Shown: positions 1 through 64,000, numbered from the stretch's first letter. The stretch is DNA of 64,000 bases from Deltaproteobacteria bacterium (GCA_021780225.1 JAJXZF010000023.1:1-64000), one strand, 5' to 3'. Numbers and translations are program-made. Notes: generated by a model not told the origin, from the sequence alone.

Positions 1-609
1 GACGACTCCGACGCGAAATTGGGATGGCTGCTCGTCGTGGGAACCGTTCCGGCGGGAATACTGGGGCTATTATTCCAGAAGCAGCTTCAGGAACTGTTCG
101 CATCGCCGACCTATGTGTCCGCTTTCCTTTTTTCAAATGGCCTGCTGCTTTACCTCGCCGAAATTCTGCGAACTAAAGCCCGACCCGCCGCGCGCCCGAA
201 AGACGCCGATCAGCGGATCGCGGCGGAGTTGTCATGGTCGCAATCGATAAAAGTCGGCGCGATGCAGGTGCTGGCTCTCCTCCCCGGCTTTTCGCGGACG
301 GGATCAACGCTCGCCGGAGGGCTGTTGGCCGGCATGTCCCACGAAGATGCGCTGAGATTTTCCTTCTTTCTGGCGACGCCGATTATTGGAGCCGCCGCCG
401 CCCTGGAACTGCCGCGCTTATTCCTGTCGAGGAGCGTCGCCGCGATCGAGTCCGCATTGCTCGGCGCGATTTGCGCCGCGCTCGCCTCTTACGTATCGGT
501 CAAATTTCTGACCCGCTACTTCAAGACCAGAACTCTGACGCCCTTCTCCGCATATTGCCTGGTCGCTGGAGTAGCCAGCTTCGCGATCCTGTCTCATTCG
601 ATTCGCTGA
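1..609 (+). CDS. uppP: Undecaprenyl-diphosphatase UppP (BacA), N-terminus cut by window edge
   Basis: UppP is an inner-membrane enzyme that dephosphorylates undecaprenyl diphosphate to recycle the lipid carrier of cell-wall synthesis; its overproduction gives bacitracin resistance. The visible 202 codons are open from the first base of the window. They contain the family signature PGFSRTGST near visible residue 95, followed by a glycine-rich helix and the ARFSF-like LRFSFFLATP segment, with several hydrophobic helices after that. Full-length family members have about 260-290 residues, so roughly the first quarter lies outside the window. The gene converges on mdtC, 33 bp from its stop codon. 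The identification is firm. Confidence 0.93.
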   Translation, partial: DDSDAKLGWLLVVGTVPAGILGLLFQKQLQELFASPTYVSAFLFSNGLLLYLAEILRTKARPAARPKDADQRIAAELSWSQSIKVGAMQVLALLPGFSRTGSTLAGGLLAGMSHEDALRFSFFLATPIIGAAAALELPRLFLSRSVAAIESALLGAICAALASYVSVKFLTRYFKTRTLTPFSAYCLVAGVASFAILSHSIR

Positions 610-642
610 CGCTCGACGAAATCGGCGATCGGCCCGCCGCAA

Positions 643-3600
643 TTAATTGATGTTGAATCCGAGCCGGCGCTGGCCCTCGCGGGCGATCCGCAGCAGCCAC
701 AGCCGCAGCTCGTCCAGGTAAAGATAAATAACGGGAGTCGTGTACAGGGTGAGAACCTGGCTCACCGCCAATCCGCCGACGATCGCGATACCCAATGGCC
801 GGCGCAATTCCGAGCCCATCCCCGCGCCGAGCGCGAGCGGCAGACCGCCAAGCAGCGCCGCCATCGTGGTCATCATGATCGGCCGGAAGCGCAGCAGGCA
901 CGCCTGATAGATCGCCTCTTTGGGACCGACGCCGGCGCCGCGCTCGGCCTCAAGCGCGAAATCGATCATCATGATCGCGTTCTTCTTGACGATGCCGATC
1001 AGCAGGATGATGCCGATCAGCGCGATGATGCTCAATTCCGTATGGAAGATCATCAGCGCCAGCAGCGCGCCCACGCCCGCCGACGGCAGCGTCGACAGAA
1101 TCGTGATCGGATGGACGTAGCTTTCGTAGAGGATGCCGAGGACGATGTACACGACGCCGAGCGCAGCCAGAATCAGCAGCGGTTCGTTCGCCAGCGAAGC
1201 CGTGAAGGCTTGGGCGGTTCCGGCGAAATCGCCGCGAATCGCGCTCGGCAGGTTGATTTTGCGCTCCGCCGCCTGAATCGCGTTGACGGCGTCGCCAAGC
1301 GCCACGCCGCGCGTGAGATTGAACGATATCGTCACCGCCGGAAATTGTCCCTGATGATTCACGTCGAGCGGCGTGACGGTTTTGGCCTGACGCGCGAAGG
1401 CGCTCAACGGCGCCATCGCGCCGTTGGCTCCCTTGACGTAAATCTCCTTGAGCCAGTGCGGGTCCTGCCAGAACTCGGGCGCGACCTCCATCACGACGTA
1501 GTACTGATTCAACTGCGTATACATCGTTGAGACTTCGCGCTGTCCAAAGGCGTCGTAGAGCGTGTTGTCGATCGTCTGCGTCGTGATGCCGAGGCGCTCG
1601 GCGGTCTCCCGATCGATCTTCAATGCAGCGTCGAGGCCGCTGTTCTGCTGGTCGCTGCTTACGTCGCGAAGCTCCGGCAATCGCCGCACGGCGGCGAGCA
1701 ACCGCGGAGCCCATTCGTTGAGCAGCGCGAGATCCTGGCTTTGCAGCGTGTACTGATATTCCGCGCTTTCCAGCCGGCCGCCGATCCTCAGATCCTGCAC
1801 CGCTTGAAGATAAAGGCGCGCTCCGGCGATGGAGGCCGTACCGCGGCGCAGCCGGCTGATTACCTGCCCGGCGCTGATCTTGCGCACCGCGAGGGGTTTG
1901 AGCGTGATAAACATGCGGCCGTTGTTGGTCGCGCCGCCGCTTCCGCCGGTGAACGCGATAACGTGCTCGACCGCGGGGTCCGCATTTACCAGTTCGGTAT
2001 ATCGCGCGAGCTTCGTGCGCATCGACTGAAAGGAGGTTTCCTGGTCGGCGATAATCATGCCCATCAGGCGGCCGGTGTCCTGTTCAGGAAAGAAGCCCTT
2101 GGGAATTACGGCGTAAAGGTAAATGCTCAGCGCGACCGTGGCCAGCGTCGCCGCGAGCATCAACTGCCGATGGCGCAAGGCCCACGCGAGGCTCCGCCGG
2201 TAGCCGTCGGCCATACGATCGAACATCCGCTCGGCGAATCGATGGAACGCTCCGGTTGGATGGTCGTCGATCGGGCGCAGCAGTTTTGCGCACATCATCG
2301 GCGTGGTCGTGAGCGAAATCACCAGCGAGACCGCGATCGCGACCGACAGCGTGACCGCGAACTCGCGGAACAAGCGTCCGACGATTCCGCCCATCAACAA
2401 TATCGGTATGAATACGGCGATCAGCGAAACGCTGATCGAAATCACCGTAAAGCCAATCTCGGCGGCGCCGCGCCGCGCCGCCTCCAACGGCGAGAGTCCC
2501 CGCTCCCGGTAACGCGAAATATTTTCGATCACCACGATCGCGTCATCGACCACGAACCCGGTCGAGATCGTCAGCGCCATCAGCGACAAATTGTCGAGGC
2601 TGTAGCCGCACAGATACATCACCGCGAAAGTTCCAATCAGCGAAATCGGCACGGCGATGCCCGGAATCAAGGTGGCGCGCAGATTGCGCAGGAAGACGAA
2701 GACCACCAGCACCACCAGCGCCATCGAGACCAGCAGCGTCAGTTCGACGTCGCGCACCGAGGCGCGAATCGTGGTGCTGCGATCGAGCACGACGGAAAGA
2801 TTGATCGCGGGCGACAGGAACGCATGAAGCTGCGGCAGCGCCGCGCGGATGTTGTCGACGGCGTCGATGATGTTGGCGCCGGGCTGGCGGAAAATGATCA
2901 GCATCACCGCGGGCCGGCCGTCCACGATGCCCGAGGTGCGAACGTCCTGCACGGAATCCGCAACCCGACCGACATCAGCCAGCGTCACGGCGGCGCCGTT
3001 GTGATAGCCGACGACCAGTTGTTGGTATTGCGCGGCCTTGAATAGTTGATCGGTCGCGTCAAGGACCACCGATCGGGTTGGGGATTCGAGCTCGCCTTTC
3101 GGCCGGTTGACATTGGCGCCCGCGAGCATCATGCGCACCTGTTCGAGGCTGATGCCGTAGCTGTTGAGCTGGGTGGGATTCAGATCGACGCGCACCGCGG
3201 GCAATGCGCCGCCTCCGACCAATACCTGCCCGACGCCGCTGATTTGCGAAATCTTCTGCGCCAGAATCGACGACGCCGCGTCGTACATCCGGCCGCGGCT
3301 GATGGTGTCCGACGTAAGCGCGACGATCAGAATCGGCGCATCGGCCGGGTTGACTTCTTTGTAGGTCGGATTTGAGGGCAGATTCGCGGGCAGATTGCTC
3401 CGCGCGGCGTTTATCGCCGCCTGCACGTCGCGCGCGGCGCCGTTGATATCGCGGCCGAGGTCGAACTGCATCACGATCGCGGTCGTGCCGAGATAACTGG
3501 TCGAGGTCAATTCGGTCAGGCCCGCGATGCGGCCGAATTGGCGTTCGAGCGGCGTCGCGACCGACGAGGCCATCGTTTCCGGGCTGGCCCCGGGCAACGT

Positions 3601-3747
3601 GGCCTGAACCATGATGGTCGGAAATTCCACCTCCGGCAGCGGCGCGACCGGCAGCATCCGGAATCCCGCGATGCCCGCCAGGGCGATCGCAATCGTCAGC
3701 AGCGTTGTGCCTACTGAGTTGCGAATAAAAAATCCGGAAACGTTCAT
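643..3747 (-). CDS. mdtC: RND multidrug efflux permease, MdtC type
   Basis: This is an inner-membrane proton-driven RND pump subunit of 1034 residues. In E. coli, MdtB and MdtC form a heterotrimer that exports bile salts, novobiocin and similar compounds. The N-terminus closely follows MdtC ([16 protein letters not shown], then [18 protein letters not shown]). The TM4 segment [13 protein letters not shown] carries the paired aspartates of the proton relay. The ATG at 3747 overlaps the TGA of the upstream mdtB by four bases (ATGA), so the longer reading frame that continues upstream is read-through and not the true start. It is the third gene of mdtABC. No outer-membrane factor gene is adjacent. 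Confidence 0.93.
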
Positions 3748-6700
3748 GCGGCACGCATCGGTGCGGCGCGCGGAGCGTCCGTGCGATCGACGCGCTTGAA
3801 GCGGTCCGCCATGCGCTCGAACGCCAGGAACACGACCGGCGTCGTGTACAGCGTCAGCAACTGGCTCAAGAGCAGGCCGCCGACGATCGCCACGCCCAGC
3901 GGCCGGCGCAGCTCCGCTCCCACTCCCGTGCCCATCGCGAGCGGCAGTCCGCCCAACAACGCGGCCATGGTCGTCATCATGATCGGCCTGAAGCGCAACA
4001 GGCAGGCCTGATGGATGGCATCGAGCGCCGTCTTGCCCTCGTCGCGCTGAGCCTCGAGCGCGAAATCGATCATCATGATCGCGTTCTTCTTGACGATGCC
4101 GATCAGCAGGATGATGCCGATCAGCGCGATCACGTTCAGATCGAGACCGCACAGCATCAGCGCGAGAATCGCGCCGACTCCGGCGGAGGGCAGCGTCGAG
4201 AGAATCGTCAGCGGATGGATGTAGCTTTCGTACAATACGCCGAGAACGATATAGACCGTCACCAGCGCGGCGAGGATCAACAGCGGCTCGTTCGCCAGCG
4301 CGGCGCGGAAAGCCGCCGCCGTGCCCTGGAAACCGGCGGCGATGCTGGCAGGCATCCCGATTTCCCTGGTCGCCTGTTGAATCGCGTCAACCGCGTCTCC
4401 CAGCGAGTAGCCGGGCGCAACGTCAAACGAGATCGTCACCGACGGGAACTGGCCTTCGTGATTGACGACCAGCGGCGCGGTGGTCTCCTCGATTTTCGTG
4501 AACGCGGCCAACGGCGTGACTCCGCCGGACGAGGTTGGCAGATAGATGTCGCTCAGGTCGGCGGGGCGGTGCTCGAATTGAGGATCGGCCTGAAGCACCA
4601 CGTGATACTGGTTGAGCTGGGTGAAAATCGTGGAAATCTGCCGCTGCCCAAAGGCGTCATAAAGAGTGTCGTCGATCATCTGCGGCGTGACGCCAAGCCG
4701 CGACGCGGTCGCCCGATCGATCGCCAGACGCGCTTCAAGTCCGCCGTTTTGCTGATCGGTCGCGACGTTGGCGAGCTGCGGCATCGTTGCGAGCTTGTCC
4801 ACCAGCCGCCCGGTCCAGACTTTGAGCTCGCCGGGATTCGGATCTTCAAGGCTGTATTGATATTCGGTGCGGCTGACGCGATCGGCGACGGTCAGGTCCT
4901 GCACGGGTTGAAGATAGAGCCTGATCCCCGGCACGCGCGCCAGTTCAGGGCGCAGGCGATTCATGACCGTCTCGATGCTGACGCGACGCTCCGCCAGCGG
5001 CTTCAGATTGATCAGCATCCTGCCGCTGTTGAGCGTTGTATTGGTTCCATCGATGCCGACGAACGACGACAGGCTCGCCACCGCCGGGTCTTTCAAAATT
5101 ACCTGCGCCAGCTCCTGCTGCCGCCGCGCCATCTCATCGAAGGAAATCGCCGGCGACGCTTGCGAAACGCCCTGGATCACGCCCGTGTCTTCGACCGGAA
5201 AAAATCCTTTGGGCGCGACAATGTAAAGAATAATCGTCAACACCAGCGTTCCCGCGGCGACGATCAGGGTAAGACCCTGATGCTCCAGCACCCAGTTCAA
5301 CGTTCGTTCATACAGCGAGAGCGTGGATTGGAAGACGCGTTCGGAGGCGCGGTACCAACCGCTCTCGTCCGCGCTGGAGATGCGCCGCAGCAGCCGTGCG
5401 CACATCATCGGCGTGAGCGTCAGCGAAACCACCGCCGAGACCAGAATCGTGACCGCGAGCGTCACCGCGAATTCGCGGAAAAGCCGGCCGACCACGTCGC
5501 CCATGAAGAGCAGCGGAATCAACACCGCGATCAATGAAACCGTCAACGAGACGATCGTGAATCCGATTTGCCGTGAGCCTTGCAGGGCCGCCTCCAGCGG
5601 CGTGAATCCCTCCTCGAGAAAGCGCGTGATGTTCTCGATCATCACGATTGCATCGTCAACCACGAATCCGGTCGAGATGGTCAACGCCATCAACGACAGA
5701 TTGTCGAGGCTATAACCCAGCAGGTACATCACGCCGAACGTGCCGATCAGAGAGAGCGGCACCGCGATGCTCGGAATAACGGTCGCTTCAAGCTTCCGCA
5801 GGAAGACGAAAATAACCATCACGACCAGCGCCACCGTGAGCATCAGCTCGAATTGCACGTCGGCGACGGAGGCGCGGATCGTCGTGGTGCGATCCGTGAG
5901 TATCGAGAGATGCACCGACGGCGGAAGAGTGCTTTGCAGGCGCGGCAGCAGCGCCTTGACCCGATTGGCGACGGCGATGATATTCGCGCCGGGCTGCCGC
6001 TCGACGCTCAGCACCACCGCCGGAGCGTTGTTCATCCATTCGGCTTGCTGAACGTTCTCCGGCTCATCGACGACGTTGGCCACGCTCGACAGGTCGACGG
6101 GCGCGCCATTGCGATAGGCGACGATCAGCGGGCGGTAATCGGCGGCCGTCAGCAATTGATCGTTGGCCCCGATCGTATAGGCCTGCAGCGGGCCGTCGAA
6201 ATTCCCTTTCGCCTCATCGACGTTCGCCGCCGCGATCGCGGTTCGCACCTGCTCCAGGCTGATTCCGTAGGAGCTGAGCGCGGTGGGATTCGCCTCGACG
6301 CGCACGGCGGGTTTTTGTCCGCCGCCGACGCTCACCAGGCCGACGCCGGAAACTTGCGAGATTTTTTCCGCCAGCCGCGTATCGGCCAGGTCTTCGATCT
6401 GATCGAGCGGCAGGTCTTTCGACGTCAGCGCCAGCGTCAGGATTGGCGCGTCGGCCGGATTGATTTTGCTGTAAATCGGCGGATTCGGCAGATCGGCGGG
6501 CAGATAGGTCGAAGCCGCGTTGATCGCCGCCTGCACCTCCTGCTCGGCCACGTCGATATTGAGCGACAGCGTGAACTGAAGCGTGATTATCGAACTGCCG
6601 AACGAGCTGTTCGAGGTCATCTGCGTGAGTCCGGGCACCTGCCCGAACTGACGCTCCAGCGGCGCCGTCACCGACGACGCCATCACCGGCGGGCTTGCGC

Positions 6701-6857
6701 CCGGATAGAACGTCACGACCTCGATCGTCGGATAATCGACTTCGGGCAGCGCGGATACCGGCAATTCCTTGTATGCGATCAGCCCGGTCAGCAAGATCGC
6801 CGCCATCAGCAACGACGTCGCGACCGGCCGCAGAATAAAGATGCGCGACGGATTCAC
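3744..6857 (-). CDS. mdtB: RND multidrug efflux permease, MdtB type
   Basis: This is the partner RND permease of 1037 residues. Its N-terminus follows MdtB almost word for word (FILRPVAT, then [14 protein letters not shown], then [12 protein letters not shown]), which distinguishes it from the neighbouring MdtC-type copy. TM4 carries [13 protein letters not shown], and the second repeat carries [15 protein letters not shown]. The chosen start is a GTG at 6857, directly before NPSRIF and overlapping the stop of the adaptor gene as GTGA. A longer open frame runs upstream but reads through mdtA out of frame. Both neighbours overlap it by four bases, so translation is probably coupled and the three products are made in linked amounts. 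Confidence 0.93.
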
Positions 6858-8113
6858 TGTGCGATGCGATCCTGAGCCGCGCTCTGCACAATCCGCGGCT
6901 GCACTTTGGCGCCTTCGCGCAGCTTGTCCACCCCCTCGACGACGACCAAATCTCCCGCTTCCAGCCCGCTTGCGATCGCGCTGGTATCGCCCTCGGACGC
7001 GGCGACTTTCACCGGCCGCGTCGTTACCGTGTCGTCCGGCTCGACCAAATATACAAATGAGCCTTGGGAGCTTTTCTGCAACGCCGCCATCGGCGCCAGA
7101 ACCGCGTCCGTCAGCGCGCCGACCATCAGCTTGACGTTGACGAATTGATTCGGAAAAAGCAGGTTGTCGGGATTCGCAAAGACGGCCTTGAGCTTGACCG
7201 TGCCGGTGGCCTGATCGATTTCGTTGTTGGTGGTGAGCAGCGTTCCGCTCGCGAGCTTGTCGGTGAACGAGCGGTCCCACGCTTCGACGGTCAATGGACC
7301 GCGCCGCATCGCACGCTCGATTTGCGGCAGATTGTCTTCGGGCAGGCTGAACACCACCGCGATCGGCTGAAGCTGCGTAATTACGGCGAGGCCCTGCGTA
7401 TCCGTCGCGCGAACCATGTTGCCCGGATCCACCAGGCGCAATCCGATCCGGCCGGTGATCGGCGCGGTAATTTCGCAATAAACGAGGTTGAGTTTCGCGC
7501 TCGCGACCGCGCCCTCATCCGCCATCACCGCGCCGCGATCTTCGTCCATCGACGCGCGCTGATTGTCCAATTCCTGCCGCGCGATCACGCTTTCGGCATA
7601 TAATTTCTCGTACCGCGCCAGCGTGATTTGCGCATCCGCCAGCGCCGCCCGATCCTTTTCGAGCTGACCTTCCGCCTGCTCCAACTGCACCCGGTACGGA
7701 CGCGGATCGATTTCCGCCAGCAACTGTCCGGCCTTGACGTTTTGGCCCTCCTGGAACGCGACCTTGACCAACTCACCGTCGATGCGGGTTTTGAGCGTGA
7801 CGGTGTAAAAAGCGTTCACCGAACCCAGCCCGTTCAAATAGATGTTGAAGCTGCCCAGCGTTGCTTTAGCCACCGCGACCGGCACGCCCCGATGCGCCTG
7901 AGCCGCGGCGGTTGCCGCCGGCGGCGCCGCCCGGCCAAAAACTCGGGTCGCCGTCCAATAGCCGATCAAGGTTAACGCGATTAACCCCGACCACAACTGC
8001 CACTGGTATTTGATCGCGCGACGCTTAACCGCCGGTGGCGATAAATCGAACGCGGCGGCGGATTGCGCACTTAGCGGCGCTTCCGGACTAACGTTATGTT
8101 CGCCTGTAGCCAT
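6854..8113 (-). CDS. mdtA: RND efflux periplasmic adaptor (membrane fusion protein), MdtA type
   Basis: This periplasmic adaptor of 419 residues bridges the MdtBC pump to an outer-membrane channel. It has a cytoplasmic N-terminus and one membrane anchor around residues 40-60 ([19 protein letters not shown]). A biotinyl-lipoyl-like half follows ([25 protein letters not shown], shown here only by its key residues ID-RPY), then the alpha-helical hairpin, the second lipoyl half ([18 protein letters not shown]) and the beta-barrel. The ATG at 8113 was chosen because a GGGAG-type ribosome site precedes it closely; TTG and GTG codons 6-12 bases upstream are alternatives. It is the first gene of the mdtABC operon, so the promoter should lie upstream of 8113. 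Confidence 0.92.
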
Positions 8114-8675
8114 CCTCACTCCCAACCGCCGAATCCACGTTCACTTCGTAAGCCTCGCCGCCGTCAGTTCGTAGTGTTTTCCAACCGATGCTACAGCGTC
8201 ATTTGCCTGAAAACCGCCCGAAGAATTGGCGCTCACGTCTCGCAGGTGCGAGCAGGCGTCAAAGCGCGGCCAATCCAGCATGACGCGCGGAAATCGTCCA
8301 GCCAAGTGGGCGCTCCGGAGCCTCCGGCGAGACCGGGATCATGCGAACCCACCTCGCCATATATGGACGTTATAACTTCGGCTGCGATGCGAATTTCCGG
8401 CATATTAGAAGAACTTTCGTGACCGCCTGATGATCGATCTCTCCAGCCATTAATTGATCTGACGAAGTAACAGCGTCCCCGGTTAGCATCGGCCGCCGTC
8501 GCCCTCGACGCTCAACCTGATCGATCCATTCAGACCATGGTTTCCACGCGCCATCCCGATCCGCGTCGCTGCGCGACTATCGTTTTGACGGCGCGGATGA
8601 TAATCGTGACGCGCCGTGAAGCGACCCTTTCGCATCCGCGCCATCGCCCGAACTCACGCCTGACGACGTCCGCGC
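8114..8675. promoter_or_regulatory. Divergent intergenic region between mdtABC and the purine permease
   Basis: This is 562 bp without a convincing gene. It must hold the promoters of the leftward mdtABC operon and of the rightward permease gene. The short open frames in it have no family resemblance and no ribosome site. I looked for a purine riboswitch core ahead of the permease and did not find one. No clear -35/-10 pair stands out by eye. Confidence 0.4.
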
Positions 8676-10037
8676 ATGCCAATCCGCGATCGCACTTCCG
8701 ACCCCGGCATCAACCGCGCCCGGCCATCGATTAGCCGACGCGATTTCTTTGGTCTGGCCGCCGCCGGCGCCTCCGTCCGGCGCGAGATCGCCGCCGGCGC
8801 CACCACGTTCGTCACGATGGCCTACATCATCGCGGTCAATCCGGCGATCCTGGCGGCGGCCGGAATCCCCGCCGGCCCATCGATGGTCGCGACCGTCGCA
8901 ACCGCCGTCGCCGGAACGCTGACGATGGGCCTCTACGCGAACCGGCCGTTCGCAATCGCGCCTTATATGGGTGAGAACGCGTTCGTCGCCTTCACCGTCG
9001 TGCGGATGCTCGGTTTTAGCTGGCAGACCGCGCTTGGCGCAGTTTTCCTTGCGGGCGTGCTGTTCATAGCGCTGACCGCCGCGCACGTTCGCCAGTGGCT
9101 GCTCGACGCGATTCCAATCGGATTGCGCCATGCCTTCGCCGCCGGCATCGGTCTCTTCCTCGCTTTCGTCGGCTTGAACGAGTCCGGTCTGGTGACGCTC
9201 GGCGTGGCCGGCGCTCCCGTGCGGATCGGAAATCTCGCGACGCCCGAGGCCGCCGTCGCGCTGATTTCGCTGGCGCTTATTTGCGCGCTCACCGTCCGCC
9301 GCCTTCCCGGCGCCATCCTGATCGGAATCGTCGGCGCGACTTTTGCCGGATTGGCTTTCGGCGCCGTCAAGGCTCCCGCCGCATGGATCGGAACGCCGCC
9401 GAATCCGATGCCGATCGTCTTTGCCCTTGATCTTCGCGGCGCGCTCTCCTTGCGCGCGGCGGGAGTGACCCTGATTATTTTCACGATGGCGCTGGTGGAT
9501 ACGATGGGCACTCTGGTCGGACTCGCCGCCCAAGCCGAACTCCTCGATGAGCGCGGACATTTGCCTCAAATCGAACGCCCGATGATGGCAGACGCCGTCG
9601 CCACCACCTTCGCCGCCCTCGCCGGCACGACCACCGCCGGCGCATTTGTCGAATCCGCCGCCGGCATCGCCGCCGGCGGCCGCACCGGCCTGACCGCCGT
9701 CGTCGTCGCCGCGCTGTTCGCGCTCTCGCTGCCGTTTGCGCCCTTCGTCACCGCGATTCCCGCGGCGGCATGCGGCCCGGCGCTAATCGTGATCGGCGCG
9801 ATGAGCCTTGCGCCGATCGTAAAAATAGATTTTGCGGATTTTGCGGAAGCGATTCCGGCGTTCGCGGTAATCGCACTGATGGCGTTTACCTACAATATCG
9901 GCATCGGCATTGCCGCCGGTTTCATACTCTATGCTCTATGTAAAACCGCGGCGGGAAAAATCGGCGACCTCAAGCCCGGCCTCTGGTTTCTGGCCGGACT
10001 CTCGGTCTTATTTTTTATCTTCTATCCGTACCACTGA
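8676..10037 (+). CDS. NCS2 family nucleobase permease (AzgA/PbuG type)
   Basis: This inner-membrane proton symporter of 453 residues probably takes up adenine, guanine or hypoxanthine. The AzgA-branch start is clear: a short cytoplasmic segment, then REIAAGATTFVTMAYIIAVNP, followed by NRPFAIAPYMGENAFVAF and IPIGLRHAFAAGIGLFLAFVGL. About twelve to fourteen hydrophobic helices are visible. The TTTAGAFVESAAGIAAGGRTGLTA region corresponds to the substrate-site loop of the family (quoted here as TTAGAFVESAAGI). The ATG at 8676 has no obvious ribosome site but is the only start close to the conserved N-terminus. It converges on the glutathione reductase gene. The exact substrate cannot be read from the sequence. 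Confidence 0.9.
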   Translation: MPIRDRTSDPGINRARPSISRRDFFGLAAAGASVRREIAAGATTFVTMAYIIAVNPAILAAAGIPAGPSMVATVATAVAGTLTMGLYANRPFAIAPYMGENAFVAFTVVRMLGFSWQTALGAVFLAGVLFIALTAAHVRQWLLDAIPIGLRHAFAAGIGLFLAFVGLNESGLVTLGVAGAPVRIGNLATPEAAVALISLALICALTVRRLPGAILIGIVGATFAGLAFGAVKAPAAWIGTPPNPMPIVFALDLRGALSLRAAGVTLIIFTMALVDTMGTLVGLAAQAELLDERGHLPQIERPMMADAVATTFAALAGTTTAGAFVESAAGIAAGGRTGLTAVVVAALFALSLPFAPFVTAIPAAACGPALIVIGAMSLAPIVKIDFADFAEAIPAFAVIALMAFTYNIGIGIAAGFILYALCKTAAGKIGDLKPGLWFLAGLSVLFFIFYPYH

Positions 10038-10057
10038 CTATTCGGCGCGCCGGATCG

Positions 10058-11416
10058 TTACGAAGCCGCCTTCTCGCGCATCGTGACGAATTCTTCCGCC
10101 GCCGTGGGATGGATGCCGATGGTCGCGTCGAATTGCCGTTTGGTCGCGCCGCACTGGAGCGCCACCGCCAGCCCCTGAATTATCTCGCCGGCGTCCGCGC
10201 CGAGCATGTGGCAGCCAAGCACGCGATCGCTCTTCGGCTCAACCACCAGCTTCATCAGCGTGCGCTCGTCGCGTCCGCTCAGCGTATGTTTCAGCGGCCG
10301 AAAGTCCGACTTGTAGATCTCGACCGCGCCGAACCGCGCGCGCGCCTCCATTTCGGTCAATCCCACCGTCGCGAGCGGCGGATGGCTGAAAACGGCGGAC
10401 GGCACATTGTCATAATCGACCGCCATCGCGCGCTTGCCGAACATCGTCTCCGCGGCGGCGCGCCCCTCCGCGATCGCGACCGGCGTCAGATTGCGCCGAT
10501 CGGTCACGTCGCCCACGGCGAAAATATTCTCGACCGACGTACGCGAATACCGATCGACCACGATCGCGCCCGCGCCGTCCAACTTCACTCCGGCCGATTC
10601 GAGACCGAGTCCGTGCGTGTTGGGCTTGCGGCCGGTCGCCAGCATGACCAGCGCGGCGTCGATCGCCTCGCCGTTGCTGAGCGTCGCGCGCACGCCGGAG
10701 CCGCGCTTTTCGATCCGTTCGAGCAGCGTGCCGAAACGCAAGGCGACGCCGCGCTTCTCCATCTCGCCGGCCAGCGCCGCCCGCAGATCGTCGTCGAAGC
10801 CGCGCAGGAACAGGTCGCCGCGATGGACCAGCGTGACCTCCGCGCCCAGCCCGCGAAAAACCCCCGCGAATTCCACCCCGATATAACCGCCGCCGACGAT
10901 AATCACGCGCTCCGGCATCGTCTGGAGATGGAACGCCTCATTGGAGCTGATCGCCAACTCCGCGCCGGGGATGCTCAGGGCGGCCGGCCATCCGCCCACG
11001 GCCACGAGAATATGCTTGGCGGTAATCCGTTTTGATCCAATCGTCACGGCATGCGCGTCATCCAGCGTCGCCCGGCCGTCAATTATCGTCACGCCGGCGT
11101 TGGTCAAAAGCCGTTCGTAAACTCCGTTGAGGCGCGCGATCTCCTTGTCCTTGTTCGCGATTAACGCGCGCCAATCAAACCGGCTCGCGCCGACCGCCCA
11201 GCCAAAACCCGCGGCCTCGGCGAATGCGTCGCTGAACTCCGATGCGTACACCAGAAGTTTCTTGGGAATGCATCCCACATTGACGCAGGTCCCGCCGAGA
11301 TAGCGTTCTTCGGCGACGGCGACGCGCGCGCCAAGTTGCGCCGCGACCCGGCTCGCCCGCACGCCGCCCGATCCGGCGCCCATCACGAACAGGTCGTAGT
11401 CGTATTTCTGGACCAT
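10058..11416 (-). CDS. gor: Glutathione-disulfide reductase
   Basis: This cytosolic FAD flavoenzyme of 452 residues reduces oxidised glutathione with NADPH. The FAD-binding GAGSGG motif lies near residues 13-18, the redox-active disulfide GGTCVNVGC at Cys44 and Cys49, the NAD(P)-binding GGGYIGVEFAG in the middle, and the dimerisation domain ends with the active-site HPTAAEE. The absence of the 2-3 extra residues and HxxxH features of mercuric reductase, plus the KHTLSGRDERTLMK segment, supports glutathione reductase over lipoamide dehydrogenase. It lies 68 bp downstream of the DsbA-type gene on the same strand, so the two thiol-redox genes may be co-transcribed. Confidence 0.92.
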   Translation of the reverse strand: MVQKYDYDLFVMGAGSGGVRASRVAAQLGARVAVAEERYLGGTCVNVGCIPKKLLVYASEFSDAFAEAAGFGWAVGASRFDWRALIANKDKEIARLNGVYERLLTNAGVTIIDGRATLDDAHAVTIGSKRITAKHILVAVGGWPAALSIPGAELAISSNEAFHLQTMPERVIIVGGGYIGVEFAGVFRGLGAEVTLVHRGDLFLRGFDDDLRAALAGEMEKRGVALRFGTLLERIEKRGSGVRATLSNGEAIDAALVMLATGRKPNTHGLGLESAGVKLDGAGAIVVDRYSRTSVENIFAVGDVTDRRNLTPVAIAEGRAAAETMFGKRAMAVDYDNVPSAVFSHPPLATVGLTEMEARARFGAVEIYKSDFRPLKHTLSGRDERTLMKLVVEPKSDRVLGCHMLGADAGEIIQGLAVALQCGATKRQFDATIGIHPTAAEEFVTMREKAAS

Positions 11417-11484
11417 CGCGTTGTGGCCTGATGAATATCCGCGCGAGCGGGCGGAAGCCTGACCGCTCAGCTTCGCGAATTTTC

Positions 11485-12621
11485 CTACTGTTCCGCGGTC
11501 TTCGCCGGATGAGCCGATGGAGCCGTGGAAGCGGTTTTTTCGCCGCCGCCGGCACGCGCCAATTCTTCGTCGATCATCGCGGCCATGCTCGCCTGCGATT
11601 CGACGCCGACCATCTGGCGGCCGTTGATAAAGAAGGTGGGCGTGCCGGTCACGCCGAGCCGCTCGCCCTCGGCCTGATCGGCGCGGACGCCCGCGACGAC
11701 TTTTCTCTGCTTGAAACAGGAGTCGAACTTTTTGGCGTCCAGCCCGAGTTTCGCCGCGGTCTGTTGCAGCGACGCGGGATCGAGCTTGCCCTGATCCGCG
11801 AACATCGCGTCGTGAAACTGCCAGAATTTATTCTGCTCCGCCGCGCAACGCCCCGCCACCGCGGCGTCGAGCGCATGCGCATGCATCCCGAGCGGGAAAT
11901 CCATGTAGACGAATTTGATCCGATCGCCGTACTTGGTCCGAATCGCCGTGAGCGTGGGTTCAGCCGCCCGGCAGAACGGACATTGAAAGTCTGAAAACTC
12001 CACGATCGTGACCGGCGCGTCCTTGCCGCCCGACCACGGATGGCCGGCGCTCGCGACCTGCTCGCGCGGCGCTTCGAGCGCCATTTTGACGTGATTGTCG
12101 GCGCGCAGCTTGTCCATCAGCGCGTCGCGCCGTTGCTGGTCGTAATGGCGCTGCAAGGCGGAAATCAGCGGAGCCTGAATCTGTTCGTAGGGCTTGTGCC
12201 CCGTCTGGGCGTCCAGCCCGGCCTTGTGCGCATCGTAATATTTGCGCGCGTCGGCCGCGGTTACGGTCGATCCCTTGGGATGAATCTGCGCATCGAGATA
12301 GGCGGCGGACGTCATGTGCGCCTTTTTCGCGGCGTGATCGATCAGATACTTGTCGATCATCGAATCGAGCGCGCGCTTGCGTAATTCGTAGCGCTGATTC
12401 GAACTGATCTCGTCGATCACCCGCGCGTCAACTTCGCTCTGGGTAATCCGATGGCCATCGATGGTCGCAAGCACCGGATCCGCGCCGCGGCTCGCATTCG
12501 CCGCGGCCGCCGGCGCCGCCGCCATCAACGCGCATCCCAGGCCAATCGCGCACGCCGCGAGCCATGCTTGCGCAAGCGGTCGCGGTCTCGGGCGGGCGCC
12601 ATGCGATCGATTCGATTCCAT
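11485..12621 (-). CDS. Periplasmic DsbA-family thioredoxin with N-terminal SurA-like domain
   Basis: This exported thiol oxidoreductase or disulfide isomerase has 378 residues. After an N-terminal signal peptide (AWLAACAIGLGCALMAAAPAAAA), residues about 48-170 look like the SurA/PpiC N-terminal chaperone fold (ATIDGHRITQSEVDARV, then LIDHAAKKAHM). Residues about 195-360 are a DsbA-like thioredoxin fold with the active site CPFC near residues 214-217, and the cis-proline loop GVTGTPTFFING. The fusion suggests a protein that binds unfolded clients and handles their disulfides. An AGAGG ribosome site lies 7-8 bases before the ATG. It is followed by gor on the same strand, and the first gene to the right, coaBC, is divergent. 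Confidence 0.88.
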   Translation of the reverse strand: MESNRSHGARPRPRPLAQAWLAACAIGLGCALMAAAPAAAANASRGADPVLATIDGHRITQSEVDARVIDEISSNQRYELRKRALDSMIDKYLIDHAAKKAHMTSAAYLDAQIHPKGSTVTAADARKYYDAHKAGLDAQTGHKPYEQIQAPLISALQRHYDQQRRDALMDKLRADNHVKMALEAPREQVASAGHPWSGGKDAPVTIVEFSDFQCPFCRAAEPTLTAIRTKYGDRIKFVYMDFPLGMHAHALDAAVAGRCAAEQNKFWQFHDAMFADQGKLDPASLQQTAAKLGLDAKKFDSCFKQRKVVAGVRADQAEGERLGVTGTPTFFINGRQMVGVESQASMAAMIDEELARAGGGEKTASTAPSAHPAKTAEQ

Positions 12622-12784
12622 GCATCAACCTCTTCTCGATACGGCGGCGTCATTCGCCGTCCGTTATCGATCGATAATAGCATCGGTCCGGCCCTGTGTC
12701 GTGACGAATGTGCAAAGCCTGTATAACTTTTGCCGCGCCACACCGCTCTTTCATTTTCGCCGCGCCCCTCGCTACAATTCGAGC

Positions 12785-14017
12785 ATGTCCGCGCTTCGGA
12801 ACAAGACGATTTTGCTCGGCGTCGGCGGCGGAATCGCCGCGTACAAAGCGTGCGAGCTGGTGCGCCTGCTGATCAACCGCGAGGCGCGCGTGCGCGTGAT
12901 GCTCACTCCGAACGCGGCGCACTTCGTCACTCCGCTCACCCTGCAGGCGCTCAGCCTGAATCCCGTATCGATCGACACTTTCGACCTGACGCACGAATCT
13001 GAAATCGGCCATATCCGGCTCGCCGACACCGCCGACGCGATCGTCATCGCGCCAGCCACCGCCGACCTCATCGCGAAGGCCGCCGCCGGCATCGCGGACA
13101 CGCTCGTCACGACCGTCCTGCTCGCGGCGCGCTGCCCGATCGGGTTTGCGCCCGCGATGAACGTGCACATGTACGAGCATCCGACGGTCGCCGAAAATCT
13201 GGGAAAACTCCAATCGCGCGGCGCCGCGATTATCGAACCGGCGTCGGGCGCGCTCGCCTGCGGCTACGAAGGTCACGGCAGGCTCGCGGAGCCGGCGGCG
13301 ATCGTCGAAGAAATCGAGCGGATGCTGACGCGCAAGGACCTCGCCGCAGAGCGGATTCTGATCACCGCCGGCCCGACCCAGGAGGCGATCGATCCGGTGC
13401 GCTTCGTGTCGAACCGCTCCACCGGCAAGATGGGCTTCGCGATCGCGCGGGCGGCGTGGCGGCGGGGCGCGGCGGTGCGGCTGGTCGCCGGTCCCTCGGC
13501 GCTGGCGACGCCGCGCGGCGTCGAACGGATCGATACGGTGAGCGCGGCGGAGATGCTGAGCGCAACCTCGCGCAATTTTCCCTGGTGTTCGTCGCTGATC
13601 ATGGCGGCGGCCGTCGCGGATTTCCGCCCGCGCGAGCCGGCGGCGCAGAAACTCAAGAAAAATTCGCGCGGCCTCGCGCTCGACCTTGCGCCGATCGCCG
13701 ACGAACTGCCGCGCCTGGCGGCGCGCAAAGGCGGCAGAATTCTGATCGGCTTCGCGGCTGAAACCGAAGACCTCGAAGTCAACGCGCTCGACAAGCTCCG
13801 CCGCAAACGGCTCGACATGATTGTCGGCAATGACGTGTCGCGCTCTGACGCGGGCTTCGCGGTCGATACCAATATCGTTACAATTCTCGACTCCGACGGC
13901 CGCGTCGAAACCACGCCCAAGCTCAGCAAGGACGAAGTCGCCGACGTGATTCTCGATCGGCTCATCGCGCGGCGCGCCGGCAAACCGCGCTCCGCCGCGC
14001 TGCGCGCCTCCCGCTGA
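12785..14017 (+). CDS. coaBC: Bifunctional phosphopantothenoylcysteine decarboxylase / phosphopantothenate-cysteine ligase
   Basis: This enzyme of 410 residues carries out two successive steps of coenzyme A synthesis. The N-terminal FMN flavoprotein (CoaC, residues about 1-185) shows GGGIAAYKACELVR and the substrate motif PAMNVHMYEH. The C-terminal CoaB ligase shows TAGPTQEAIDPVRFVSN, RSTGKMG and the KLKKN motif that corresponds to the KIKK loop. The ATG at 12785 is chosen because it fits the conserved CoaC start; the frame stays open for another 324 bases upstream, but that stretch encodes nothing recognisable. The length agrees with the family norm of about 400 residues. Confidence 0.94.
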   Translation: MSALRNKTILLGVGGGIAAYKACELVRLLINREARVRVMLTPNAAHFVTPLTLQALSLNPVSIDTFDLTHESEIGHIRLADTADAIVIAPATADLIAKAAAGIADTLVTTVLLAARCPIGFAPAMNVHMYEHPTVAENLGKLQSRGAAIIEPASGALACGYEGHGRLAEPAAIVEEIERMLTRKDLAAERILITAGPTQEAIDPVRFVSNRSTGKMGFAIARAAWRRGAAVRLVAGPSALATPRGVERIDTVSAAEMLSATSRNFPWCSSLIMAAAVADFRPREPAAQKLKKNSRGLALDLAPIADELPRLAARKGGRILIGFAAETEDLEVNALDKLRRKRLDMIVGNDVSRSDAGFAVDTNIVTILDSDGRVETTPKLSKDEVADVILDRLIARRAGKPRSAALRASR

Positions 14018-14105
14018 TCGGCATTATTTTCGCGTTGCCGGCGCGCGCTTCAGCGTCGCGCCTGCGCCGCCGCGGGCGCACTCGCGTCCGCATTCCAAAA
14101 GCGAA

Positions 14106-15029
14106 TCAACGATTGTTCTGGTCGAACGGATTGCGCTCCAGATGCGCCAATAAATCGGCAAGCATCGAGTCCGCCAAAGCGTCGGCGGCGCTTTCCGCCT
14201 GACCGCCCAGCCGCATCAGCTTCTGCAGATTGCGCCGGGAATCCGCCGCGCCCGCGATCGCCGCGGCGCCCATCGGATCGTACCGGCAGCAGCGCGCGGC
14301 GCCGTGCGCGGCCAGCACCTCATCGATCGCGTCCGCCGACGCCGCAAGAAACAGCTCCGCCTCGCGCGCCGGCACGCCCGCGGCTGCGCCGACCGCGCTG
14401 AGCGCGCGATGCCATTCCCGGATCCGCCGCAAACCACCGTCGAAAATCATCCGATGCGCGCGGAAGCCGACCAAGGGAGAATCGACCGCACGCTTCAGCA
14501 TCCGGTCAAGCGGTTTGAAATCGAGGTTGAGCAGCCTCAGCAGCAATTCGCGATAGTCTGCCGGATGCAGGCCGTCGAAGCGCGCCTCTTCGAGAATATG
14601 GCTGCCGATTCCGTGGCGAAAATAACCAACGAATCGGGCCGGCAGATAATAATTATGCGCGACGACGTCAGCCGCCAGATGCGCCAGATAGCCAAGCGCG
14701 AACGCCTGCTCGCGATCGCCGCGCGCCGCGTCAAGCAGGCCGGTCCCGGTCGTCCAGTTGTGCGAATGGCGGCGCAAGCGGCTCTGCAAACGGCGCCCCT
14801 GGACAATGTCGGGCGCCAATCCGCCATACAGGAACACCTCCGGCAGATTCGCAAGCGCCGCATAGACCGGCGCGCCGTCGGATATCGAGGCCAGGGTTTG
14901 CACGCCAAGGACAATATGCGTGACGGGACCCCACGCCAGCGCCGGCGCCGGATCGAGCGCAATCAGCGCCAATGCAATCGCAAATATCGCCGCGATAATC
15001 ATCCACCTGCCGCGCCGCTCGCGCCCCAT
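14106..15029 (-). CDS. Secreted zinc-dependent phospholipase C-like protein
   Basis: This is a predicted exported protein of 307 residues. After a signal peptide (MIIAAIFAIALALIALDPAPALA), the mature protein would begin at or near AWGPVTH. The zinc phospholipase C/S1-P1-like fold uses an N-terminal Trp and histidines as zinc ligands, and the expected motifs follow: RRHSHNW and the helix HLAADVVAHNYYLP. The substrate is unknown; many bacterial members are annotated only by this fold. It is divergent from the uracil-DNA glycosylase gene, with just 32 bp between the start codons. An internal ATG at residue 10 would give a more standard signal peptide. Confidence 0.78.
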   Translation of the reverse strand: MGRERRGRWMIIAAIFAIALALIALDPAPALAWGPVTHIVLGVQTLASISDGAPVYAALANLPEVFLYGGLAPDIVQGRRLQSRLRRHSHNWTTGTGLLDAARGDREQAFALGYLAHLAADVVAHNYYLPARFVGYFRHGIGSHILEEARFDGLHPADYRELLLRLLNLDFKPLDRMLKRAVDSPLVGFRAHRMIFDGGLRRIREWHRALSAVGAAAGVPAREAELFLAASADAIDEVLAAHGAARCCRYDPMGAAAIAGAADSRRNLQKLMRLGGQAESAADALADSMLADLLAHLERNPFDQNNR

Positions 15030-15061
15030 CCAGCCGATCGGCTATCCTCGGCTCCGATCCT

Positions 15062-15955
15062 ATGAGCATCCGCTCCGACCCGCCACCCGGCGCGATCCTG
15101 CTCGCGTCGCTTCGCGACTATGTCGAACAGCTTCGCGAAGAAGGACTCGAAGGCCCGCCCGCCGTGGAATCATCCGCGGCGCCGCATCAAAGCCCGCGTA
15201 GTCAAACGGTCGGCGAACCGCCGCAGGAACCGACCGCAGCGCCGCTAGCGGCGGCATCCAAGGCTCCCGCCGACGACGACCGTCCGGCGGCGCCGCCCGC
15301 CGTCGCCCGTGCGTCAAGTGCGGCGCCGCGGTCGGCGCCCGATGATCTGTTCTATCTTTATCCTGGACTCGAAAAGACCGCCGACCTTGCCGCGCTGCGT
15401 GAATTCATCGGCGATTGCACGCGATGCAAACTTGCGCCGAAGCGCACCAACCTGGTCTTCGGCGTGGGCAATCCGTCCACCGAGCTGATGTTCGTCGGCG
15501 AGGCGCCTGGAGCCGACGAAGACGCCCGCGGCGAGCCGTTCGTCGGCCGCGCCGGCCAGCTTCTGACCGACATCATCGAGCGCGGCATGGGCATGACGCG
15601 GGCCGAGGTTTACATCTGCAACGTGATCAAGTGCCGGCCGCCGGAAAATCGCAATCCCGAGCCCGACGAAGTCGCGGCTTGCGAACCGTTTCTGTTCCGG
15701 CAGATCGATCTCGTGCGGCCGCGCGTGATCGTCGGCCTCGGCGCCTTCGCAGTGCAGGCGCTATTGAAGGCAAAGACGCCTATCAGCAAACTGCGCGGGA
15801 ATTGGCAGGATTTCCGCGGCATCCGGATGATGCCGACGTTCCATCCGGCCTACCTGCTGCGCAATCCCGCCGACAAGCGGCTGGTCTGGGCGGATATTCA
15901 GGAAGTGATGCGCGAACTGGGGCGTCCGTTGCCGTCACGCGGCCCCCGCCGCTAG
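15062..15955 (+). CDS. Uracil-DNA glycosylase, family 4 (iron-sulfur)
   Basis: This DNA repair enzyme of 297 residues removes uracil arising from cytosine deamination. The catalytic part starts at about residue 110. The four cluster-ligand cysteines are Cys119, Cys122, Cys191 and Cys207, and the 16-residue distance between the last two matches the thermophilic enzymes. Motif A reads GEAPGADED and motif B reads HPAYLLRNP. The first about 100 residues are an Ala/Pro-rich, probably disordered extension. The stop codon TAG at 15953 abuts a repeat element directly. Confidence 0.92.
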
Positions 15956-16246
15956 TGTGGCGTCCCTTGAAACCTTTACCAAAGAATCGCAGCGGACCGG
16001 GATTCTTCGCTCGGCAGCCTCGCTCAGAATGACAACCAAAACGCTTCATCAGGTCATTCTGAGCCGGTCCTGAGCGCAACGCGGGACGCCGCGAAGAATA
16101 CCGCTCCGCGTGGATGCCCGGATCAAGTCCGGGCATGACCAACTCGGTTCGTCATTGCCGGGCCAAGACCCGGCAATCCATCCCTTGCCGCCCCGCGATG
16201 GGCCGCCTCCGTGCCGAGCTGACAAGGCAATTTACGGGACGCCACA
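15956..16246. mobile_element. MITE-like element with 11-bp terminal inverted repeats
   Basis: The 291-bp non-coding element begins with TGTGGCGTCCC, the base after the glycosylase stop codon, and ends with the exact reverse complement GGGACGCCACA. Inside are a pair of oppositely oriented A units (16001-16034 and 16053-16099: GATTCTTCGC...CAGAATGACA and its inverse) and a pair of palindromic B units (16112-16139 and 16151-16179, cores CCCGGATCAAGTCCGGG and CCGGGCCAAGACCCGG). No transposase frame is present, so any movement would need help in trans. Flanking bases are TAG on the left and ATAG on the right; a target duplication is not clear. A related copy lies at 51215-51360. Confidence 0.6.
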
Positions 16247-16316
16247 ATAGCCGCGCGAAAAAGATCAGAGCCGCCGGCCGCCGCATTCGACTTCACGGCG
16301 GGCGGCAAGCCGCGGA

Positions 16317-17078
16317 CTACTGCGCGACATAGCCGCCGTCCACCGGCATCGGCAGCCCCGTCACGAACGACGACGCATCCGAGCACAACCACAAAACCGC
16401 CTCGGCAATTTCTTCCGGCTTGCCCATGCGATGCATCGGCTCGGCGGCGAAGATCTGCTCTTCGTTGAAGGAACCGCGATCAAGCACTCGCTCGACCATC
16501 GGCGTGCGGATAAAGCCGGGACAGACCGCGTTGACGCGAATTCCGCGCTGCGCGAATTCGAGCGCCGCCGTTTTGGTCAATCCCGCGACGCCGTGCTTGG
16601 CGGCGACATAGGCAGGCCCGCCCGCGAGTCCGATCAGACCGGCCACCGACGAGGTGTTGACGATTGAGCCGCCGCCCTGCTTGAGCATCTGCACGATTTC
16701 GTACTTCATGCAGTAGAAAACGCCGCTCAGGTTGATCGCGATCACGCGATCCCAATTCTCCAGCAGGCATTCCGCCGTGTTGGTCATCCGGCCCGCGATG
16801 CCCGCGTTGTTGAAGGCGCAATCCAGCCGGCCGTGCGCGGCGGCGATTTTTGCGATCAGCGCTTCGACCTGCGCAGGATTCGACATGTCGGCGGCGTGGA
16901 ACTCGGCCGCGCCGCCCGCGTCACGAATCTCCTTGGCGGCGCGCTCGCCGCCTTCGGCGTTGTAGTCGGCGATCACAACGCGCGCGCCCTCGCGTCCGAA
17001 CAACAACGCGGTCGCCCGCCCGATTCCCGAACCGCCGCCGGTGATCAATGAAACTTTGCCTTCGACTCGACCTGCCAT
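16317..17078 (-). CDS. Short-chain dehydrogenase/reductase (classical SDR)
   Basis: This is an NAD(P)-dependent oxidoreductase of 253 residues. The cofactor motif TGGGSGIG lies at residues 13-20, NNAG in the middle, the catalytic Ser in NTSSVAG and YVAAK around residue 155, and the C-terminus ends in the common PVDGG form. An acidic residue at the end of the second strand (VIADYN) favours NAD(H). The ATG at 17078 has a GAGGAG ribosome site about 9 bases upstream; an upstream in-frame start is unlikely. It is the last gene of the minus-strand series thiO-receiver-lhr-DUF309-SDR, 75 bp after DUF309. The substrate cannot be deduced. Confidence 0.88.
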   Translation of the reverse strand: MAGRVEGKVSLITGGGSGIGRATALLFGREGARVVIADYNAEGGERAAKEIRDAGGAAEFHAADMSNPAQVEALIAKIAAAHGRLDCAFNNAGIAGRMTNTAECLLENWDRVIAINLSGVFYCMKYEIVQMLKQGGGSIVNTSSVAGLIGLAGGPAYVAAKHGVAGLTKTAALEFAQRGIRVNAVCPGFIRTPMVERVLDRGSFNEEQIFAAEPMHRMGKPEEIAEAVLWLCSDASSFVTGLPMPVDGGYVAQ

Positions 17079-17153
17079 GATTTCTTCTCCTCGTATGTGA
17101 CAAATCCCTGCTTCATATCGCCGATTACGCACGAGTCCGCAAGCCCGCTTCGA

Positions 17154-17519
17154 TCAACCGGTCGAGGACTGCTCGATACGCCGCAACCGCGGCCGCATCT
17201 CCGGCATGTCTGATGCGCTGAAGCAGCGCTCGAGCGCGGCGCGGAGTTGTTCGAGCGCAAGACCGCGATACGTATCCGGCGCGGATCGGAGTTTGCCCCG
17301 TGCCTTTTCCCAAAGCCGGGCCGCGCCGCGCGGATTATTCCGTTCGCGATGAAGCAGGGCGGCGGCGGCCTGAATCAGGCCCTGCACGATACCGCGGTCG
17401 GGTTCTGGCGCGCCGAGCCAGATTCGCTCCCACGCTTCGTGGGCCTCGAAATAGCGCCCGGCGTTGAACAAATCCACGCCGCGCCACAAGCCCGTCTCGA
17501 ATTCCCGCTCGGAATGCAT
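17154..17519 (-). CDS. DUF309 family protein
   Basis: This is a small helical protein of 121 residues. The DUF309 signature is clear: FNAGRYFEAHEAWERIW near the N-terminus, followed by GIVQGLIQAAAALLH. The conserved His-Glu pair (EAHE) suggests a metal site, but the biochemical role of the family is not established. ATG at 17519 is chosen; a GTG four codons upstream is possible. The gene lies 96 bp downstream of lhr on the same strand. Confidence 0.82.
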   Translation of the reverse strand: MHSEREFETGLWRGVDLFNAGRYFEAHEAWERIWLGAPEPDRGIVQGLIQAAAALLHRERNNPRGAARLWEKARGKLRSAPDTYRGLALEQLRAALERCFSASDMPEMRPRLRRIEQSSTG

Positions 17520-17615
17520 CGCAGTTCGCACCCGCGCGCCGTGCCTGACGGGCGCGGAGGGATACCTCCACTATTGCGCCGCGCGCGAACCGCTCGGCAA
17601 GCGTGGAAGCGCGCG

Positions 17616-20600
17616 TCAGCCGCCGCGGGCCGCGTTGGCAAGAGCGCGGCGGGGCGCGGGACCGGGCAGACCGTCGCGCACCAGCGCGCGGCCGTCGGAA
17701 TGAAATCCGATCGCGGCCAGCGCCGGCACGCGATCGGATTCGAGCGCCGCCGCGCCGTCGATAGTTTCGATCGCGAGCTTGGGACGCAGTTTGATCAGCG
17801 CCGCGAGCGCCGCCGCGAAATCGCGCTCGCTCAGCTCGGCGCCGCCGAGCAAGGCGCGTCCCGCCAGTCCGAGCAGCATCCGCCCGGAGCGCATCACGAG
17901 GAAATTTCCCGGCTCGCGCGCGATCCCGCACGCGGGGGCGAGCCATCCGCACGGATTCGCGGGATCCGCGGTGCAAAGCGCAAGCGGCTCGGCGGACACG
18001 TCCTCGACGCGCGCCGCGCGCAACATTTCGAGCGCTTCGGGCAAGGCGTATTGCTCGCCGCCAAGTCCATGGACGAAATAACCGCGGCGGATGGTTCCCG
18101 CGTATTCCATCCGGCGCAGCGCAAAAATCAGTTCGCGCCACGGCGGCGCGGTTTCGTCCGCGGCGGCCATCTCGCGCGTCAGCACGCCATTGCGTTCGAG
18201 CAGCTCAAGCGCCGCGCCGCGCATCGCGTCGGAGTCGCCGGCATCGTCGTTCGATTCGGGCCGGGCTTCGGGCAGAACCGGCGCCCAGCGTCCGGCGACG
18301 CTCGATTTCAGGCGGGCGCGGATCGCCGCGTCGCGCTTGAGGCCCTCGCGCGATCCATCGCCGGTCAGCGCGGCGCGCGCGGCCTGCCCGCCAGCGAGCA
18401 TCCGCAACGGCCCAAAGCTGTCGTTCGAGGCGCGACCGAGGGCGGCCAGGCGCCAAAGCGCCCGCAGGGCGTCGCGTTCGGAAAGATTCGCCCGTTCCGC
18501 CAGCTCGTCGAGAAATTGCGCTCCGCCCGCGCGGAGCGCGGCGTCGGCCGCGGCCAGGCGCGGATCGTCGCGCACGCGCGCGTCACTTTCGCCGCCGGCA
18601 AAATTCCGGATTCCGCCGCGCCGGCGCACAAAGCGGATTTTCGCGGGAACCGGGCCGGCTTCCGCGTCAGGCGCGTCGTCATGCGCGGCGACCCATCGCC
18701 ACGCCCCCGACGCGCAGGCGAGGTCGAGCAGTTCGGGCCGGTATCCTAGGATGCGCGCGGGCAGCAGCGCGCGCTCCCAGACCGCCGGCGCGAAAGCCAT
18801 CCCTTCGAGCCGCCGCAAAACTTCCGCGACGCTATCGACAATGGGCGGCAGGCCGGCGCCGATTTGCAGCCAGCGCAGCCGAAACGCCGCGAAGGCGCGC
18901 GCGTCCGCAGGCTCGGCCTCGGCGCGGAGACGGCTCAGCGTATGGCGATGCAGCCGATGGAGCACGTACCGATCGCACCATTGCGGCGGCGCTCCCGCGA
19001 GCACGGGCGCGGTGAAATTGCCGCGAAAGATCGCGCCGCGCGCCTCGAGTCCAATCAGGATGCGCTCCGCTTCGGCGGCCGCTATTCCGACCCGCCCGGC
19101 GATTTCCGCTGCGGCCGCCGGCAGCGCCGCCGCCATCGCGCGCCGCACGATTTCAGTGAGCGCCGCGTCGCGATCGGCGCCGCCCGCCGGATGCGGAAAC
19201 AAACGGCCCTGCATGTCGATCGCATCGGGATAGGCGGCGGCGTACAGCGCCGCGTCCTCGGCTGCGAGCAGCATCGCGAGGCCGCCGGGCGTGCGCCGCA
19301 TCCGTAAAACGCGCCCGGATTGTTCGAGCTGATCGGCAAGCTTGAGGACGGCGTCGCCAAGCGCGCGCAGTTCCGGCGTCGCAATCGCGCCGCGTTCGCG
19401 AATCAGCTCGTGCAGTTCGTCGGAATTGCGCGGGCGATAGCCGGCCGCGGTTCCATCGAGTTCGGCGCCGACGCGCGCGATCGCCTCGGCGGCGATCATG
19501 CCCGAGAGATCGTCCGCACGGAAAACCTCTTCGGCCAGCGCGCGATTCATCGTCACCGAACGGCTGCGGCGGTCGGCGCGCTCGCCGCCGTCGAGGAACG
19601 AATAGTCCCACGCCAGCAGGATGCGCTGCGCGAAGACCGAGGGCGCGACGCTGTCGACCAGGCGCACGCGCACGTCGCCGCGCTCGATTCCGGCGAGCAT
19701 CGCGGCCAGGCCGTCGGCGTCGGCCGATTCCCGCAGGCACTCGCGCATCGTTTCGGCGACGACAAAATGATCCGGAATTTCGATCGTGGGCGGACGGTTT
19801 TCGAAGCAGGCGTTGCGGCGCGGGAAGATCGCCGCGATCAGCTCCTGCGTGCGCATCCGCTGCAGCCACGCCGGCACCTTGCGTCCGCCGAGCGAACGCA
19901 TCACGCCAAGCGCGCGCGTCGCGACGTGGCGGAAACGCACCTCGAACATCGGCGCGTCGAGCATCGCCTGCCCGAGCACGCCGGCCGCGCGGCGCGAATC
20001 GAGCATCGCGAGCAGATCGCCCAGCTCGAAGCTGTGGCGCGAATTGAGCGCGAGCAGCGCGGCGTCGTCGATCGCGGAGGCCTGAATTTCGAAATCGAAC
20101 GACTGGCACAGGCGCTTGCGCAGCGCGAGGCCGAGGCCGCGATTGAAGCGGATTCCGAACGGCGCGTGGATCACGACCTGCGTGCCGCCCACCCCGTCGA
20201 AAAACCGCTCGACCACGATCGTCCGTTCGTCGGGCACGACGCCCAGCGCGGCGACGCCGCGGCGAATCCACGCCACCGCCTGCACGGCGGCGTTTTCGTC
20301 GAGCGCGCAGGCCGCTTGCATCCAGTTGACGGCGCGCGCTTCGCCCTCTTCGCCGGCCGCGGCCATCCGGGCGATCTCGCGGCGCAGTTCGGTGACTTCC
20401 GCCGAAAGCGCGGCGGAGCGGCCGCCGGCCTCGGTCTGCCAGAACGGCAGCGACGGCGCCATCCCGGGGGCCGGCTCGACCAGCAGGCGGTTTTTCGAGA
20501 TGCCGAGGATCCGCCACGGCATCGAGCCGAGCGAAAAAATGTCGCCGCGCGACGATTCTTGCGCGAAGTCCTCTTCGACATCGCCGATCTTGCGTCCTTC

Positions 20601-22172
20601 GGACGCGATCACCGCGTCGAGATTGCCGCTCTCCGGAATCGTGCCGCCGGAAGTGATCGCGGCGAGCCGTCCGCCGCGCCGGGGACGCACGCGCCGCGCC
20701 TCAAGGTCGTAATAAATCTTCGGCGCGGCGCCCGTGATTCGTTCGGGCAGCGCGGCCGCCATCTGTTCGAGCAGCCGCTCGAGTTCGCTTTCGCCGAGTT
20801 CGGCGAAGTTATGGGCGGCGCGCAGGATCGCCAGCAGCTCTGAACGGGCGATATCCTCCTCTTCGGCCGCGATCGCCACGATCTGCTGAGCGGCGACGTC
20901 GAGCGGCGCGCGCGCGACTTCGACTTCGTCCAGCCGGCCGGCCCGAATCGCGCGGACCGCGGCGCCGCACTCGATCAGGTCGTCGGTGGTGAGCGCGAAG
21001 AAGCGGCCTTTGGGCGTCGCGCCCAACTGATGGCCCGAGCGGCCGATGCGCTGCACGGCGGCCGAGATCGATTTGGGCGAATCGATCTGGCAGACGAGAT
21101 CGACCGCGCCGACGTCGATTCCAAGTTCGAGCGACGCCGTCGCGACGATCGCTTTCAGCCCGCCCGACTTGAGCCGCTGTTCGGCCTTGAGGCGCTCCGC
21201 GCGCGCGAGGCTCCCGTGATGGGCCATCACGGCGTCCGCGCCAATTCGCTTTTGCAACGCGAGCGCGATGCGCTCGGCCCATCGCCGCGAAAGCGTGAAC
21301 ACCAGGGTCGTGCGATGCTCCCGGATAAGGCCGGCGACCGTGTCGTACATCGCCTCCCAGTGCTGATGGGTCGCGAGCGGGCCGAGTTCCGGCCCTGGCG
21401 CGATAACCGACAGATCGAGCGCGCGCGGCGCATCGTCGGCCCGCACGATCTCGACCGGCCGGGGCCGGCGCGCGCCGCCGGGTTCGATCTCGCCGCCGGC
21501 AAGAAAGGCCGCCAGCGCCGCGATCGGATTGAGCGTCGCGGACAGGCCGATACGAATCGGACGGGGCGCGCCGGAGCGGCGCACCAGCCGCTCCAGCCGC
21601 TCCAGCGTGAGCGCCAGATGGGCGCCGCGCTTGTCGCCGGCGATCGCGTGCAGCTCGTCAACGATCACGTAGCGGACGGCGCGGAGCTTCTCGCGAAAGC
21701 GCGGCGAGGTCAGCAGTATAAACAGCGACTCGGGCGTGGTGACCAGAATATGCGGCGGCCGCCGCAGCATCGCATTGCGCTCATGCGCGGGCGTGTCGCC
21801 GGTGCGCAGGCCGGCGCGCACCTGCGCCAGCTCGATTCCCAGCGCGGCGGCGGCGGCGCGCACGCCGGCCAGCGGCTCTTCCAGATTCAGCCGGATATCG
21901 TTGGCGAGCGCTTTCAGCGGCGAGACATAGAGGACCGAAACCGTGTCGGTCAGGCGGCCGGCGGCGGCCTCGCCCGTCAGGCGATCGATCGCCCACATGA
22001 AAGCGGCGAGGGTTTTGCCGCTGCCGGTGGGCGCGCAGAGCAGCACGTCGTGGCCGGGCGATGCGGCGGCGCGCGCGATTACCGGCCATCCGCGTTCCTG
22101 AGCCGGCGACGGCGCGCCGAAACGGAGCCGGAACCACTCGCGCACGGCGGGATTGAAATCGGCGAGCGCCAC
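17616..22172 (-). CDS. lhr: Large helicase Lhr
   Basis: This is a DNA repair or recombination helicase of 1518 residues, close to the about 1540 of E. coli Lhr. Motif I APTGSGKT lies near residues 47-54. Motif II is DELH, and motif III-like SATLNP and motif VI QRIGRSGHQLG follow in order. The second half (about residue 890 onward) is the long C-terminal extension of full-length Lhr, with winged-helix-like parts. A GTG codon serves as start at 22172. It is preceded by the receiver-like gene (75 bp) and followed by DUF309. Its base composition is even richer in G and C than its neighbours, which produces long antisense open frames that are not genes. Confidence 0.93.
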   Translation of the reverse strand: MALADFNPAVREWFRLRFGAPSPAQERGWPVIARAAASPGHDVLLCAPTGSGKTLAAFMWAIDRLTGEAAAGRLTDTVSVLYVSPLKALANDIRLNLEEPLAGVRAAAAALGIELAQVRAGLRTGDTPAHERNAMLRRPPHILVTTPESLFILLTSPRFREKLRAVRYVIVDELHAIAGDKRGAHLALTLERLERLVRRSGAPRPIRIGLSATLNPIAALAAFLAGGEIEPGGARRPRPVEIVRADDAPRALDLSVIAPGPELGPLATHQHWEAMYDTVAGLIREHRTTLVFTLSRRWAERIALALQKRIGADAVMAHHGSLARAERLKAEQRLKSGGLKAIVATASLELGIDVGAVDLVCQIDSPKSISAAVQRIGRSGHQLGATPKGRFFALTTDDLIECGAAVRAIRAGRLDEVEVARAPLDVAAQQIVAIAAEEEDIARSELLAILRAAHNFAELGESELERLLEQMAAALPERITGAAPKIYYDLEARRVRPRRGGRLAAITSGGTIPESGNLDAVIASEGRKIGDVEEDFAQESSRGDIFSLGSMPWRILGISKNRLLVEPAPGMAPSLPFWQTEAGGRSAALSAEVTELRREIARMAAAGEEGEARAVNWMQAACALDENAAVQAVAWIRRGVAALGVVPDERTIVVERFFDGVGGTQVVIHAPFGIRFNRGLGLALRKRLCQSFDFEIQASAIDDAALLALNSRHSFELGDLLAMLDSRRAAGVLGQAMLDAPMFEVRFRHVATRALGVMRSLGGRKVPAWLQRMRTQELIAAIFPRRNACFENRPPTIEIPDHFVVAETMRECLRESADADGLAAMLAGIERGDVRVRLVDSVAPSVFAQRILLAWDYSFLDGGERADRRSRSVTMNRALAEEVFRADDLSGMIAAEAIARVGAELDGTAAGYRPRNSDELHELIRERGAIATPELRALGDAVLKLADQLEQSGRVLRMRRTPGGLAMLLAAEDAALYAAAYPDAIDMQGRLFPHPAGGADRDAALTEIVRRAMAAALPAAAAEIAGRVGIAAAEAERILIGLEARGAIFRGNFTAPVLAGAPPQWCDRYVLHRLHRHTLSRLRAEAEPADARAFAAFRLRWLQIGAGLPPIVDSVAEVLRRLEGMAFAPAVWERALLPARILGYRPELLDLACASGAWRWVAAHDDAPDAEAGPVPAKIRFVRRRGGIRNFAGGESDARVRDDPRLAAADAALRAGGAQFLDELAERANLSERDALRALWRLAALGRASNDSFGPLRMLAGGQAARAALTGDGSREGLKRDAAIRARLKSSVAGRWAPVLPEARPESNDDAGDSDAMRGAALELLERNGVLTREMAAADETAPPWRELIFALRRMEYAGTIRRGYFVHGLGGEQYALPEALEMLRAARVEDVSAEPLALCTADPANPCGWLAPACGIAREPGNFLVMRSGRMLLGLAGRALLGGAELSERDFAAALAALIKLRPKLAIETIDGAAALESDRVPALAAIGFHSDGRALVRDGLPGPAPRRALANAARGG

Positions 22173-22247
22173 GAGCGGATTCTAGCATGCGGCGGCGGCG
22201 CCAACCCCTCGCGCCGCGCTCAAACCCGGCCCGGGCGGCGGGCGCTT

Positions 22248-22598
22248 TCAGGCTTTGAGCAGTTCGGGCAGACGGGCGGTAAACTCACTGCGCGAGAGCG
22301 TCAGATCGAAACCGGCGGCGCGCGCCGCCTTGAACGCCTTGAGATCGACGTGCGAGGCGAATGCGACGATGCGCGCGCCGGGCGCCGCGGCGCGCATCGC
22401 GACGAGCGTCTCCGCCGCTGGAAAATGGCTGTCCGAGAGATCGACGAAGACGATTGACGGAGTGGATTCGGAGACGCGGACGCGGGCGATTTCGAGCGTC
22501 GCGGCGGGCGCGCACGCGACGCCGAGCGCCGCGGCGACGCCCTCGATTCGCGACCGCAGCATCAGGTCGCGCACCAGCATCAGCACCGTCGCCGCCAT
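22248..22598 (-). CDS. Small stand-alone receiver-like protein, probably degenerate
   Basis: This protein of 116 residues has the length and hydrophobic pattern of a single CheY-like receiver domain. A possible phosphoacceptor Asp lies in SIVFVDLSD (about residue 55), and a Ser follows the fourth strand (IVAFASH). The acidic pair after strand 1 is reduced to a single Asp (LMLVRDL), and the lysine expected after strand 5 is absent (LTLSRSEF), so it may not be phosphorylated normally. There is no output domain. A GAGG ribosome site lies 10 bases before the ATG. It lies between thiO (29 bp upstream) and lhr. The assignment rests on pattern, not on a search. Confidence 0.6.
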   Translation of the reverse strand: MAATVLMLVRDLMLRSRIEGVAAALGVACAPAATLEIARVRVSESTPSIVFVDLSDSHFPAAETLVAMRAAAPGARIVAFASHVDLKAFKAARAAGFDLTLSRSEFTARLPELLKA

Positions 22599-22627
22599 CG
22601 CTTCAACGCCTCATCCGACGAGTGGAT

Positions 22628-23737
22628 TCACGCCTGCGCGAAACGCGCGGCCGAGAACGGCGCGAGATCGATCGGCGGTTTACGTCCCGCGACCAGGTCG
22701 GCGATCGTCTCGCCGGTCAACGCGGAGAGCAGGATTCCGCTGCGATAATGACCGGTCGCCCAAATCACGTTGGGCACGGAGAGCGACGGACCAAGCACCG
22801 GCAACAGATCGCGCGTGGCGGGACGCAGACCGGCCCAGGCTTCGCGAAAACGCAACTCGCCGATCGCGGGCGCCATCGCGGTGGCGCCGCGCGTGATTTT
22901 TTCGATTCCGGCGAGCGTCACGCTCTTGTCGTAGCCCGCCTCCTCCATCGTCGAACCGGCCAGAATGCGGCCGTCGCGCCGCGGCACGAGATAGCCGCGC
23001 AAGGAAAAGAGCGCCGGGCCAAGCATCCGCGGCCGCGCATCGAAACAAAGTATTTGCCCGCGCACCGGAAACAGCCGCACGCGATCCTGCTCGAGGCCGC
23101 GAATTTCGTGCGACCATGAGCCCGCCGCGATAATCACGAGGTCCGCGTCGATACGAACGCCGTCGTCAAGGACCACGCCGACAACGCGGCCGCCCGCCGT
23201 CGCGATCGCGTCAACGCGCGAATTCTCGCGAAATTGCGCGCCCGCGGCGAGCGCCGCCGCGATATACGCCTGCGTCAGCTTGCGATTATCCAGACGGCGG
23301 TTATCCGGAAAATGCAACGCATGAACGGTCGCCGGCGAAATCGCGGGTTCGAGCCGGCGCGCCTCCGCGGGCGACAATTCCTCGACCAATGCGCCGCACT
23401 CGCGATGCCATCGGGCGCGCGCGATCAATTCCGCGCGTTCGGCTTCATCCAGCGCGAGGTAAAGAATTCCCTGCGCGTCGTATTCCGGGTCGACGCCGGA
23501 CTCGGCCGCGAGCCGCTCCGCCGCGGCGTCGAATACGCGGCGGCCGGCCATGCACAGGTCAAAGAATACGCCCGCGCTTTGCGCCTCGGCCTGCGGCGCG
23601 ATCATGCCGGCCGCGGCCCACGACGCCTCGCGGCCCAGCCGTCCGCGTTCAAGCACAGTCACCGCGACGCCCTCGCGCGCGAGCCGCCACGCGATCGCGC
23701 CGCCGATTATTCCGCCTCCGACAATTACCGCTTTCAC
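22628..23737 (-). CDS. thiO: Glycine oxidase ThiO
   Basis: This FAD-dependent amine oxidase of 369 residues converts glycine to the iminoglycine used in thiazole (thiamine) synthesis. The N-terminus carries the dinucleotide-binding GGGIIGGAIAWRLA, followed by SWAAAGMIAPQAEA, the ThiO/DadA-type motif. The C-terminus has GLRPATRDLLPVLG and the ATGHYRSGILLSALTGE segment characteristic of ThiO (quoted in part as GHYRSGILL). The start is a GTG at 23737. No thiG or thiS lies nearby, so the thiamine link rests on family identity. It is the first gene of the minus-strand run that continues through lhr. Confidence 0.9.
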   Translation of the reverse strand: MKAVIVGGGIIGGAIAWRLAREGVAVTVLERGRLGREASWAAAGMIAPQAEAQSAGVFFDLCMAGRRVFDAAAERLAAESGVDPEYDAQGILYLALDEAERAELIARARWHRECGALVEELSPAEARRLEPAISPATVHALHFPDNRRLDNRKLTQAYIAAALAAGAQFRENSRVDAIATAGGRVVGVVLDDGVRIDADLVIIAAGSWSHEIRGLEQDRVRLFPVRGQILCFDARPRMLGPALFSLRGYLVPRRDGRILAGSTMEEAGYDKSVTLAGIEKITRGATAMAPAIGELRFREAWAGLRPATRDLLPVLGPSLSVPNVIWATGHYRSGILLSALTGETIADLVAGRKPPIDLAPFSAARFAQA

Positions 23738-23883
23738 GTCAAATCGACCCGCCTGACATCCGGTTCATTCGCTAGCTTAGCGGCGCGCGCGGGGGTATTC
23801 CATCGAGCAGGCCCGGCGCGCCCGCGTCCGGCGAAACGCGCAGGCGCGATTTCATGCGGCGCGAGAACGGGGGAATGAATGCG

Positions 23884-25044
23884 ATGAAGCGTCCGATGCG
23901 CGGTATCGACACTCGATTGATCCATGCCGGCGAACCGGAGCCGCTGATCGAAGGCGCCGTCAGCATGCCAATCTTTCAATCTTCGACCTTCGCCTATCGC
24001 GGCGGGACCGACTATCACGCGCTGCGCTATATCCGGCTCAGCAACACGCCGAATCACGACGTGCTGCATCGCAAACTGGCCGCGATCGAAAACGCCGAGG
24101 CCGCGCTGGTGCTGGCGAGCGGGATGGCGGCCGTCACGTCCACGCTGATGACCCTGATGGACGCGGGCGAGCGGATGATCGCGCAGGATTGCCTGTACGG
24201 CGGCACGCACGATTTGATGCGTCACGAATTCCAGCGCTTTGGGCTAGGCGTGGACTTCGTGGACGGCGGCGCCCCGGAGTCGTGGGCGCGAGCGCTGACG
24301 CCGAAGACCCGCGTGTTTTATGTCGAGACGATATCGAACCCGCTGATGCGGGTCGCGGATTTGCGCGCCGCCGTAAGTTTCGCGCACGCCCACGGACTGA
24401 TCGCGATCGTTGACAACACCTTCGCGAGCCCGATCAATTTCCGCCCCGCCGACGCCGGCTTCGATCTGTCAATTCACAGCGCCACCAAGTATCTCGGAGG
24501 CCATTCCGATATCGTCGCCGGCGCCGTCATCGGCCGCGCTGAATTGATTTCGCGAATCGCCCGCACCGCGGCGCATCTTGGCGGATCGCTCGATCCGCAC
24601 GCCTGCTTCCTGATGCATCGCGGGATGAAAACTTTGGGAGTCCGCGTCCGCCATCAGAACCGGACCGCCGCCGCGATCGCGCGGTCGCTTTCAGGTCACG
24701 CGAAAATTCTCAAGGTCAACTATCCGGGCCTGGAAAGCCATCCCGACCACGCTCGCGCGCGCGAACTGTTCGACGGCTTCGGCGGGATGCTGAGTTTCGA
24801 GATGCGCGGCGGAGTCGGCGCCGCCGACACGCTGATCGCAAACCTGACGCTGCCGATCAGCGCGCCCAGCCTCGGCGGCGTCGAGAGCCTGATCACGCGG
24901 CCGGCGACGACCTCGCACTCCGGGATGCCCCGCGCGGATCGCGAACGCGCCGGCATAAATGACGGTCTGATCCGCCTGTCGCTCGGCCTCGAATCGGCGG
25001 ACGATCTGCTGGAGGACTTCGGTGCGGCTCTCGAAGCCTGTTAA
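23884..25044 (+). CDS. Cys/Met metabolism PLP-dependent enzyme (transsulfuration family)
   Basis: This cytosolic fold-type I PLP enzyme of 386 residues is of the cystathionine gamma-synthase/beta-lyase/gamma-lyase group. The PLP lysine lies in SIHSATKYLGGHSD, the glycine-rich phosphate loop is LASGMAAVTS, and the aspartate strand is VDNTFASP. The C-terminal SLGGVESLITRPATTSHSGM is typical of the family. The member cannot be fixed between gamma-lyase, beta-lyase and O-acylhomoserine sulfhydrylase. Three in-frame ATGs lie at 23854, 23875 and 23884; the last is preferred because a GGGGGA ribosome site sits about 9 bases before it. It is divergent from thiO. Confidence 0.88.
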   Translation: MKRPMRGIDTRLIHAGEPEPLIEGAVSMPIFQSSTFAYRGGTDYHALRYIRLSNTPNHDVLHRKLAAIENAEAALVLASGMAAVTSTLMTLMDAGERMIAQDCLYGGTHDLMRHEFQRFGLGVDFVDGGAPESWARALTPKTRVFYVETISNPLMRVADLRAAVSFAHAHGLIAIVDNTFASPINFRPADAGFDLSIHSATKYLGGHSDIVAGAVIGRAELISRIARTAAHLGGSLDPHACFLMHRGMKTLGVRVRHQNRTAAAIARSLSGHAKILKVNYPGLESHPDHARARELFDGFGGMLSFEMRGGVGAADTLIANLTLPISAPSLGGVESLITRPATTSHSGMPRADRERAGINDGLIRLSLGLESADDLLEDFGAALEAC

Positions 25045-25316
25045 TCGCGCCAACGCGCGCGAAGCCGGATTTGTCGCATTTCGATTCATGTCTCAATTCG
25101 CGACAACGGTTGTCTCGTCCGCGGGCTATTATGCTTCACTAGGTATTCGGCGCCTGGCCGGAAAATATTTCTGTTGAAATCCTGTCGGAAACCCCTTTGA
25201 GTTTGAATTTTTGCGATCCGGGACGGCGTCCAACTTGCTATATTGCCAAGGTCGCGAACTCAGGAATCGACCCGACTCGGGATTGCAAAAATAGAGGTCT
25301 CCCAGCTCGCGCTTAA

Positions 25317-28300
25317 ATGGACCTGAACGCCGCATCTCACGAAAACCTCGCAACGCAACCCGGAGCGCTTCATCAATCTCGAATCGCCCAAACGAGCGAG
25401 CCTGATCCGCCGCAATCGCATCACGCCGCGGAATCGCCGGTTTTTCTTGCGCCGAGGACCGAGGTTGGCGAACGCTGGACCGTGCGGCTGGTACGAGCCG
25501 GCGCCGCCGTGATGCTGCTGATGGAAGTGGCGTACCTGGCGGTCGATTTACTCTTGTTCGGCCACAAAAATCGGACCATCGCGGCGCTTCATCTGCTGCT
25601 GATTACTGACACCGCCGCATTTATTTTCGTCTTTGGACCATCCCGCTTCGCGCGCCACCGGCGTCAATCGATGCTCGCGGCGTCCGTTCTGATGTTCGCC
25701 CTAACCGCGATGCTGGCGCGAATCACGGGGCAAACCGATCCGCTGGTGTTTACGGTAACAATCTGCGCGCTCGGCGTCGCAGCGCTGATTCCATGGGACA
25801 CGCCTTGGCAGATTGCGCTCACTCTGGCGGGCGCGGCCGCGATCGCGGCGGGTCCGCGCGAGCATATCTTTCATTGGCTGTTGCCGATTACCGCGTTTGG
25901 CGTGGCCTTTTGCGCGACCTTGCTGGGCGAACGCTATCGCGCCGAGCGCGACGCCTGGATGGACGCGGTGACCCGCAGCCATCGGGCGCTCGTCGCTGAA
26001 GCCGCGGAACGCGAGCGGGTGGTCAGCGAATGCGAACAGGCGCTCGCGCGATTGCGCGAGAATGAAGCCAAACTGCGACGGATTTTCGAAGCCAGCCTCG
26101 ACACGATCGCAATATCGCGGCTTTCCGACGGCCGCTTTATCGAATGCAACCGCAGCTTCCTGGCGATAAGCGGCTATACGCACGACGAAGCGGTCGGACG
26201 ATCGGCGGAAGAATTGGGTGTTTGGGCGAATCGAGGCGAACTGCGCGAATACATGCGGCGGCTTCGGACCGAAGGGCGCGTGCCGCAAATTGAGATGACG
26301 CTGCGGAGCAAGGACGGCCGGCTGATTCCGCATCTGGCGACCGCGGTGGTCGCGCAAATTGGCGACGAGCCATGCATCATCACGATCGGCCACGAAATTA
26401 CCGAACTCAAACGCACCGAGAGCGAACTGCGCGGCGCGCGCGAAGAGCTGTTCCGGCAGGTTGCGGCGCTGCGTGAGACCGAGAGCCGCCTGCGCCGTGA
26501 AATCAGCGACCGCGAAGCGGCGCAGGCGCGCCTGCAGGAAAGCGAAGCAACGCTGCGCAACGTGTTCGAGGCGAGCGTCGATGCGATCTCGTTGACCGAT
26601 TTCGGCAGCGGCCGGCTGCTGCGGGTGAATCGCAGCTTCGCCGACATCACCGGCTATACGCCTGAAGAAGCGCTCGGAAGGACCCCGAATGAGCTGAATA
26701 TCTGGGTCGATCGCAATCAGTGGCGCGAGTATGTCCAGCTGCTGTTGCGCGACGGCGAAGTGCGCGACTTCGAGGGTCTGCTGCGCCATCGCGACGGCCG
26801 CGTGACGCCCTGCCTGCTGTCCGCCGCGGTCGCCGACGTCAACGGCGAACTCCGCGTCATCACCATCGGACACGACATCAGCGAACGCAACCTGGCCGAG
26901 CGCGAACTTATCGCGGCGCGGGAGACGGCGCTGGCCGCGTCGAATGCGAAATCGGAATTTCTCTCCAGCATGTCGCATGAAATCCGCACTCCGATGAATG
27001 CGATACTGGGCATGGCCGACCTGCTTTCGGAAACCGAACTGAACGGCGAACAGCGCCGCTATCTTGAAACCATGCGTAACAACGGCGACGCGTTGCTCGA
27101 CCTGATCAACGACGTGCTGGATTTGGCGAAAATCGAAAGCGGCCGGGTCAATCTGGAGCGCGCTCCGTTCGATCCGGGAGAAACGGTCGAAAAAGTGCTC
27201 GAGATGCTGGCTCTGCGCGCGCATGAAAAAGGCCTCGAACTCATCGGACGGGTGCCGCCGCAAGCTCCGGCGCTCGCCCTCGGCGACGCGCTCAGGTTGC
27301 GGCAGGTATTAGTGAATCTGGTCGGCAACGCGATCAAATTTACCGAGCGCGGCGAAGTGGAAGTCACGGCCGGTCCGGCCGCGGGCGGCCCGCCGGAACT
27401 CTGGCGCTTCAGCGTGCGCGACACCGGAATAGGCATCGCGTCCGCCCAGCTTCAAACGATCTTTTCGGCTTTCACGCAAGGCGATTCATCCACCGCCCGG
27501 CGTTTCGGCGGAAGCGGCCTTGGCCTGACGATCGTGAAACGCCTGGTCGAATTGATGCGCGGCGCGATCAGCGTTACGAGCGCCCCCGGCGAGGGCAGCG
27601 AATTCATTTGCGACATTCCGTTCGAGCTGGACGCGACCGCGATATCCAAGACGCCGGACGGCGCGGGCCGGCCGCGGCCGCTGCGCGGCGGACGATGGCT
27701 GGTCGCGGACGACCATCCGCGCGAACGCTCCGCACTCGCGGCGCGGATCGCGGATTGCGGAGCCGGCGCGGTCGATAGCGCGGCGGCCGGCGAGGCGCCG
27801 GATGCGATCGCGCGCGCCGCCGCCGCGAACGCGCCATACGCGGGCGTGGTGTTTGGCCGACCGCCCCGCAGCAGGAATTCGCACGCGCTGTGCGAGTTGA
27901 TTCACAGAATCCGCTCGTTCGGCGCCGACGCGCCGGGAATTGTTTTGGCGCTGGCCACAGACTCGATGCGCGCCGATTTGGCGGAATTGGAAAGCGCCGG
28001 CTTTGGAGCGCTCCAGCGATGCGCGTGGGTGGTAAAACCGGCAAAACGCGGCGAATTCGAAATCGCGCTGGCCCGCGCCGCGGGGCGCGCCGTCAACCCG
28101 TCTGACGGCCGCGCTCAAGGCGTTTCAGCCGCGGTGGACGCGGAACGGCAACCGATCGGGAATCCGCGGCCGCTCAGGATTCTTTTGGCGGACGATTCCG
28201 CCGACAATCGGATGTTGGTGCAGGCCTTCTTGAAGGCGCTGCCGTATGCGATCGACGCCGTCGAAAATGGAGCGGCGGCGATCGAGGCCGTCAAACGATC

Positions 28301-28793
28301 GGACTACGGCCTGGTGCTGATGGATATCCAGATGCCGGTGGTTGATGGAATTGCGGCCGCGCGGGCGATTAGAGCCTGGGAGCGCGAGAGCGGACGCGAG
28401 CGAACGCCGATTATCGCGTTGACCGCGTCGGCCCTTGACGAAGCGGCGCGCCGCAGCCGCGCCGCGGGATGCGACGGGCACGTGTCGAAGCCGGTCAAGC
28501 GCGCCACATTAATCGCGGCGATCGGCGCGCGGCCCTTGAGCGCGGGAACAGCGCCAAAGTCGAGTCCGGCGCCGCCGGCGTTCGCGATTCGGGAGCGCCT
28601 ATGGACCATCGTAAACGCACGATCGTGGAAATTGACGCCGATTTGCGGGACCTTGCCCCGGTGTTTATCGATCACAAGCGCGAGGACGCGGCGCGGCTGC
28701 CGTCCGCAATCGAAGGCGCCGATTTCGCGGCGATCGCGGCGATCGCGCACAAAATCAAAGGCGAAGGCGGCAGCTACGGCTTCGACGAACTGA
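25317..28793 (+). CDS. Membrane hybrid sensor histidine kinase with two PAS and two receiver domains
   Basis: This open frame encodes 1158 residues. It has about five or six membrane segments (residues 55-205) and a coiled linker. Two PAS domains (about 255-370 and 415-535) share GYTxxEAxGR-type motifs. A HisKA domain carries the phospho-His554 in MSHEIRTPMN, followed by the HATPase with DTGIGI and GSGLGL. The first receiver (about 797-920) is degenerate, with VVFGRPP where the phospho-Asp should be. The second (about 953-1075) is intact, with Asp1003 in LVLMDIQMP and SKPV. After about residue 1095 the frame leaves family-like sequence, and the expected HPt domain continues in another frame, so the last 60 or so residues are probably out-of-frame sequence. 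Confidence 0.85.
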   Translation: MDLNAASHENLATQPGALHQSRIAQTSEPDPPQSHHAAESPVFLAPRTEVGERWTVRLVRAGAAVMLLMEVAYLAVDLLLFGHKNRTIAALHLLLITDTAAFIFVFGPSRFARHRRQSMLAASVLMFALTAMLARITGQTDPLVFTVTICALGVAALIPWDTPWQIALTLAGAAAIAAGPREHIFHWLLPITAFGVAFCATLLGERYRAERDAWMDAVTRSHRALVAEAAERERVVSECEQALARLRENEAKLRRIFEASLDTIAISRLSDGRFIECNRSFLAISGYTHDEAVGRSAEELGVWANRGELREYMRRLRTEGRVPQIEMTLRSKDGRLIPHLATAVVAQIGDEPCIITIGHEITELKRTESELRGAREELFRQVAALRETESRLRREISDREAAQARLQESEATLRNVFEASVDAISLTDFGSGRLLRVNRSFADITGYTPEEALGRTPNELNIWVDRNQWREYVQLLLRDGEVRDFEGLLRHRDGRVTPCLLSAAVADVNGELRVITIGHDISERNLAERELIAARETALAASNAKSEFLSSMSHEIRTPMNAILGMADLLSETELNGEQRRYLETMRNNGDALLDLINDVLDLAKIESGRVNLERAPFDPGETVEKVLEMLALRAHEKGLELIGRVPPQAPALALGDALRLRQVLVNLVGNAIKFTERGEVEVTAGPAAGGPPELWRFSVRDTGIGIASAQLQTIFSAFTQGDSSTARRFGGSGLGLTIVKRLVELMRGAISVTSAPGEGSEFICDIPFELDATAISKTPDGAGRPRPLRGGRWLVADDHPRERSALAARIADCGAGAVDSAAAGEAPDAIARAAAANAPYAGVVFGRPPRSRNSHALCELIHRIRSFGADAPGIVLALATDSMRADLAELESAGFGALQRCAWVVKPAKRGEFEIALARAAGRAVNPSDGRAQGVSAAVDAERQPIGNPRPLRILLADDSADNRMLVQAFLKALPYAIDAVENGAAAIEAVKRSDYGLVLMDIQMPVVDGIAAARAIRAWERESGRERTPIIALTASALDEAARRSRAAGCDGHVSKPVKRATLIAAIGARPLSAGTAPKSSPAPPAFAIRERLWTIVNARSWKLTPICGTLPRCLSITSARTRRGCRPQSKAPISRRSRRSRTKSKAKAAATASTN

Positions 28794-28909
28794 CGCGAAT
28801 CGGAGCCGCGCTGGAGACCGCCGCCATCAGCGGCAAGGTCGAAGACGCCAAGCGCGAGAGCGCGCGCCTCATCGATTTCCTCGACAGCCTCGAAATCGTA
28901 TATCGCTGA
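28601..28909 (+). CDS. HPt (histidine phosphotransfer) domain in a frame shifted by -1 from the hybrid kinase
   Basis: The 102 codons from an ATG at 28601 encode a typical HPt domain. VEIDADLRDLAPVF is followed by the phospho-accepting His50 in AHKIKGEGGSYGFDEL. A GGGAG sequence lies 5 bases upstream of the ATG, so independent translation is possible. In related hybrid kinases this same segment follows the receiver without a break. Here it lies in reading frame -1 relative to the kinase and overlaps its tail by 193 bases. Either the HPt is a separate overlapping gene, or one base was lost by mutation or assembly error, or ribosomes shift frame. No classical slippery heptamer is evident. Confidence 0.72.
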   Translation: MDHRKRTIVEIDADLRDLAPVFIDHKREDAARLPSAIEGADFAAIAAIAHKIKGEGGSYGFDELTRIGAALETAAISGKVEDAKRESARLIDFLDSLEIVYR

Positions 28910-28927
28910 AGCGGCGCGCCCGGCGGC

Positions 28928-30829
28928 TCAGAAACGCGCATACCACGGCCGCTCGCGCGGATCCTGCACTCCGAAATTGATATCGAAGGTCCGCAGCAGC
29001 GTGCCTTCGGCGTACCATAGCGCGAACCGCGCGTTCTCAAGGTCGATGTTGGCCGATACCTGATTGCCCTGCGCGGTGACAAGCTCGCTCTGGTATTGGA
29101 GCAGGTCGTGCGTGGTCGCCATGCCGACGCGGAACCGCACCTGTTCGTCGCGCAGCGATTTTTCGGCGAAATAGGTCGCTTCGCGCGTCGCTTCGGCGCG
29201 TTTCACGTCGGCCTCCAGATTGGCGAGAGCCGCCTCGATTCCCGTAACCGCCTGATTGAGCGCCGCACGATATTGCAAACGCGCCTGCTCGTAAACGACG
29301 CGCGACTGGGCGAGGGCGGACTTGGCCGCGGCGTTATCCAGCGGCATCTCGAACGTGATCACGGCGGCGTAATTGTAAAAGGATGCGCTCAGCAGTTTGT
29401 TGAGCGCGTCGCCGTAGGTGCCGCCGAACGGGAGCTTCTGGCCGTTGAATTTACCGGGCGTCGACGTCAGTCCGGGAACGTCGCAATTGGCGCCGGGCTG
29501 GCCGAAATTGCTGACGCAGGGGGTTGAGCCCGTCACGGCGGTGACGCCGAACTCCGTGCCCAGATTCAATTGCGGCAGCATCTGGTTTTCCTGATACTTC
29601 ACCTGGAGCATCGCGGTCCGGATCGACTCCCGCATCCCGGCCAATTGCGGGCTGTATTCGACCATTTTCTCGAGCGCGGTCTCCTCGTTGTCGGTAATCT
29701 CCCTTTTCGGATTCGGCTGGTCGGACGGCTCGACGTTCTCGGGCAGGAAAGTGCCCGCCGGATTCAGCATCACGTCTTGACGCAACTGCGAGCGCGAGCT
29801 TTTGAGCGCCGCTTCGGCGGCGTAAACGTTGGCTTCCGCGGTCGCCGCGGCGGATTGCGCTTCCTGCAGATCGATCGGGGCAAGCGTGCCGACCCGGACG
29901 CTGATTCGGTTCACCCGCACGAGATCGGAATTGAATTTCAGCGCGGACTCGGCGACTTGGAGATTTTCCTTGGCGCCGACCACCGCCCAATAATCATTGC
30001 CGATCCGCTGCACGAAATCCTGGAGCGCCGAGCCGTAGCTCCATTGCGCGTTGCGCTGCGCCGATTCGGCGAGCCGCACGTTGATGGTCGCGAAATCGAT
30101 GCCGAAATTCCGCATCAGCGGCTGGACCAGCGACGCTTCGAGCGTCGGCTGGTAGAGCGGATTCACCGAGGAAAATACGGAATTGGTATAGGTTCGGTTG
30201 TTGTCGAACGTGATGCCGAAAGTTCCGTTGGTAACCGCCGAAACTTTGTCGACCGCGAAATTCCAGTCGTAAAATTTTTGCGTGTAGGCGAGCGACCCCG
30301 GCGCCTGAAACGGCGAGGTGACGGGCGCAACGTCCTTGGCCGTGTCCAGTTGCGAGGTCATGTCGGGATCGAACGCGGCGTTGGCGGCGCGCACGCCCTC
30401 GGTCGCGGCGACCGGATCGAGCTCGACGGCCTGCAGCGCCGGATTGTTGCGGATCGCGATGTAAATCGCTTCCTTGAGCGAAATCAGGCGGGCGGAATTA
30501 TCGGCGGAACGCAGGTAGCGCTCGCTGATCAGCGATTCGGGCGGAATCTCCTCGGCGGGATTCCACTGGCGCGAGAACATGTCCGGGAGCGAGAGAATCG
30601 CGTTGCGTTCGAATTGATTGGCGGCGCTGGCGGGAACGTTGACCTGCGGCAACGCCATCTCGCCCTGCGGAATGGCCGAGGGAATCGCCTGCCCGCTAAT
30701 CGACGGGGCCTGGACGCCGGCCGTCCCGTACATCGAGGACGATTTATATTGAGCACGCGCCGGCGTGGCGTTCGCCAGACAAACCCATGCGGCGATCAGC
30801 GCGGTCAGTGCGTATATCCTTCGTGACAT
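28928..30829 (-). CDS. TolC-family outer-membrane efflux protein
   Basis: This outer-membrane channel protein of 633 residues is longer than TolC itself (about 490), owing to an N-terminal extension of about 100 residues. A signal peptide ends around ATPARAQ. The duplicated OEP repeats are visible: LISLKEAIYIAIRNNPALQAVELD near residues 115-138, and paired long helices rich in Ala, Gln and Arg, with a second repeat ending in SANIDLENARFALWYAEG. It is the only TolC-type gene in the left half of the window and is a plausible partner for the distant mdtABC pump. A strong AAGGAGG ribosome site lies 10 bases before the ATG. It ends 18 bp after the HPt frame, convergent with it. Confidence 0.88.
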   Translation of the reverse strand: MSRRIYALTALIAAWVCLANATPARAQYKSSSMYGTAGVQAPSISGQAIPSAIPQGEMALPQVNVPASAANQFERNAILSLPDMFSRQWNPAEEIPPESLISERYLRSADNSARLISLKEAIYIAIRNNPALQAVELDPVAATEGVRAANAAFDPDMTSQLDTAKDVAPVTSPFQAPGSLAYTQKFYDWNFAVDKVSAVTNGTFGITFDNNRTYTNSVFSSVNPLYQPTLEASLVQPLMRNFGIDFATINVRLAESAQRNAQWSYGSALQDFVQRIGNDYWAVVGAKENLQVAESALKFNSDLVRVNRISVRVGTLAPIDLQEAQSAAATAEANVYAAEAALKSSRSQLRQDVMLNPAGTFLPENVEPSDQPNPKREITDNEETALEKMVEYSPQLAGMRESIRTAMLQVKYQENQMLPQLNLGTEFGVTAVTGSTPCVSNFGQPGANCDVPGLTSTPGKFNGQKLPFGGTYGDALNKLLSASFYNYAAVITFEMPLDNAAAKSALAQSRVVYEQARLQYRAALNQAVTGIEAALANLEADVKRAEATREATYFAEKSLRDEQVRFRVGMATTHDLLQYQSELVTAQGNQVSANIDLENARFALWYAEGTLLRTFDINFGVQDPRERPWYARF

Positions 30830-31044
30830 CGTACGAGAGCCTCCTTCACAACCAGGCCGCCAGCGCGAAGCGGAATCTTTTCGACCGAACCAACTAGCGC
30901 AAAGCGCTTACGGAAGGAACCGGCCCGATGCGCCGCCACGACCGCCGTCGCGGCGCGCCCGTCCTGAGGACGCTTGCAACCCGATAGCGGCGCGATTATA
31001 GCCAAAGACTCCGGCAGGCTCCACGGCGGGCCTGCGGTTCCGGC

Positions 31045-31611
31045 ATGGCGAAGAAATTTCGGTTTATTTTGAGGTTGGCCGCGACAGCCGCGGTCGCCCT
31101 GACCTTCTTGATCGGACTTGGACCGTGGCGCTGGACGCTGGTATGGGCGCAGTTGCCGACCCCGAACCCGCTGGTCGCGCCCGTGCCGCCGCCGGCGGCG
31201 CCCTCTCAGCTGCCCGCGCCAATCACCACGGCGATTCAGCCGTCGCTGGCGCCCATGCCAACTCCGGCTCCCGCCTCGCCAACGCCGTCCGCGCGCAACT
31301 TCAACTGCAGTTGCTACGGCTTGGGAGCGCACACAAACTGGATGGGCCAGGTGATCGCGCCGAGCTCTTTCACGGCGAAACAATCGGCGCTCAAAGCCTG
31401 CCTGACCTATAATGAAACCCGCTCGCCCGAGTCGCCCTTCATGAACCCGAACGTATTCGGACAAAGCGCATTATTGGGTCAGCGGCCGCCGACGCTGCCG
31501 GGCTCGCAGCCGTTCGGACTTTCCAACGAGATGACGGAGGAAATGCCCGGCACGCTTAATTTTTCGACCCAGGCGCAACTTCAGAATTGCTCGAATTGCG
31601 TGTGCAACTAG
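31045..31611 (+). CDS. Exported protein of unknown function with Pro-rich linker and Cys-rich ends
   Basis: The function is not recognised. The 188 residues begin with a basic then hydrophobic segment (LRLAATAAVALTFLIGLG) that could be a signal peptide or anchor. A stretch of about 50 residues rich in Pro, Ala and Thr follows, which would be extended. A C-terminal part of about 105 residues has cysteines at both ends: NCSCYG near residue 90 and NCSNCVCN at the very C-terminus, plus KACL between. The pattern suggests disulfides or metal binding outside the cytoplasm. The gene lies 22 bp before the histidine phosphatase gene and diverges from the TolC gene. No ribosome site is obvious. Confidence 0.6.
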   Translation: MAKKFRFILRLAATAAVALTFLIGLGPWRWTLVWAQLPTPNPLVAPVPPPAAPSQLPAPITTAIQPSLAPMPTPAPASPTPSARNFNCSCYGLGAHTNWMGQVIAPSSFTAKQSALKACLTYNETRSPESPFMNPNVFGQSALLGQRPPTLPGSQPFGLSNEMTEEMPGTLNFSTQAQLQNCSNCVCN

Positions 31612-31633
31612 ACGGGGCGGGAGACTGCGGCCG

Positions 31634-32251
31634 ATGGGCAAATTAATCATGGTCCGTCACGGCGAAAGCGAGGGCAATCGCGATCGCCGTTTCACCATCT
31701 CGCCCGACGTGCCGCTGACGGAGCTGGGCCGCGAACAGGCGGGCCGGGCGGCGCTGCGAATCGCCGAGCGTTTCCGGCCGGTCAAGCTGATTTCCAGTCC
31801 ATTCCGCAGGGCCCGCCAGACCAGCGAAATAATCGGCGCAACGCTGGGTTTGGAGATCGAAGTGGTCAACGATCTTCACGAACGCGACCTCGGCGCGCTC
31901 AAAGGCGAATCTTACGACGTACTGCGCGAAATGGTTAAGCGCGACCCGGCGTATGACGCGGCGCAGGGATGGCTGTGGCGTCCCGAGCGGGGCGAAAGCT
32001 ACGAGGACGTCCGCAGCCGCGTGACCCGCGCCATCGACGAGATTCGCGCACGGCATCCCGCGGACGAAATCGTAATCGTGAGCCACGGCGGCGTGATGCT
32101 TTCGATGTGGGCGCACGTGACCGGACAATGGCACGGCGCGCATCTGCCGCCCAATTGCGGAATCGTGATGATCGAGCACGAAGACGGGCGTTTCGGGCCG
32201 CCGCGCATAATCGGCGACGAAGACGGGTCGGTTTCCGAAGCCGGCGGCTGA
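31634..32251 (+). CDS. Histidine phosphatase family protein (phosphoglycerate mutase-like)
   Basis: This is a phosphatase or mutase of 205 residues. The catalytic RHGES motif is at residues 8-12 (phospho-His9). SPFRRARQTSEI carries the second active-site Arg, the acidic motif ERDLGALKGE follows, and SHGGVM holds the second His near residue 150. The substrate may be a phosphorylated sugar, nucleotide or metabolite; the sequence does not tell. It lies 22 bp after the exported Cys-rich protein and ends convergent with recO. Confidence 0.87.
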   Translation: MGKLIMVRHGESEGNRDRRFTISPDVPLTELGREQAGRAALRIAERFRPVKLISSPFRRARQTSEIIGATLGLEIEVVNDLHERDLGALKGESYDVLREMVKRDPAYDAAQGWLWRPERGESYEDVRSRVTRAIDEIRARHPADEIVIVSHGGVMLSMWAHVTGQWHGAHLPPNCGIVMIEHEDGRFGPPRIIGDEDGSVSEAGG

Positions 32252-32281
32252 CCCCGCCAGCTTCGCTCGCAATTCAATTCG

Positions 32282-33037
32282 TCACATCAGCGAATCGAGC
32301 AGCGCGGCCGAGCGCAACCGGCGGTCAAGAATAGAACCAAGGAAGCGCGCGAGCGCAAGCGCGCCTTCGGCGCCCGCGTCGATCATCCCGGCGGCGTCCT
32401 CGACCGGAGCGCCGGCGAGTCCGGCCATCGCCGCGGCGTTTCCGGCCGACATCCGCACCGCGCCTTCCGGAGCATGCGCGCGGCATCGCGCGCACACCAC
32501 GCCGCCGCGCGCGACCACGAAATAGGCGGGGCCGCTCCCGTCCGGCGGCGCATTGCCGCAGACCCGGCATCGGGAGAAATCCAGACCGAAGCCGGCGACG
32601 CGCAAGAGGTTGAGCTCGAACGATTGGCGCATCGCCGCGCTCGCTCCCGCCCGGCCGATCGCGCCGAATGCGCGCACGACCGTCGTGTAGGCGTCGGCGG
32701 AGTCGGCGGCTTCGCCGGTCAGGGCGTCGGCAAGCTCCGCGATATAGCTGGCGAGCGCGATTTTGCCGAGGTCGTCATCAAGCACCGGCGCCGGCGCGGG
32801 CGGCGCTTCGGCGCGGGTGATAAAAACCAAATCGCCGTGCGGCCGGCGGCGGAAAAACAAAGTGACATGGGTAAGCGGTTCGAGCTTTCGTTCAAAGCGC
32901 CGGCGCGAGGATTTCGCGCCCTTCGCGATGCCGCCGAGTTTGCCGCAATCCCGCGTCAGGAGCGTGACGATCCGGTCGGATTCGGAATAGTCGCGGGCGC
33001 GCAGGACGATCGCGGGGGTGGTCTCCTCAGCCGGCAT
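32282..33037 (-). CDS. recO: DNA repair protein RecO
   Basis: RecO is a recombination mediator of 251 residues that helps RecR load RecA onto SSB-coated single strands in the RecF pathway. The N-terminal OB fold shows the family pattern IVLRARDYSESDRIVTLLTRDCGKLGGIAKGAKSSRRRF (key residues: R13, D16, the GKLGGIAKGA loop). A four-cysteine zinc-finger-like site follows, with CRVCG and CARC. The ATG at 33037 lies 7 bp after the stop of the RavA-like ATPase gene on the same strand, so the two are likely co-transcribed. Confidence 0.92.
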   Translation of the reverse strand: MPAEETTPAIVLRARDYSESDRIVTLLTRDCGKLGGIAKGAKSSRRRFERKLEPLTHVTLFFRRRPHGDLVFITRAEAPPAPAPVLDDDLGKIALASYIAELADALTGEAADSADAYTTVVRAFGAIGRAGASAAMRQSFELNLLRVAGFGLDFSRCRVCGNAPPDGSGPAYFVVARGGVVCARCRAHAPEGAVRMSAGNAAAMAGLAGAPVEDAAGMIDAGAEGALALARFLGSILDRRLRSAALLDSLM

Positions 33038-33044
33038 CGCGCGC

Positions 33045-34169
33045 CTACAAGGCCTCGCGCAGCAAGGTCTGTTGAATCTCCCTGACCTGCGCGCGCATCG
33101 CCGTGATTGCGCCGACCGGGCGGCCGTTTTCCCCGGCGTCGCGGATCAGATGGTCGAAACGATTGAGGATATTGGCGAGCTTGGCGTGCGCCTCGACCGC
33201 GGCACGCTTGCGCAGCTCGTCGCTTTCCCATTGGCGGGCGGCGTATTCGCGCAGTTCCTGACCCTGAATCAAAAGCTCGCGAGCTTCGTCCTCGAACCCT
33301 TTGACAAGGCGGCGAATGGCGTCGCGCACCTTCGGTATTTCTTCGGGGTCCTTCCAGAGCACGTGTTCGAGCAGGCCAAGATCGTCTTCAGCGACGCGGT
33401 CCCGCCCGCTGAGCATCGCATGCGCGCGCATCAGGCCAAGCGAATTTCGCCAGCGCCGATCGGAAACGACAATCTGCTCGGCGGCGAGCTGGCGGCGCAG
33501 CTCGGCGATCGCGCGCAGAATCGCGCCCGGAACCGGAATCGCCGCAGCCTCTTTGCGGAGAGCGTCGAGTTCGGCGAGCGTCAATGTCGTGCGCGCCGCC
33601 GCCGTCCCGCCCTCGAGCATCTTCAGGAAGCGGAACTCCTCGGCGATATAATCGACCATGAAGCGGAGCATGAAGCGGTCGTACAGCGCCGTCAGCTCCT
33701 CTTCGTCGGGCAGCTCGTTGGACGCGCCGAACATCGTGATCAGCGGCACGGCCATCCGTTCGCGCCCGTTGTGGAACATGCGTTCGTTGATCAGCGTCAG
33801 CAGCGCATTGAGGATGGAAGAGTTCGCCTTGAAGATTTCATCGAGAAACGCGATATGGGCTTCCGGCAGCTTGTGATCGGTCACGCGCCGATAATCGTCG
33901 TTTTCGAGCGCGCGCAGGCTCACCGCGCCGAAAATTTCCTCCGGCGTGGTGAAACGCGTGAGCAGCCATTGAAAATATCCGGCGCCTTCGATCCGGCGGC
34001 AGAGTTCGTCGGCGAGCATCGATTTGGCCGTGCCGGGCGGTCCAATGACAAGCACGTGGCTGGCCGACATGAGCGCGCACAGCGCGCCATCGACGAGTTC
34101 GGCGCGCTCCAGAAAAAGCTGATTCAGCTCGCCGCGAATCGCGACGAGTTTGCGCAGCGCTTCGGACAT
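33045..34169 (-). CDS. MoxR/RavA-type AAA+ ATPase
   Basis: This cytosolic AAA+ ATPase of 374 residues belongs to the RavA branch of the MoxR group, which are chaperone-like factors for metalloenzyme or membrane-complex assembly. Walker A GPPGTAKS is at residues 43-50, Walker B is IAFLDEI, and sensor 1 lies in MFGASNE. RavA normally pairs with the von Willebrand A protein ViaA; here the next gene is recO and no VWA gene follows. The ATG at 34169 is used (a TTG one codon upstream is an alternative) and it overlaps the stop codon of a possible 46-residue upstream frame as TGATG. Confidence 0.88.
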   Translation of the reverse strand: MSEALRKLVAIRGELNQLFLERAELVDGALCALMSASHVLVIGPPGTAKSMLADELCRRIEGAGYFQWLLTRFTTPEEIFGAVSLRALENDDYRRVTDHKLPEAHIAFLDEIFKANSSILNALLTLINERMFHNGRERMAVPLITMFGASNELPDEEELTALYDRFMLRFMVDYIAEEFRFLKMLEGGTAAARTTLTLAELDALRKEAAAIPVPGAILRAIAELRRQLAAEQIVVSDRRWRNSLGLMRAHAMLSGRDRVAEDDLGLLEHVLWKDPEEIPKVRDAIRRLVKGFEDEARELLIQGQELREYAARQWESDELRKRAAVEAHAKLANILNRFDHLIRDAGENGRPVGAITAMRAQVREIQQTLLREAL

Positions 34170-34309
34170 CAATTTGATTCCATCGGCGGCGATAAATCCG
34201 CCAGAAAATCTATCAAACCGCGCCGATCGGCGTAAGCCGCCGCGGCGCGCGCGGCGCGGCCTTGCCGGATCGCGCCGTCGGCGCTAGTAAGAATGTCAAG
34301 TAGCGCCAT
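34169..34309 (-). CDS. Possible 46-residue small protein coupled to the RavA-like gene
   Basis: An open frame of 46 codons starts at an ATG at 34309 and ends in TGA, which overlaps the ATG of the ATPase gene as TGATG. That arrangement is typical of translational coupling. The protein would be MALLDILTSADGAIRQGRAA at its start, with a charged, helical character. There is no clear ribosome site before it and no recognisable family, so it may also be only part of the leader. It fills most of the gap between the ATPase and the divergent CoA-transferase gene. Confidence 0.25.
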   Translation of the reverse strand: MALLDILTSADGAIRQGRAARAAAAYADRRGLIDFLADLSPPMESN

Positions 34310-34388
34310 ATAAATTCGCGCGCCGCCCGGCGGCGGGCGCATCACCACCCGAGCGCGCCGGAGCGCCGCTCGCGTCTGGAGATTGCCG

Positions 34389-35588
34389 ATGGAAAAAGCT
34401 TTGGCCGGAGTGAAGGTGCTGGACCTGACGCAGTTCGAGGCCGGCACGTCATGCACCGAGATGCTGGCGTGGCTCGGAGCGAACGTGATCAAAGTCGAAC
34501 CGCCGAAGATGGGCGAACAGGGACGCTGGATGCTGACCGAGAAGCCCGGCGTCGATTCCCACTACTTCATGCTGCTGAACGCGAACAAGCGCAGCGTGAC
34601 GCTCAACCTCAAATCGGAGCGCGGCAAGGAAATTTTCCGCGAACTGGTGAAGAAGGTCGATATCCTGACGGAAAACTATTCGCTCGGCGTGCTCGAAGGT
34701 CTGGGGCTCGGCTACGAGCGCCTGCGCGAGATAAATCCGCGCCTGATTTACCTGACGATCAAGGGATTTGGCGCGCACGGCCCGTACAGCAAATACAAAA
34801 GCTTCGACATGATCGCGCAGGCCACGGGCGGCGCGATGTCGATTACCGGATTTCCGGGGTCGCCGCCGCTCAAGCCGGGCCCGACGATCGGCGACACCGG
34901 CACCGGAATCCACGCGGCCTGCGGGGTGCTGGCGGCTTATATCCAGCGCGAGCGCACCGGCAAGGGCCAGCAAGTGGAAGTCGCGATGCAAGAGGCGGTT
35001 TTCAATTTCGTGCGCGTGCCGATGATGGGCACTTATATCACGCACGAGCCGACGCCGCGCGCCGGCAATCGCCTCGCGGCGGGCGCGATCGGAGACATCT
35101 ACAAATGCGCGCCCGGTGGACCGAACGACTACGCTTACATGATATGTACGACGCCCGACATGTTCGAGGCGCTGTGCAAGACGATCGGCCGTCCGGAGGT
35201 GTTCGAGGACCCGCGCTTCCGCGATCGCCGCGAGCGGGCGAAATATATCGAGGAGTTGTCGCGGATCATCGAAGACTGGACGTCGCGGCGCACCAAGCAC
35301 GAAGTGATGCGGCTGATGGGCGAAGCGGGCGTGCCGTGCGGCGCCGTGCTCGACAGCGTCGAATTGCTCAACGATCCGCATATGCGCGAGCGCGGCATGG
35401 TGGTGACGGTGGACCATCCGGCGCGGGGCGCATTCACGATGCCGGGCTGTCCGGTGCGGCTGGAGGATTCGCCCGTCGAGGTCAAGGCCGCGCCGCTGCT
35501 TGGCCAACACAATAACGAGGTCTATGGCGAACTTCTCGGCTATTCCGAGGCCGACTTGGCGGCGTTCAAGGAGCAGGGTATCCTGTAA
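34389..35588 (+). CDS. Class III CoA-transferase (CaiB/BaiF family)
   Basis: This enzyme of 399 residues moves CoA between acids, as in carnitine, formate/oxalate or bile-acid CoA transfer. It has the family start GVKVLDLTQFEAGTSCTEMLAWLGANVIKVEPP (key residues DLTQFEAG and KVEPP) and the N-terminal ENYSLGVLEGLGLGYERL motif. In formyl-CoA transferase the catalytic Asp lies in the motif MQDAV; here it reads MQEAVF with Glu202. Glu at this place occurs in part of the family. The ATG at 34389 is preceded by GGAG at 7 bases. It reads toward the TonB cluster, and the substrate is unknown. Confidence 0.88.
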   Translation: MEKALAGVKVLDLTQFEAGTSCTEMLAWLGANVIKVEPPKMGEQGRWMLTEKPGVDSHYFMLLNANKRSVTLNLKSERGKEIFRELVKKVDILTENYSLGVLEGLGLGYERLREINPRLIYLTIKGFGAHGPYSKYKSFDMIAQATGGAMSITGFPGSPPLKPGPTIGDTGTGIHAACGVLAAYIQRERTGKGQQVEVAMQEAVFNFVRVPMMGTYITHEPTPRAGNRLAAGAIGDIYKCAPGGPNDYAYMICTTPDMFEALCKTIGRPEVFEDPRFRDRRERAKYIEELSRIIEDWTSRRTKHEVMRLMGEAGVPCGAVLDSVELLNDPHMRERGMVVTVDHPARGAFTMPGCPVRLEDSPVEVKAAPLLGQHNNEVYGELLGYSEADLAAFKEQGIL

Positions 35589-35616
35589 CGCAACCGGGCG
35601 CCGTTCGACGCGGAGT

Positions 35617-35988
35617 ATGCGGACGGCGCCCGCCGCGAATCCCGTGACCAGCGCCAGACCATCCATGGAATGCGCCAAACGGCGGCGAAGGGCGTGCGTG
35701 CTGCTGATGGCGTTCGCGCTGGCGTTCGCGCAGATGGTGGCGGCGGGGCATTTCCATCGCGGCGATTCGACCAGGCGCGTCAGCGCTCCGGCGCAGGTCG
35801 CCCTGGACTCGTCGGCGTGTCCGCTATGCGCTTTCGCGTGCCATTCGCAGGTCAAACCGGCCGTCGCGCCCACGATAGATCGTTCCGTTTTGACGGCCCG
35901 GCTGACGACGGCCGTAACGATTCAGCGCGTATTCGGCGCGCCGTTTTCCGCATGGCGTACCCGCGCCCCTCCCGCAATCCTTCTCTAA
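35617..35988 (+). CDS. Small exported Cys/His protein (DUF2946-like) ahead of the TonB receptor
   Basis: This predicted protein has 123 residues. Basic residues (KRRRR) precede a hydrophobic segment (ACVLLMAFALAFAQMVAAG). A short mature part contains GHFH and the cluster CPLCAFACH, and it ends with a RAPP motif. The pattern of a His pair, CPxC and a C-terminal RxPP resembles DUF2946-type proteins, which are often next to TonB receptors and linked to copper. This is a resemblance by eye. The start could also be the ATG at 35665. It lies 255 bp before the TonB-dependent receptor on the same strand, with a strong hairpin in between. Confidence 0.55.
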   Translation: MRTAPAANPVTSARPSMECAKRRRRACVLLMAFALAFAQMVAAGHFHRGDSTRRVSAPAQVALDSSACPLCAFACHSQVKPAVAPTIDRSVLTARLTTAVTIQRVFGAPFSAWRTRAPPAILL

Positions 35989-36017
35989 TCGCCGTTCGAT
36001 AACATTTTAATTTTCCC

Positions 36018-36049
36018 ATCCCGCACGCGGTCGCAGCCGCGTGCGGGAT
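36018..36049. terminator. Perfect 13-bp hairpin between the small Cys/His gene and the TonB receptor
   Basis: Arms ATCCCGCACGCGG and CCGCGTGCGGGAT are fully complementary around a 6-base loop (TCGCAG). The hairpin lies 30 bp after the stop of the small gene. There is no T-run after it, so it may be a weak terminator, an RNA-stability element or an attenuator that lowers expression of the receptor relative to the small gene. Confidence 0.5.
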
Positions 36050-36243
36050 AGCGCGTCGCCGAATTGGTTCCGCGGCGATCGCGGCTGGCAAAGGCGGCGT
36101 CTCATCCGGATGTTCGCGGAGATGACCGTATCGATCTCGACGGACCCGTCGAGCGGCCAAACGGGAAGCGTCCGAAGGCGTGCAGGCATTCGCACGCGGA
36201 ATCTGATTCACATGCGGCGTCGATTCGGGACGAGCGGTTCGTG

Positions 36244-38643
36244 ATGCGGAGAAGGAAGAAATTCCAGTTGCTTTTAGTATTGCCGGCGTTGGCGATCGCG
36301 ATGCGCGCCGGATGCGCGTATGCGGGCGGAGCCGCGGCCGCACGGTCCGCCGCGCGGAAGCTTCATGGCGCGGTCAAGGACGCCCTGAACCGGCCCGTGC
36401 CCGGAGTCGAGCTGTCGCTCGAAAACAGCAACGGGCAGGTAGTAAAACGCGCGGCCACTGACGCCAAAGGAATTTTCGAGATAACCGAGCCTCCGCCCGG
36501 ACTATATCTGTTGATCGCCAAAAGCCCGAAATTTTCGGTCGCGAGCAAACTCGTTGCGATCGCGCCCAACGGGAAAATCGCGCCAATCACGCTCACCATG
36601 AAATCGACCGGCCCGCTTACGGTGGCGGTTTCGGCGCATCGGTTTAGAGCAACGCCAAACCGGCTCTCCGCGTCCGGCAACAGCGCCTACACGATGACCA
36701 GCAGGAATATTGCGGCGCTGCCCGCGGGCGCCAACACCTCCATCAGCAACGTGCTGACACAAATGCCCGGCGTGACGCAGGACGAAAACGGCCAGGTTCA
36801 CGTGCGGGGCGCGCATGCGGATCTGCAATGGCGCGTGAACGGAGTGATGCTTCCGCTCGACAGTTTCAGCGGATTCGGCCAGGTGCTTTCGTCGTATTCG
36901 GTCCGCAACTTCAGCCTCGTGGACGGCGCGCTGCCCGCCGAATACGGCTACCGCGACGCCGGCATTCTGGATCTTCAAACCAAAGACGGTTGCGTCAATC
37001 CGGGCGGACATCTCGAATTTTACGGCGGACAGCGCGAAACCGTTCAGCCGAGCTTCGAGTATGGCGGCTGCAAGGGAAATTTCAGCTTTTACACCACCGG
37101 CTTCTATCTCCACGACAACATCGGCCTGAGTTCCGCGACGCCGGGGGCGACGCCGATCCACGACCTGACCGACCAGGGCCAGTGGTTCGGCTATTTCTCA
37201 TATTTTCTCAATCCAACGACGCGGCTCTCCTTCACTTCCGGCGTATCGGTCGCCGACAACCAGTTCCCGACCTATCCGGGCCAAATTCCGCTGTACAAGC
37301 TCGCCGGCGCGAATCCGCTCGCCTATCCCTCGGCGAATCTGAACGAAAATCTGTCGCAACGATATTACTTCGGAATTCTCGCACTGCAGGGCGCCGTCGG
37401 CGCTGATTTCAACTATCAGATCGCATACACCGCGAAGTACAACACGGTTCAATTCAATCCGGATCCGATCGGCGATCTGATTTATCAGGGCGTCGCCTCG
37501 CGGGTCTTCCACAGCGAATTCGCGAATTCGCTGCAAGGCGATGCGACCTATCATCTCGGGAAATCGCACACGATAGGCGCCGGCTTCTACGCGGGCGAAT
37601 ACGGCGAAACGATCGACGACACGTCGCTGACGTTTCCCGCGGCTCCCGACGGCAAGCAAACCAGCGATTCTCCGATCTCAGTCATCGACAACACGAACGG
37701 CGTCGCCTGGCTCGCCGGATTTTATCTGCAGGACCACTGGCGTCTGACGGAAAAGCTGAGCCTCAATTACGGCGCGCGCTGGGATCAGATGGCCGGTTTC
37801 ATCGGCTCGGCGAATCAGCTCAGTCCTCGCGCGAATCTGGTTTACAACCCGATCAAGCGCTTGACGCTGCATGCCGGCGTGTCGCGGTATTTTCAAACCC
37901 CTTCGTTTTATTCGATTTCGCCGCGCAGCTTCAGCGTCTTCAAAGGCACCACCGCGGCCGTGCCGCCCGGCAATCCGACGCCGAACCCCGAACGAGACTG
38001 GTATTTCGACGCCGGCGCAAGAATCACGGATCTGCTACCCGGTCTCACCCTAGGCGAAGACGCTTATTACGAATACGCCCATCAGGTTCTCGATTTCGGG
38101 CAGTTTGGCTTCGTGCCGATCTTCGCGCCGTTCAACTACCGCACCGGGCGAATCTACGGCGCGGAGACGACCGCGGCCTATCAATTGATGAAATCGCTCT
38201 CGTTCGGCGCGAATTTTTCCTACTCCGTCGCTCAGGGCAGGGACGTTACGACGGGACAATTCAACTTCACGCCGGCGGAACTGGCATACGCCGCGGGTCA
38301 TTACCTCTATCTTGACCATCAACAATTTTTCACCGTTTCAAGTTGGGCCGCCTACGATTGGCGGCAATGGACGTTCAGCGCAAGCTGCGATTACGGCAGC
38401 GGATTGCGGGCCGGATTCGCCAATACGCTTGAAGTTCCGGCGAATTGGCAACTCGACCTCGGCGCCGGGCGCAGCTTCGACGTCACGCGGCTGGGCCGGG
38501 TGACCTCGCGGGTCACCCTGATTAACGCGTTCGATCGCACCAACATTATGCGCGAAGGCACAGGCATAGGCGTTTTTGTTCCCGCATACGGCCCCCGGCG
38601 CGCGGTGTACGGATCGGTTTCGGTTCCATTGCCGGCTCTTTAG
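36244..38643 (+). CDS. TonB-dependent outer-membrane receptor
   Basis: This outer-membrane importer has 799 residues. A signal peptide (RRRKKFQLLLVLPALAIAMR) is followed by a carboxypeptidase-regulatory-like domain (about residues 38-120; LHGAVKDALNRPVPGVELSL). The plug domain (about 140-250) has NVLTQMPGVTQDENGQVHVRG, and a beta-barrel follows with many aromatic strand ends. The C-terminus ends in Leu instead of the usual Phe or Trp. The ATG at 36244 is chosen for the signal peptide; the frame is open further upstream without recognisable content. It lies 54 bp before exbB. The cargo is unknown; the neighbouring Cys/His protein and TldDE favour a peptide or a metal complex. Confidence 0.88.
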   Translation: MRRRKKFQLLLVLPALAIAMRAGCAYAGGAAAARSAARKLHGAVKDALNRPVPGVELSLENSNGQVVKRAATDAKGIFEITEPPPGLYLLIAKSPKFSVASKLVAIAPNGKIAPITLTMKSTGPLTVAVSAHRFRATPNRLSASGNSAYTMTSRNIAALPAGANTSISNVLTQMPGVTQDENGQVHVRGAHADLQWRVNGVMLPLDSFSGFGQVLSSYSVRNFSLVDGALPAEYGYRDAGILDLQTKDGCVNPGGHLEFYGGQRETVQPSFEYGGCKGNFSFYTTGFYLHDNIGLSSATPGATPIHDLTDQGQWFGYFSYFLNPTTRLSFTSGVSVADNQFPTYPGQIPLYKLAGANPLAYPSANLNENLSQRYYFGILALQGAVGADFNYQIAYTAKYNTVQFNPDPIGDLIYQGVASRVFHSEFANSLQGDATYHLGKSHTIGAGFYAGEYGETIDDTSLTFPAAPDGKQTSDSPISVIDNTNGVAWLAGFYLQDHWRLTEKLSLNYGARWDQMAGFIGSANQLSPRANLVYNPIKRLTLHAGVSRYFQTPSFYSISPRSFSVFKGTTAAVPPGNPTPNPERDWYFDAGARITDLLPGLTLGEDAYYEYAHQVLDFGQFGFVPIFAPFNYRTGRIYGAETTAAYQLMKSLSFGANFSYSVAQGRDVTTGQFNFTPAELAYAAGHYLYLDHQQFFTVSSWAAYDWRQWTFSASCDYGSGLRAGFANTLEVPANWQLDLGAGRSFDVTRLGRVTSRVTLINAFDRTNIMREGTGIGVFVPAYGPRRAVYGSVSVPLPAL

Positions 38644-38697
38644 CTTCGCGAGGGCGGCGCACCCGGCCTTTGAGAAATTTATACGAGGCGAAAACAA

Positions 38698-39381
38698 ATG
38701 AACGAATTGAAAGGCGCGTGGGAGGCGATCACATACGGCGGGCCGATGGTTTATCCGCTGCTGGCGCTCGGCGTGATCGCGCTCGCCATCATCATCGACC
38801 GCGCCGTCGCTTACGGGCGCTGCCTGCGCTTGCCGGGCGACCTGCTGGCGCTGGTCGAAACCTACGGTTTCGACTGGATGGAGCTGGAACAGCGGCTGGA
38901 CGCGATCGGTCCGCACAACGCCTACGCCCGTTTCTTCAAAACCATCGCCGACAACCGCACGAAGCCGGTTTGGTGGGTAGAATCGCGCGCGGGCGACGAA
39001 GCGGGCGCGATCGAGAAGACGCTGAATCGCGGCCTCTGGATCCTCGAAACCGTCGTCACCGCCGCTCCGCTGCTCGGATTGCTGGGCACGATTACCGGCA
39101 TGATGCAGGCGTTCAAGATTATCGGCACGTCAACGCTCGTGGCGCCGACGCAGGTGACTTCGGGCGTCGCACAGGCGCTGATCGCGACGGCCCTCGGCCT
39201 TCTGATCGCCATCCTCGCGCTGTTCGGTTTCAATTTTTTCGCACGCACCCAGGCGCAGGCGCTGGATCGAATGGAGCGTTTGGGTTCGCGCCTTACCGAT
39301 CATATCCGGCTCGATCAGGAAAATAGCGATTCCGAAAGCGCCCCGGCGCCACTGGCGTTGGCGCGGGAAGCCGCGCGATGA
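38698..39381 (+). CDS. exbB: ExbB/TolQ-type proton channel subunit
   Basis: This inner-membrane protein of 227 residues forms, with ExbD, the proton channel that energises TonB. The first membrane helix is at about residues 15-35 (MVYPLLALGVIALAIIIDRAV, shown here by its core LLALGVIALAII). The typical segment APLLGLLGTITGMMQAF lies at about residues 122-138, and the last helix at about 160-185 (ATALGLLIAILALFGFNFFAR core). A GAGG ribosome site lies 10 bases before the ATG. Its last codons overlap exbD by an ATGA. Confidence 0.92.
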   Translation: MNELKGAWEAITYGGPMVYPLLALGVIALAIIIDRAVAYGRCLRLPGDLLALVETYGFDWMELEQRLDAIGPHNAYARFFKTIADNRTKPVWWVESRAGDEAGAIEKTLNRGLWILETVVTAAPLLGLLGTITGMMQAFKIIGTSTLVAPTQVTSGVAQALIATALGLLIAILALFGFNFFARTQAQALDRMERLGSRLTDHIRLDQENSDSESAPAPLALAREAAR

Positions 39382-39779
39382 AGCTCAAACGATCGCGGGC
39401 CGCGCGGCGCGGGCGAATCGAGATTATTCCCATGATCGACGTGATGTTCTTTCTGCTCGCGACGTTCATGCTCGCGTCGCTCTCGATGCAGACGCTGAAT
39501 TCGCTCAAAGTGAATCTGCCGGAGGGCGCCGACGCTCCGATGAGCCACAAAGAGCCAGTCACGCTCACGGTGACGCGGGACGGTAAAATCCTCATCGACA
39601 AGACCCCCGTCACGCTTGAAACGCTGGCCGCCGCGCTGGCGCCGCGGCTCGTCGCGGGCGACCATGGCGTCGTCGTGAACGCCGACGGCGCCGCGCCGGA
39701 GGGAGTGGTGGTGCGCGCGATGCTGCGGGCGCGCGCGGCGGGGGTCGAGCACTTCACCATCGCGGTCAGGCGCGAATGA
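39378..39779 (+). CDS. exbD: ExbD/TolR-type proton channel subunit
   Basis: This protein of 133 residues has one N-terminal membrane helix and a periplasmic domain. The essential proton-carrying aspartate is Asp21 in IPMIDVMFFLLATFM. The periplasmic part has the usual small alpha/beta form (VTLTVTRDGKILID). Its start overlaps exbB and its stop overlaps tonB, each by ATGA, so the three subunits are translationally coupled. Confidence 0.92.
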   Translation: MKLKRSRAARRGRIEIIPMIDVMFFLLATFMLASLSMQTLNSLKVNLPEGADAPMSHKEPVTLTVTRDGKILIDKTPVTLETLAAALAPRLVAGDHGVVVNADGAAPEGVVVRAMLRARAAGVEHFTIAVRRE

Positions 39780-40498
39780 CGAGTTTGACGAAAACTTCCG
39801 CCGGGCCGGAACTCGACGATCAACGGTGGCGGCTGCTCTGGATTGTGCCGCTGTCGCTCGCGCTTTGGTTCGCAATCCTTGAAGGTTTCGCGCGCGTGCT
39901 CGAACAAACTACTCCGCCGCCGACTGAATCGACGCCGGTAGAGGCGCAAATCGTCGAGCTTCCGCCGCAGGCGAACCCGTCCGGCGCGACCGCTCATCCG
40001 GCTGCCGCCGCGCCGCCGCGTCCGCTAGAAAAGCCCAAGCCCGTCGTTCGTCATCATCCGATGCCGCGGCATCACGAGGCGGTTCGTCCGCCATCGCCCT
40101 CCGGAACGGCCAAGCCGGCCGAGCGTCCTCATGAAGCGTCGCCGCCTGCGAGTCCAGCGACCGCGGGCGGACCGCCAACCTCGCATGGTTCCGCGGCTCC
40201 GGCCGGGAGCGGAGTGAAATTCGGCGGCGGCGTATCCGGCGCGCGCGCCGTCTATGCGCCGACGCCGGCCATCCCCGACGACCTCCGCGACCAGCCGATC
40301 GACACCGTCGCGATCGCGCATTTTCTGGTCAGGGCCGACGGAACCGATGTCGTGCTACTCTCGCAACCAACCTCGCTTCCCGAGTTGAACCGGGTGTTGA
40401 TTGACACGCTCAAACAATGGCGATTCTTCCCCGCAGTGCGCAATGGCGTTGCGATCGACTCCGAATTTGACGTACGCATTCCCATAACCGTCCAATGA
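39776..40498 (+). CDS. tonB: Energy transducer TonB
   Basis: This protein of 240 residues couples the ExbBD proton channel to the outer-membrane receptor. It has one N-terminal membrane helix (about residues 20-40, LLWIVPLSLALWFAILEGFA core) and a long Pro-, Ala- and His-rich spacer (about residues 45-150; RHHPMPRHHEAVRPP). The compact C-terminal TonB domain (about 160-240) contains VAIAHFLVRADGT and LIDTLKQWRFFPAVRNG. Start and stop both use ATGA overlaps, the latter with tldD, so TonB is coupled to the protease gene downstream. Confidence 0.91.
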   Translation: MTSLTKTSAGPELDDQRWRLLWIVPLSLALWFAILEGFARVLEQTTPPPTESTPVEAQIVELPPQANPSGATAHPAAAAPPRPLEKPKPVVRHHPMPRHHEAVRPPSPSGTAKPAERPHEASPPASPATAGGPPTSHGSAAPAGSGVKFGGGVSGARAVYAPTPAIPDDLRDQPIDTVAIAHFLVRADGTDVVLLSQPTSLPELNRVLIDTLKQWRFFPAVRNGVAIDSEFDVRIPITVQ

Positions 40499-42102
40499 GC
40501 GCAACCAGACCTCGAAGAAGCCGGGCTTCCGATGGCGTTTTCGGCGCGGTCGAGTTCCTGCGCGAAGCCGCCGAGCCGATGCTGCGCCGCTTCGTGCGGA
40601 GCCATCGCGGCGCCACGTATGCGGAGATGCGGTTCGAAGCTTCGTTCACTCGAACCGCGTCCGCGGTCGACGGCGAAGCGCGCGATGCGTTCGAGAGCGG
40701 AAATGCGGCGCTGGGCGTTCGCGTGCGATACGCCATGGCTGACGGCGCCGCGGGCGAAGGCTTCACGGGCGTCGAGGTTGGAAGAATCGCGCTCAACCGC
40801 ACGAAGCTTTCCGCGGCGATCGATAGCGCGCTCGCCGGCGCTTTCGAGCGCGCGCGCTGCAACGCGCGCGAAATGGCCGCGCTCGCGCGATCCGTTCCCG
40901 CGGCGGTAATTAAATCGATGGCGCTGTTCGGAGAGGTCGCGCCTTCGACCGAACGCGCCGAAATTTCCGCAACCTGCCGGCGCGATCCGCGCACCCTCAA
41001 CCCGTCGGAACTGGGCCGCGTCTGCCGCGAGGCGTCGGCGGAAATCGCCGCGCTCGGCTCCGAAATCACGTACAACGCGGTTGCCGCGCTCAGCGAATTG
41101 CGCCATGAGATTTTTATCAACACGGCCGGCGCGAATATTTCGCAAGCCTTCGCGTTCTCGCAGGGCGATTGCTACGTCGTCGCCGCGGCCGACGGCGGTT
41201 ATCAGGAAAGCTACGACACGATTGGCCAGCAGCGCGGCTTCGAGTGTCTTGCCGACGATTGGCGCGACGAATTGACGCCCAATCCGAGCCTTCATCGCTT
41301 CGCCGTCGAACTCGGCCGCGAAACGCGCGAGGTCGCCGCGGCGCCTGCTTTAAAGCCGCCCGACCGCGAGGTCGTGGTCGTCACCGACCCGCACTTCAAC
41401 GCGCTGATCGCCCACGAAATCATCGGCCATCCGTGCGAAGCCGACCGCGCGCTGAAGATGGAGGCCGCCTACGCGGGACGGAGCTGGTTCCTCGGCTCAT
41501 TGGAACACAACGAAATCGGCCGGCCGGTCGGTTCGCCCCTCCTCTGGACCTGCTCCGACCCGACCCTCAACGGCTACGGGCACTATCTATTCGATCATGA
41601 AGGCACGCCCGGCCGCCGCGTCACGCATATCGAAGGAGGAGTGTTTCGGGGCTTTCTGAATTCGCGCGCCACCGCCGCGATTCTCGGCGTCGAGCCGAAC
41701 GGCTCGGCGCGCGCGAGCGAGGCCTGGCACGCGCCGCTGATCCGGATGTCCAACACCTTCTTCATGCCGGGCGAGAGCGATCCGCGGAAAATTATTTCGG
41801 AGGTCGAACACGGCTACTACGTGTGCGGCCATCTGGTCCCGTCGATTGCGGAGTCGCGGGAAAATTTCCGCATCTCGGCGCGCCGCGTTTTCGAAATCGA
41901 ACACGGACGGATCGGCAGGCTGTTTCGTTCCGGATCGGTTATCGCCGATTCGAAGAGTTTTTTCCGTCAGATCGACGCGGTCGGGAACGATTTGCGCCTG
42001 GTCGCGATACCAAACTGCGGCAAGGGCCAGCCGATGCAGGTGAAGCGGATGTCGAACGGCGGGCCGACGCTGCGCTCGCGCGCGCGGCTCGGAGGCGGAT
42101 GA
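40495..42102 (+). CDS. tldD: TldD-type metalloprotease subunit
   Basis: This is the catalytic subunit, 535 residues, of the TldD/TldE protease. The zinc motif HEIIGH is at residues 307-312 (His307, Glu308, His312), followed by the conserved C-terminal glycine-rich strands. TldD/E degrades unfolded peptides and removes leaders from modified peptides such as microcin B17, and it destroys the CcdA antitoxin in E. coli. It is somewhat longer than E. coli TldD (481). The start overlaps tonB by ATGA, which is an unusual neighbourhood. tldE follows after 7 bp. Confidence 0.9.
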   Translation: MSATRPRRSRASDGVFGAVEFLREAAEPMLRRFVRSHRGATYAEMRFEASFTRTASAVDGEARDAFESGNAALGVRVRYAMADGAAGEGFTGVEVGRIALNRTKLSAAIDSALAGAFERARCNAREMAALARSVPAAVIKSMALFGEVAPSTERAEISATCRRDPRTLNPSELGRVCREASAEIAALGSEITYNAVAALSELRHEIFINTAGANISQAFAFSQGDCYVVAAADGGYQESYDTIGQQRGFECLADDWRDELTPNPSLHRFAVELGRETREVAAAPALKPPDREVVVVTDPHFNALIAHEIIGHPCEADRALKMEAAYAGRSWFLGSLEHNEIGRPVGSPLLWTCSDPTLNGYGHYLFDHEGTPGRRVTHIEGGVFRGFLNSRATAAILGVEPNGSARASEAWHAPLIRMSNTFFMPGESDPRKIISEVEHGYYVCGHLVPSIAESRENFRISARRVFEIEHGRIGRLFRSGSVIADSKSFFRQIDAVGNDLRLVAIPNCGKGQPMQVKRMSNGGPTLRSRARLGGG

Positions 42103-42109
42103 TCGAACG

Positions 42110-43645
42110 ATGCGCACGACCGCCGAAATGCGCGGCTTTATCCGCGAAGCGTGCGCGATGCTCGCGCGGCAGCGCGATCTTGCCGGCTTTGAAGTTTACG
42201 CTTCGTCGAGCGAACATCGCGTCGCCCGCATCAATTACACTTCGGATATTCCGGCGCGCGGCGTCGAGGAGTTCAAATCGCTCGACGCCGACGGCTTTGC
42301 CATCCGCATCGCGATGGCGCGCGATCCTCGCGAAACGGGCAACTCAGCCATCGCCGGCGATTTGACGATCGACGCGGCGCGCGACGCGCTCGAACGTGCG
42401 CGCCGCTCGGTCATCGTCGATCCTCATTTTCCGGGACTGCCGCGGGGTCCAAAGCGGCTGCGGACGATTTCGGCAAGCGCCGAAAAAGCGCCGTTGATGG
42501 GCGCGAAAGACGAACTGCTCGCCGCCGCCGCGTGGCGAATCGTTGGCGGCGCGCTCGCCGCGTACCGCGCCAAAATGAAGCTCGCGATGCCGCAGCCGGG
42601 GCTGGTGATCGGCGGCGATCTCTCCCTGATTCGCGATCGAATCGCGATCGGCGGCTCAAATTTCGACGATATCCGCACCGACGAGAGCGCGCGCTTCGCT
42701 TCGTCGGTGACGGCGCTGGTCGAAGCGATCGAAGCCAAGGGAACCGCGACCGCGATGGGCGTTTCGGCTGAGGAGTTGACCGGCGCGGGCGCGCGCCTTG
42801 GGCGCGAAGCGATTATTCGCGCGCTGGCGTTGCGCCACGGCGAGCGTCCGCGGCCGGGGACGTATCGGGTCGTGATGGGGCCGCAGCCGATCGCGGAAAT
42901 TCTCAACTACATGGTCGTGCCGTCGCTGACGGCAGGCGCTTTTCAGGCCGCGAATTCGGCCTATCAAGGCCGGTTCGGAGAGCTTGTGATGGATGAGCGA
43001 ATAAGCCTGGCCGACGATCCCGGCGCGCGCGCCGGCTCGGTCCGCCGGAGAATCACCTGCGAAGGACTGCCCGCGGAGCGGACAGAGATGGTCCGCAACG
43101 GCAGACTGTGCGGTTTGCTCGCGAATACCTACGATGCGCACCGTTTGCTCACCGACGAGCATCGTGCGGAGAAACTCGGCGGAAGCGCGCCGGCGGAATT
43201 GGCGTTTCCGCCGCACAACGCATACCGGATGGGAGAAAGCTCGGCGCGCCGCTTCGACGGCCATCCGGGCGCGACCGCGACCAACCTGTTGATGACGGCC
43301 CGCGCCGGCGTCAGCGAGGCGGAACTCATACGCGCCGTGGGCGACGGAATCTACATCGGCCGCGTCTGGTACACCTATCCCATCAACGGACAGCGCGCGG
43401 GCGATTTCACCTGCACCGTCAGCGGCGATTCATACGTGATTCGCGGCGGACGGCTGGCCGCGCCGCTCGCGCCCAATCATTTCAGAATCAACGCGAATAT
43501 TTCCGAAATATTTTCCAAACCAATCGCGATCGCGCGGCGCGCCCGGCATGCGATGGTTTGGGGATCGCCGGAAGCTTATATCGTTCCGCCGCTGGCGATC
43601 GAGAAACTGATTTTGTCGGCTATCGGCGCGGCCGAATCCGATTGA
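42110..43645 (+). CDS. tldE: TldE (PmbA)-type metalloprotease subunit
   Basis: This is the non-catalytic partner subunit, 511 residues, with the TldD/PmbA fold but without the HExxxH motif. Family-like segments include YTSDIPARGVEEFKSLDADGFAI (key: GVEEFKS), the domain change at EILNYMVVPSLTAGAFQAANSAYQGR and the C-terminal GDFTCTVSGDSYVIRGG. E. coli TldE forms a heterodimer with TldD and helps hold the peptide substrate in the closed chamber. It is the last gene of the receptor-exbB-exbD-tonB-tldD-tldE series and ends only 9 bp from the stop of the convergent MORN-type lipoprotein gene. Confidence 0.9.
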   Translation: MRTTAEMRGFIREACAMLARQRDLAGFEVYASSSEHRVARINYTSDIPARGVEEFKSLDADGFAIRIAMARDPRETGNSAIAGDLTIDAARDALERARRSVIVDPHFPGLPRGPKRLRTISASAEKAPLMGAKDELLAAAAWRIVGGALAAYRAKMKLAMPQPGLVIGGDLSLIRDRIAIGGSNFDDIRTDESARFASSVTALVEAIEAKGTATAMGVSAEELTGAGARLGREAIIRALALRHGERPRPGTYRVVMGPQPIAEILNYMVVPSLTAGAFQAANSAYQGRFGELVMDERISLADDPGARAGSVRRRITCEGLPAERTEMVRNGRLCGLLANTYDAHRLLTDEHRAEKLGGSAPAELAFPPHNAYRMGESSARRFDGHPGATATNLLMTARAGVSEAELIRAVGDGIYIGRVWYTYPINGQRAGDFTCTVSGDSYVIRGGRLAAPLAPNHFRINANISEIFSKPIAIARRARHAMVWGSPEAYIVPPLAIEKLILSAIGAAESD

Positions 43646-43654
43646 CCAATTGCG

Positions 43655-44149
43655 TCATCGCACGCGCCGCCCATCGCGATAAACTTCCCGCCTGCTCGTG
43701 ATTCCGAGCGGATCCCATCGCGTCCACGCGCCGTCGCGCCGGCCGTTGCGATAATTCCCTTCGATCGATTTGACGCCGTTGGCGTACCAGCTCGTATGCG
43801 GCCCATCGCGCACGCCGTTCACGTAGCGATCGATTGACGCGCGCCGGCCGTTCTCGTACCACAAAGTCCATTCGCCCACCTGCACGCCGTCGTGATAGTA
43901 GCCTTCGATCATCCGATCGCCGCCCTCGCCATAGACGACGAAGACGCCGTCTTTGACCGGCTTCCCATTTACTGTCTTCTGGCACCATTGTTCTTCGCCG
44001 CGCGGCGGCGGCGCGCCCATCATGACCGCTCCCGCAGGACAGGCCGGCAGCGCGCCGCTGGCCGTGCGACGACAACTCGCGAGCGCGGCGCAGGCGACGA
44101 CAGCGGCGGCGAAAGCCAAACGCCGCGCCAATTCCAGCGTGCGGCGCAT
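43655..44149 (-). CDS. Lipoprotein with MORN-type (YwqK-like) repeats
   Basis: This is a predicted lipoprotein of 164 residues. The signal peptide ends in a lipobox (VACAALASC), with lipidation at about Cys25. The mature protein consists of short repeats of the form GxWtxWyxNGrrxsxxxYxnGxrdG, clearest at GEWTLWYENGRRASIDRYVNG, GPHTSWYANGVKSIEGNYRNG and GAWTRWD. Such repeats occur in YwqK/toxin-antitoxin-labelled proteins and are mostly of unknown function. The ATG at 44149 is chosen because it gives the proper signal peptide; a frame 54 bases longer exists. Confidence 0.72.
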   Translation of the reverse strand: MRRTLELARRLAFAAAVVACAALASCRRTASGALPACPAGAVMMGAPPPRGEEQWCQKTVNGKPVKDGVFVVYGEGGDRMIEGYYHDGVQVGEWTLWYENGRRASIDRYVNGVRDGPHTSWYANGVKSIEGNYRNGRRDGAWTRWDPLGITSRREVYRDGRRVR

Positions 44150-44221
44150 CGATCGCGTCCGCCGCGCTTCGGAAATGAATAACGAGTTTCGGGAGCCGGA
44201 CAATTAAGCCGTGGAAGTCAA

Positions 44222-44254
44222 CGGGCGGACGGCCTTGATCAAGCCGCCCGCCCG
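44222..44254 (-). terminator. GC-rich hairpin downstream of the ThDP enzyme
   Basis: An imperfect stem of about 15 bp (CGGGCGGACGGC pairs with GCCGCCCGCCCG, one mismatch and one bulge, tip CTTGATCAAG) lies 57 bp after the stop of the minus-strand ThDP enzyme gene. It lacks a run of U after the stem, so it would be a weak or factor-aided terminator. Confidence 0.45.
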
Positions 44255-44311
44255 CTTCGAATCATAATTGCGGAACGCGATATTTCGCCTCGCGCCCCGC
44301 GCTCATCCGCC

Positions 44312-46003
44312 TCAGTTCGACCCGGTCGAGCCGAGCAGGTTGCCGCCGAGCGTCGGATGGCCGACGGTCTTGTCGCCGATAATGTTGACCATCGCCGGCT
44401 TGCCGGAATTGAACGCGCGCTCGAGCGCAGGAACAATCTGATCCGGCTCGGTCACGTACTCGCCGTGGCAGCCCATCTCGGCGAACGACTTGTCGTACCG
44501 GATATCCTGCAGCATGTTGAACGGATCGGTGCGATCCTTCAGCATCGGCATCGACTCGAAGCTCGGTCCCCACGAGCTGTTGTTGTACAGCACGCACACG
44601 ATCGGCAAGTTGTAGCGGGCGGCGGTTTCCATGTCGAAACCACCGATGCCCAATCCGCCGTCGCCCATGACCAGCGCCACTTGTTTGCCCGGCCGCGCGA
44701 GCTGCACGCCGATTCCCATGCCGAATCCGTGACCGACCGGCGCCAGCGGACCGGCGTCGATAATTTGCCCGGGAAATCGCGACGTGAAACCTTGGCTCAT
44801 CCATCCCGACAACGTGAAACTGTCGATAACGACTGTGCAATTCTTGTCGAGCACGGTTACCAGGTCCTTCGTCAACCGCGCCGGATGAACCGGCTTGTTG
44901 CCGTGGACCTTCTTTTCGTTCTCGACCACCTGCCGCTCGAAATTCGCACGAACTTCGCTCAGTTCCTTCAGCCAGCTCGACGACCGGTTCTTGGAGAAAT
45001 CGAGCTTCAGCTCCTTGATCCGGTTGATCATCTGGCGCAGCACCACCTTGGGATCGCCCACCATCGGAATCTCGGCCGGCACCTGCCATCCGATTCGCGA
45101 AGGCGTCGGATCGCACTGGATATACTTGGCCTTGTCGTTCCATGTCGGCGGACGGCCGAAATGCTCGCCGCTCCAGAAGCGGAAGCCCAGCGTCAATACG
45201 ACGTCGGCGCGGCCGGTGAACGGCTTCTTGAACGCGCCGCGAATCGCCAGCGGATGCTCTTCCGATACCGAGCCCTGGCCCGCCCGCCGCGCATAGACCG
45301 GAATTGAAGTCAACTCGGCGAATTCTTTCAGCTCGGGCGCCGCCTGCGACCAGAACAGGCCGTCGCCGCCGGCGATCAGCGGACGCTCCGCCGCGTGCAG
45401 CAACTCCAGCGCCCGATCGATCTTCGCCGGATCGCCCGCCGAACGGATATCGTCGGGCGTGAAACGCTGGCCGCCCGCCCGCTGCCGGTTGTCTTCGTCC
45501 TTGAAATACAAAATGTTTTGCGGAATCTCGATCAGCGATACGCCCTGCGGCGGCGTCAGCGCTTCGCGGAACGCCAGCCGCATGTCGAACTCGATCGTGC
45601 TGAAGTCCGTCACGCGCTTGGTGTACTTCGCAAAGCTCCGCACCACGTCGGAGCCGTAAGCTTCCTGAAACGACCCCTGATGGTCTTCCGTATTCGGATG
45701 CTGTCCGGAGATGCACACCACCGCGCTGTTGGTCATCGCCGCAAGGCACAACCCGGTAATCGCGTTGGTCAGTCCGCAACCCGCCGTGACCATGCATACG
45801 CCCGCCTCGCCGGTCATCCGCGCGTAACCGTCCGCCGCGTATGCCGTCGCCTGCTCATGGCGCATGTGAATCAATTTGATGTCGTGATTGCGCAGCTCCG
45901 CGAGGATCGGGAATAGATGCCCGCCGTTGATCGCGAAACAATATCGCGCGCGATTTTCCTGGATGATGCGTGCGACCAATTCGCCGCCGCCCACTTTTGC
46001 CAT
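44312..46003 (-). CDS. Thiamine diphosphate-dependent enzyme, acetolactate synthase / 2-hydroxyacyl-CoA lyase-like
   Basis: This ThDP enzyme of 563 residues probably acts on a 2-keto or 2-hydroxyacyl compound. The catalytic Glu50 lies in MRHEQATAYAADGYAR. The central regulatory-type domain carries GGDGLFWS and the acyl-CoA-lyase-like segment. The C-terminal ThDP motif runs from GDGGLGIGGFDMETAARY to NN, about 30 residues later (VLYNNSSWG). The overall order fits acetolactate synthase, oxalyl-CoA decarboxylase and 2-hydroxyacyl-CoA lyase, and the sequence alone does not decide between them. The start at MAKVGGGELV is supported by a nearby AGGAG-like site. It is divergent from the Omp85 gene. 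Confidence 0.85.
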   Translation of the reverse strand: MAKVGGGELVARIIQENRARYCFAINGGHLFPILAELRNHDIKLIHMRHEQATAYAADGYARMTGEAGVCMVTAGCGLTNAITGLCLAAMTNSAVVCISGQHPNTEDHQGSFQEAYGSDVVRSFAKYTKRVTDFSTIEFDMRLAFREALTPPQGVSLIEIPQNILYFKDEDNRQRAGGQRFTPDDIRSAGDPAKIDRALELLHAAERPLIAGGDGLFWSQAAPELKEFAELTSIPVYARRAGQGSVSEEHPLAIRGAFKKPFTGRADVVLTLGFRFWSGEHFGRPPTWNDKAKYIQCDPTPSRIGWQVPAEIPMVGDPKVVLRQMINRIKELKLDFSKNRSSSWLKELSEVRANFERQVVENEKKVHGNKPVHPARLTKDLVTVLDKNCTVVIDSFTLSGWMSQGFTSRFPGQIIDAGPLAPVGHGFGMGIGVQLARPGKQVALVMGDGGLGIGGFDMETAARYNLPIVCVLYNNSSWGPSFESMPMLKDRTDPFNMLQDIRYDKSFAEMGCHGEYVTEPDQIVPALERAFNSGKPAMVNIIGDKTVGHPTLGGNLLGSTGSN

Positions 46004-46356
46004 CAGCAGTTCCTCCTTGGCGTTCAGACGAACCCCGCGCCGGCTTCGGCGGCGGCGATTCTGCCTCTCGCGCCGCCCCGGCTGTGTCGATTACCGCAGG
46101 CGTTGCGATTCGCTTTCGGCTGAATCCTTGCACATTTCCGCCATCGCCGAAAAGCGGCGCGGCGCCCCGCCGCGATCGCGTCCGCGACTCGCGCGCCACG
46201 GCATTCTCACGTAAGCTCCTTAACGACAAAAGATGCCAAATCGCCGATCTGGTTTTTTTTCTCCGAAGCGTTGATCGCACGCCGAATCCTTGTAACTCTC
46301 TCTGCTTCGTAAGGATGCGCGCCGCGCGTTCCTTCGGATTACGCCGCGAGCACAGG
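46004..46356. promoter_or_regulatory. Divergent intergenic region between the ThDP enzyme and the Omp85 gene
   Basis: This is 353 bp with no convincing gene. It should carry promoters for both neighbours. A run of eight T after a GC-rich patch (about 46245-46260) lacks a matching stem and does not look like a terminator. The rightward frame is open through most of the region, but the sequence before 46315 is not protein-like. Confidence 0.35.
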
Positions 46357-47784
46357 ATGCCACGAATCGCCACGTTAACGAGCCGCTCCGCCAAGTTCCG
46401 CCCGTGGTTCGCCCGATTGACGGCCCTTTGCCTGGGACTGCTGCTGCTTGCCGACGCCGCGATCGTATTCGCGGACGCCGCCGCTCCGCCCGCGACAGCG
46501 CCCACGCCCGCAAGCGCCCCGACCGCCGCGGCTCCGCGGCAGGCCGCCGCGCCCGCATCCAAGCCCCCCGCGGCGCCGGCGAATCCCGGACCGTTCAAGC
46601 TCTTCGACCTGCAGACCTGGCCGAAAACGCTCAACCCGCACGATTGGCCGTTCACGCTGTTTCCGGTGCCCGAAGTCGCGACCGACCCCAACTCCGGCGT
46701 GACCTACGGGATGCTCTTCGCGTTTCTCTTCAAAGACAAACACGACAACATCGACTACATCCTTGCGCCCGACATCAACAACAACACCGTCCTCGGCCCC
46801 GGCGGCAATTTCCGCCTGTTCGGCTATCCCTCCGAGGACACGCAATGGTACGTGCAGACCGGCGCCTCGCAGCACATCGCGCGCGACGTCGACCTGAGCT
46901 ACCAGACCGGCCGCACGCTCCAGAAATGGTGGTCGCTCAATGTCCGGTTCCTCTACGAGCAGGACCCGACCAATCGCTTCTTTGGCCTCGGCAACCAGAC
47001 CGCCGAGCGCAATCAGACCAACTACACCGACGAGCAGGTCTTTCTGCAGGTGCTCTTGGGATGGAACATCACGCGCCATCTGCAACTCGGATTTTTCACC
47101 CGGCCGCAATACATGCGCATCAAGCAGGGCGCCTTCACGACGCTCCCGTCGATCTTCGAGCTCTTTCCCAAGGTCAAAGGCATCAACGGCGGCAGCGAAT
47201 TCTACAATGAGGCGCGACTGACCTACGACACGCGCGATTCTGTCGATATCCCCCGCAAAGGCACGCTCGCCGTGCTCTTCAACGGCGTCGCCGACCGCGC
47301 CCTGCTCAGCACCTCGTCTTTCGATCGCTTCGGCGGCGACCTGCACGAATATATCCCGATCAGCAAGCGCTTCACCTTCGCCGGCCACGTTTACCTGCAA
47401 TATACTCCCGCCGGCCAGGAGACTCCGTTCTGGGCGATGCCGCGTCTGGGCGGCGAGGAAAGCCTGCTTTACGATCAGGAAACCCTGCGCGGCTACGGCG
47501 TCGGCCGCTTTACCGACAACAATATCGCGAACGCCAATTTCGAGCTGCGCAGCCGCATCCTCGAAGCCACCGTCCTCGGCAACCACGGCATTCTCGAACT
47601 CGCGCCGTTCTTCGACACCGGCCGCGTATGGAACGGGATGTCCACCAGTCCGTTCGAAGACCTCCATTCCGTAGCCGGGATGGGCTTTCGGGCGATCGCC
47701 GAGCCCTTCGTCGTCGGCTATCTCGATATCGGCTACGGCGGCGAGGGCAGCGCGATCTTCGCCGGCCTCAACTATCCGTTCTAA
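46357..47784 (+). CDS. Omp85/BamA-type outer-membrane beta-barrel protein
   Basis: This is an exported outer-membrane barrel of 475 residues. The signal peptide (ALCLGLLLLADAAIVFA) is followed by an Ala/Pro/Thr-rich linker of about 45 residues and then a 16-strand-like barrel that ends in Phe. The barrel contains DTRDSVDIPRKGT and ALGGEESLLYDQETLRGYG-like segments (seen here as RLGGEESLLY and LRGYGVGRF), which match the L6 loop region of the Omp85 family. No POTRA domains are visible. Functions in this branch include surface-protein export and unknown roles. Alternative starts lie at 46315 or earlier. Confidence 0.72.
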   Translation: MPRIATLTSRSAKFRPWFARLTALCLGLLLLADAAIVFADAAAPPATAPTPASAPTAAAPRQAAAPASKPPAAPANPGPFKLFDLQTWPKTLNPHDWPFTLFPVPEVATDPNSGVTYGMLFAFLFKDKHDNIDYILAPDINNNTVLGPGGNFRLFGYPSEDTQWYVQTGASQHIARDVDLSYQTGRTLQKWWSLNVRFLYEQDPTNRFFGLGNQTAERNQTNYTDEQVFLQVLLGWNITRHLQLGFFTRPQYMRIKQGAFTTLPSIFELFPKVKGINGGSEFYNEARLTYDTRDSVDIPRKGTLAVLFNGVADRALLSTSSFDRFGGDLHEYIPISKRFTFAGHVYLQYTPAGQETPFWAMPRLGGEESLLYDQETLRGYGVGRFTDNNIANANFELRSRILEATVLGNHGILELAPFFDTGRVWNGMSTSPFEDLHSVAGMGFRAIAEPFVVGYLDIGYGGEGSAIFAGLNYPF

Positions 47785-47823
47785 ACCCGGCTCGCGCTTT
47801 CCGCGCCGCGCCGTTTCGAATGA

Positions 47824-48159
47824 TCAGCCTTTGCGGAATCGCGAGGGGTAGTCGTCGGGAAAATCCGTATCCGGATGGAGCCGGCGGGCGCGTGCGATCA
47901 ACGCGCTCTCATCTTCAGGAATGTTCGGATCGGGGATGCAGCAATCGACCGGGCACGCCGCCGCGCATTCTTCATGCGCGAAAAAGCCGACGCACTCGGT
48001 GCATTTATCCGGAGCGATATAGTAAACGTCCGGCGCCAGCGCGGCATTCGACACGCCGTCCAGTTCCCACGGCGCGCCGCCTTCGTAAATCGCATTATTC
48101 GGACAGCGCCGCGCGCACGCGCCGCAGTTGATACATTCTTCGGTTATCAGCGTCGCCAT
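47824..48159 (-). CDS. Two [4Fe-4S] ferredoxin, YfhL type
   Basis: This small electron carrier of 111 residues has cysteines at 9, 12, 15 and 19 in CINCGACARRCP for one cluster. A second set is in CTECVGFFAHEECAAACPVDC (given by its Cys spacing: C-x2-C-x8-C-x3-C-x3-C), the longer spacing that is typical of the YfhL and FdxA-like group. The C-terminal about 35 residues are charged. It lies 21 bp after apbC on the same strand, so an iron-sulfur link with its neighbour is likely. Confidence 0.88.
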   Translation of the reverse strand: MATLITEECINCGACARRCPNNAIYEGGAPWELDGVSNAALAPDVYYIAPDKCTECVGFFAHEECAAACPVDCCIPDPNIPEDESALIARARRLHPDTDFPDDYPSRFRKG

Positions 48160-48180
48160 CGATTAGCCGCAATTCTCCGC

Positions 48181-49323
48181 TCAGTCCGCCGGCATCGCCG
48201 CCGCCACCCGCCGCGCCAGTTCAAGGAATATCGCGCTCGCCGGATGCTCCGGTTTTGCGATCGTGAGCGGCGCGCCCGCGTCGCCCGCCGCCCGCAACTC
48301 CTCGAAAACGGGCGCCCGCGCGATAACTTCGGTTCCCTCCGCCGCCGCCAGCTTCTCGCCGCCGCCCGCACCGAAAATTTCGTCCAGCTCGCCGCAATCG
48401 GGACAGACGTAGCCGCTCATGTTCTCGACCACGCCGATCAGCGGACAATGCACCTGCCGGAACATCCGCGCCGCCCTGAGCGCATCCGCGACCGCAACGT
48501 CCTGGGGAGTCGTCACGATCACGGCGCCGTCGAGCGCGACCTCCTGCGCCAGCGTCAACTGCGCGTCGCCCGTTCCCGGCGGCAAATCGACCACGAGAAA
48601 ATCCAGCGTGCCCCAGAGCGTGTCCTGCAGGAATTGCCGCACCGCGCCCATGACCATCGGCCCGCGCCAGATCACCGGCGCTTTGTCGTCGATAAAAAAC
48701 CCGATCGAAATCAGCTTCACGCCGTGCCGCTCGACCGGATAAAAATGCTTGCCGCCCGCCGAGCGCGGCCGCTCCTCGCCCGTGCCGAACATCATCGGCG
48801 CCGACGGCCCGTAGATATCCGCATCGAGCAGGCCGGTCTTGTAGCCGAGCCGCGCCAGCGCGACCGCCAGGTTCGCCGCCACGGTCGATTTGCCGACGCC
48901 GCCCTTGCCGCTCGCCACCGCGACGATATGCCGAATCCCGTCGAGCCGCTTGCGTCCGGTCTTCTCGCCCAACTCCGGCTCCACCTGCCGGACCCGGAAC
49001 TCCACCTTGCCCGCGCCGCGATCGTGCGCGAGCGCCTGATGGATCCGGCCGCCGATATCGCGCAGAAGCTCCTCGCGATCGCTCGGATTCCGCAGCGTGA
49101 TCGTCCAGCCTCCGTCCGCCGCCGGGGCCACTTCCTCGACGATTCCGAGCGACACGATATCGGCCGTATAGCCGGGATAATTCACCTGGCCGAGCGCGGC
49201 CAGCACTTCTTCCTGCGTGAGCTTTTTCGCCACTGCGAGAATTATTTCAGATGCGGCTTGCGGGCGAAAGCCGACCGCCCGGTCAGCCCCCGCGCTTCCG
49301 CCTGTCTTTACGGTCTTTTCCAT
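48181..49323 (-). CDS. apbC: Iron-sulfur cluster carrier ATPase ApbC (Mrp/NBP35)
   Basis: This P-loop ATPase of 380 residues binds and delivers iron-sulfur clusters. The N-terminal about 100 residues are a MIP18/DUF59-like domain. The deviant Walker A is GKGGVGKST (about residues 138-146), followed by VVDLPPGTGD and the C-terminal CPDCG pair that holds a cluster between subunits. The ATG at 49323 is used. A GTG at 49233 (VAKKLTQEE) would fit the usual family start and give a protein 30 residues shorter; the extra N-terminus is not family-like. The gene lies directly upstream of the ferredoxin gene. Confidence 0.9.
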   Translation of the reverse strand: MEKTVKTGGSAGADRAVGFRPQAASEIILAVAKKLTQEEVLAALGQVNYPGYTADIVSLGIVEEVAPAADGGWTITLRNPSDREELLRDIGGRIHQALAHDRGAGKVEFRVRQVEPELGEKTGRKRLDGIRHIVAVASGKGGVGKSTVAANLAVALARLGYKTGLLDADIYGPSAPMMFGTGEERPRSAGGKHFYPVERHGVKLISIGFFIDDKAPVIWRGPMVMGAVRQFLQDTLWGTLDFLVVDLPPGTGDAQLTLAQEVALDGAVIVTTPQDVAVADALRAARMFRQVHCPLIGVVENMSGYVCPDCGELDEIFGAGGGEKLAAAEGTEVIARAPVFEELRAAGDAGAPLTIAKPEHPASAIFLELARRVAAAMPAD

Positions 49324-49346
49324 CGCCTTAGGGTATTCTCTTTTCT

Positions 49347-49496
49347 GTCATTCTGTGGCGTTTCCCGGTCGTGACCTTGGGTGTTTTCTTGGTCATCACT
49401 CTCGGACGGTTTCTCGGTCGTAATTCTCGGACGGTTTTTTATTTTGTCACCTTCGGGCGCTCTTTTTTGTCACCCTCGGGCTTGACCCGAGGGTCC
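49347..49496. repeat. Six imperfect tandem repeats of about 24 bp between nitronate monooxygenase and apbC
   Basis: GTC(A/G)-starting units begin at 49347, 49368, 49392, 49417, 49446 and 49469 (spacing 21-29 bp). Many contain CTCGGACGG or CTTCGGGCG followed by T-rich sequence. The last unit carries a full B-type palindrome, CCTCGGGCTTGACCCGAGG. The array lies upstream of apbC and after the nitronate monooxygenase stop, so it could affect apbC transcription or be a decayed cluster of the B repeat. Confidence 0.6.
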
Positions 49497-49535
49497 ACCC
49501 GCCGTCTGCGATACGTTCCCGCACGCCGCAGCGCG

Positions 49536-50558
49536 CTATCGCACCAGCGGCGCGAGACGCTGCGCGATCACCTCTTCCGCTTCGGCGACAATCCGCCGCA
49601 CGATTTCGCCCGCCAGCAAAATCTCCCGCACCAAGCTCACCGAATTGCCCGCATAGAACGCCAACCCCTCAACGTCGCCTTCGGTATATTCCGCCGGCGG
49701 CAACACCGAGTAGCGCACCAGCGGCGCCGCGCTTCCGTCGCGCCGCCTGATCTGCCCGGCCGGCGCGCCCTCGCCCGGCCGCGAACCGCTGGCCGGCCGT
49801 CCTGCCCGCTCCCATTCCTCGACGACCGGAGTTCTCAGCACGCGATGGGCCGCATCGGGCCAGCCGATATCGTAGAGCGTGGTATGAATCGTGTCGCCGG
49901 CGTGTCCGCGCACCAATCGTTCCTTGTAAAGCGGATGCGCCGCCGACTCGATCGAGGCGACGAAGCGGGTGCCGATCGCCGCTCCGTCCGCGCCCAGCGC
50001 GAGCACGGCGGCCAATCCGCGTCCGTCGGCGATTCCGCCCGCCGCGGCCATCGGCAGGTCGCCGATCGCGTCGCGCACTTCGGGAATCAGGGCCAGCGTG
50101 GTCACTATTCCGCGCACGTGGCCGCCCGCATCCAGTCCCTGCGCGATAATCGCGTCCACACCGGCCTTGGCGGCGGCGCGCGCCTCCTCAGCGCTGCCGC
50201 ATTGCCATAGCACCTTGGTTCCGGCGTCCTTGAACCGCCGGATCGCGTCGCGGAAGTCGTCAGGCTCGCCCCAGAAAAAGGTGGCTGCGGCGGGCCGCTC
50301 CTCGATTACCGCGTCGATCAATCCGGGTTCGAGAAATGGGATCAGCAGGTTCACGCCGAACGGGCGCGAGGTCAGATCGCCGGCCGCGCGGATTTCGGCG
50401 CACGCCGCGGCGGGATTCATCGCGGCCAGCCCGATCGTGCCCATCGCGCCGGCGTCCGAGACGGCGGCGGCCAGCCGCGCCATCGCCACCACCCCCATCC
50501 CCGCCGAAATGATCGGCTGTTCAATCCCGAGCAATTCCGTAATGCGCGTTTTCAGCAT
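49536..50558 (-). CDS. Nitronate monooxygenase family FMN protein
   Basis: This TIM-barrel flavoprotein of 340 residues belongs to the nitronate monooxygenase / enoyl-ACP reductase II-like group, which oxidise alkyl nitronates (such as 3-nitropropionate) or act as reductases. Visible family features are the N-terminal IEQPIISAGMGVVAMARLAAAVSDAG (key: QPIISAGMG), the GGIADGRGLAAVLALGADGAAIGTRF phosphate-binding region (key: GGIADGRG and GADGAAIGTRF) and AGGHVRG. The GAGG ribosome site lies 8 bases before the ATG. The true substrate in this organism is unknown. Confidence 0.85.
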   Translation of the reverse strand: MLKTRITELLGIEQPIISAGMGVVAMARLAAAVSDAGAMGTIGLAAMNPAAACAEIRAAGDLTSRPFGVNLLIPFLEPGLIDAVIEERPAAATFFWGEPDDFRDAIRRFKDAGTKVLWQCGSAEEARAAAKAGVDAIIAQGLDAGGHVRGIVTTLALIPEVRDAIGDLPMAAAGGIADGRGLAAVLALGADGAAIGTRFVASIESAAHPLYKERLVRGHAGDTIHTTLYDIGWPDAAHRVLRTPVVEEWERAGRPASGSRPGEGAPAGQIRRRDGSAAPLVRYSVLPPAEYTEGDVEGLAFYAGNSVSLVREILLAGEIVRRIVAEAEEVIAQRLAPLVR

Positions 50559-50686
50559 CGTCGCAACCTCATTGAGACTCTATGGATTGTTGACTTTCGG
50601 GATGCTCGAAGCGCGATTCAAGCGTGCTATGAAATTTGTTCGCTATAAGCACCATGCGGAATTGCGCTCGCCGATAGCAATAACCC

Positions 50687-50775
50687 GTCATTCTGAGCGG
50701 AGGTTGCCGGAGCGAGGAATCTCGCGCCACGGGCGCGCTGACGCTCGGGATTCTTCGGCTGCGCCTCAGAATGAC
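50687..50775. repeat. Interspersed A-unit pair (inverted)
   Basis: GTCATTCTGAGCGG...GCGAGGAATC and GATTCTTCGGCTGCGCCTCAGAATGACA face each other here around a short central spacer (CGCGCCACGGGCGCGC, itself a small palindrome). This is the same A unit seen at 16001 and 51215. In translation it produces meaningless arginine-rich open frames. Confidence 0.75.
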
Positions 50776-50929
50776 AGAAGGAATGCTCAGGCCGGCCAAG
50801 ATAAAGACGTCCAGACCGGCCATGGAAGATTGCTCGAAATGACGAAGGATAGCCTCGATTGCCCGTCCGAGCGCTCAGAGCGCATCGTGGAGCGCTCGCG
50901 GCGGCGCGAGAGATCGAACATGAGGACCC

Positions 50930-50970
50930 AAAAAAAACGCTCGAGACCCCGAAAAGTGAAGTCCCGAGCG
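50930..50970 (-). terminator. Candidate intrinsic terminator, minus strand
   Basis: Arms CGCTCGAGAC (50938-50947) and GTCCCGAGCG (50961-50970) pair with one mismatch around a 13-base loop. On the minus strand the stem is followed by eight U residues (50930-50937 read in reverse). It would end leftward transcripts from the crotonase genes about 390 bp upstream, or from something inside the repeat island. Confidence 0.6.
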
Positions 50971-50998
50971 GCCTAAAAACGATCCGCGGCCCAACGCG

Positions 50999-51172
50999 CT
51001 AGGAAAGCTCTGCACAAGTTGAGCTTGGCCCGAATTTCTCGGACGTGGATCACCGGGTCAAGCCCGGTGATGACGAAGCAACAGAAGACCGGAGGGTTGA
51101 TCGTCATGGCCGGGATCAGACCCGGCCATCCATGTCCCTGACCGGTCGACGCCTTGTGCGGAGCTTCCCTAG
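50999..51172. mobile_element. Second MITE-like element with 20-bp terminal inverted repeats
   Basis: The 174-bp element starts CTAGGAAAGCTCTGCACAAG and ends with the inverse of CTAGGGAAGCTCCGCACAAG (18 of 20 match). Inside are a B pair, B1 CACCGGGTCAAGCCCGGTG (51051-51069 region) and B2 GGCCGGGATCAGACCCGGCC (51107-51126 region). No coding capacity is present. The CTAG at both ends may belong to the repeats or be a duplicated target. The termini differ from those of the element at 15956. Confidence 0.6.
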
Positions 51173-51214
51173 TGCGGCGGGCCGCAAATAAGTTTGCGCT
51201 TGGCGGCGGCGCGA

Positions 51215-51360
51215 GATTCTTCGCCGCGTCCTTCGCTGCGCTCAGGACCAGCTCAGAATGACATGATGAAGCGTTGTTATTGTCATTCTAAGCGAGGCTG
51301 CCGAGCGAAGAATTCCGTGCCGCTGTGACTCTTTTGCAAAGGTATCAACGGGACGCAACG
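51215..51360. repeat. Inverted related copy of the left part of the 15956 element, abutting the crotonase stop
   Basis: Read on the minus strand from 51360, the sequence CGTTGCGTCCC...ACCTTTGCAAAAGAGTC...CGGAATTCTTCGCTCGGCAGCC follows the element at 15956 for about 145 bp, at roughly four in five positions by eye. It includes the spacer AACGCTTCATCA between the two A units. It begins directly after the crotonase stop codon, as the 15956 copy begins directly after the glycosylase stop codon. Its distal end lacks the matching inverted terminus and the B pair. Confidence 0.7.
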
Positions 51361-52194
51361 CTAACGGCCCTTGAACTTCGGCTCGCGCTTCTCCAGGAAC
51401 GCCTTGACCGCCTCCTTGTGATCCTCGGTCAGCCCGGTCAGCGATTGTCCGTGCGATTCGCGGTCGAGGATCGTCCGCAGGTCCGACTTGAGCGCCAGGT
51501 TGAGGTGCGCCTTCATGTATGAATAGGCGACCGTCGGCCCCGCCGCGATCCGCCGCGCGAAGGCGTCAACCTCCTCGCCCAGCGACGCCGCCGGCACGAC
51601 CCGGTTAACCATCCCGAGCCTGAGCGCCTCGTCGGCGCCGACCACCTCGGCCGTGAAATAAAGCTCGCGCGCCTTGGCCGGCCCGACCAGTTGCGTCAGC
51701 AGATAGGTCCCGCCGAAATCGCCGGAAAAACCCACCCGCGCGAACGCGGTGCCGAAACGCGCCGTGTCCGCAGCGATCCGGATATCGCAGGCGAGCGCGA
51801 TACTCAGTCCGGCGCCGGCCGCCGGCCCGTTGATCGCGCCGATCGTGACTTTAGGCATCTCGTGCAGCAGCGCGCTCACCTCTTCCGAGCGGCGCAACTG
51901 CGCGATCCGCGTGTTGATTCCAGCCTCGCCGCCGCCCTGCGCGCCGCCCTCGTGACCCGCGGCCTCGTTCCGCTCGCGCATCCTGCCGATATCGCCGCCC
52001 GCGCAAAAGCCGCGTCCGGCGCCGGTCAGCACGACTGCTCCCACCTCCTTGTCGTGCGCGGCGCGGCCTAGCTCATCCAGCAGCCCGGCGATCATCTGAT
52101 CGCTCAGGGCGTTGAGCTTGTCGGGCCGGTTCATGGTCAGAAAGAGCACGCCGTGGCGGCGCTCGGCGATAAGGTCGCGATGCTCGGCAGCCAT
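51361..52194 (-). CDS. Enoyl-CoA hydratase/isomerase (crotonase) family protein
   Basis: This crotonase-fold enzyme of 277 residues acts on acyl-CoA thioesters. The N-terminal NRPDKLNALS and the oxyanion-hole loop GRGFCAGGDIGRM (about residues 60-72) are typical, as is GPAAGAGLSIALACDIRIAADTARFG. Both glutamates used by true hydratases are replaced: Ser in GLSIA and Phe in TAFA. An Asp in SGDFGGT may act instead, as in some isomerases, so hydration of enoyl-CoA is doubtful. A GGAGG ribosome site lies 9 bases before the ATG. The stop abuts a repeat. It lies 37 bp downstream of the 3-hydroxyisobutyrate dehydrogenase-like gene. Confidence 0.86.
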   Translation of the reverse strand: MAAEHRDLIAERRHGVLFLTMNRPDKLNALSDQMIAGLLDELGRAAHDKEVGAVVLTGAGRGFCAGGDIGRMRERNEAAGHEGGAQGGGEAGINTRIAQLRRSEEVSALLHEMPKVTIGAINGPAAGAGLSIALACDIRIAADTARFGTAFARVGFSGDFGGTYLLTQLVGPAKARELYFTAEVVGADEALRLGMVNRVVPAASLGEEVDAFARRIAAGPTVAYSYMKAHLNLALKSDLRTILDRESHGQSLTGLTEDHKEAVKAFLEKREPKFKGR

Positions 52195-52231
52195 CGTAGG
52201 AATCCTCCGGAAACGGTCGTTTCAACCCCTA

Positions 52232-53098
52232 CTACTTCAGCACGGCCATCCTGTCGAGGGCGGCCGCGACCGCCTGCGTCCCGTCGAGGTCGTGGCCAAG
52301 AGCGCCCGCCGTGTTGAACATCGAGGCCATCAGCTTCAGCCCCGGCAGCGCGAGCCGGTTCTGGCGGGCGGCTTCATCTACCAGCCGCAGGTCCTTGCGG
52401 ATCAGCTTGATAAAAAATCCGGGGCGGTAATCGCGCGCGATAATCTTCGGGCCGAGGTTCGCGAGCTGCCACGAGCCGGCCGCGCCCGCGCCGATCGCCT
52501 CCAGCACGCGCGCCGGATCGAGTCCGCTCTCGCGCGCGAACAGCAGCGCCTCGGCCGCCGCTTCGAGCGCGAGCGCAACGGCGATCTGATTGGCGAGCTT
52601 GGTGGTCTGGCCCGCGCCCGGCGGTCCCATATGCGTGATCCGGCGGCCGAGCGGCTCGAACAGCGGACGCGCCCGCTCGAACGCCGCGGCCTCGCCGCCG
52701 GCCATAATCGTAAGCGCGCCGTCGATCGCCCCCTGCTCGCCGCCGGAGACGGGCGCGTCGAGGTAGCTGACGCCCACGGCGGCGAGACGCGCGGCGATTC
52801 CACGTTCCGCCTCGGGCGCGATCGTGCTCATGTCGATCGCGAGTTGGCCGCGCTCCAGCACCGGCTCGATCCGCGCGACTGTGCTTTCAACGTCGGGCGT
52901 GTCCGGGAGCATCAGGAACACCGCCGCGGCTCCGCGGACCGCCTCGGGCGCGTCCGCGACCACGGTGGCGCCATCGGCGGCGAGCGCGCGCGCCTTTTCC
53001 GGGCTGCGGTTGAAGACGCGCACGTGATGGCCCGCGCGGAGCAGCCTGCGCGCCATCGGCGCGCCCATGATTCCGGTTCCGATCCAGCCGATTTCCAT
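52232..53098 (-). CDS. NAD(P)-dependent 3-hydroxyisobutyrate dehydrogenase-family oxidoreductase
   Basis: This beta-hydroxyacid dehydrogenase of 288 residues is of the 3-hydroxyisobutyrate / tartronate semialdehyde / 6-phosphogluconate type. The N-terminal dinucleotide motif GWIGTGIMGAPMARRLL is followed by the basic residue NRS, which favours NADP. Substrate motifs DAPVSGGEQGA and the catalytic Lys in GQTTKLANQ follow, then the C-terminal helical domain FFIKLIRKDLRL. It lies upstream of and in line with the crotonase gene, so the two may act on the same branched-chain or hydroxyacid route. Confidence 0.88.
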   Translation of the reverse strand: MEIGWIGTGIMGAPMARRLLRAGHHVRVFNRSPEKARALAADGATVVADAPEAVRGAAAVFLMLPDTPDVESTVARIEPVLERGQLAIDMSTIAPEAERGIAARLAAVGVSYLDAPVSGGEQGAIDGALTIMAGGEAAAFERARPLFEPLGRRITHMGPPGAGQTTKLANQIAVALALEAAAEALLFARESGLDPARVLEAIGAGAAGSWQLANLGPKIIARDYRPGFFIKLIRKDLRLVDEAARQNRLALPGLKLMASMFNTAGALGHDLDGTQAVAAALDRMAVLK

Positions 53099-53196
53099 GG
53101 TTAATCCTCGCTATGCCGCGCTACGGCGTCGCGGATGCGCGGCGGGCGGCAGGATCGTCGCGCCAAGATGCCGTGCGGCGCAAGCGCCGGGCGGCG

Positions 53197-54096
53197 TCAC
53201 GCGCCGGCCGTGGCCGCGATTCCGGCGTCCGCTGGCACGGTCGCGTCGAACTGCGACATATCGAGCGCGAACTGGCCGTCCGGCGTATGCGTCGTGATAT
53301 CCGCCAGCCGGGCGCCCCAGATGATCTCCTCGGCGTTGTAGGAATGGCGTGAATAGACCGTCTGGGAGAAGGTTTCGTCGATTCCGATGAGGGAAATGGT
53401 GAGGTCGGCGTCGGCCGCGATCAATTCCTCGCGAGTGGTTGCATAAAACGGACTACCGGGAATAATCGGATGCACGGCGGTCCACGAATACGCGAAGATC
53501 GCGTTGCGCGTGCGCGATAGTTCGAGGTCGCGGAAACGGCGCACCTCCTCGCCTTCCGCAGTGCGTTCCTGACGGGCGAAGACCACGTGAATTTGCGCTT
53601 CGACGATCAAATTCGCGCGCACGTTCGCCATCCTGAACATCAGGCTGGGCACGCCGTCGCGCAGCGAGATAACGGCGTTGCGGCTGAAACGGACGCGCGC
53701 GGTCGGCCGCGAGAATTTGGCGAAAATCAGTCCGGTGACCATCGCGAGTCCGATCAGTCCGGTCAACGCCTCGACGCTCATCAGCAGATGGGCCACAAGG
53801 GTGATTGGCGCCATCCGGCCATAGCCGATCGTCGCCATGGTTTCGACGCTGAAGAAAAATGAATCGGAAAAACTGCCGGGACGCGCGTTCTCGATCCCCG
53901 CGTCGAGCCAGTAGCCCAACCCGAATATGGTGTTGAGGACGACGAACGCCGTCGCAATTTGCAGCAACAAGGACGGCCATGATGAATTCAGCAGATGATG
54001 ATAAAAGTCGGCGAAATAGCCGTCTCCGCGCGCCGGCAACGAGCGCCGTCTTTGCCGGACGAGCAGCCGATTGGCGCGCGATCCGAAGATTGCCAT
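53197..54096 (-). CDS. KirBac-type inward-rectifier potassium channel
   Basis: This is a K+ channel of 299 residues with two membrane helices and a cytoplasmic Kir domain. Helix 1 lies at about residues 43-62 and the pore loop carries the selectivity filter TIGYG at residues 89-93. Helix 2 follows (LLMSVEALTGLIGLAMVTGLIFAKFSRP core), then the cytosolic immunoglobulin-like half (VRFSRNAVISLRDGVPSLMFRMANVR). The family is gated by ligands or lipids. The C-terminal domain ends in a short Ala-rich tail. The gene lies upstream of the oxidoreductase pair on the same strand, but an association in function is not evident. Confidence 0.9.
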   Translation of the reverse strand: MAIFGSRANRLLVRQRRRSLPARGDGYFADFYHHLLNSSWPSLLLQIATAFVVLNTIFGLGYWLDAGIENARPGSFSDSFFFSVETMATIGYGRMAPITLVAHLLMSVEALTGLIGLAMVTGLIFAKFSRPTARVRFSRNAVISLRDGVPSLMFRMANVRANLIVEAQIHVVFARQERTAEGEEVRRFRDLELSRTRNAIFAYSWTAVHPIIPGSPFYATTREELIAADADLTISLIGIDETFSQTVYSRHSYNAEEIIWGARLADITTHTPDGQFALDMSQFDATVPADAGIAATAGA

Positions 54097-54214
54097 GCGC
54101 GCAAGCTTAGCCGACGCCGTGGCGTGCGCGCACTAGCGCATATGCGGATGGACTCGTTCGGCGCCGTCATATCGAACGCGATTGCGCGGTATCGGGCGTT
54201 CGTTCAGGTATGAA

Positions 54215-54256
54215 GCGGGCGGCCGATCCTTTTGGATCGGCCGCCCGCCGTTTTTT
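54215..54256 (+). terminator. Classical Rho-independent terminator on the plus strand
   Basis: A perfect 15-bp stem GCGGGCGGCCGATCC / GGATCGGCCGCCCGC around TTTT (54230-54233) is followed on the plus strand by CG and six T (54251-54256). It lies 3 bp beyond the stop of the minus-strand 392-residue gene. The U-run faces away from that gene, toward plus-strand transcription, for which no gene is known here. Confidence 0.8.
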
Positions 54257-54259
54257 GGC

Positions 54260-55438
54260 TTAACTCCAAACCGACGGAGGCACCGGAACCGGACCGCTCG
54301 GAACCAGCGTCGCCACCGAAACGTGCGGCCACGTCAGCGTGTTGAAGTTCAAAAATACCTCCTGGGAGTACTGAATCTGCGTCGAAAATACCTTGATCAC
54401 TCGCGGCGCAGAGATTTCGATCGGCGGATGCACGAGGAATTTCGGCACCGGCTGACCGGCCTCGCCGCCCTCCGCATGGATCGTCATCGGCGGCTGGCCG
54501 AGCTTGAAAATCGGCACGACGATCGTGTGTTCGACCGTTTCAATCCAGAACGTCGCATTCATCTTCAACGTCTGCGCGTTCGGGCCGGCCGGCGCCAGAT
54601 TCGCCAGAGCGCCGGGATTCCCAAGCAGGAAGGCGATATTCTCGGCGCCGCCGCCAAACAAGGGCGATGCCGGATTGGTCGAAATCGATATCGTGGTGGT
54701 TGAAGTGATCGCCTGCGACGCGATGTGGTTGCGCAAGACCGTGTTCGGATCGGTCAGCATCGCCTGCGTAATCGTGCCGGCTGTGATAAACGGCCCAAGG
54801 TCCTGCGGAATCCGCGGCGTATTGCCATTGGTCGCCGTCTGACTCGCGAACGGAATTCTGGTGTTCGGCGGAGCCGTGGTGAATGGCGTGATATCGACGG
54901 ACGGGATTGTCGGTTTGCCGCTGATTGTCGATGACGTTCCCTGCGCGACGACCGTCGTGCCGTGCGGAATCGACGCCATCCGCACCAGCGTCGTGCCCTC
55001 GGCCGGATCGCTGGTGGACGGCACGATCACCCAAAGACCCGGCTCGAGATGGATTCCGGCCGGCTGAGTCGGAATCGTGATATCGGAAATCGCTTGCAGA
55101 TAGGGTACGCCGTTAAGAAAGACGTCCCGTTGAACCATCCCACGGTTGGGCACGCTGCCAAGGCTCGCCGAAAACGACAGCGTCTCCGAAGTCAGGTTGA
55201 GCTCCAGAATGTTGTCGCTGCCGGGCTGCGGAACGGGCAGCGGCGTCGGCGTGGCGGGGTTCTGCGGGCGGAAGATGGTGTTGAAGCCATTGCCGACAAA
55301 TGTGCCGACGAAGGCGGCCAGCGGTCCGAGGCTCGGCGCAGCGGATGGCATCACCTTGAACTTGGTGAGGGCCGAAACCTCGCTGAATCGGAAGCTGGCC
55401 GGAATCGACACGGCGGACTCGAGTTTCGTTTCGCTCAT
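54260..55438 (-). CDS. Protein of unknown function, 392 residues, with two calycin-like segments
   Basis: The function is not recognised. There is no signal peptide or membrane helix. Near residues 40-70 lies LAAFVGTFVGNGFNTIFRPQ, a form that resembles the N-terminal strand of nitrobindin/lipocalin-like beta barrels. Then comes LELNLTSETLSF, followed by PNRGMVQRDVFLNGVPYLQAIS and IHLEPGLWVIVPSTSDPAEGTTLVRMASIPHGTTV. The C-terminal part holds GGGAENIAFLLGN and NATFWIETVEHT. A heme-binding or lipid-binding role is possible but unproven. The ribosome site GGGAGG lies 8 bases before the ATG. It is codon-wise like its neighbours and is transcribed alone. Confidence 0.65.
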   Translation of the reverse strand: MSETKLESAVSIPASFRFSEVSALTKFKVMPSAAPSLGPLAAFVGTFVGNGFNTIFRPQNPATPTPLPVPQPGSDNILELNLTSETLSFSASLGSVPNRGMVQRDVFLNGVPYLQAISDITIPTQPAGIHLEPGLWVIVPSTSDPAEGTTLVRMASIPHGTTVVAQGTSSTISGKPTIPSVDITPFTTAPPNTRIPFASQTATNGNTPRIPQDLGPFITAGTITQAMLTDPNTVLRNHIASQAITSTTTISISTNPASPLFGGGAENIAFLLGNPGALANLAPAGPNAQTLKMNATFWIETVEHTIVVPIFKLGQPPMTIHAEGGEAGQPVPKFLVHPPIEISAPRVIKVFSTQIQYSQEVFLNFNTLTWPHVSVATLVPSGPVPVPPSVWS

Positions 55439-55779
55439 TATTGTTCCTCCCCTTTTTGCGGAGCCGGCTAGGCGGAGCGCGCGTCCAATTACGCGCGGTC
55501 CGGTTCGATTGCTCCGCGCGCATCATTGAGCAACGGCGGCGCCACGTTTGGTGTTGGAATCAAACCTTGATTTTGCGAAGGAATTTCGATCGACGGCGCC
55601 AGGAAAAGTTTACGGCGCCCGCACAATTTGCACTACACTGCTAGTTAAAACATCCAATAGCCGTCGTGGTGATTGAGCATGGTTATAATTGTTTGCTGGC
55701 CTATCCTCGCCATAGCCATCACGCGCTAAGCGGGGTCTGGTGCGATGGGACCGACCTTGCTTAATATTCGATTAACCAA
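55439..55779. other. Intergenic region, 341 bp
   Basis: This stretch separates the minus-strand 392-residue gene from the remnant at 55780. It must include the promoter for the former. Local AT-rich sequence (TATAAT at 55683-55688) resembles a -10 box on the plus strand, but no -35 element at the proper distance is clear. No RNA gene was identified. Confidence 0.3.
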
Positions 55780-56031
55780 ATGTCATCGAAAGAAAGCATC
55801 GGCGGAGCAACCACTACTCTATTCAGGCCGGTCGGTCCGGCTGAGCTAGCCTTGATCCGCGAATCCGATTGGCGGCGCTTTCCGCCCAGATTGCCGGAAC
55901 AGCCGATTTTTAATCCGGTACTAACTGAGAATTACGCGCGGCAGATCTGGATACTCGAGTCGAGCCAGGGCACCCAGATCGAAGTAGCAAGTGCGCGGAT
56001 AGATTCTCGGGTCAAGCCCGAGAATGACTAA
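55780..56031 (+). pseudogene. Truncated small gene ending inside a repeat
   Basis: The 83-codon frame begins SSKESIGGATTTLFRPVGPAELALI and continues RRFPPRLPEQPIFNPVLTENYARQI. That part is well formed and recalls a conserved small protein of unknown role (LFRPVGPxEL... FPPRLPEQPIFxPV, usually continued by ARDWN). Here the sequence after NYARQI changes to WILESS... and ends in IDSRVKPEND, which is simply the B repeat (56002-56028) translated. So the 3' part of the gene is missing and the repeat supplies the stop. It probably gives no functional product. Confidence 0.6.
56002..56028. repeat. Single B-unit palindrome
   Basis: GATTCTCGGGTCAAGCCCGAGAATGAC is the same type of palindrome as the B units at 16112, 49469 and 51051. 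It forms a hairpin CTCGGG/CCCGAG. It supplies the last codons of the preceding gene remnant. Confidence 0.75.
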
Positions 56032-56174
56032 TTGGCGCGTCTTCTATTGATCTCTGTAAAATATTGTGACATCCAAAGCGCGAAACCCTCACGCTGGCGG
56101 GATAAAGACGCTCCCGTGCTGTCACTATAATAAGCAGGATTCAATAGTTGACGCCTCCAGCCCAGCCGCTCCAC

Positions 56175-56255
56175 CTGTCATTCTGAGGCGCAGCCGAAGA
56201 ATCCCGGAATTCCCTTCGCAAGACTCAGGGCAGGCTTTCGGTGCGCTCAGAATGA
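56175..56255. repeat. Interspersed A-unit pair (inverted) next to the F420-type oxidoreductase 3' end
   Basis: GTCATTCTGAGGCGCAGCC...GAAGAATCCC faces ...GGTGCGCTCAGAATGA across a central CGGAATTCC core. It lies 46 bp after the stop codon of the oxidoreductase, which is again the 3' side of a gene, as for the copies at 15956 and 51360. Confidence 0.7.
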
Positions 56256-56300
56256 AAATGCGGGCGCTGCCGCTGATGCGGATATTTTTGAGACACGGCA

Positions 56301-57275
56301 CTAACGGAAAGCGGGGATCACCTTCGCGGCGAAAAGTTCCAGATGCTCCTGCGCCCAGCGCGGCGGCAAGCCCGGCGGCAGCGTCCACGAATAGTAATGC
56401 GTGACGGGAACCTTGCCGAGGTATTCGCGGATCATCCGAATACACTCGGCCGGATCGGCGACTTTTAGTCCGCCCGTCTCGCGCAGATGCTCACGATCGC
56501 GGATATAGACCGGGTTGCGGTTCTGGCCGGCCTTGGCCGCCCATTCGGTGTATAGATTCGACTGGTAAATGATATGGTCGGCGGCCTCGTTGAAGGTCTT
56601 GTCGGGATCGTTCGCGCAGATAAGCCATCGATGACCCCCGCCGAAGCGAACGTTGTCGGCCGATTTTCCCGCCTTGCGCAATTCCTCGACGTAAGCGTCA
56701 TAAACGCGGCGCAGCGCGGGCGGGGTAAAGCCGCCAACCCAGATCGGAGGGCGCGGACGCTGAATCGGCTCGGGAGTGAGCCTGACCTTATTGACCTCGA
56801 AGAATTTGCCTTTGAACGATAGCGTCTCGCCCTGCAGCAGCCGGCCGATAATCTCGAGGGCTTCGTTGGTGCGGCCGCCGCGTTCGTTGAACGGCACATT
56901 GAAACCCTGAAATTCCTCGACCTTGTAACCAACGCCGACGCCCAATTCGAAGCGTCCGCCGGAGATAACATCGACCACCGCGATATCTTCGGCGAGCCGC
57001 ACTGGATTGTGAAACGGCATCAGGAGCACGCCAAGTGGAATCCGAATACGTTTGGTGCGCGCGGCGATCGCGGCTGCGGCCGGCAGCATCGACGGCAAAT
57101 AGCCGTCATCGATGAAATGATGCTCGGAGAGCCAGACGTCATCGAAGCCGTGATCCTCGGCCCAAACGATCTGGTCAAGGATTTCGCGATAGAGCCGGTC
57201 GTAAGGCTGCCGCCATTGGGCGGGATTGCGGAAGTCGTACCAGAGGCCGAAACGGACGTTCTGCGTCGTACTCAT
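56301..57275 (-). CDS. LLM-class flavin-dependent oxidoreductase (F420 type)
   Basis: This luciferase-like TIM-barrel enzyme of 324 residues probably uses reduced F420 or FMN. It has VRFGLWYDFRNP at the N-terminus, EDHGFDDVWLSEHHF, IPLGVLLMPFHNPVRLAEDIAVVD and the glycine loop ELGVGVGYKVEEF. The later PPIWVGG strand is also typical of the family. The ATG at 57275 has a GGAG site about 9 bases upstream; an upstream in-frame start would add 26 non-family residues. F420-type members are common in actinobacteria and in some uncultured Gram-negatives. The substrate is unknown. It is followed 46 bp later by an A repeat. Confidence 0.87.
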   Translation of the reverse strand: MSTTQNVRFGLWYDFRNPAQWRQPYDRLYREILDQIVWAEDHGFDDVWLSEHHFIDDGYLPSMLPAAAAIAARTKRIRIPLGVLLMPFHNPVRLAEDIAVVDVISGGRFELGVGVGYKVEEFQGFNVPFNERGGRTNEALEIIGRLLQGETLSFKGKFFEVNKVRLTPEPIQRPRPPIWVGGFTPPALRRVYDAYVEELRKAGKSADNVRFGGGHRWLICANDPDKTFNEAADHIIYQSNLYTEWAAKAGQNRNPVYIRDREHLRETGGLKVADPAECIRMIREYLGKVPVTHYYSWTLPPGLPPRWAQEHLELFAAKVIPAFR

Positions 57276-57389
57276 CGGGTCGCTCTCCGAAAGGAGGTTC
57301 GCCGCTTTTAAAGCGATGCGGGCGCAAAGCGGTATCGATGACGGGTTTCGCACACGGCGCGGCTCGCGCGCAAGCGCCTGCGCGCAACG

Positions 57390-60300
57390 TCAATCGATCG
57401 CGCGCAAGCCTTCGGCGGGCGTCGCATTTTCCGCGTTCGCCGCCGCGACGCTATTGCCGGATCCGCCGGCGAACCAACCGTAAAGGATGGGCATCACGTA
57501 AAGCGTGAAGGGCGTCGCCGTGAGCAGTCCGCCGATTACCACCGTCGCAAGCGGACGCTGTACTTCAGCGCCGGCGCCATGCGAAACCGCCATCGGAATA
57601 AATCCGAAGAGAGCGACCAGCGAGGCCATCAGGATCGGCCGCAGACGATCCCTGACGCCGGTTTCCAACGCATAGGCGAGCGGATGACCGGCTTCGCGCA
57701 AACGGTTGATCTCCGACATCAGCACCACGCCGTTGAGCACCGATACGCCGAACAACGTGATGAAGCCGACGCCCGCGGTGATCGAAAAAGTCAGATTTCG
57801 CAAGAAGAGCGCAAGAATTCCGCCCGCGGCGCCGATCAGAACGTTGCTGAAAATCAGCAACGCGAACCGCATCGAAGAAAACGTGTTGTACAGCAGAACG
57901 AGGATTAGCAGGAGGGACGCCGGCGCGAGCACCATCAGACGCGCCGAAGCACGCGACAAATTTTCATACTGGCCGCCCCATTCGAGACGCCATCCACGCG
58001 GCAATTGGACCTGGCTTGCGATCGCGAAGCGCGCGCGCGACACGAACGTAGCGAGATCGACGCCGCGAACGTTGGCCGCGACCGTAACCTGGCGCGTAAG
58101 GTTGGTGCGCCAGATCGAAACCGGGCCTTCGCTTTGATCGAATCGCGCCAGCTGAGCGATCGGAATCAAAGCGCCGTCGGGAGCGGCGATCTTGATGTCG
58201 TGAAGGCGATCCAGGTTGGAACGGGCCGACTCGTCGAAACGCACCTGCAACGGGAATCGCGCCTGACCTTCCATCACCTGCCCGACGACGTGGCCGCCAA
58301 TGGTTTCGACCGCGTCGAGCACGTCGCCGGCGTTGATTCCGTAACGAGCGATGGCCGCGCGATCGATCTTGATATCGATCGACGGCAGGCCATAGCGTGG
58401 AATCATCTTCAAATCGGCGGCGCCGGGCAGCCCGGCTAGAACGCCGCGAATCTTGCGACCCGTCTTCATCATCGCGTCCAGATCGTCGCCGTAGATGCGA
58501 ATGGCGACGTCGCCCTTGACGCCGGCGATCATATCGTTGACGCGCGACTCGATCGGTTGCGAGAAGCCGTAGCTGATTTCGGGCACGCGGCGAGCGAGCT
58601 GGCGGGAGATCTCGCCGATCAACTCGTCGCGGTTGCGCACGCGCCATTCGCTGCGCGGCTTGAGGAAAACGTAAACGTCGCTTTCGTCGGGGCCGATCGT
58701 GTCAGTGGCGATTTCGGGCCGGCCGATACGGCTGACGACATGGGCGACCTCCGGCAGTTCGAGCATCGCTTTTTCAGCCGCGGTCGAGGTGCGCACGGCG
58801 TGTTCGAGCGAAATGCTGGGAATCTGCATCACGTCGAGATTGAGCGCGCCCTCGTCGAGGGTCGGAATAAATTCCGCGCCGAGAAACGGCGCGATCGCGA
58901 AGCTCACGATCAGCACGAGCGCCGACGACGCCACAACGATGCGCGGCCGCGCGCCGATCCATCGCGCCAAGCGCTCATGAATCCGCTCCGCCTGGCGGGC
59001 GGTCCACGGCTCGCCGACGGCGGTGCGGCGCAAAAAGACCGAGGCCATCACGGGCACATAAGTGAGCGCGAAGACGAGGGAGCCGACGAGCGCGAAGATC
59101 ACCGTCAGCGCCATCGGGCGAAACATTTTACCTTCGACGTTCTGGAAACTGAGAATCGGCAGGTAAACGACGATGATGATGCCAATGGCGAAAACAATCG
59201 GGCGCAATACCTCGCGGCCGGCTTCGAAAACGATATGAGCCATCGAGCGCGCCGGGTCGCGCTCGCGCGCCATTCGATGAAAGATGTTTTCGACCATGAC
59301 GACGGAGCCGTCAACGATAAGCCCGAAATCGATCGCGCCAAGACTCATCAGATTGCCCGACACGCCCATCCGGTTCATCCCGATAAATGCGGCGAGCATC
59401 GCGAGGGGAATCACGGAGGCGACGATCAGGCTGGCCCTCAAATCGCCGAGGAACAGAAACAACAGCAGGGTGACGAGAATCGCGCCCTCGATAAGATTGT
59501 GCGCGACGGTGTCGATCGTGCGGCTGATCAATTCCGAGCGGTCGTAATAGGGAACGATTTTCACGCCCGGCGGAAGCGACGGCTCGATCTGCGCGAGCCT
59601 GGCTTTGACGCCGGCGACGACAATCCGCGAATTCTGGCCGATCAGAAGCATCACGACGCCGGCCACGGTCTCGCCCTTGCCGTCGTGAGTGACGGCGCCT
59701 TGCCGGAGCATCGGAGCGAACGCGACGCGGCCGAGATTGCGAATATAGATCGGCACGCCGCGATGGCTGCCGACGACCACGTTGCCGACGTCTTCGAGGC
59801 TGCCGATGAGCGCGGAGCCGCGAATCACCTCCTGCTCGCCGTTGCGCACGATATAGCCGCCGCCGGCGCTCATGTTGTTGCGCTCGAGCGCGCGAAAAAC
59901 GTTCTCCAGGCTCAGGCCGTAGGCGACAAGCGAATCGGGCCGCAACTGGACTTCGTAGGTCTTCAGCTGGCCGCCGTAGGAATTAACCTCGACGACGCCG
60001 GGAACCTCTTTGAGGCGCGGCGCGATTTGCCAGTCGAGGACGGAGCGCAAGTCCATCAAAGAGCGATGAGGATCGACCACTTCGAATTGGAAGATTTCCC
60101 CGAGCGTCGTGGAAACCGGCGTCATCTCGGGGGGACCATAGCCCTGCGGGAGCATCGCGGCGGCGGACGGCAAGCGCTCCATCACGAGGCGGCGTGCGAA
60201 ATAGATATCCAATCCTTCGTCGAAGTAAACCGAGACCGACGAAAGGCCGAATCGCGAAATCGAGCGGATTTCCGAGATCCCGGCCAGCCCGCGCATCGAG

Positions 60301-60512
60301 ACTTCGATCGGAAACGTAATCAGCTTCTCGACTTCGACCGCACCGAGGCCGGGCGCTTCGGTGACGATCTGGACCACGTTCGGCGTGACGTCGGGCGAGG
60401 CGTCGATGGGCAGAAGCGTCATCGCGCGCAAGCCGATCGCGACAAAGACGACGACCAGAATCATCGTCATCAGCCGATTTTGCAGGGCCGCTTCGAACAG
60501 GCGATGCGACAT
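57390..60512 (-). CDS. czcA: Heavy-metal efflux RND permease, CzcA/CusA type
   Basis: This inner-membrane proton-driven RND pump of 1040 residues belongs to the heavy-metal (HME) branch. The N-terminus FEAALQNRLMTMILVVVFVAIG is followed by LPIDASPDVTPNVVQIVT, which is characteristic of HME pumps. TM4 carries DFGLIVDGSVVMVEN, where one Asp of the drug-pump pair is replaced. It exports ions such as Co, Zn, Cd, Cu or Ag; the metal cannot be fixed. The ATG at 60512 is chosen because the extra upstream frame is read-through from czcB. It follows czcB after 7 bp and is the last gene of the operon. Confidence 0.9.
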   Translation of the reverse strand: MSHRLFEAALQNRLMTMILVVVFVAIGLRAMTLLPIDASPDVTPNVVQIVTEAPGLGAVEVEKLITFPIEVSMRGLAGISEIRSISRFGLSSVSVYFDEGLDIYFARRLVMERLPSAAAMLPQGYGPPEMTPVSTTLGEIFQFEVVDPHRSLMDLRSVLDWQIAPRLKEVPGVVEVNSYGGQLKTYEVQLRPDSLVAYGLSLENVFRALERNNMSAGGGYIVRNGEQEVIRGSALIGSLEDVGNVVVGSHRGVPIYIRNLGRVAFAPMLRQGAVTHDGKGETVAGVVMLLIGQNSRIVVAGVKARLAQIEPSLPPGVKIVPYYDRSELISRTIDTVAHNLIEGAILVTLLLFLFLGDLRASLIVASVIPLAMLAAFIGMNRMGVSGNLMSLGAIDFGLIVDGSVVMVENIFHRMARERDPARSMAHIVFEAGREVLRPIVFAIGIIIVVYLPILSFQNVEGKMFRPMALTVIFALVGSLVFALTYVPVMASVFLRRTAVGEPWTARQAERIHERLARWIGARPRIVVASSALVLIVSFAIAPFLGAEFIPTLDEGALNLDVMQIPSISLEHAVRTSTAAEKAMLELPEVAHVVSRIGRPEIATDTIGPDESDVYVFLKPRSEWRVRNRDELIGEISRQLARRVPEISYGFSQPIESRVNDMIAGVKGDVAIRIYGDDLDAMMKTGRKIRGVLAGLPGAADLKMIPRYGLPSIDIKIDRAAIARYGINAGDVLDAVETIGGHVVGQVMEGQARFPLQVRFDESARSNLDRLHDIKIAAPDGALIPIAQLARFDQSEGPVSIWRTNLTRQVTVAANVRGVDLATFVSRARFAIASQVQLPRGWRLEWGGQYENLSRASARLMVLAPASLLLILVLLYNTFSSMRFALLIFSNVLIGAAGGILALFLRNLTFSITAGVGFITLFGVSVLNGVVLMSEINRLREAGHPLAYALETGVRDRLRPILMASLVALFGFIPMAVSHGAGAEVQRPLATVVIGGLLTATPFTLYVMPILYGWFAGGSGNSVAAANAENATPAEGLRAID

Positions 60513-60519
60513 GGCTGGC

Positions 60520-61650
60520 TTACTCGCCTGCGGCGCGGACGAAGAGCGTTTTGAGCGCGAGCCCGCCGCGGCTGACGACTCGATCGCCCGGAGAAATCCC
60601 CGAACGAATCTCAACTTGTCCGCCGCCCGCGGCGCCAAGCGTTACGTCGCGGACCTCGTAAACGCCGCTGCCGGCCGGGATGAAGACCACCTTGCGGCCG
60701 TTGATGTCGAAGACCGCGGATTCTGGCGCGACTACCACTTCGGACATCGCCGCCGCGGAAATTTCGGCGTGGCCGAACATCCCGGGTTTCAGCAGATGGC
60801 CCGGATTGGGAACTTCGATGCGCGCTTGAACGGTGCGGTTCGCGCGATCTATTTCGTCGCTGACGTAAGTGACGGAGCCGGCAAAAGTCCGCGCTGGATA
60901 CGCGTCGACCGCAACCGTCGCTCCAGCGCCCTGGTGAAGTTTGGCAAGGTCGTGTTCGAAAACATTCGCGGTCACCCAGACACGGTCCAGGTTGATCACG
61001 ACCAGCGGCTCGTCATTTCGGTCAACCATCGCGCCCATGGTCAAGTTGCGTTTGACCAGCGTGCCGGAAATTGGAGAAACGAGCGCGAAATCGGAAAGCG
61101 CGGCCCCTTTCTCCGACCAGCTCAGCGACGCCGGTTCGACGCCCGGAACGAGTATCCGCAAATTCTCGCGGGCGGTTCTGAAGTTCGCGGCCGCAGTAGC
61201 CTGCGCCGCTCGCGCTTCGAGAAGATCTTTGAGTGGAGCGATTTTGCGCGCGTAAAGATCCTCTTCGCGCTTTAGATTTTGCTTCGCTATGTCGGCCAAC
61301 GCGCGGGATTTCAAGAACTCGGCCTTGGCTTGTCCGAGTTCCATGCTGCTCAGAATCGCCAGCGGCTGTCCGGCGGCGACCTGCTGGCCGGGCTGTGCGA
61401 TAAGTTTAATCACCCGCGCGGGAATTCGCGTCGCGACGATCGCGACGGCGTTCGCGTCGGGATCGACCGTAGCCGTCGCGGCGATATCGGAAGCGACTGA
61501 TTTCGCGGCAACCTTCGTGATCACGATTTCATGTTGCGCAGTGGAATCGGGTGCGAGCTTGACCGTCAGCTTTTCGCGTGACGCCGTCGGCGCCGCCCGC
61601 GCGCTGGCAAAGAACAACAACGGGATCGCCGCGAATGCCGCCATCTTCAT
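60520..61650 (-). CDS. czcB: Heavy-metal efflux periplasmic adaptor, CzcB type
   Basis: This membrane-fusion adaptor of 376 residues links CzcA to CzcC. A signal peptide (AAFAAIPLLFFASARAAP) is followed by the lipoyl half VIKLIAQPGQQVAAGQPLAIL and a short helical hairpin. The second lipoyl half is SPISGTLVKRNLTMGAMVDRN, followed by a barrel and a membrane-proximal domain. It lacks the metal-binding His-rich N-terminal extension of some CzcB proteins. Its ATG overlaps the TGA of czcC (ATGA), so the two are coupled. Confidence 0.88.
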   Translation of the reverse strand: MKMAAFAAIPLLFFASARAAPTASREKLTVKLAPDSTAQHEIVITKVAAKSVASDIAATATVDPDANAVAIVATRIPARVIKLIAQPGQQVAAGQPLAILSSMELGQAKAEFLKSRALADIAKQNLKREEDLYARKIAPLKDLLEARAAQATAAANFRTARENLRILVPGVEPASLSWSEKGAALSDFALVSPISGTLVKRNLTMGAMVDRNDEPLVVINLDRVWVTANVFEHDLAKLHQGAGATVAVDAYPARTFAGSVTYVSDEIDRANRTVQARIEVPNPGHLLKPGMFGHAEISAAAMSEVVVAPESAVFDINGRKVVFIPAGSGVYEVRDVTLGAAGGGQVEIRSGISPGDRVVSRGGLALKTLFVRAAGE

Positions 61651-62927
61651 CGAATGCCACCGACCGCCAAATCCAGCCCCACTTCGGCGGCGGCAAGGTT
61701 ATATCGCGCGTTAACGTCGCCAATTCGCGCTTCAAAGGCCTGTCTTTCGGCGACGGATAGGCTGAGCAGATCGAGCTTGCCGGCGACAAAGGCGGCGTCA
61801 AGAAGGTCAAAACTTTCGCGCGCCGGGGCAACGATATTCCTGCGGTCAATATCAACCACCTGCAGCGCGGTTTGATACCTCTCCCATCCCGCCATCACTT
61901 CCCGCGAAATTTCCAGATCGAGCGCACGCAGCCGATCGCGCGCTTGCAGCAGCCGTGCCTGATTCTGCGTCGCTTCGGCCTGGCGCTGATTGAAAATTGG
62001 AAGCGGGATGCCGATCATCACGCCGCCGATATGCTCGATATTGTTTTCGTGCGCGCCAAAGACGCCGATCGTGGGATTCGGCAATGCGAGGCGCCGATTA
62101 AGGCGGGTCTCCGTCTCCAGCCGCTCTATTTCGAGCGTCGCGGCGCGATAATCAGGCCGCTGATCTTTGGCTATCGCGATTAATCTCTCAGGGTCCGCCG
62201 CCAGCGGATCGATCTTAAGATCACCCGATGGCTCGGGCGCCGCTCCCGCCAAGCCGCCAAGCAGCCGGCCGAAACTGAGACACTCGATTCGATAACGGCT
62301 CTGTGCTTCAGTCAGGTCGCGAATACTCTGGCCATAACGAACCTGCGCAAGGTTCGCATCGATCTGCCCTATCTCGCCCGCTGTCAGTCTGGCTTTGGCG
62401 GCGTCATTGAGCCTTGCGTCAAGAGCCGCCAGTTCACTGAATAATTCCGATTGAAGCCGGGTTCGTATGGCCTCGAAGAAGCTTAGTTTTACGGCCGCGA
62501 CAAGCAATCGCTTCTGATTGGCGAATTCCGATTCGGACCGCGCCACGGCGAACTTGGCGCTTCGTCGCCTTAACGCCGGTTGGCCGAAGATTTCAAGCTG
62601 TTGCGCAATGTCGACTCGCCAGTCGGTCGCGTCCGTCTGCCGTGTCCGTTGCCGATAGTCGCCAGTGCCGAGAATTTCCGGATTGAACTGGCTGACGTAA
62701 TTGGCGCGCTGCAATTCACCATGAACGAACAGCAGCTCGCGCGACGCCGCGGAGTAATCGGGATTTCCAGCGATCGCGAATGCGATCGCCTCCTCAAGCG
62801 AAACCCGTCGCGCTGCTGCTGAAGCCGCACACGCCAATCGCGCGAGCAATCCTTCCGCGGAAATGAAAACAGCTATAAAAAGCGGCAAGCTTTTCGCCCA
62901 GAACAAGTCGGACCTCGGTCGAGTCAT
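61647..62927 (-). CDS. czcC: Heavy-metal efflux outer-membrane channel, CzcC type (TolC family)
   Basis: This TolC-like channel of 426 residues completes the tripartite efflux complex. After an N-terminal signal peptide (LFIAVFISAEGLLARLACAASA core) come the two OEP repeats, with VSLEEAIAFAIAGNPDYSAASREL in the first and LALPNPTIGVFGAHENNIEHIGGVMIGIPLPIFNQRQ in the second (core IGIPLPIFN). It is shorter than the TolC at 28928. It is the first gene of czcCBA and overlaps czcB by four bases. The start lies at the edge of the intergenic region shared with a sensor kinase. Confidence 0.88.
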   Translation of the reverse strand: MTRPRSDLFWAKSLPLFIAVFISAEGLLARLACAASAAARRVSLEEAIAFAIAGNPDYSAASRELLFVHGELQRANYVSQFNPEILGTGDYRQRTRQTDATDWRVDIAQQLEIFGQPALRRRSAKFAVARSESEFANQKRLLVAAVKLSFFEAIRTRLQSELFSELAALDARLNDAAKARLTAGEIGQIDANLAQVRYGQSIRDLTEAQSRYRIECLSFGRLLGGLAGAAPEPSGDLKIDPLAADPERLIAIAKDQRPDYRAATLEIERLETETRLNRRLALPNPTIGVFGAHENNIEHIGGVMIGIPLPIFNQRQAEATQNQARLLQARDRLRALDLEISREVMAGWERYQTALQVVDIDRRNIVAPARESFDLLDAAFVAGKLDLLSLSVAERQAFEARIGDVNARYNLAAAEVGLDLAVGGIR

Positions 62928-63268
62928 TACAATCGCAAGAAACGCCCGCGTTTTAGATTCAGCGCTAAACTGAGTTAATTTTCAGAACGGCGAACACCTG
63001 GAAGTTTAAGAAACACTTTTCGTGCCATCAAAAATACCGTTTGAAAACCGGCGCTTCCCTGGCGCATAAGGAAAATTTGCCCCACTCGCGCGCCCCATTG
63101 AGGCGAATGTCGCCGTCCAACGCGGAGACGAGTCGATATTCGACGTTTTAGCGCTGGCAAGGAGATTGCTGGTCATTAAATTTTCGAATGAATGTGGCCA
63201 ACGCAGTTGTTATCGAACGATTCGTTCAATGGGCGGAAGGTCGGCCAAAAACAGCTAAACTCTTTCTC
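62928..63268. promoter_or_regulatory. Divergent regulatory region between czcCBA and a sensor kinase
   Basis: This is 341 bp of relatively AT-rich sequence with no gene. It should hold the promoters of both operons. A small inverted repeat CGAACGATTCG (about 63213-63224) and TTCGAATGAATG nearby (63183-63194) are possible operator half-sites, although too short to trust. No ribosome site is evident before the kinase start. Confidence 0.4.
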
Positions 63269-64000
63269 ATGAGGATCGGAACACGGCTGACGCTCGTCTT
63301 GTTGGTGGCGTTGACGCCGGTACTTCTCGGATATCTCTATTGGACTGTGCATCATTCGTCGGCGATATACGAAAATGATATGCGGCGCGATATTCGCGCC
63401 ACGGCGCGCAGCCTCGCGCCAGCGATTACCAACGATTTGGCGGCCAATGAATGGGACCAGGTTGACGACGTAATGATTCGCCTGAGCCGGGTCGGCACGG
63501 AAGCGGCTCTGCTTTCGCCGGCCCGCACGGTGCTTCGCGCGGCTCCCGGTTTCCCGGGCGGCGTCCTTAATCGCGCCGCCGCAGCGCCAGACGCTTCGCT
63601 CGGCGCGGAATTCTCGATCGCCAATTCGGGCGTGAACTGGTTCTGCCGCGTCGTGCCGCTTACCGAAAAAACCGGACACACCATCGGCTATCTCGTCGTC
63701 GCGCAAGATTGGACGGATATCAGCGAGGATCTCCGCGATCGTACGATGGGCTCGATTGTCGCCGCACTGCTGGTGGTCGCCGTAATCGTCGCGATAATCC
63801 CGCTCGCGGTCCGACGCTACGTCTCCGCGCCGTTGCACGAACTTTCGCGCAAGGTAATTGGATTTTCAGGCGATGACTCGCGCGGCCATGCGCACTCGGC
63901 GGACGAAGTCACGCTGCTGACCGAAGAATTCCGCAGGCTGGATGAACAGCTCGAAAACGCCCGCCACGACCTGCTGGAGAGACATCGCCGAGAACTCGAA
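63269..64000 (+). CDS. Membrane sensor histidine kinase, N-terminal part (cut by window end)
   Basis: 244 codons are open from the ATG to the end of the window. A membrane helix (about residues 6-24) is followed by a periplasmic sensor part of about 140 residues with SSAIYENDMRRD and GVLNRAAAAP. A second helix (about 160-182, VAALLVVAVIVAIIPLAV core) precedes a HAMP-type linker (SAPLHELSRKVIGF... ADEVTLLTEEFRRLDEQL) and the start of a coiled coil. The catalytic HisKA and ATPase domains should follow outside the window. The gene diverges from czcCBA and may regulate it in response to metal. Confidence 0.75.
   Translation, partial: MRIGTRLTLVLLVALTPVLLGYLYWTVHHSSAIYENDMRRDIRATARSLAPAITNDLAANEWDQVDDVMIRLSRVGTEAALLSPARTVLRAAPGFPGGVLNRAAAAPDASLGAEFSIANSGVNWFCRVVPLTEKTGHTIGYLVVAQDWTDISEDLRDRTMGSIVAALLVVAVIVAIIPLAVRRYVSAPLHELSRKVIGFSGDDSRGHAHSADEVTLLTEEFRRLDEQLENARHDLLERHRRELE

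Follow-up and report, generated by a model that had tools for sequence, protein, structure and literature searches.

In Bordetella pertussis, a TonB-dependent copper transporter is regulated by CruR, a leader that responds to copper and whose hallmarks have been published (PMC9426467). Arrest of CruR at its RAPP motif was demonstrated in vitro, and the motif was reported to be under-represented in proteomes but frequent close to the C-termini of leaders of this kind (PMC12992588). The transporter under CruR control has since been characterised; more than 40% of crtA copper-receptor operons are headed by cruR, and some of these operons include exbBD-tonB (PMC12914433). TonB-dependent receptors for zinc, such as ZnuD and ZnuK/ZnuL, also exist (PMC4176598). 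Neither zinc nor ABC transporters are mentioned in the main text of the papers on CruR, CutF and RAPP.

The locus described here lies in a window of 64,000 nucleotides (the whole stretch of DNA analysed, GCA_021780225.1 JAJXZF010000023.1:1-64000) from an uncultured member of the Binataceae, the closest named relatives of which are Candidatus Binataceae MAGs. Genes for a TonB-dependent receptor, ExbB, ExbD, TonB, TldD and TldE follow one another on the + strand, at the positions given in a first-pass annotation of this DNA. The gene order, the 7-bp spacing from tldD to tldE and the ATGA overlaps at 39378 (exbB/exbD), 39776 (exbD/tonB) and 40495 (tonB/tldD), all of which that annotation had reported, were confirmed in the sequence. 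Domains were called by Pfam and NCBIfam searches, and the features are as follows:

34383-35588, + strand: caiB, CoA-transferase family III, formyl-CoA-transferase-like (PF02515, E 2.8e-119)
35665-35988, + strand: CruR-like leader ORF, 107 aa (motif census, alignments, profile search)
36017-36052, + strand: hairpin between leader and receptor, a candidate element (-29.1 kcal/mol, z -5.8 against 20 shuffles)
36244-38643, + strand: TonB-dependent receptor with N-terminal CarboxypepD_reg (PF00593, E 2e-23; PF13620; weak Plug)
38698-39381, + strand: exbB (PF01618, E 4.2e-26, above cut-off)
39378-39779, + strand: exbD, ATGA overlap with exbB (PF02472, E 9e-25, above cut-off)
39776-40498, + strand: tonB, ATGA overlap with exbD (TIGR01352, E 2.4e-4, 21.4 bits against a cut-off of 27.1; cassette position)
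40495-42102, + strand: divergent tldD, ATGA overlap with tonB (PF19289, E 1e-38; alignment to E. coli TldD, E 6.5e-28)
42110-43645, + strand: divergent tldE (PF19289, E 1.6e-31; 1vpb, E 7.9e-8)

The caiB gene ends 76 bp 5' of the leader ORF on the same strand, and the leader heads the cassette. The longest receptor ORF, taken from the first possible start, spans 36064-38643; a start at 36244 is more likely. An AlphaFold model of the receptor had a mean pLDDT of 42. The earlier view that the ExbBD-TonB proteins are dedicated to this receptor was upheld, with the C-terminal domain of TonB scoring under its cut-off. Tight physical coupling of the cassette to tldDE, also proposed earlier, is evident from the overlaps; since tonB overlaps tldD, the tldDE genes probably share the transcript of the cassette. 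A scan of 35500-44300 for sigma-70-like promoters gave none, where 1.6 would be expected by chance, a result of little weight for this organism. Rfam and tRNA scans over the window gave no match.

This arrangement is best explained, with moderate confidence, as an operon for the uptake of a transition metal, controlled by a leader of the CruR type and placed inside a caiB-tldD-tldE group of which TldDE is most likely the resident tail pair. The short, predicted exported protein encoded at 35665-35988 would be translated first. If it behaves as CruR does, the ribosome would stall at the C-terminal RAPP of this protein and the metal would be sensed through its CxxC and His residues, so that the downstream genes would be expressed when the metal is scarce. 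The receptor, powered by its own ExbB-ExbD-TonB, would then bring the metal, probably in chelated form, through the outer membrane. The tldDE genes would be read from the cassette transcript and would not act as processor of the imported ligand.

The leader of the window consists of a signal-like N-terminus, HFH, CPLC, 44 residues, RAPP and four further residues before the stop; the N-terminus, judged by eye, is basic and then hydrophobic. It thus has the CxxC of CruR (as CPLC), the near-terminal RAPP and, to within one or two residues, the 45-residue spacing between them. The constant elements in alignments of the leader family are a hydrophobic N-terminus, HxH, CxxC with an invariant Cys pair, usually a later His, and the near-terminal RAPP. 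A motif census of 9725 ORFs returned 23 strict CxxC-RAPP cases, all of which head receptor or Znu cassettes; the distance from CxxC to RAPP was 44 residues in 22 of them and 43 in the other. Because this distance is fixed and the rest of the protein is poorly conserved, the family fits an arrest peptide. The link to a metal by way of this small Cys/His protein, suggested in the first-pass annotation, is supported and can be made more specific. The proteins match DUF2946 (PF11162) at 12.7 bits (E 0.22) for the window and 16.2 bits for L045, the leader of a Znu cassette, and the gathering score of 23.7 bits is not reached. As the score is under that cut-off, the leader is described as one that would work like CruR and is not filed as DUF2946; the low score is a point against the CruR-type reading. 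The small ORF was also considered as a peptide precursor and was rejected, given its arrest-like motifs and the lack of any modifying enzyme seen beside it.

A profile search for the leader gave matches in 33 of 35 Binataceae genomes, generally one per genome; the match in G019 was weak, and G008 held two copies. The genomes without a match, G006 and G011, are the two least complete of the 35. At nearly all loci read, the leader stands 5' of a receptor or Znu cassette, mostly with a 3' gap of about 80-260 nt. Folding of this gap at 25 loci, with 20 shuffles each, gave hairpins somewhat stronger than those of the shuffled controls (mean z -1.6). The leader directly precedes exbB, without a receptor, at a single locus in G008 and at another in G024. 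In G017, no cassette gene was recognised 3' of the leader, and this locus likewise counts against the preferred reading. Leader regions inspected for Zur-box-like palindromes shared no AT-rich palindrome. A phylum-wide leader search yielded few matches and was too broad to be useful.

The recurring unit in the Binataceae is caiB-tldD-tldE, and caiB is the usual partner of this tldDE pair. The caiB and tldD genes are adjacent, at most about 100 bp apart, in G007, G010, G013, G022, G025, G026, G028, G030, G031 and G034. A receptor-exbB-exbD-tonB cassette lies between them in G000, G001, G003, G004, G012 and G014, and the two halves of the same arrangement are found on two contigs in G015. Contigs broken before caiB (G006, G011 and G027) agree with a cassette before tldD; the gap in G016 holds a receptor without exbBD-tonB, and a caiB-leader-receptor contig in G029 ends before tldD. 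Overall, the gap is occupied in 7 of the 17 sampled genera when Znu genomes are counted, with the receptor cassette present in six. The order receptor-exbB-exbD-tonB-tldD-tldE is more than chance, as it recurs in other genera, and the earlier expectation that it is kept outside this genome was correct, although it is not universal in the family.

On the TldD tree, occupancy of the gap by the TonB cassette needs about six changes, four of which are forced by well-supported branches, and sister species differ in gap content (G012/G026, G015/G028 and G018/G030). In many other Binataceae, the cassette stands away from tldDE, and receptor homologues are found behind CruR-like leaders across the family. 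Cassettes in the gap are not clearly set apart from cassettes elsewhere on the ExbB-ExbD tree, and the idea that they form a separately acquired lineage was dropped on that ground. Coupling to tldDE is one of several homes of the metal-uptake cassette.

A second type of transporter occupies the same gap in G002, G005 and G018, where a small leader is followed by a porin-like protein, ZnuA, ZnuC and ZnuB, and then by tldD. The Znu domains score above cut-off (PF01297, E 2.2e-55; PF00005; PF00950, E 7.8e-49). Within the 35-genome family sample, ZnuA occurs in these three genomes only; G002 and G005 are without the receptor family of the window, and G018 has one receptor elsewhere. In the wider sample, G307 has a leader-porin-Znu cassette with no tldDE in the 15 kb read, G311 has ZnuA with no leader match, and G312 (L099/L219) has a shortened cassette before tldD, consisting of the leader, fused porin/ZnuC pieces and ZnuB. 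This last cassette resembles a decaying copy, and an assembly error is possible. Outside the Binataceae, leader-porin-ZnuA-ZnuC-ZnuB was found in G036, G042, G046, G047, G054, G313, G315, G328, G331 and probably G327; these loci span five to six families of the class, and the stretches read contain no tldDE. A similar leader is present in family f6, ahead of genes that include a distant tonB, with exbB or exbD wherever the contig extends far enough.

Three points favour copper as the substrate: the precedent of CruR, the copC-copD genes upstream in G009, and the absence of an inner-membrane importer from the TonB cassette. The exchange of this cassette for ZnuABC points to zinc or manganese. 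The copper hints, CruR and copC-copD in one locus, are in conflict with the zinc hint from ZnuABC. CopC was discarded as a cassette neighbour, being beside the cassette in only one (G009) of 29 CopC-bearing genomes, and the copper monooxygenase (PF02461) was discarded as a correlate of cassette type because no correlation was found. The window receptor did not match the OprC copper receptor model (TIGR01778) among NCBIfam families at E<=1e-3. Across 24 receptors, no Cys or Met is conserved, as in CrtA, and five His are conserved as against two in CrtA. The Binataceae ZnuA keeps two ligand His, and an Asp aligns at the first expected ligand His, so that the metal is uncertain even for this protein.

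A bolder proposal is that arrest peptides of the CruR type do more than act as switches for copper. Such peptides may control a ZnuABC-type importer in this class, with the TonB system as its replacement; the leader would then be a zinc-sensing nascent-chain switch, which in part of the Binataceae has TldDE under it. This proposal is tentative and, on balance, doubtful.

TldDE trims the leaders of modified peptides. The TldD of the window keeps HEIIGH (307-312) and C508, and H307, E308, H312 and C508 are invariant and aligned with E. coli TldD. Of the PmbA/TldD Pfam domains, the third is strong, the second is just under cut-off in TldD and the first was not found. A canonical tldDE pair is encoded elsewhere in the same genome, and the window pair is a divergent second pair. 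The TldD subfamily to which it belongs also occurs in Rokubacteria, Chloroflexi, Nitrospirota, Methylomirabilota and Brocadia relatives. When 40 neighbourhoods of this subfamily (three from Binataceae) were clustered, 38 contained a tldE family member, which as a rule directly followed tldD; the recurrent neighbours included neither a receptor nor an ExbBD family.

From the coupling of the receptor to TldDE, the first-pass annotation had suggested that a peptide, or a peptide-based metal carrier, is imported by the receptor and trimmed by TldDE in the cytosol. The trimming activity generally known for TldDE and the physical linkage of the two gene sets are in keeping with this model, which is nevertheless highly improbable: no precursor or modifying enzyme recurs among the neighbours, the cassette is without an inner-membrane peptide importer, and receptor and tldDE are separate in many relatives, where tldDE is often found without any receptor. 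Relatives have an importer of the zinc type at exactly this site, for which reason metal uptake is preferred over peptide import. The recurring small gene sought alongside this model was found in the form of the CruR-like leader only, and no modifying enzyme was seen; the metal hint and the coupling are supported, and the peptide pathway is not. It is also very unlikely that the small upstream ORF encodes an exported metal-binding protein or chaperone beside the transporters and not an arrest-peptide leader. Its conserved HxH, CxxC, following His and signal-like N-terminus would suit such a protein, but the constant 44 residues ahead of a RAPP close to the C-terminus, and the weak conservation elsewhere, fit an arrest peptide, as does the bias of RAPP towards the ends of such leaders and away from proteomes at large (PMC12992588).

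Closer to the preferred account is the same metal-uptake operon with TldDE as a working part, in which a metalloprotease made under metal starvation would act in the cytosol on polypeptides that bind metal or have lost it, or would break down the leader peptide after its release. The filling of the caiB-tldD gap by a TonB cassette or ZnuABC in 6-7 of 17 genera, the tonB/tldD overlap and a TldD metal site that is intact by alignment all speak for this version; it is unlikely, given the many Binataceae with the cassette elsewhere and an empty caiB-tldDE gap, the occurrence of the TldD subfamily in other phyla without such neighbours, and the leader-porin-ZnuABC loci of other families without tldDE. 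Cassettes are often without tldDE, tldDE is often without cassettes, and the ExbB-ExbD tree shows no clear separation of the cassettes in the gap; these points speak against a necessary role for TldDE in the uptake operon, and a passenger is likelier than a participant. Two kinds of transporter in one gap across 6-7 genera are an observation against the passenger status, and on that count TldDE could matter.

The metal-uptake reading replaces a speculative peptide-import story with a specific and testable operon, and it extends CruR-like leader control to the Binataceae and to ZnuABC-type importers. As far as could be checked, the CruR-like leader in Binataceae, its use before ZnuABC and the interchange of two transporters in the gap before tldDE are new. 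The exchange of two unrelated transporters behind a single leader, in one gap, offers a handle on the metal sensed, also for members of the leader family that do not respond to copper. The locus also illustrates that overlapping genes need not share function.

Among known systems, cruR-crtA(bfrG)-PepSY_TM of B. pertussis shares with the window a small ORF, whose product is exported in CruR and predicted to be so here, in which CxxC and a RAPP near the stop lie about 45 residues apart; an intergenic gap and a TonB-dependent receptor follow, and some crtA operons include exbBD-tonB as well (PMC9426467, PMC12914433). The window differs in that a PepSY_TM gene is absent, tldDE follows and the Pfam match of the leader is below cut-off. 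Its receptor, which may be akin to CrtA, bears a CarboxypepD_reg domain, and a copper response would follow by analogy. CutF-CutO of Rhodobacter capsulatus has an exported sensor ORF, to which the leader of the window would correspond, with a Cys motif and a Pro-rich motif at the C-terminus, and its next gene is likewise preceded by a stem-loop, but CutF uses CxxxC and switches a multicopper oxidase on with copper, whereas the genes downstream in the window are for uptake (PMC9973294). ZnuABC importers are linked to the window by the ZnuABC type found in the same gap of sister species; the window cassette differs from them in being without an ABC importer, no Zur box was found, and the Binataceae ZnuA has Asp at the first ligand His. 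Compared with E. coli TldD/TldE, the window pair is a divergent subfamily with an unrecognised first domain, in a genome that also has the canonical pair, but it shares the third domain, HExxxH and a Cys aligned with the CGK motif.

In the window, tldD and tldE are flanked on one side by a CaiB gene and on the other by a gene for a TPP enzyme, with a third gene converging on tldE:

34383-35588, CaiB, formyl-CoA-transferase-like
43655-44203, minus strand, MORN_2-repeat protein, convergent with tldE
44312-46003, minus strand, TPP enzyme, acetolactate synthase/oxalyl-CoA decarboxylase-like

The synteny of CaiB and the TPP enzyme around tldDE is kept in many Binataceae, and the MORN_2-repeat gene beside tldE is retained in many relatives. 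In Rokubacteria, a gene judged by eye to be moeA-like (molybdopterin) precedes tldD in nine neighbourhoods (including L112 240-1448 and L113 8051-9253).

In one genome (L099/L219, 1-3815), tldD is preceded by the small CruR-like leader ORF, fused porin/ZnuC fragments and ZnuB, an arrangement that may represent a decaying porin-ZnuABC cassette. In another genome, G327, three ORFs with the pattern CxxC (or CxxxC)-44/45-RAPP/RGPP adjoin a porin-ZnuABC operon (L234 3544-5603); these are either several leaders or matches by chance.

A hint of copper comes from G009, where the leader-receptor cassette is preceded, in the same orientation, by copC and a copD-like gene (L192 6024-7309). In G014, a Fur-family regulator gene is divergent from the leader-receptor cassette (L054 15125-15637; PF01475, E 8.9e-11).

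Two further genomes, G021 and G032 (L084 11678-16506 and L085 2500-7388), carry the leader-receptor pair without exbBD, followed by a LIV-type ABC importer, which by eye resembles urea/amide systems.
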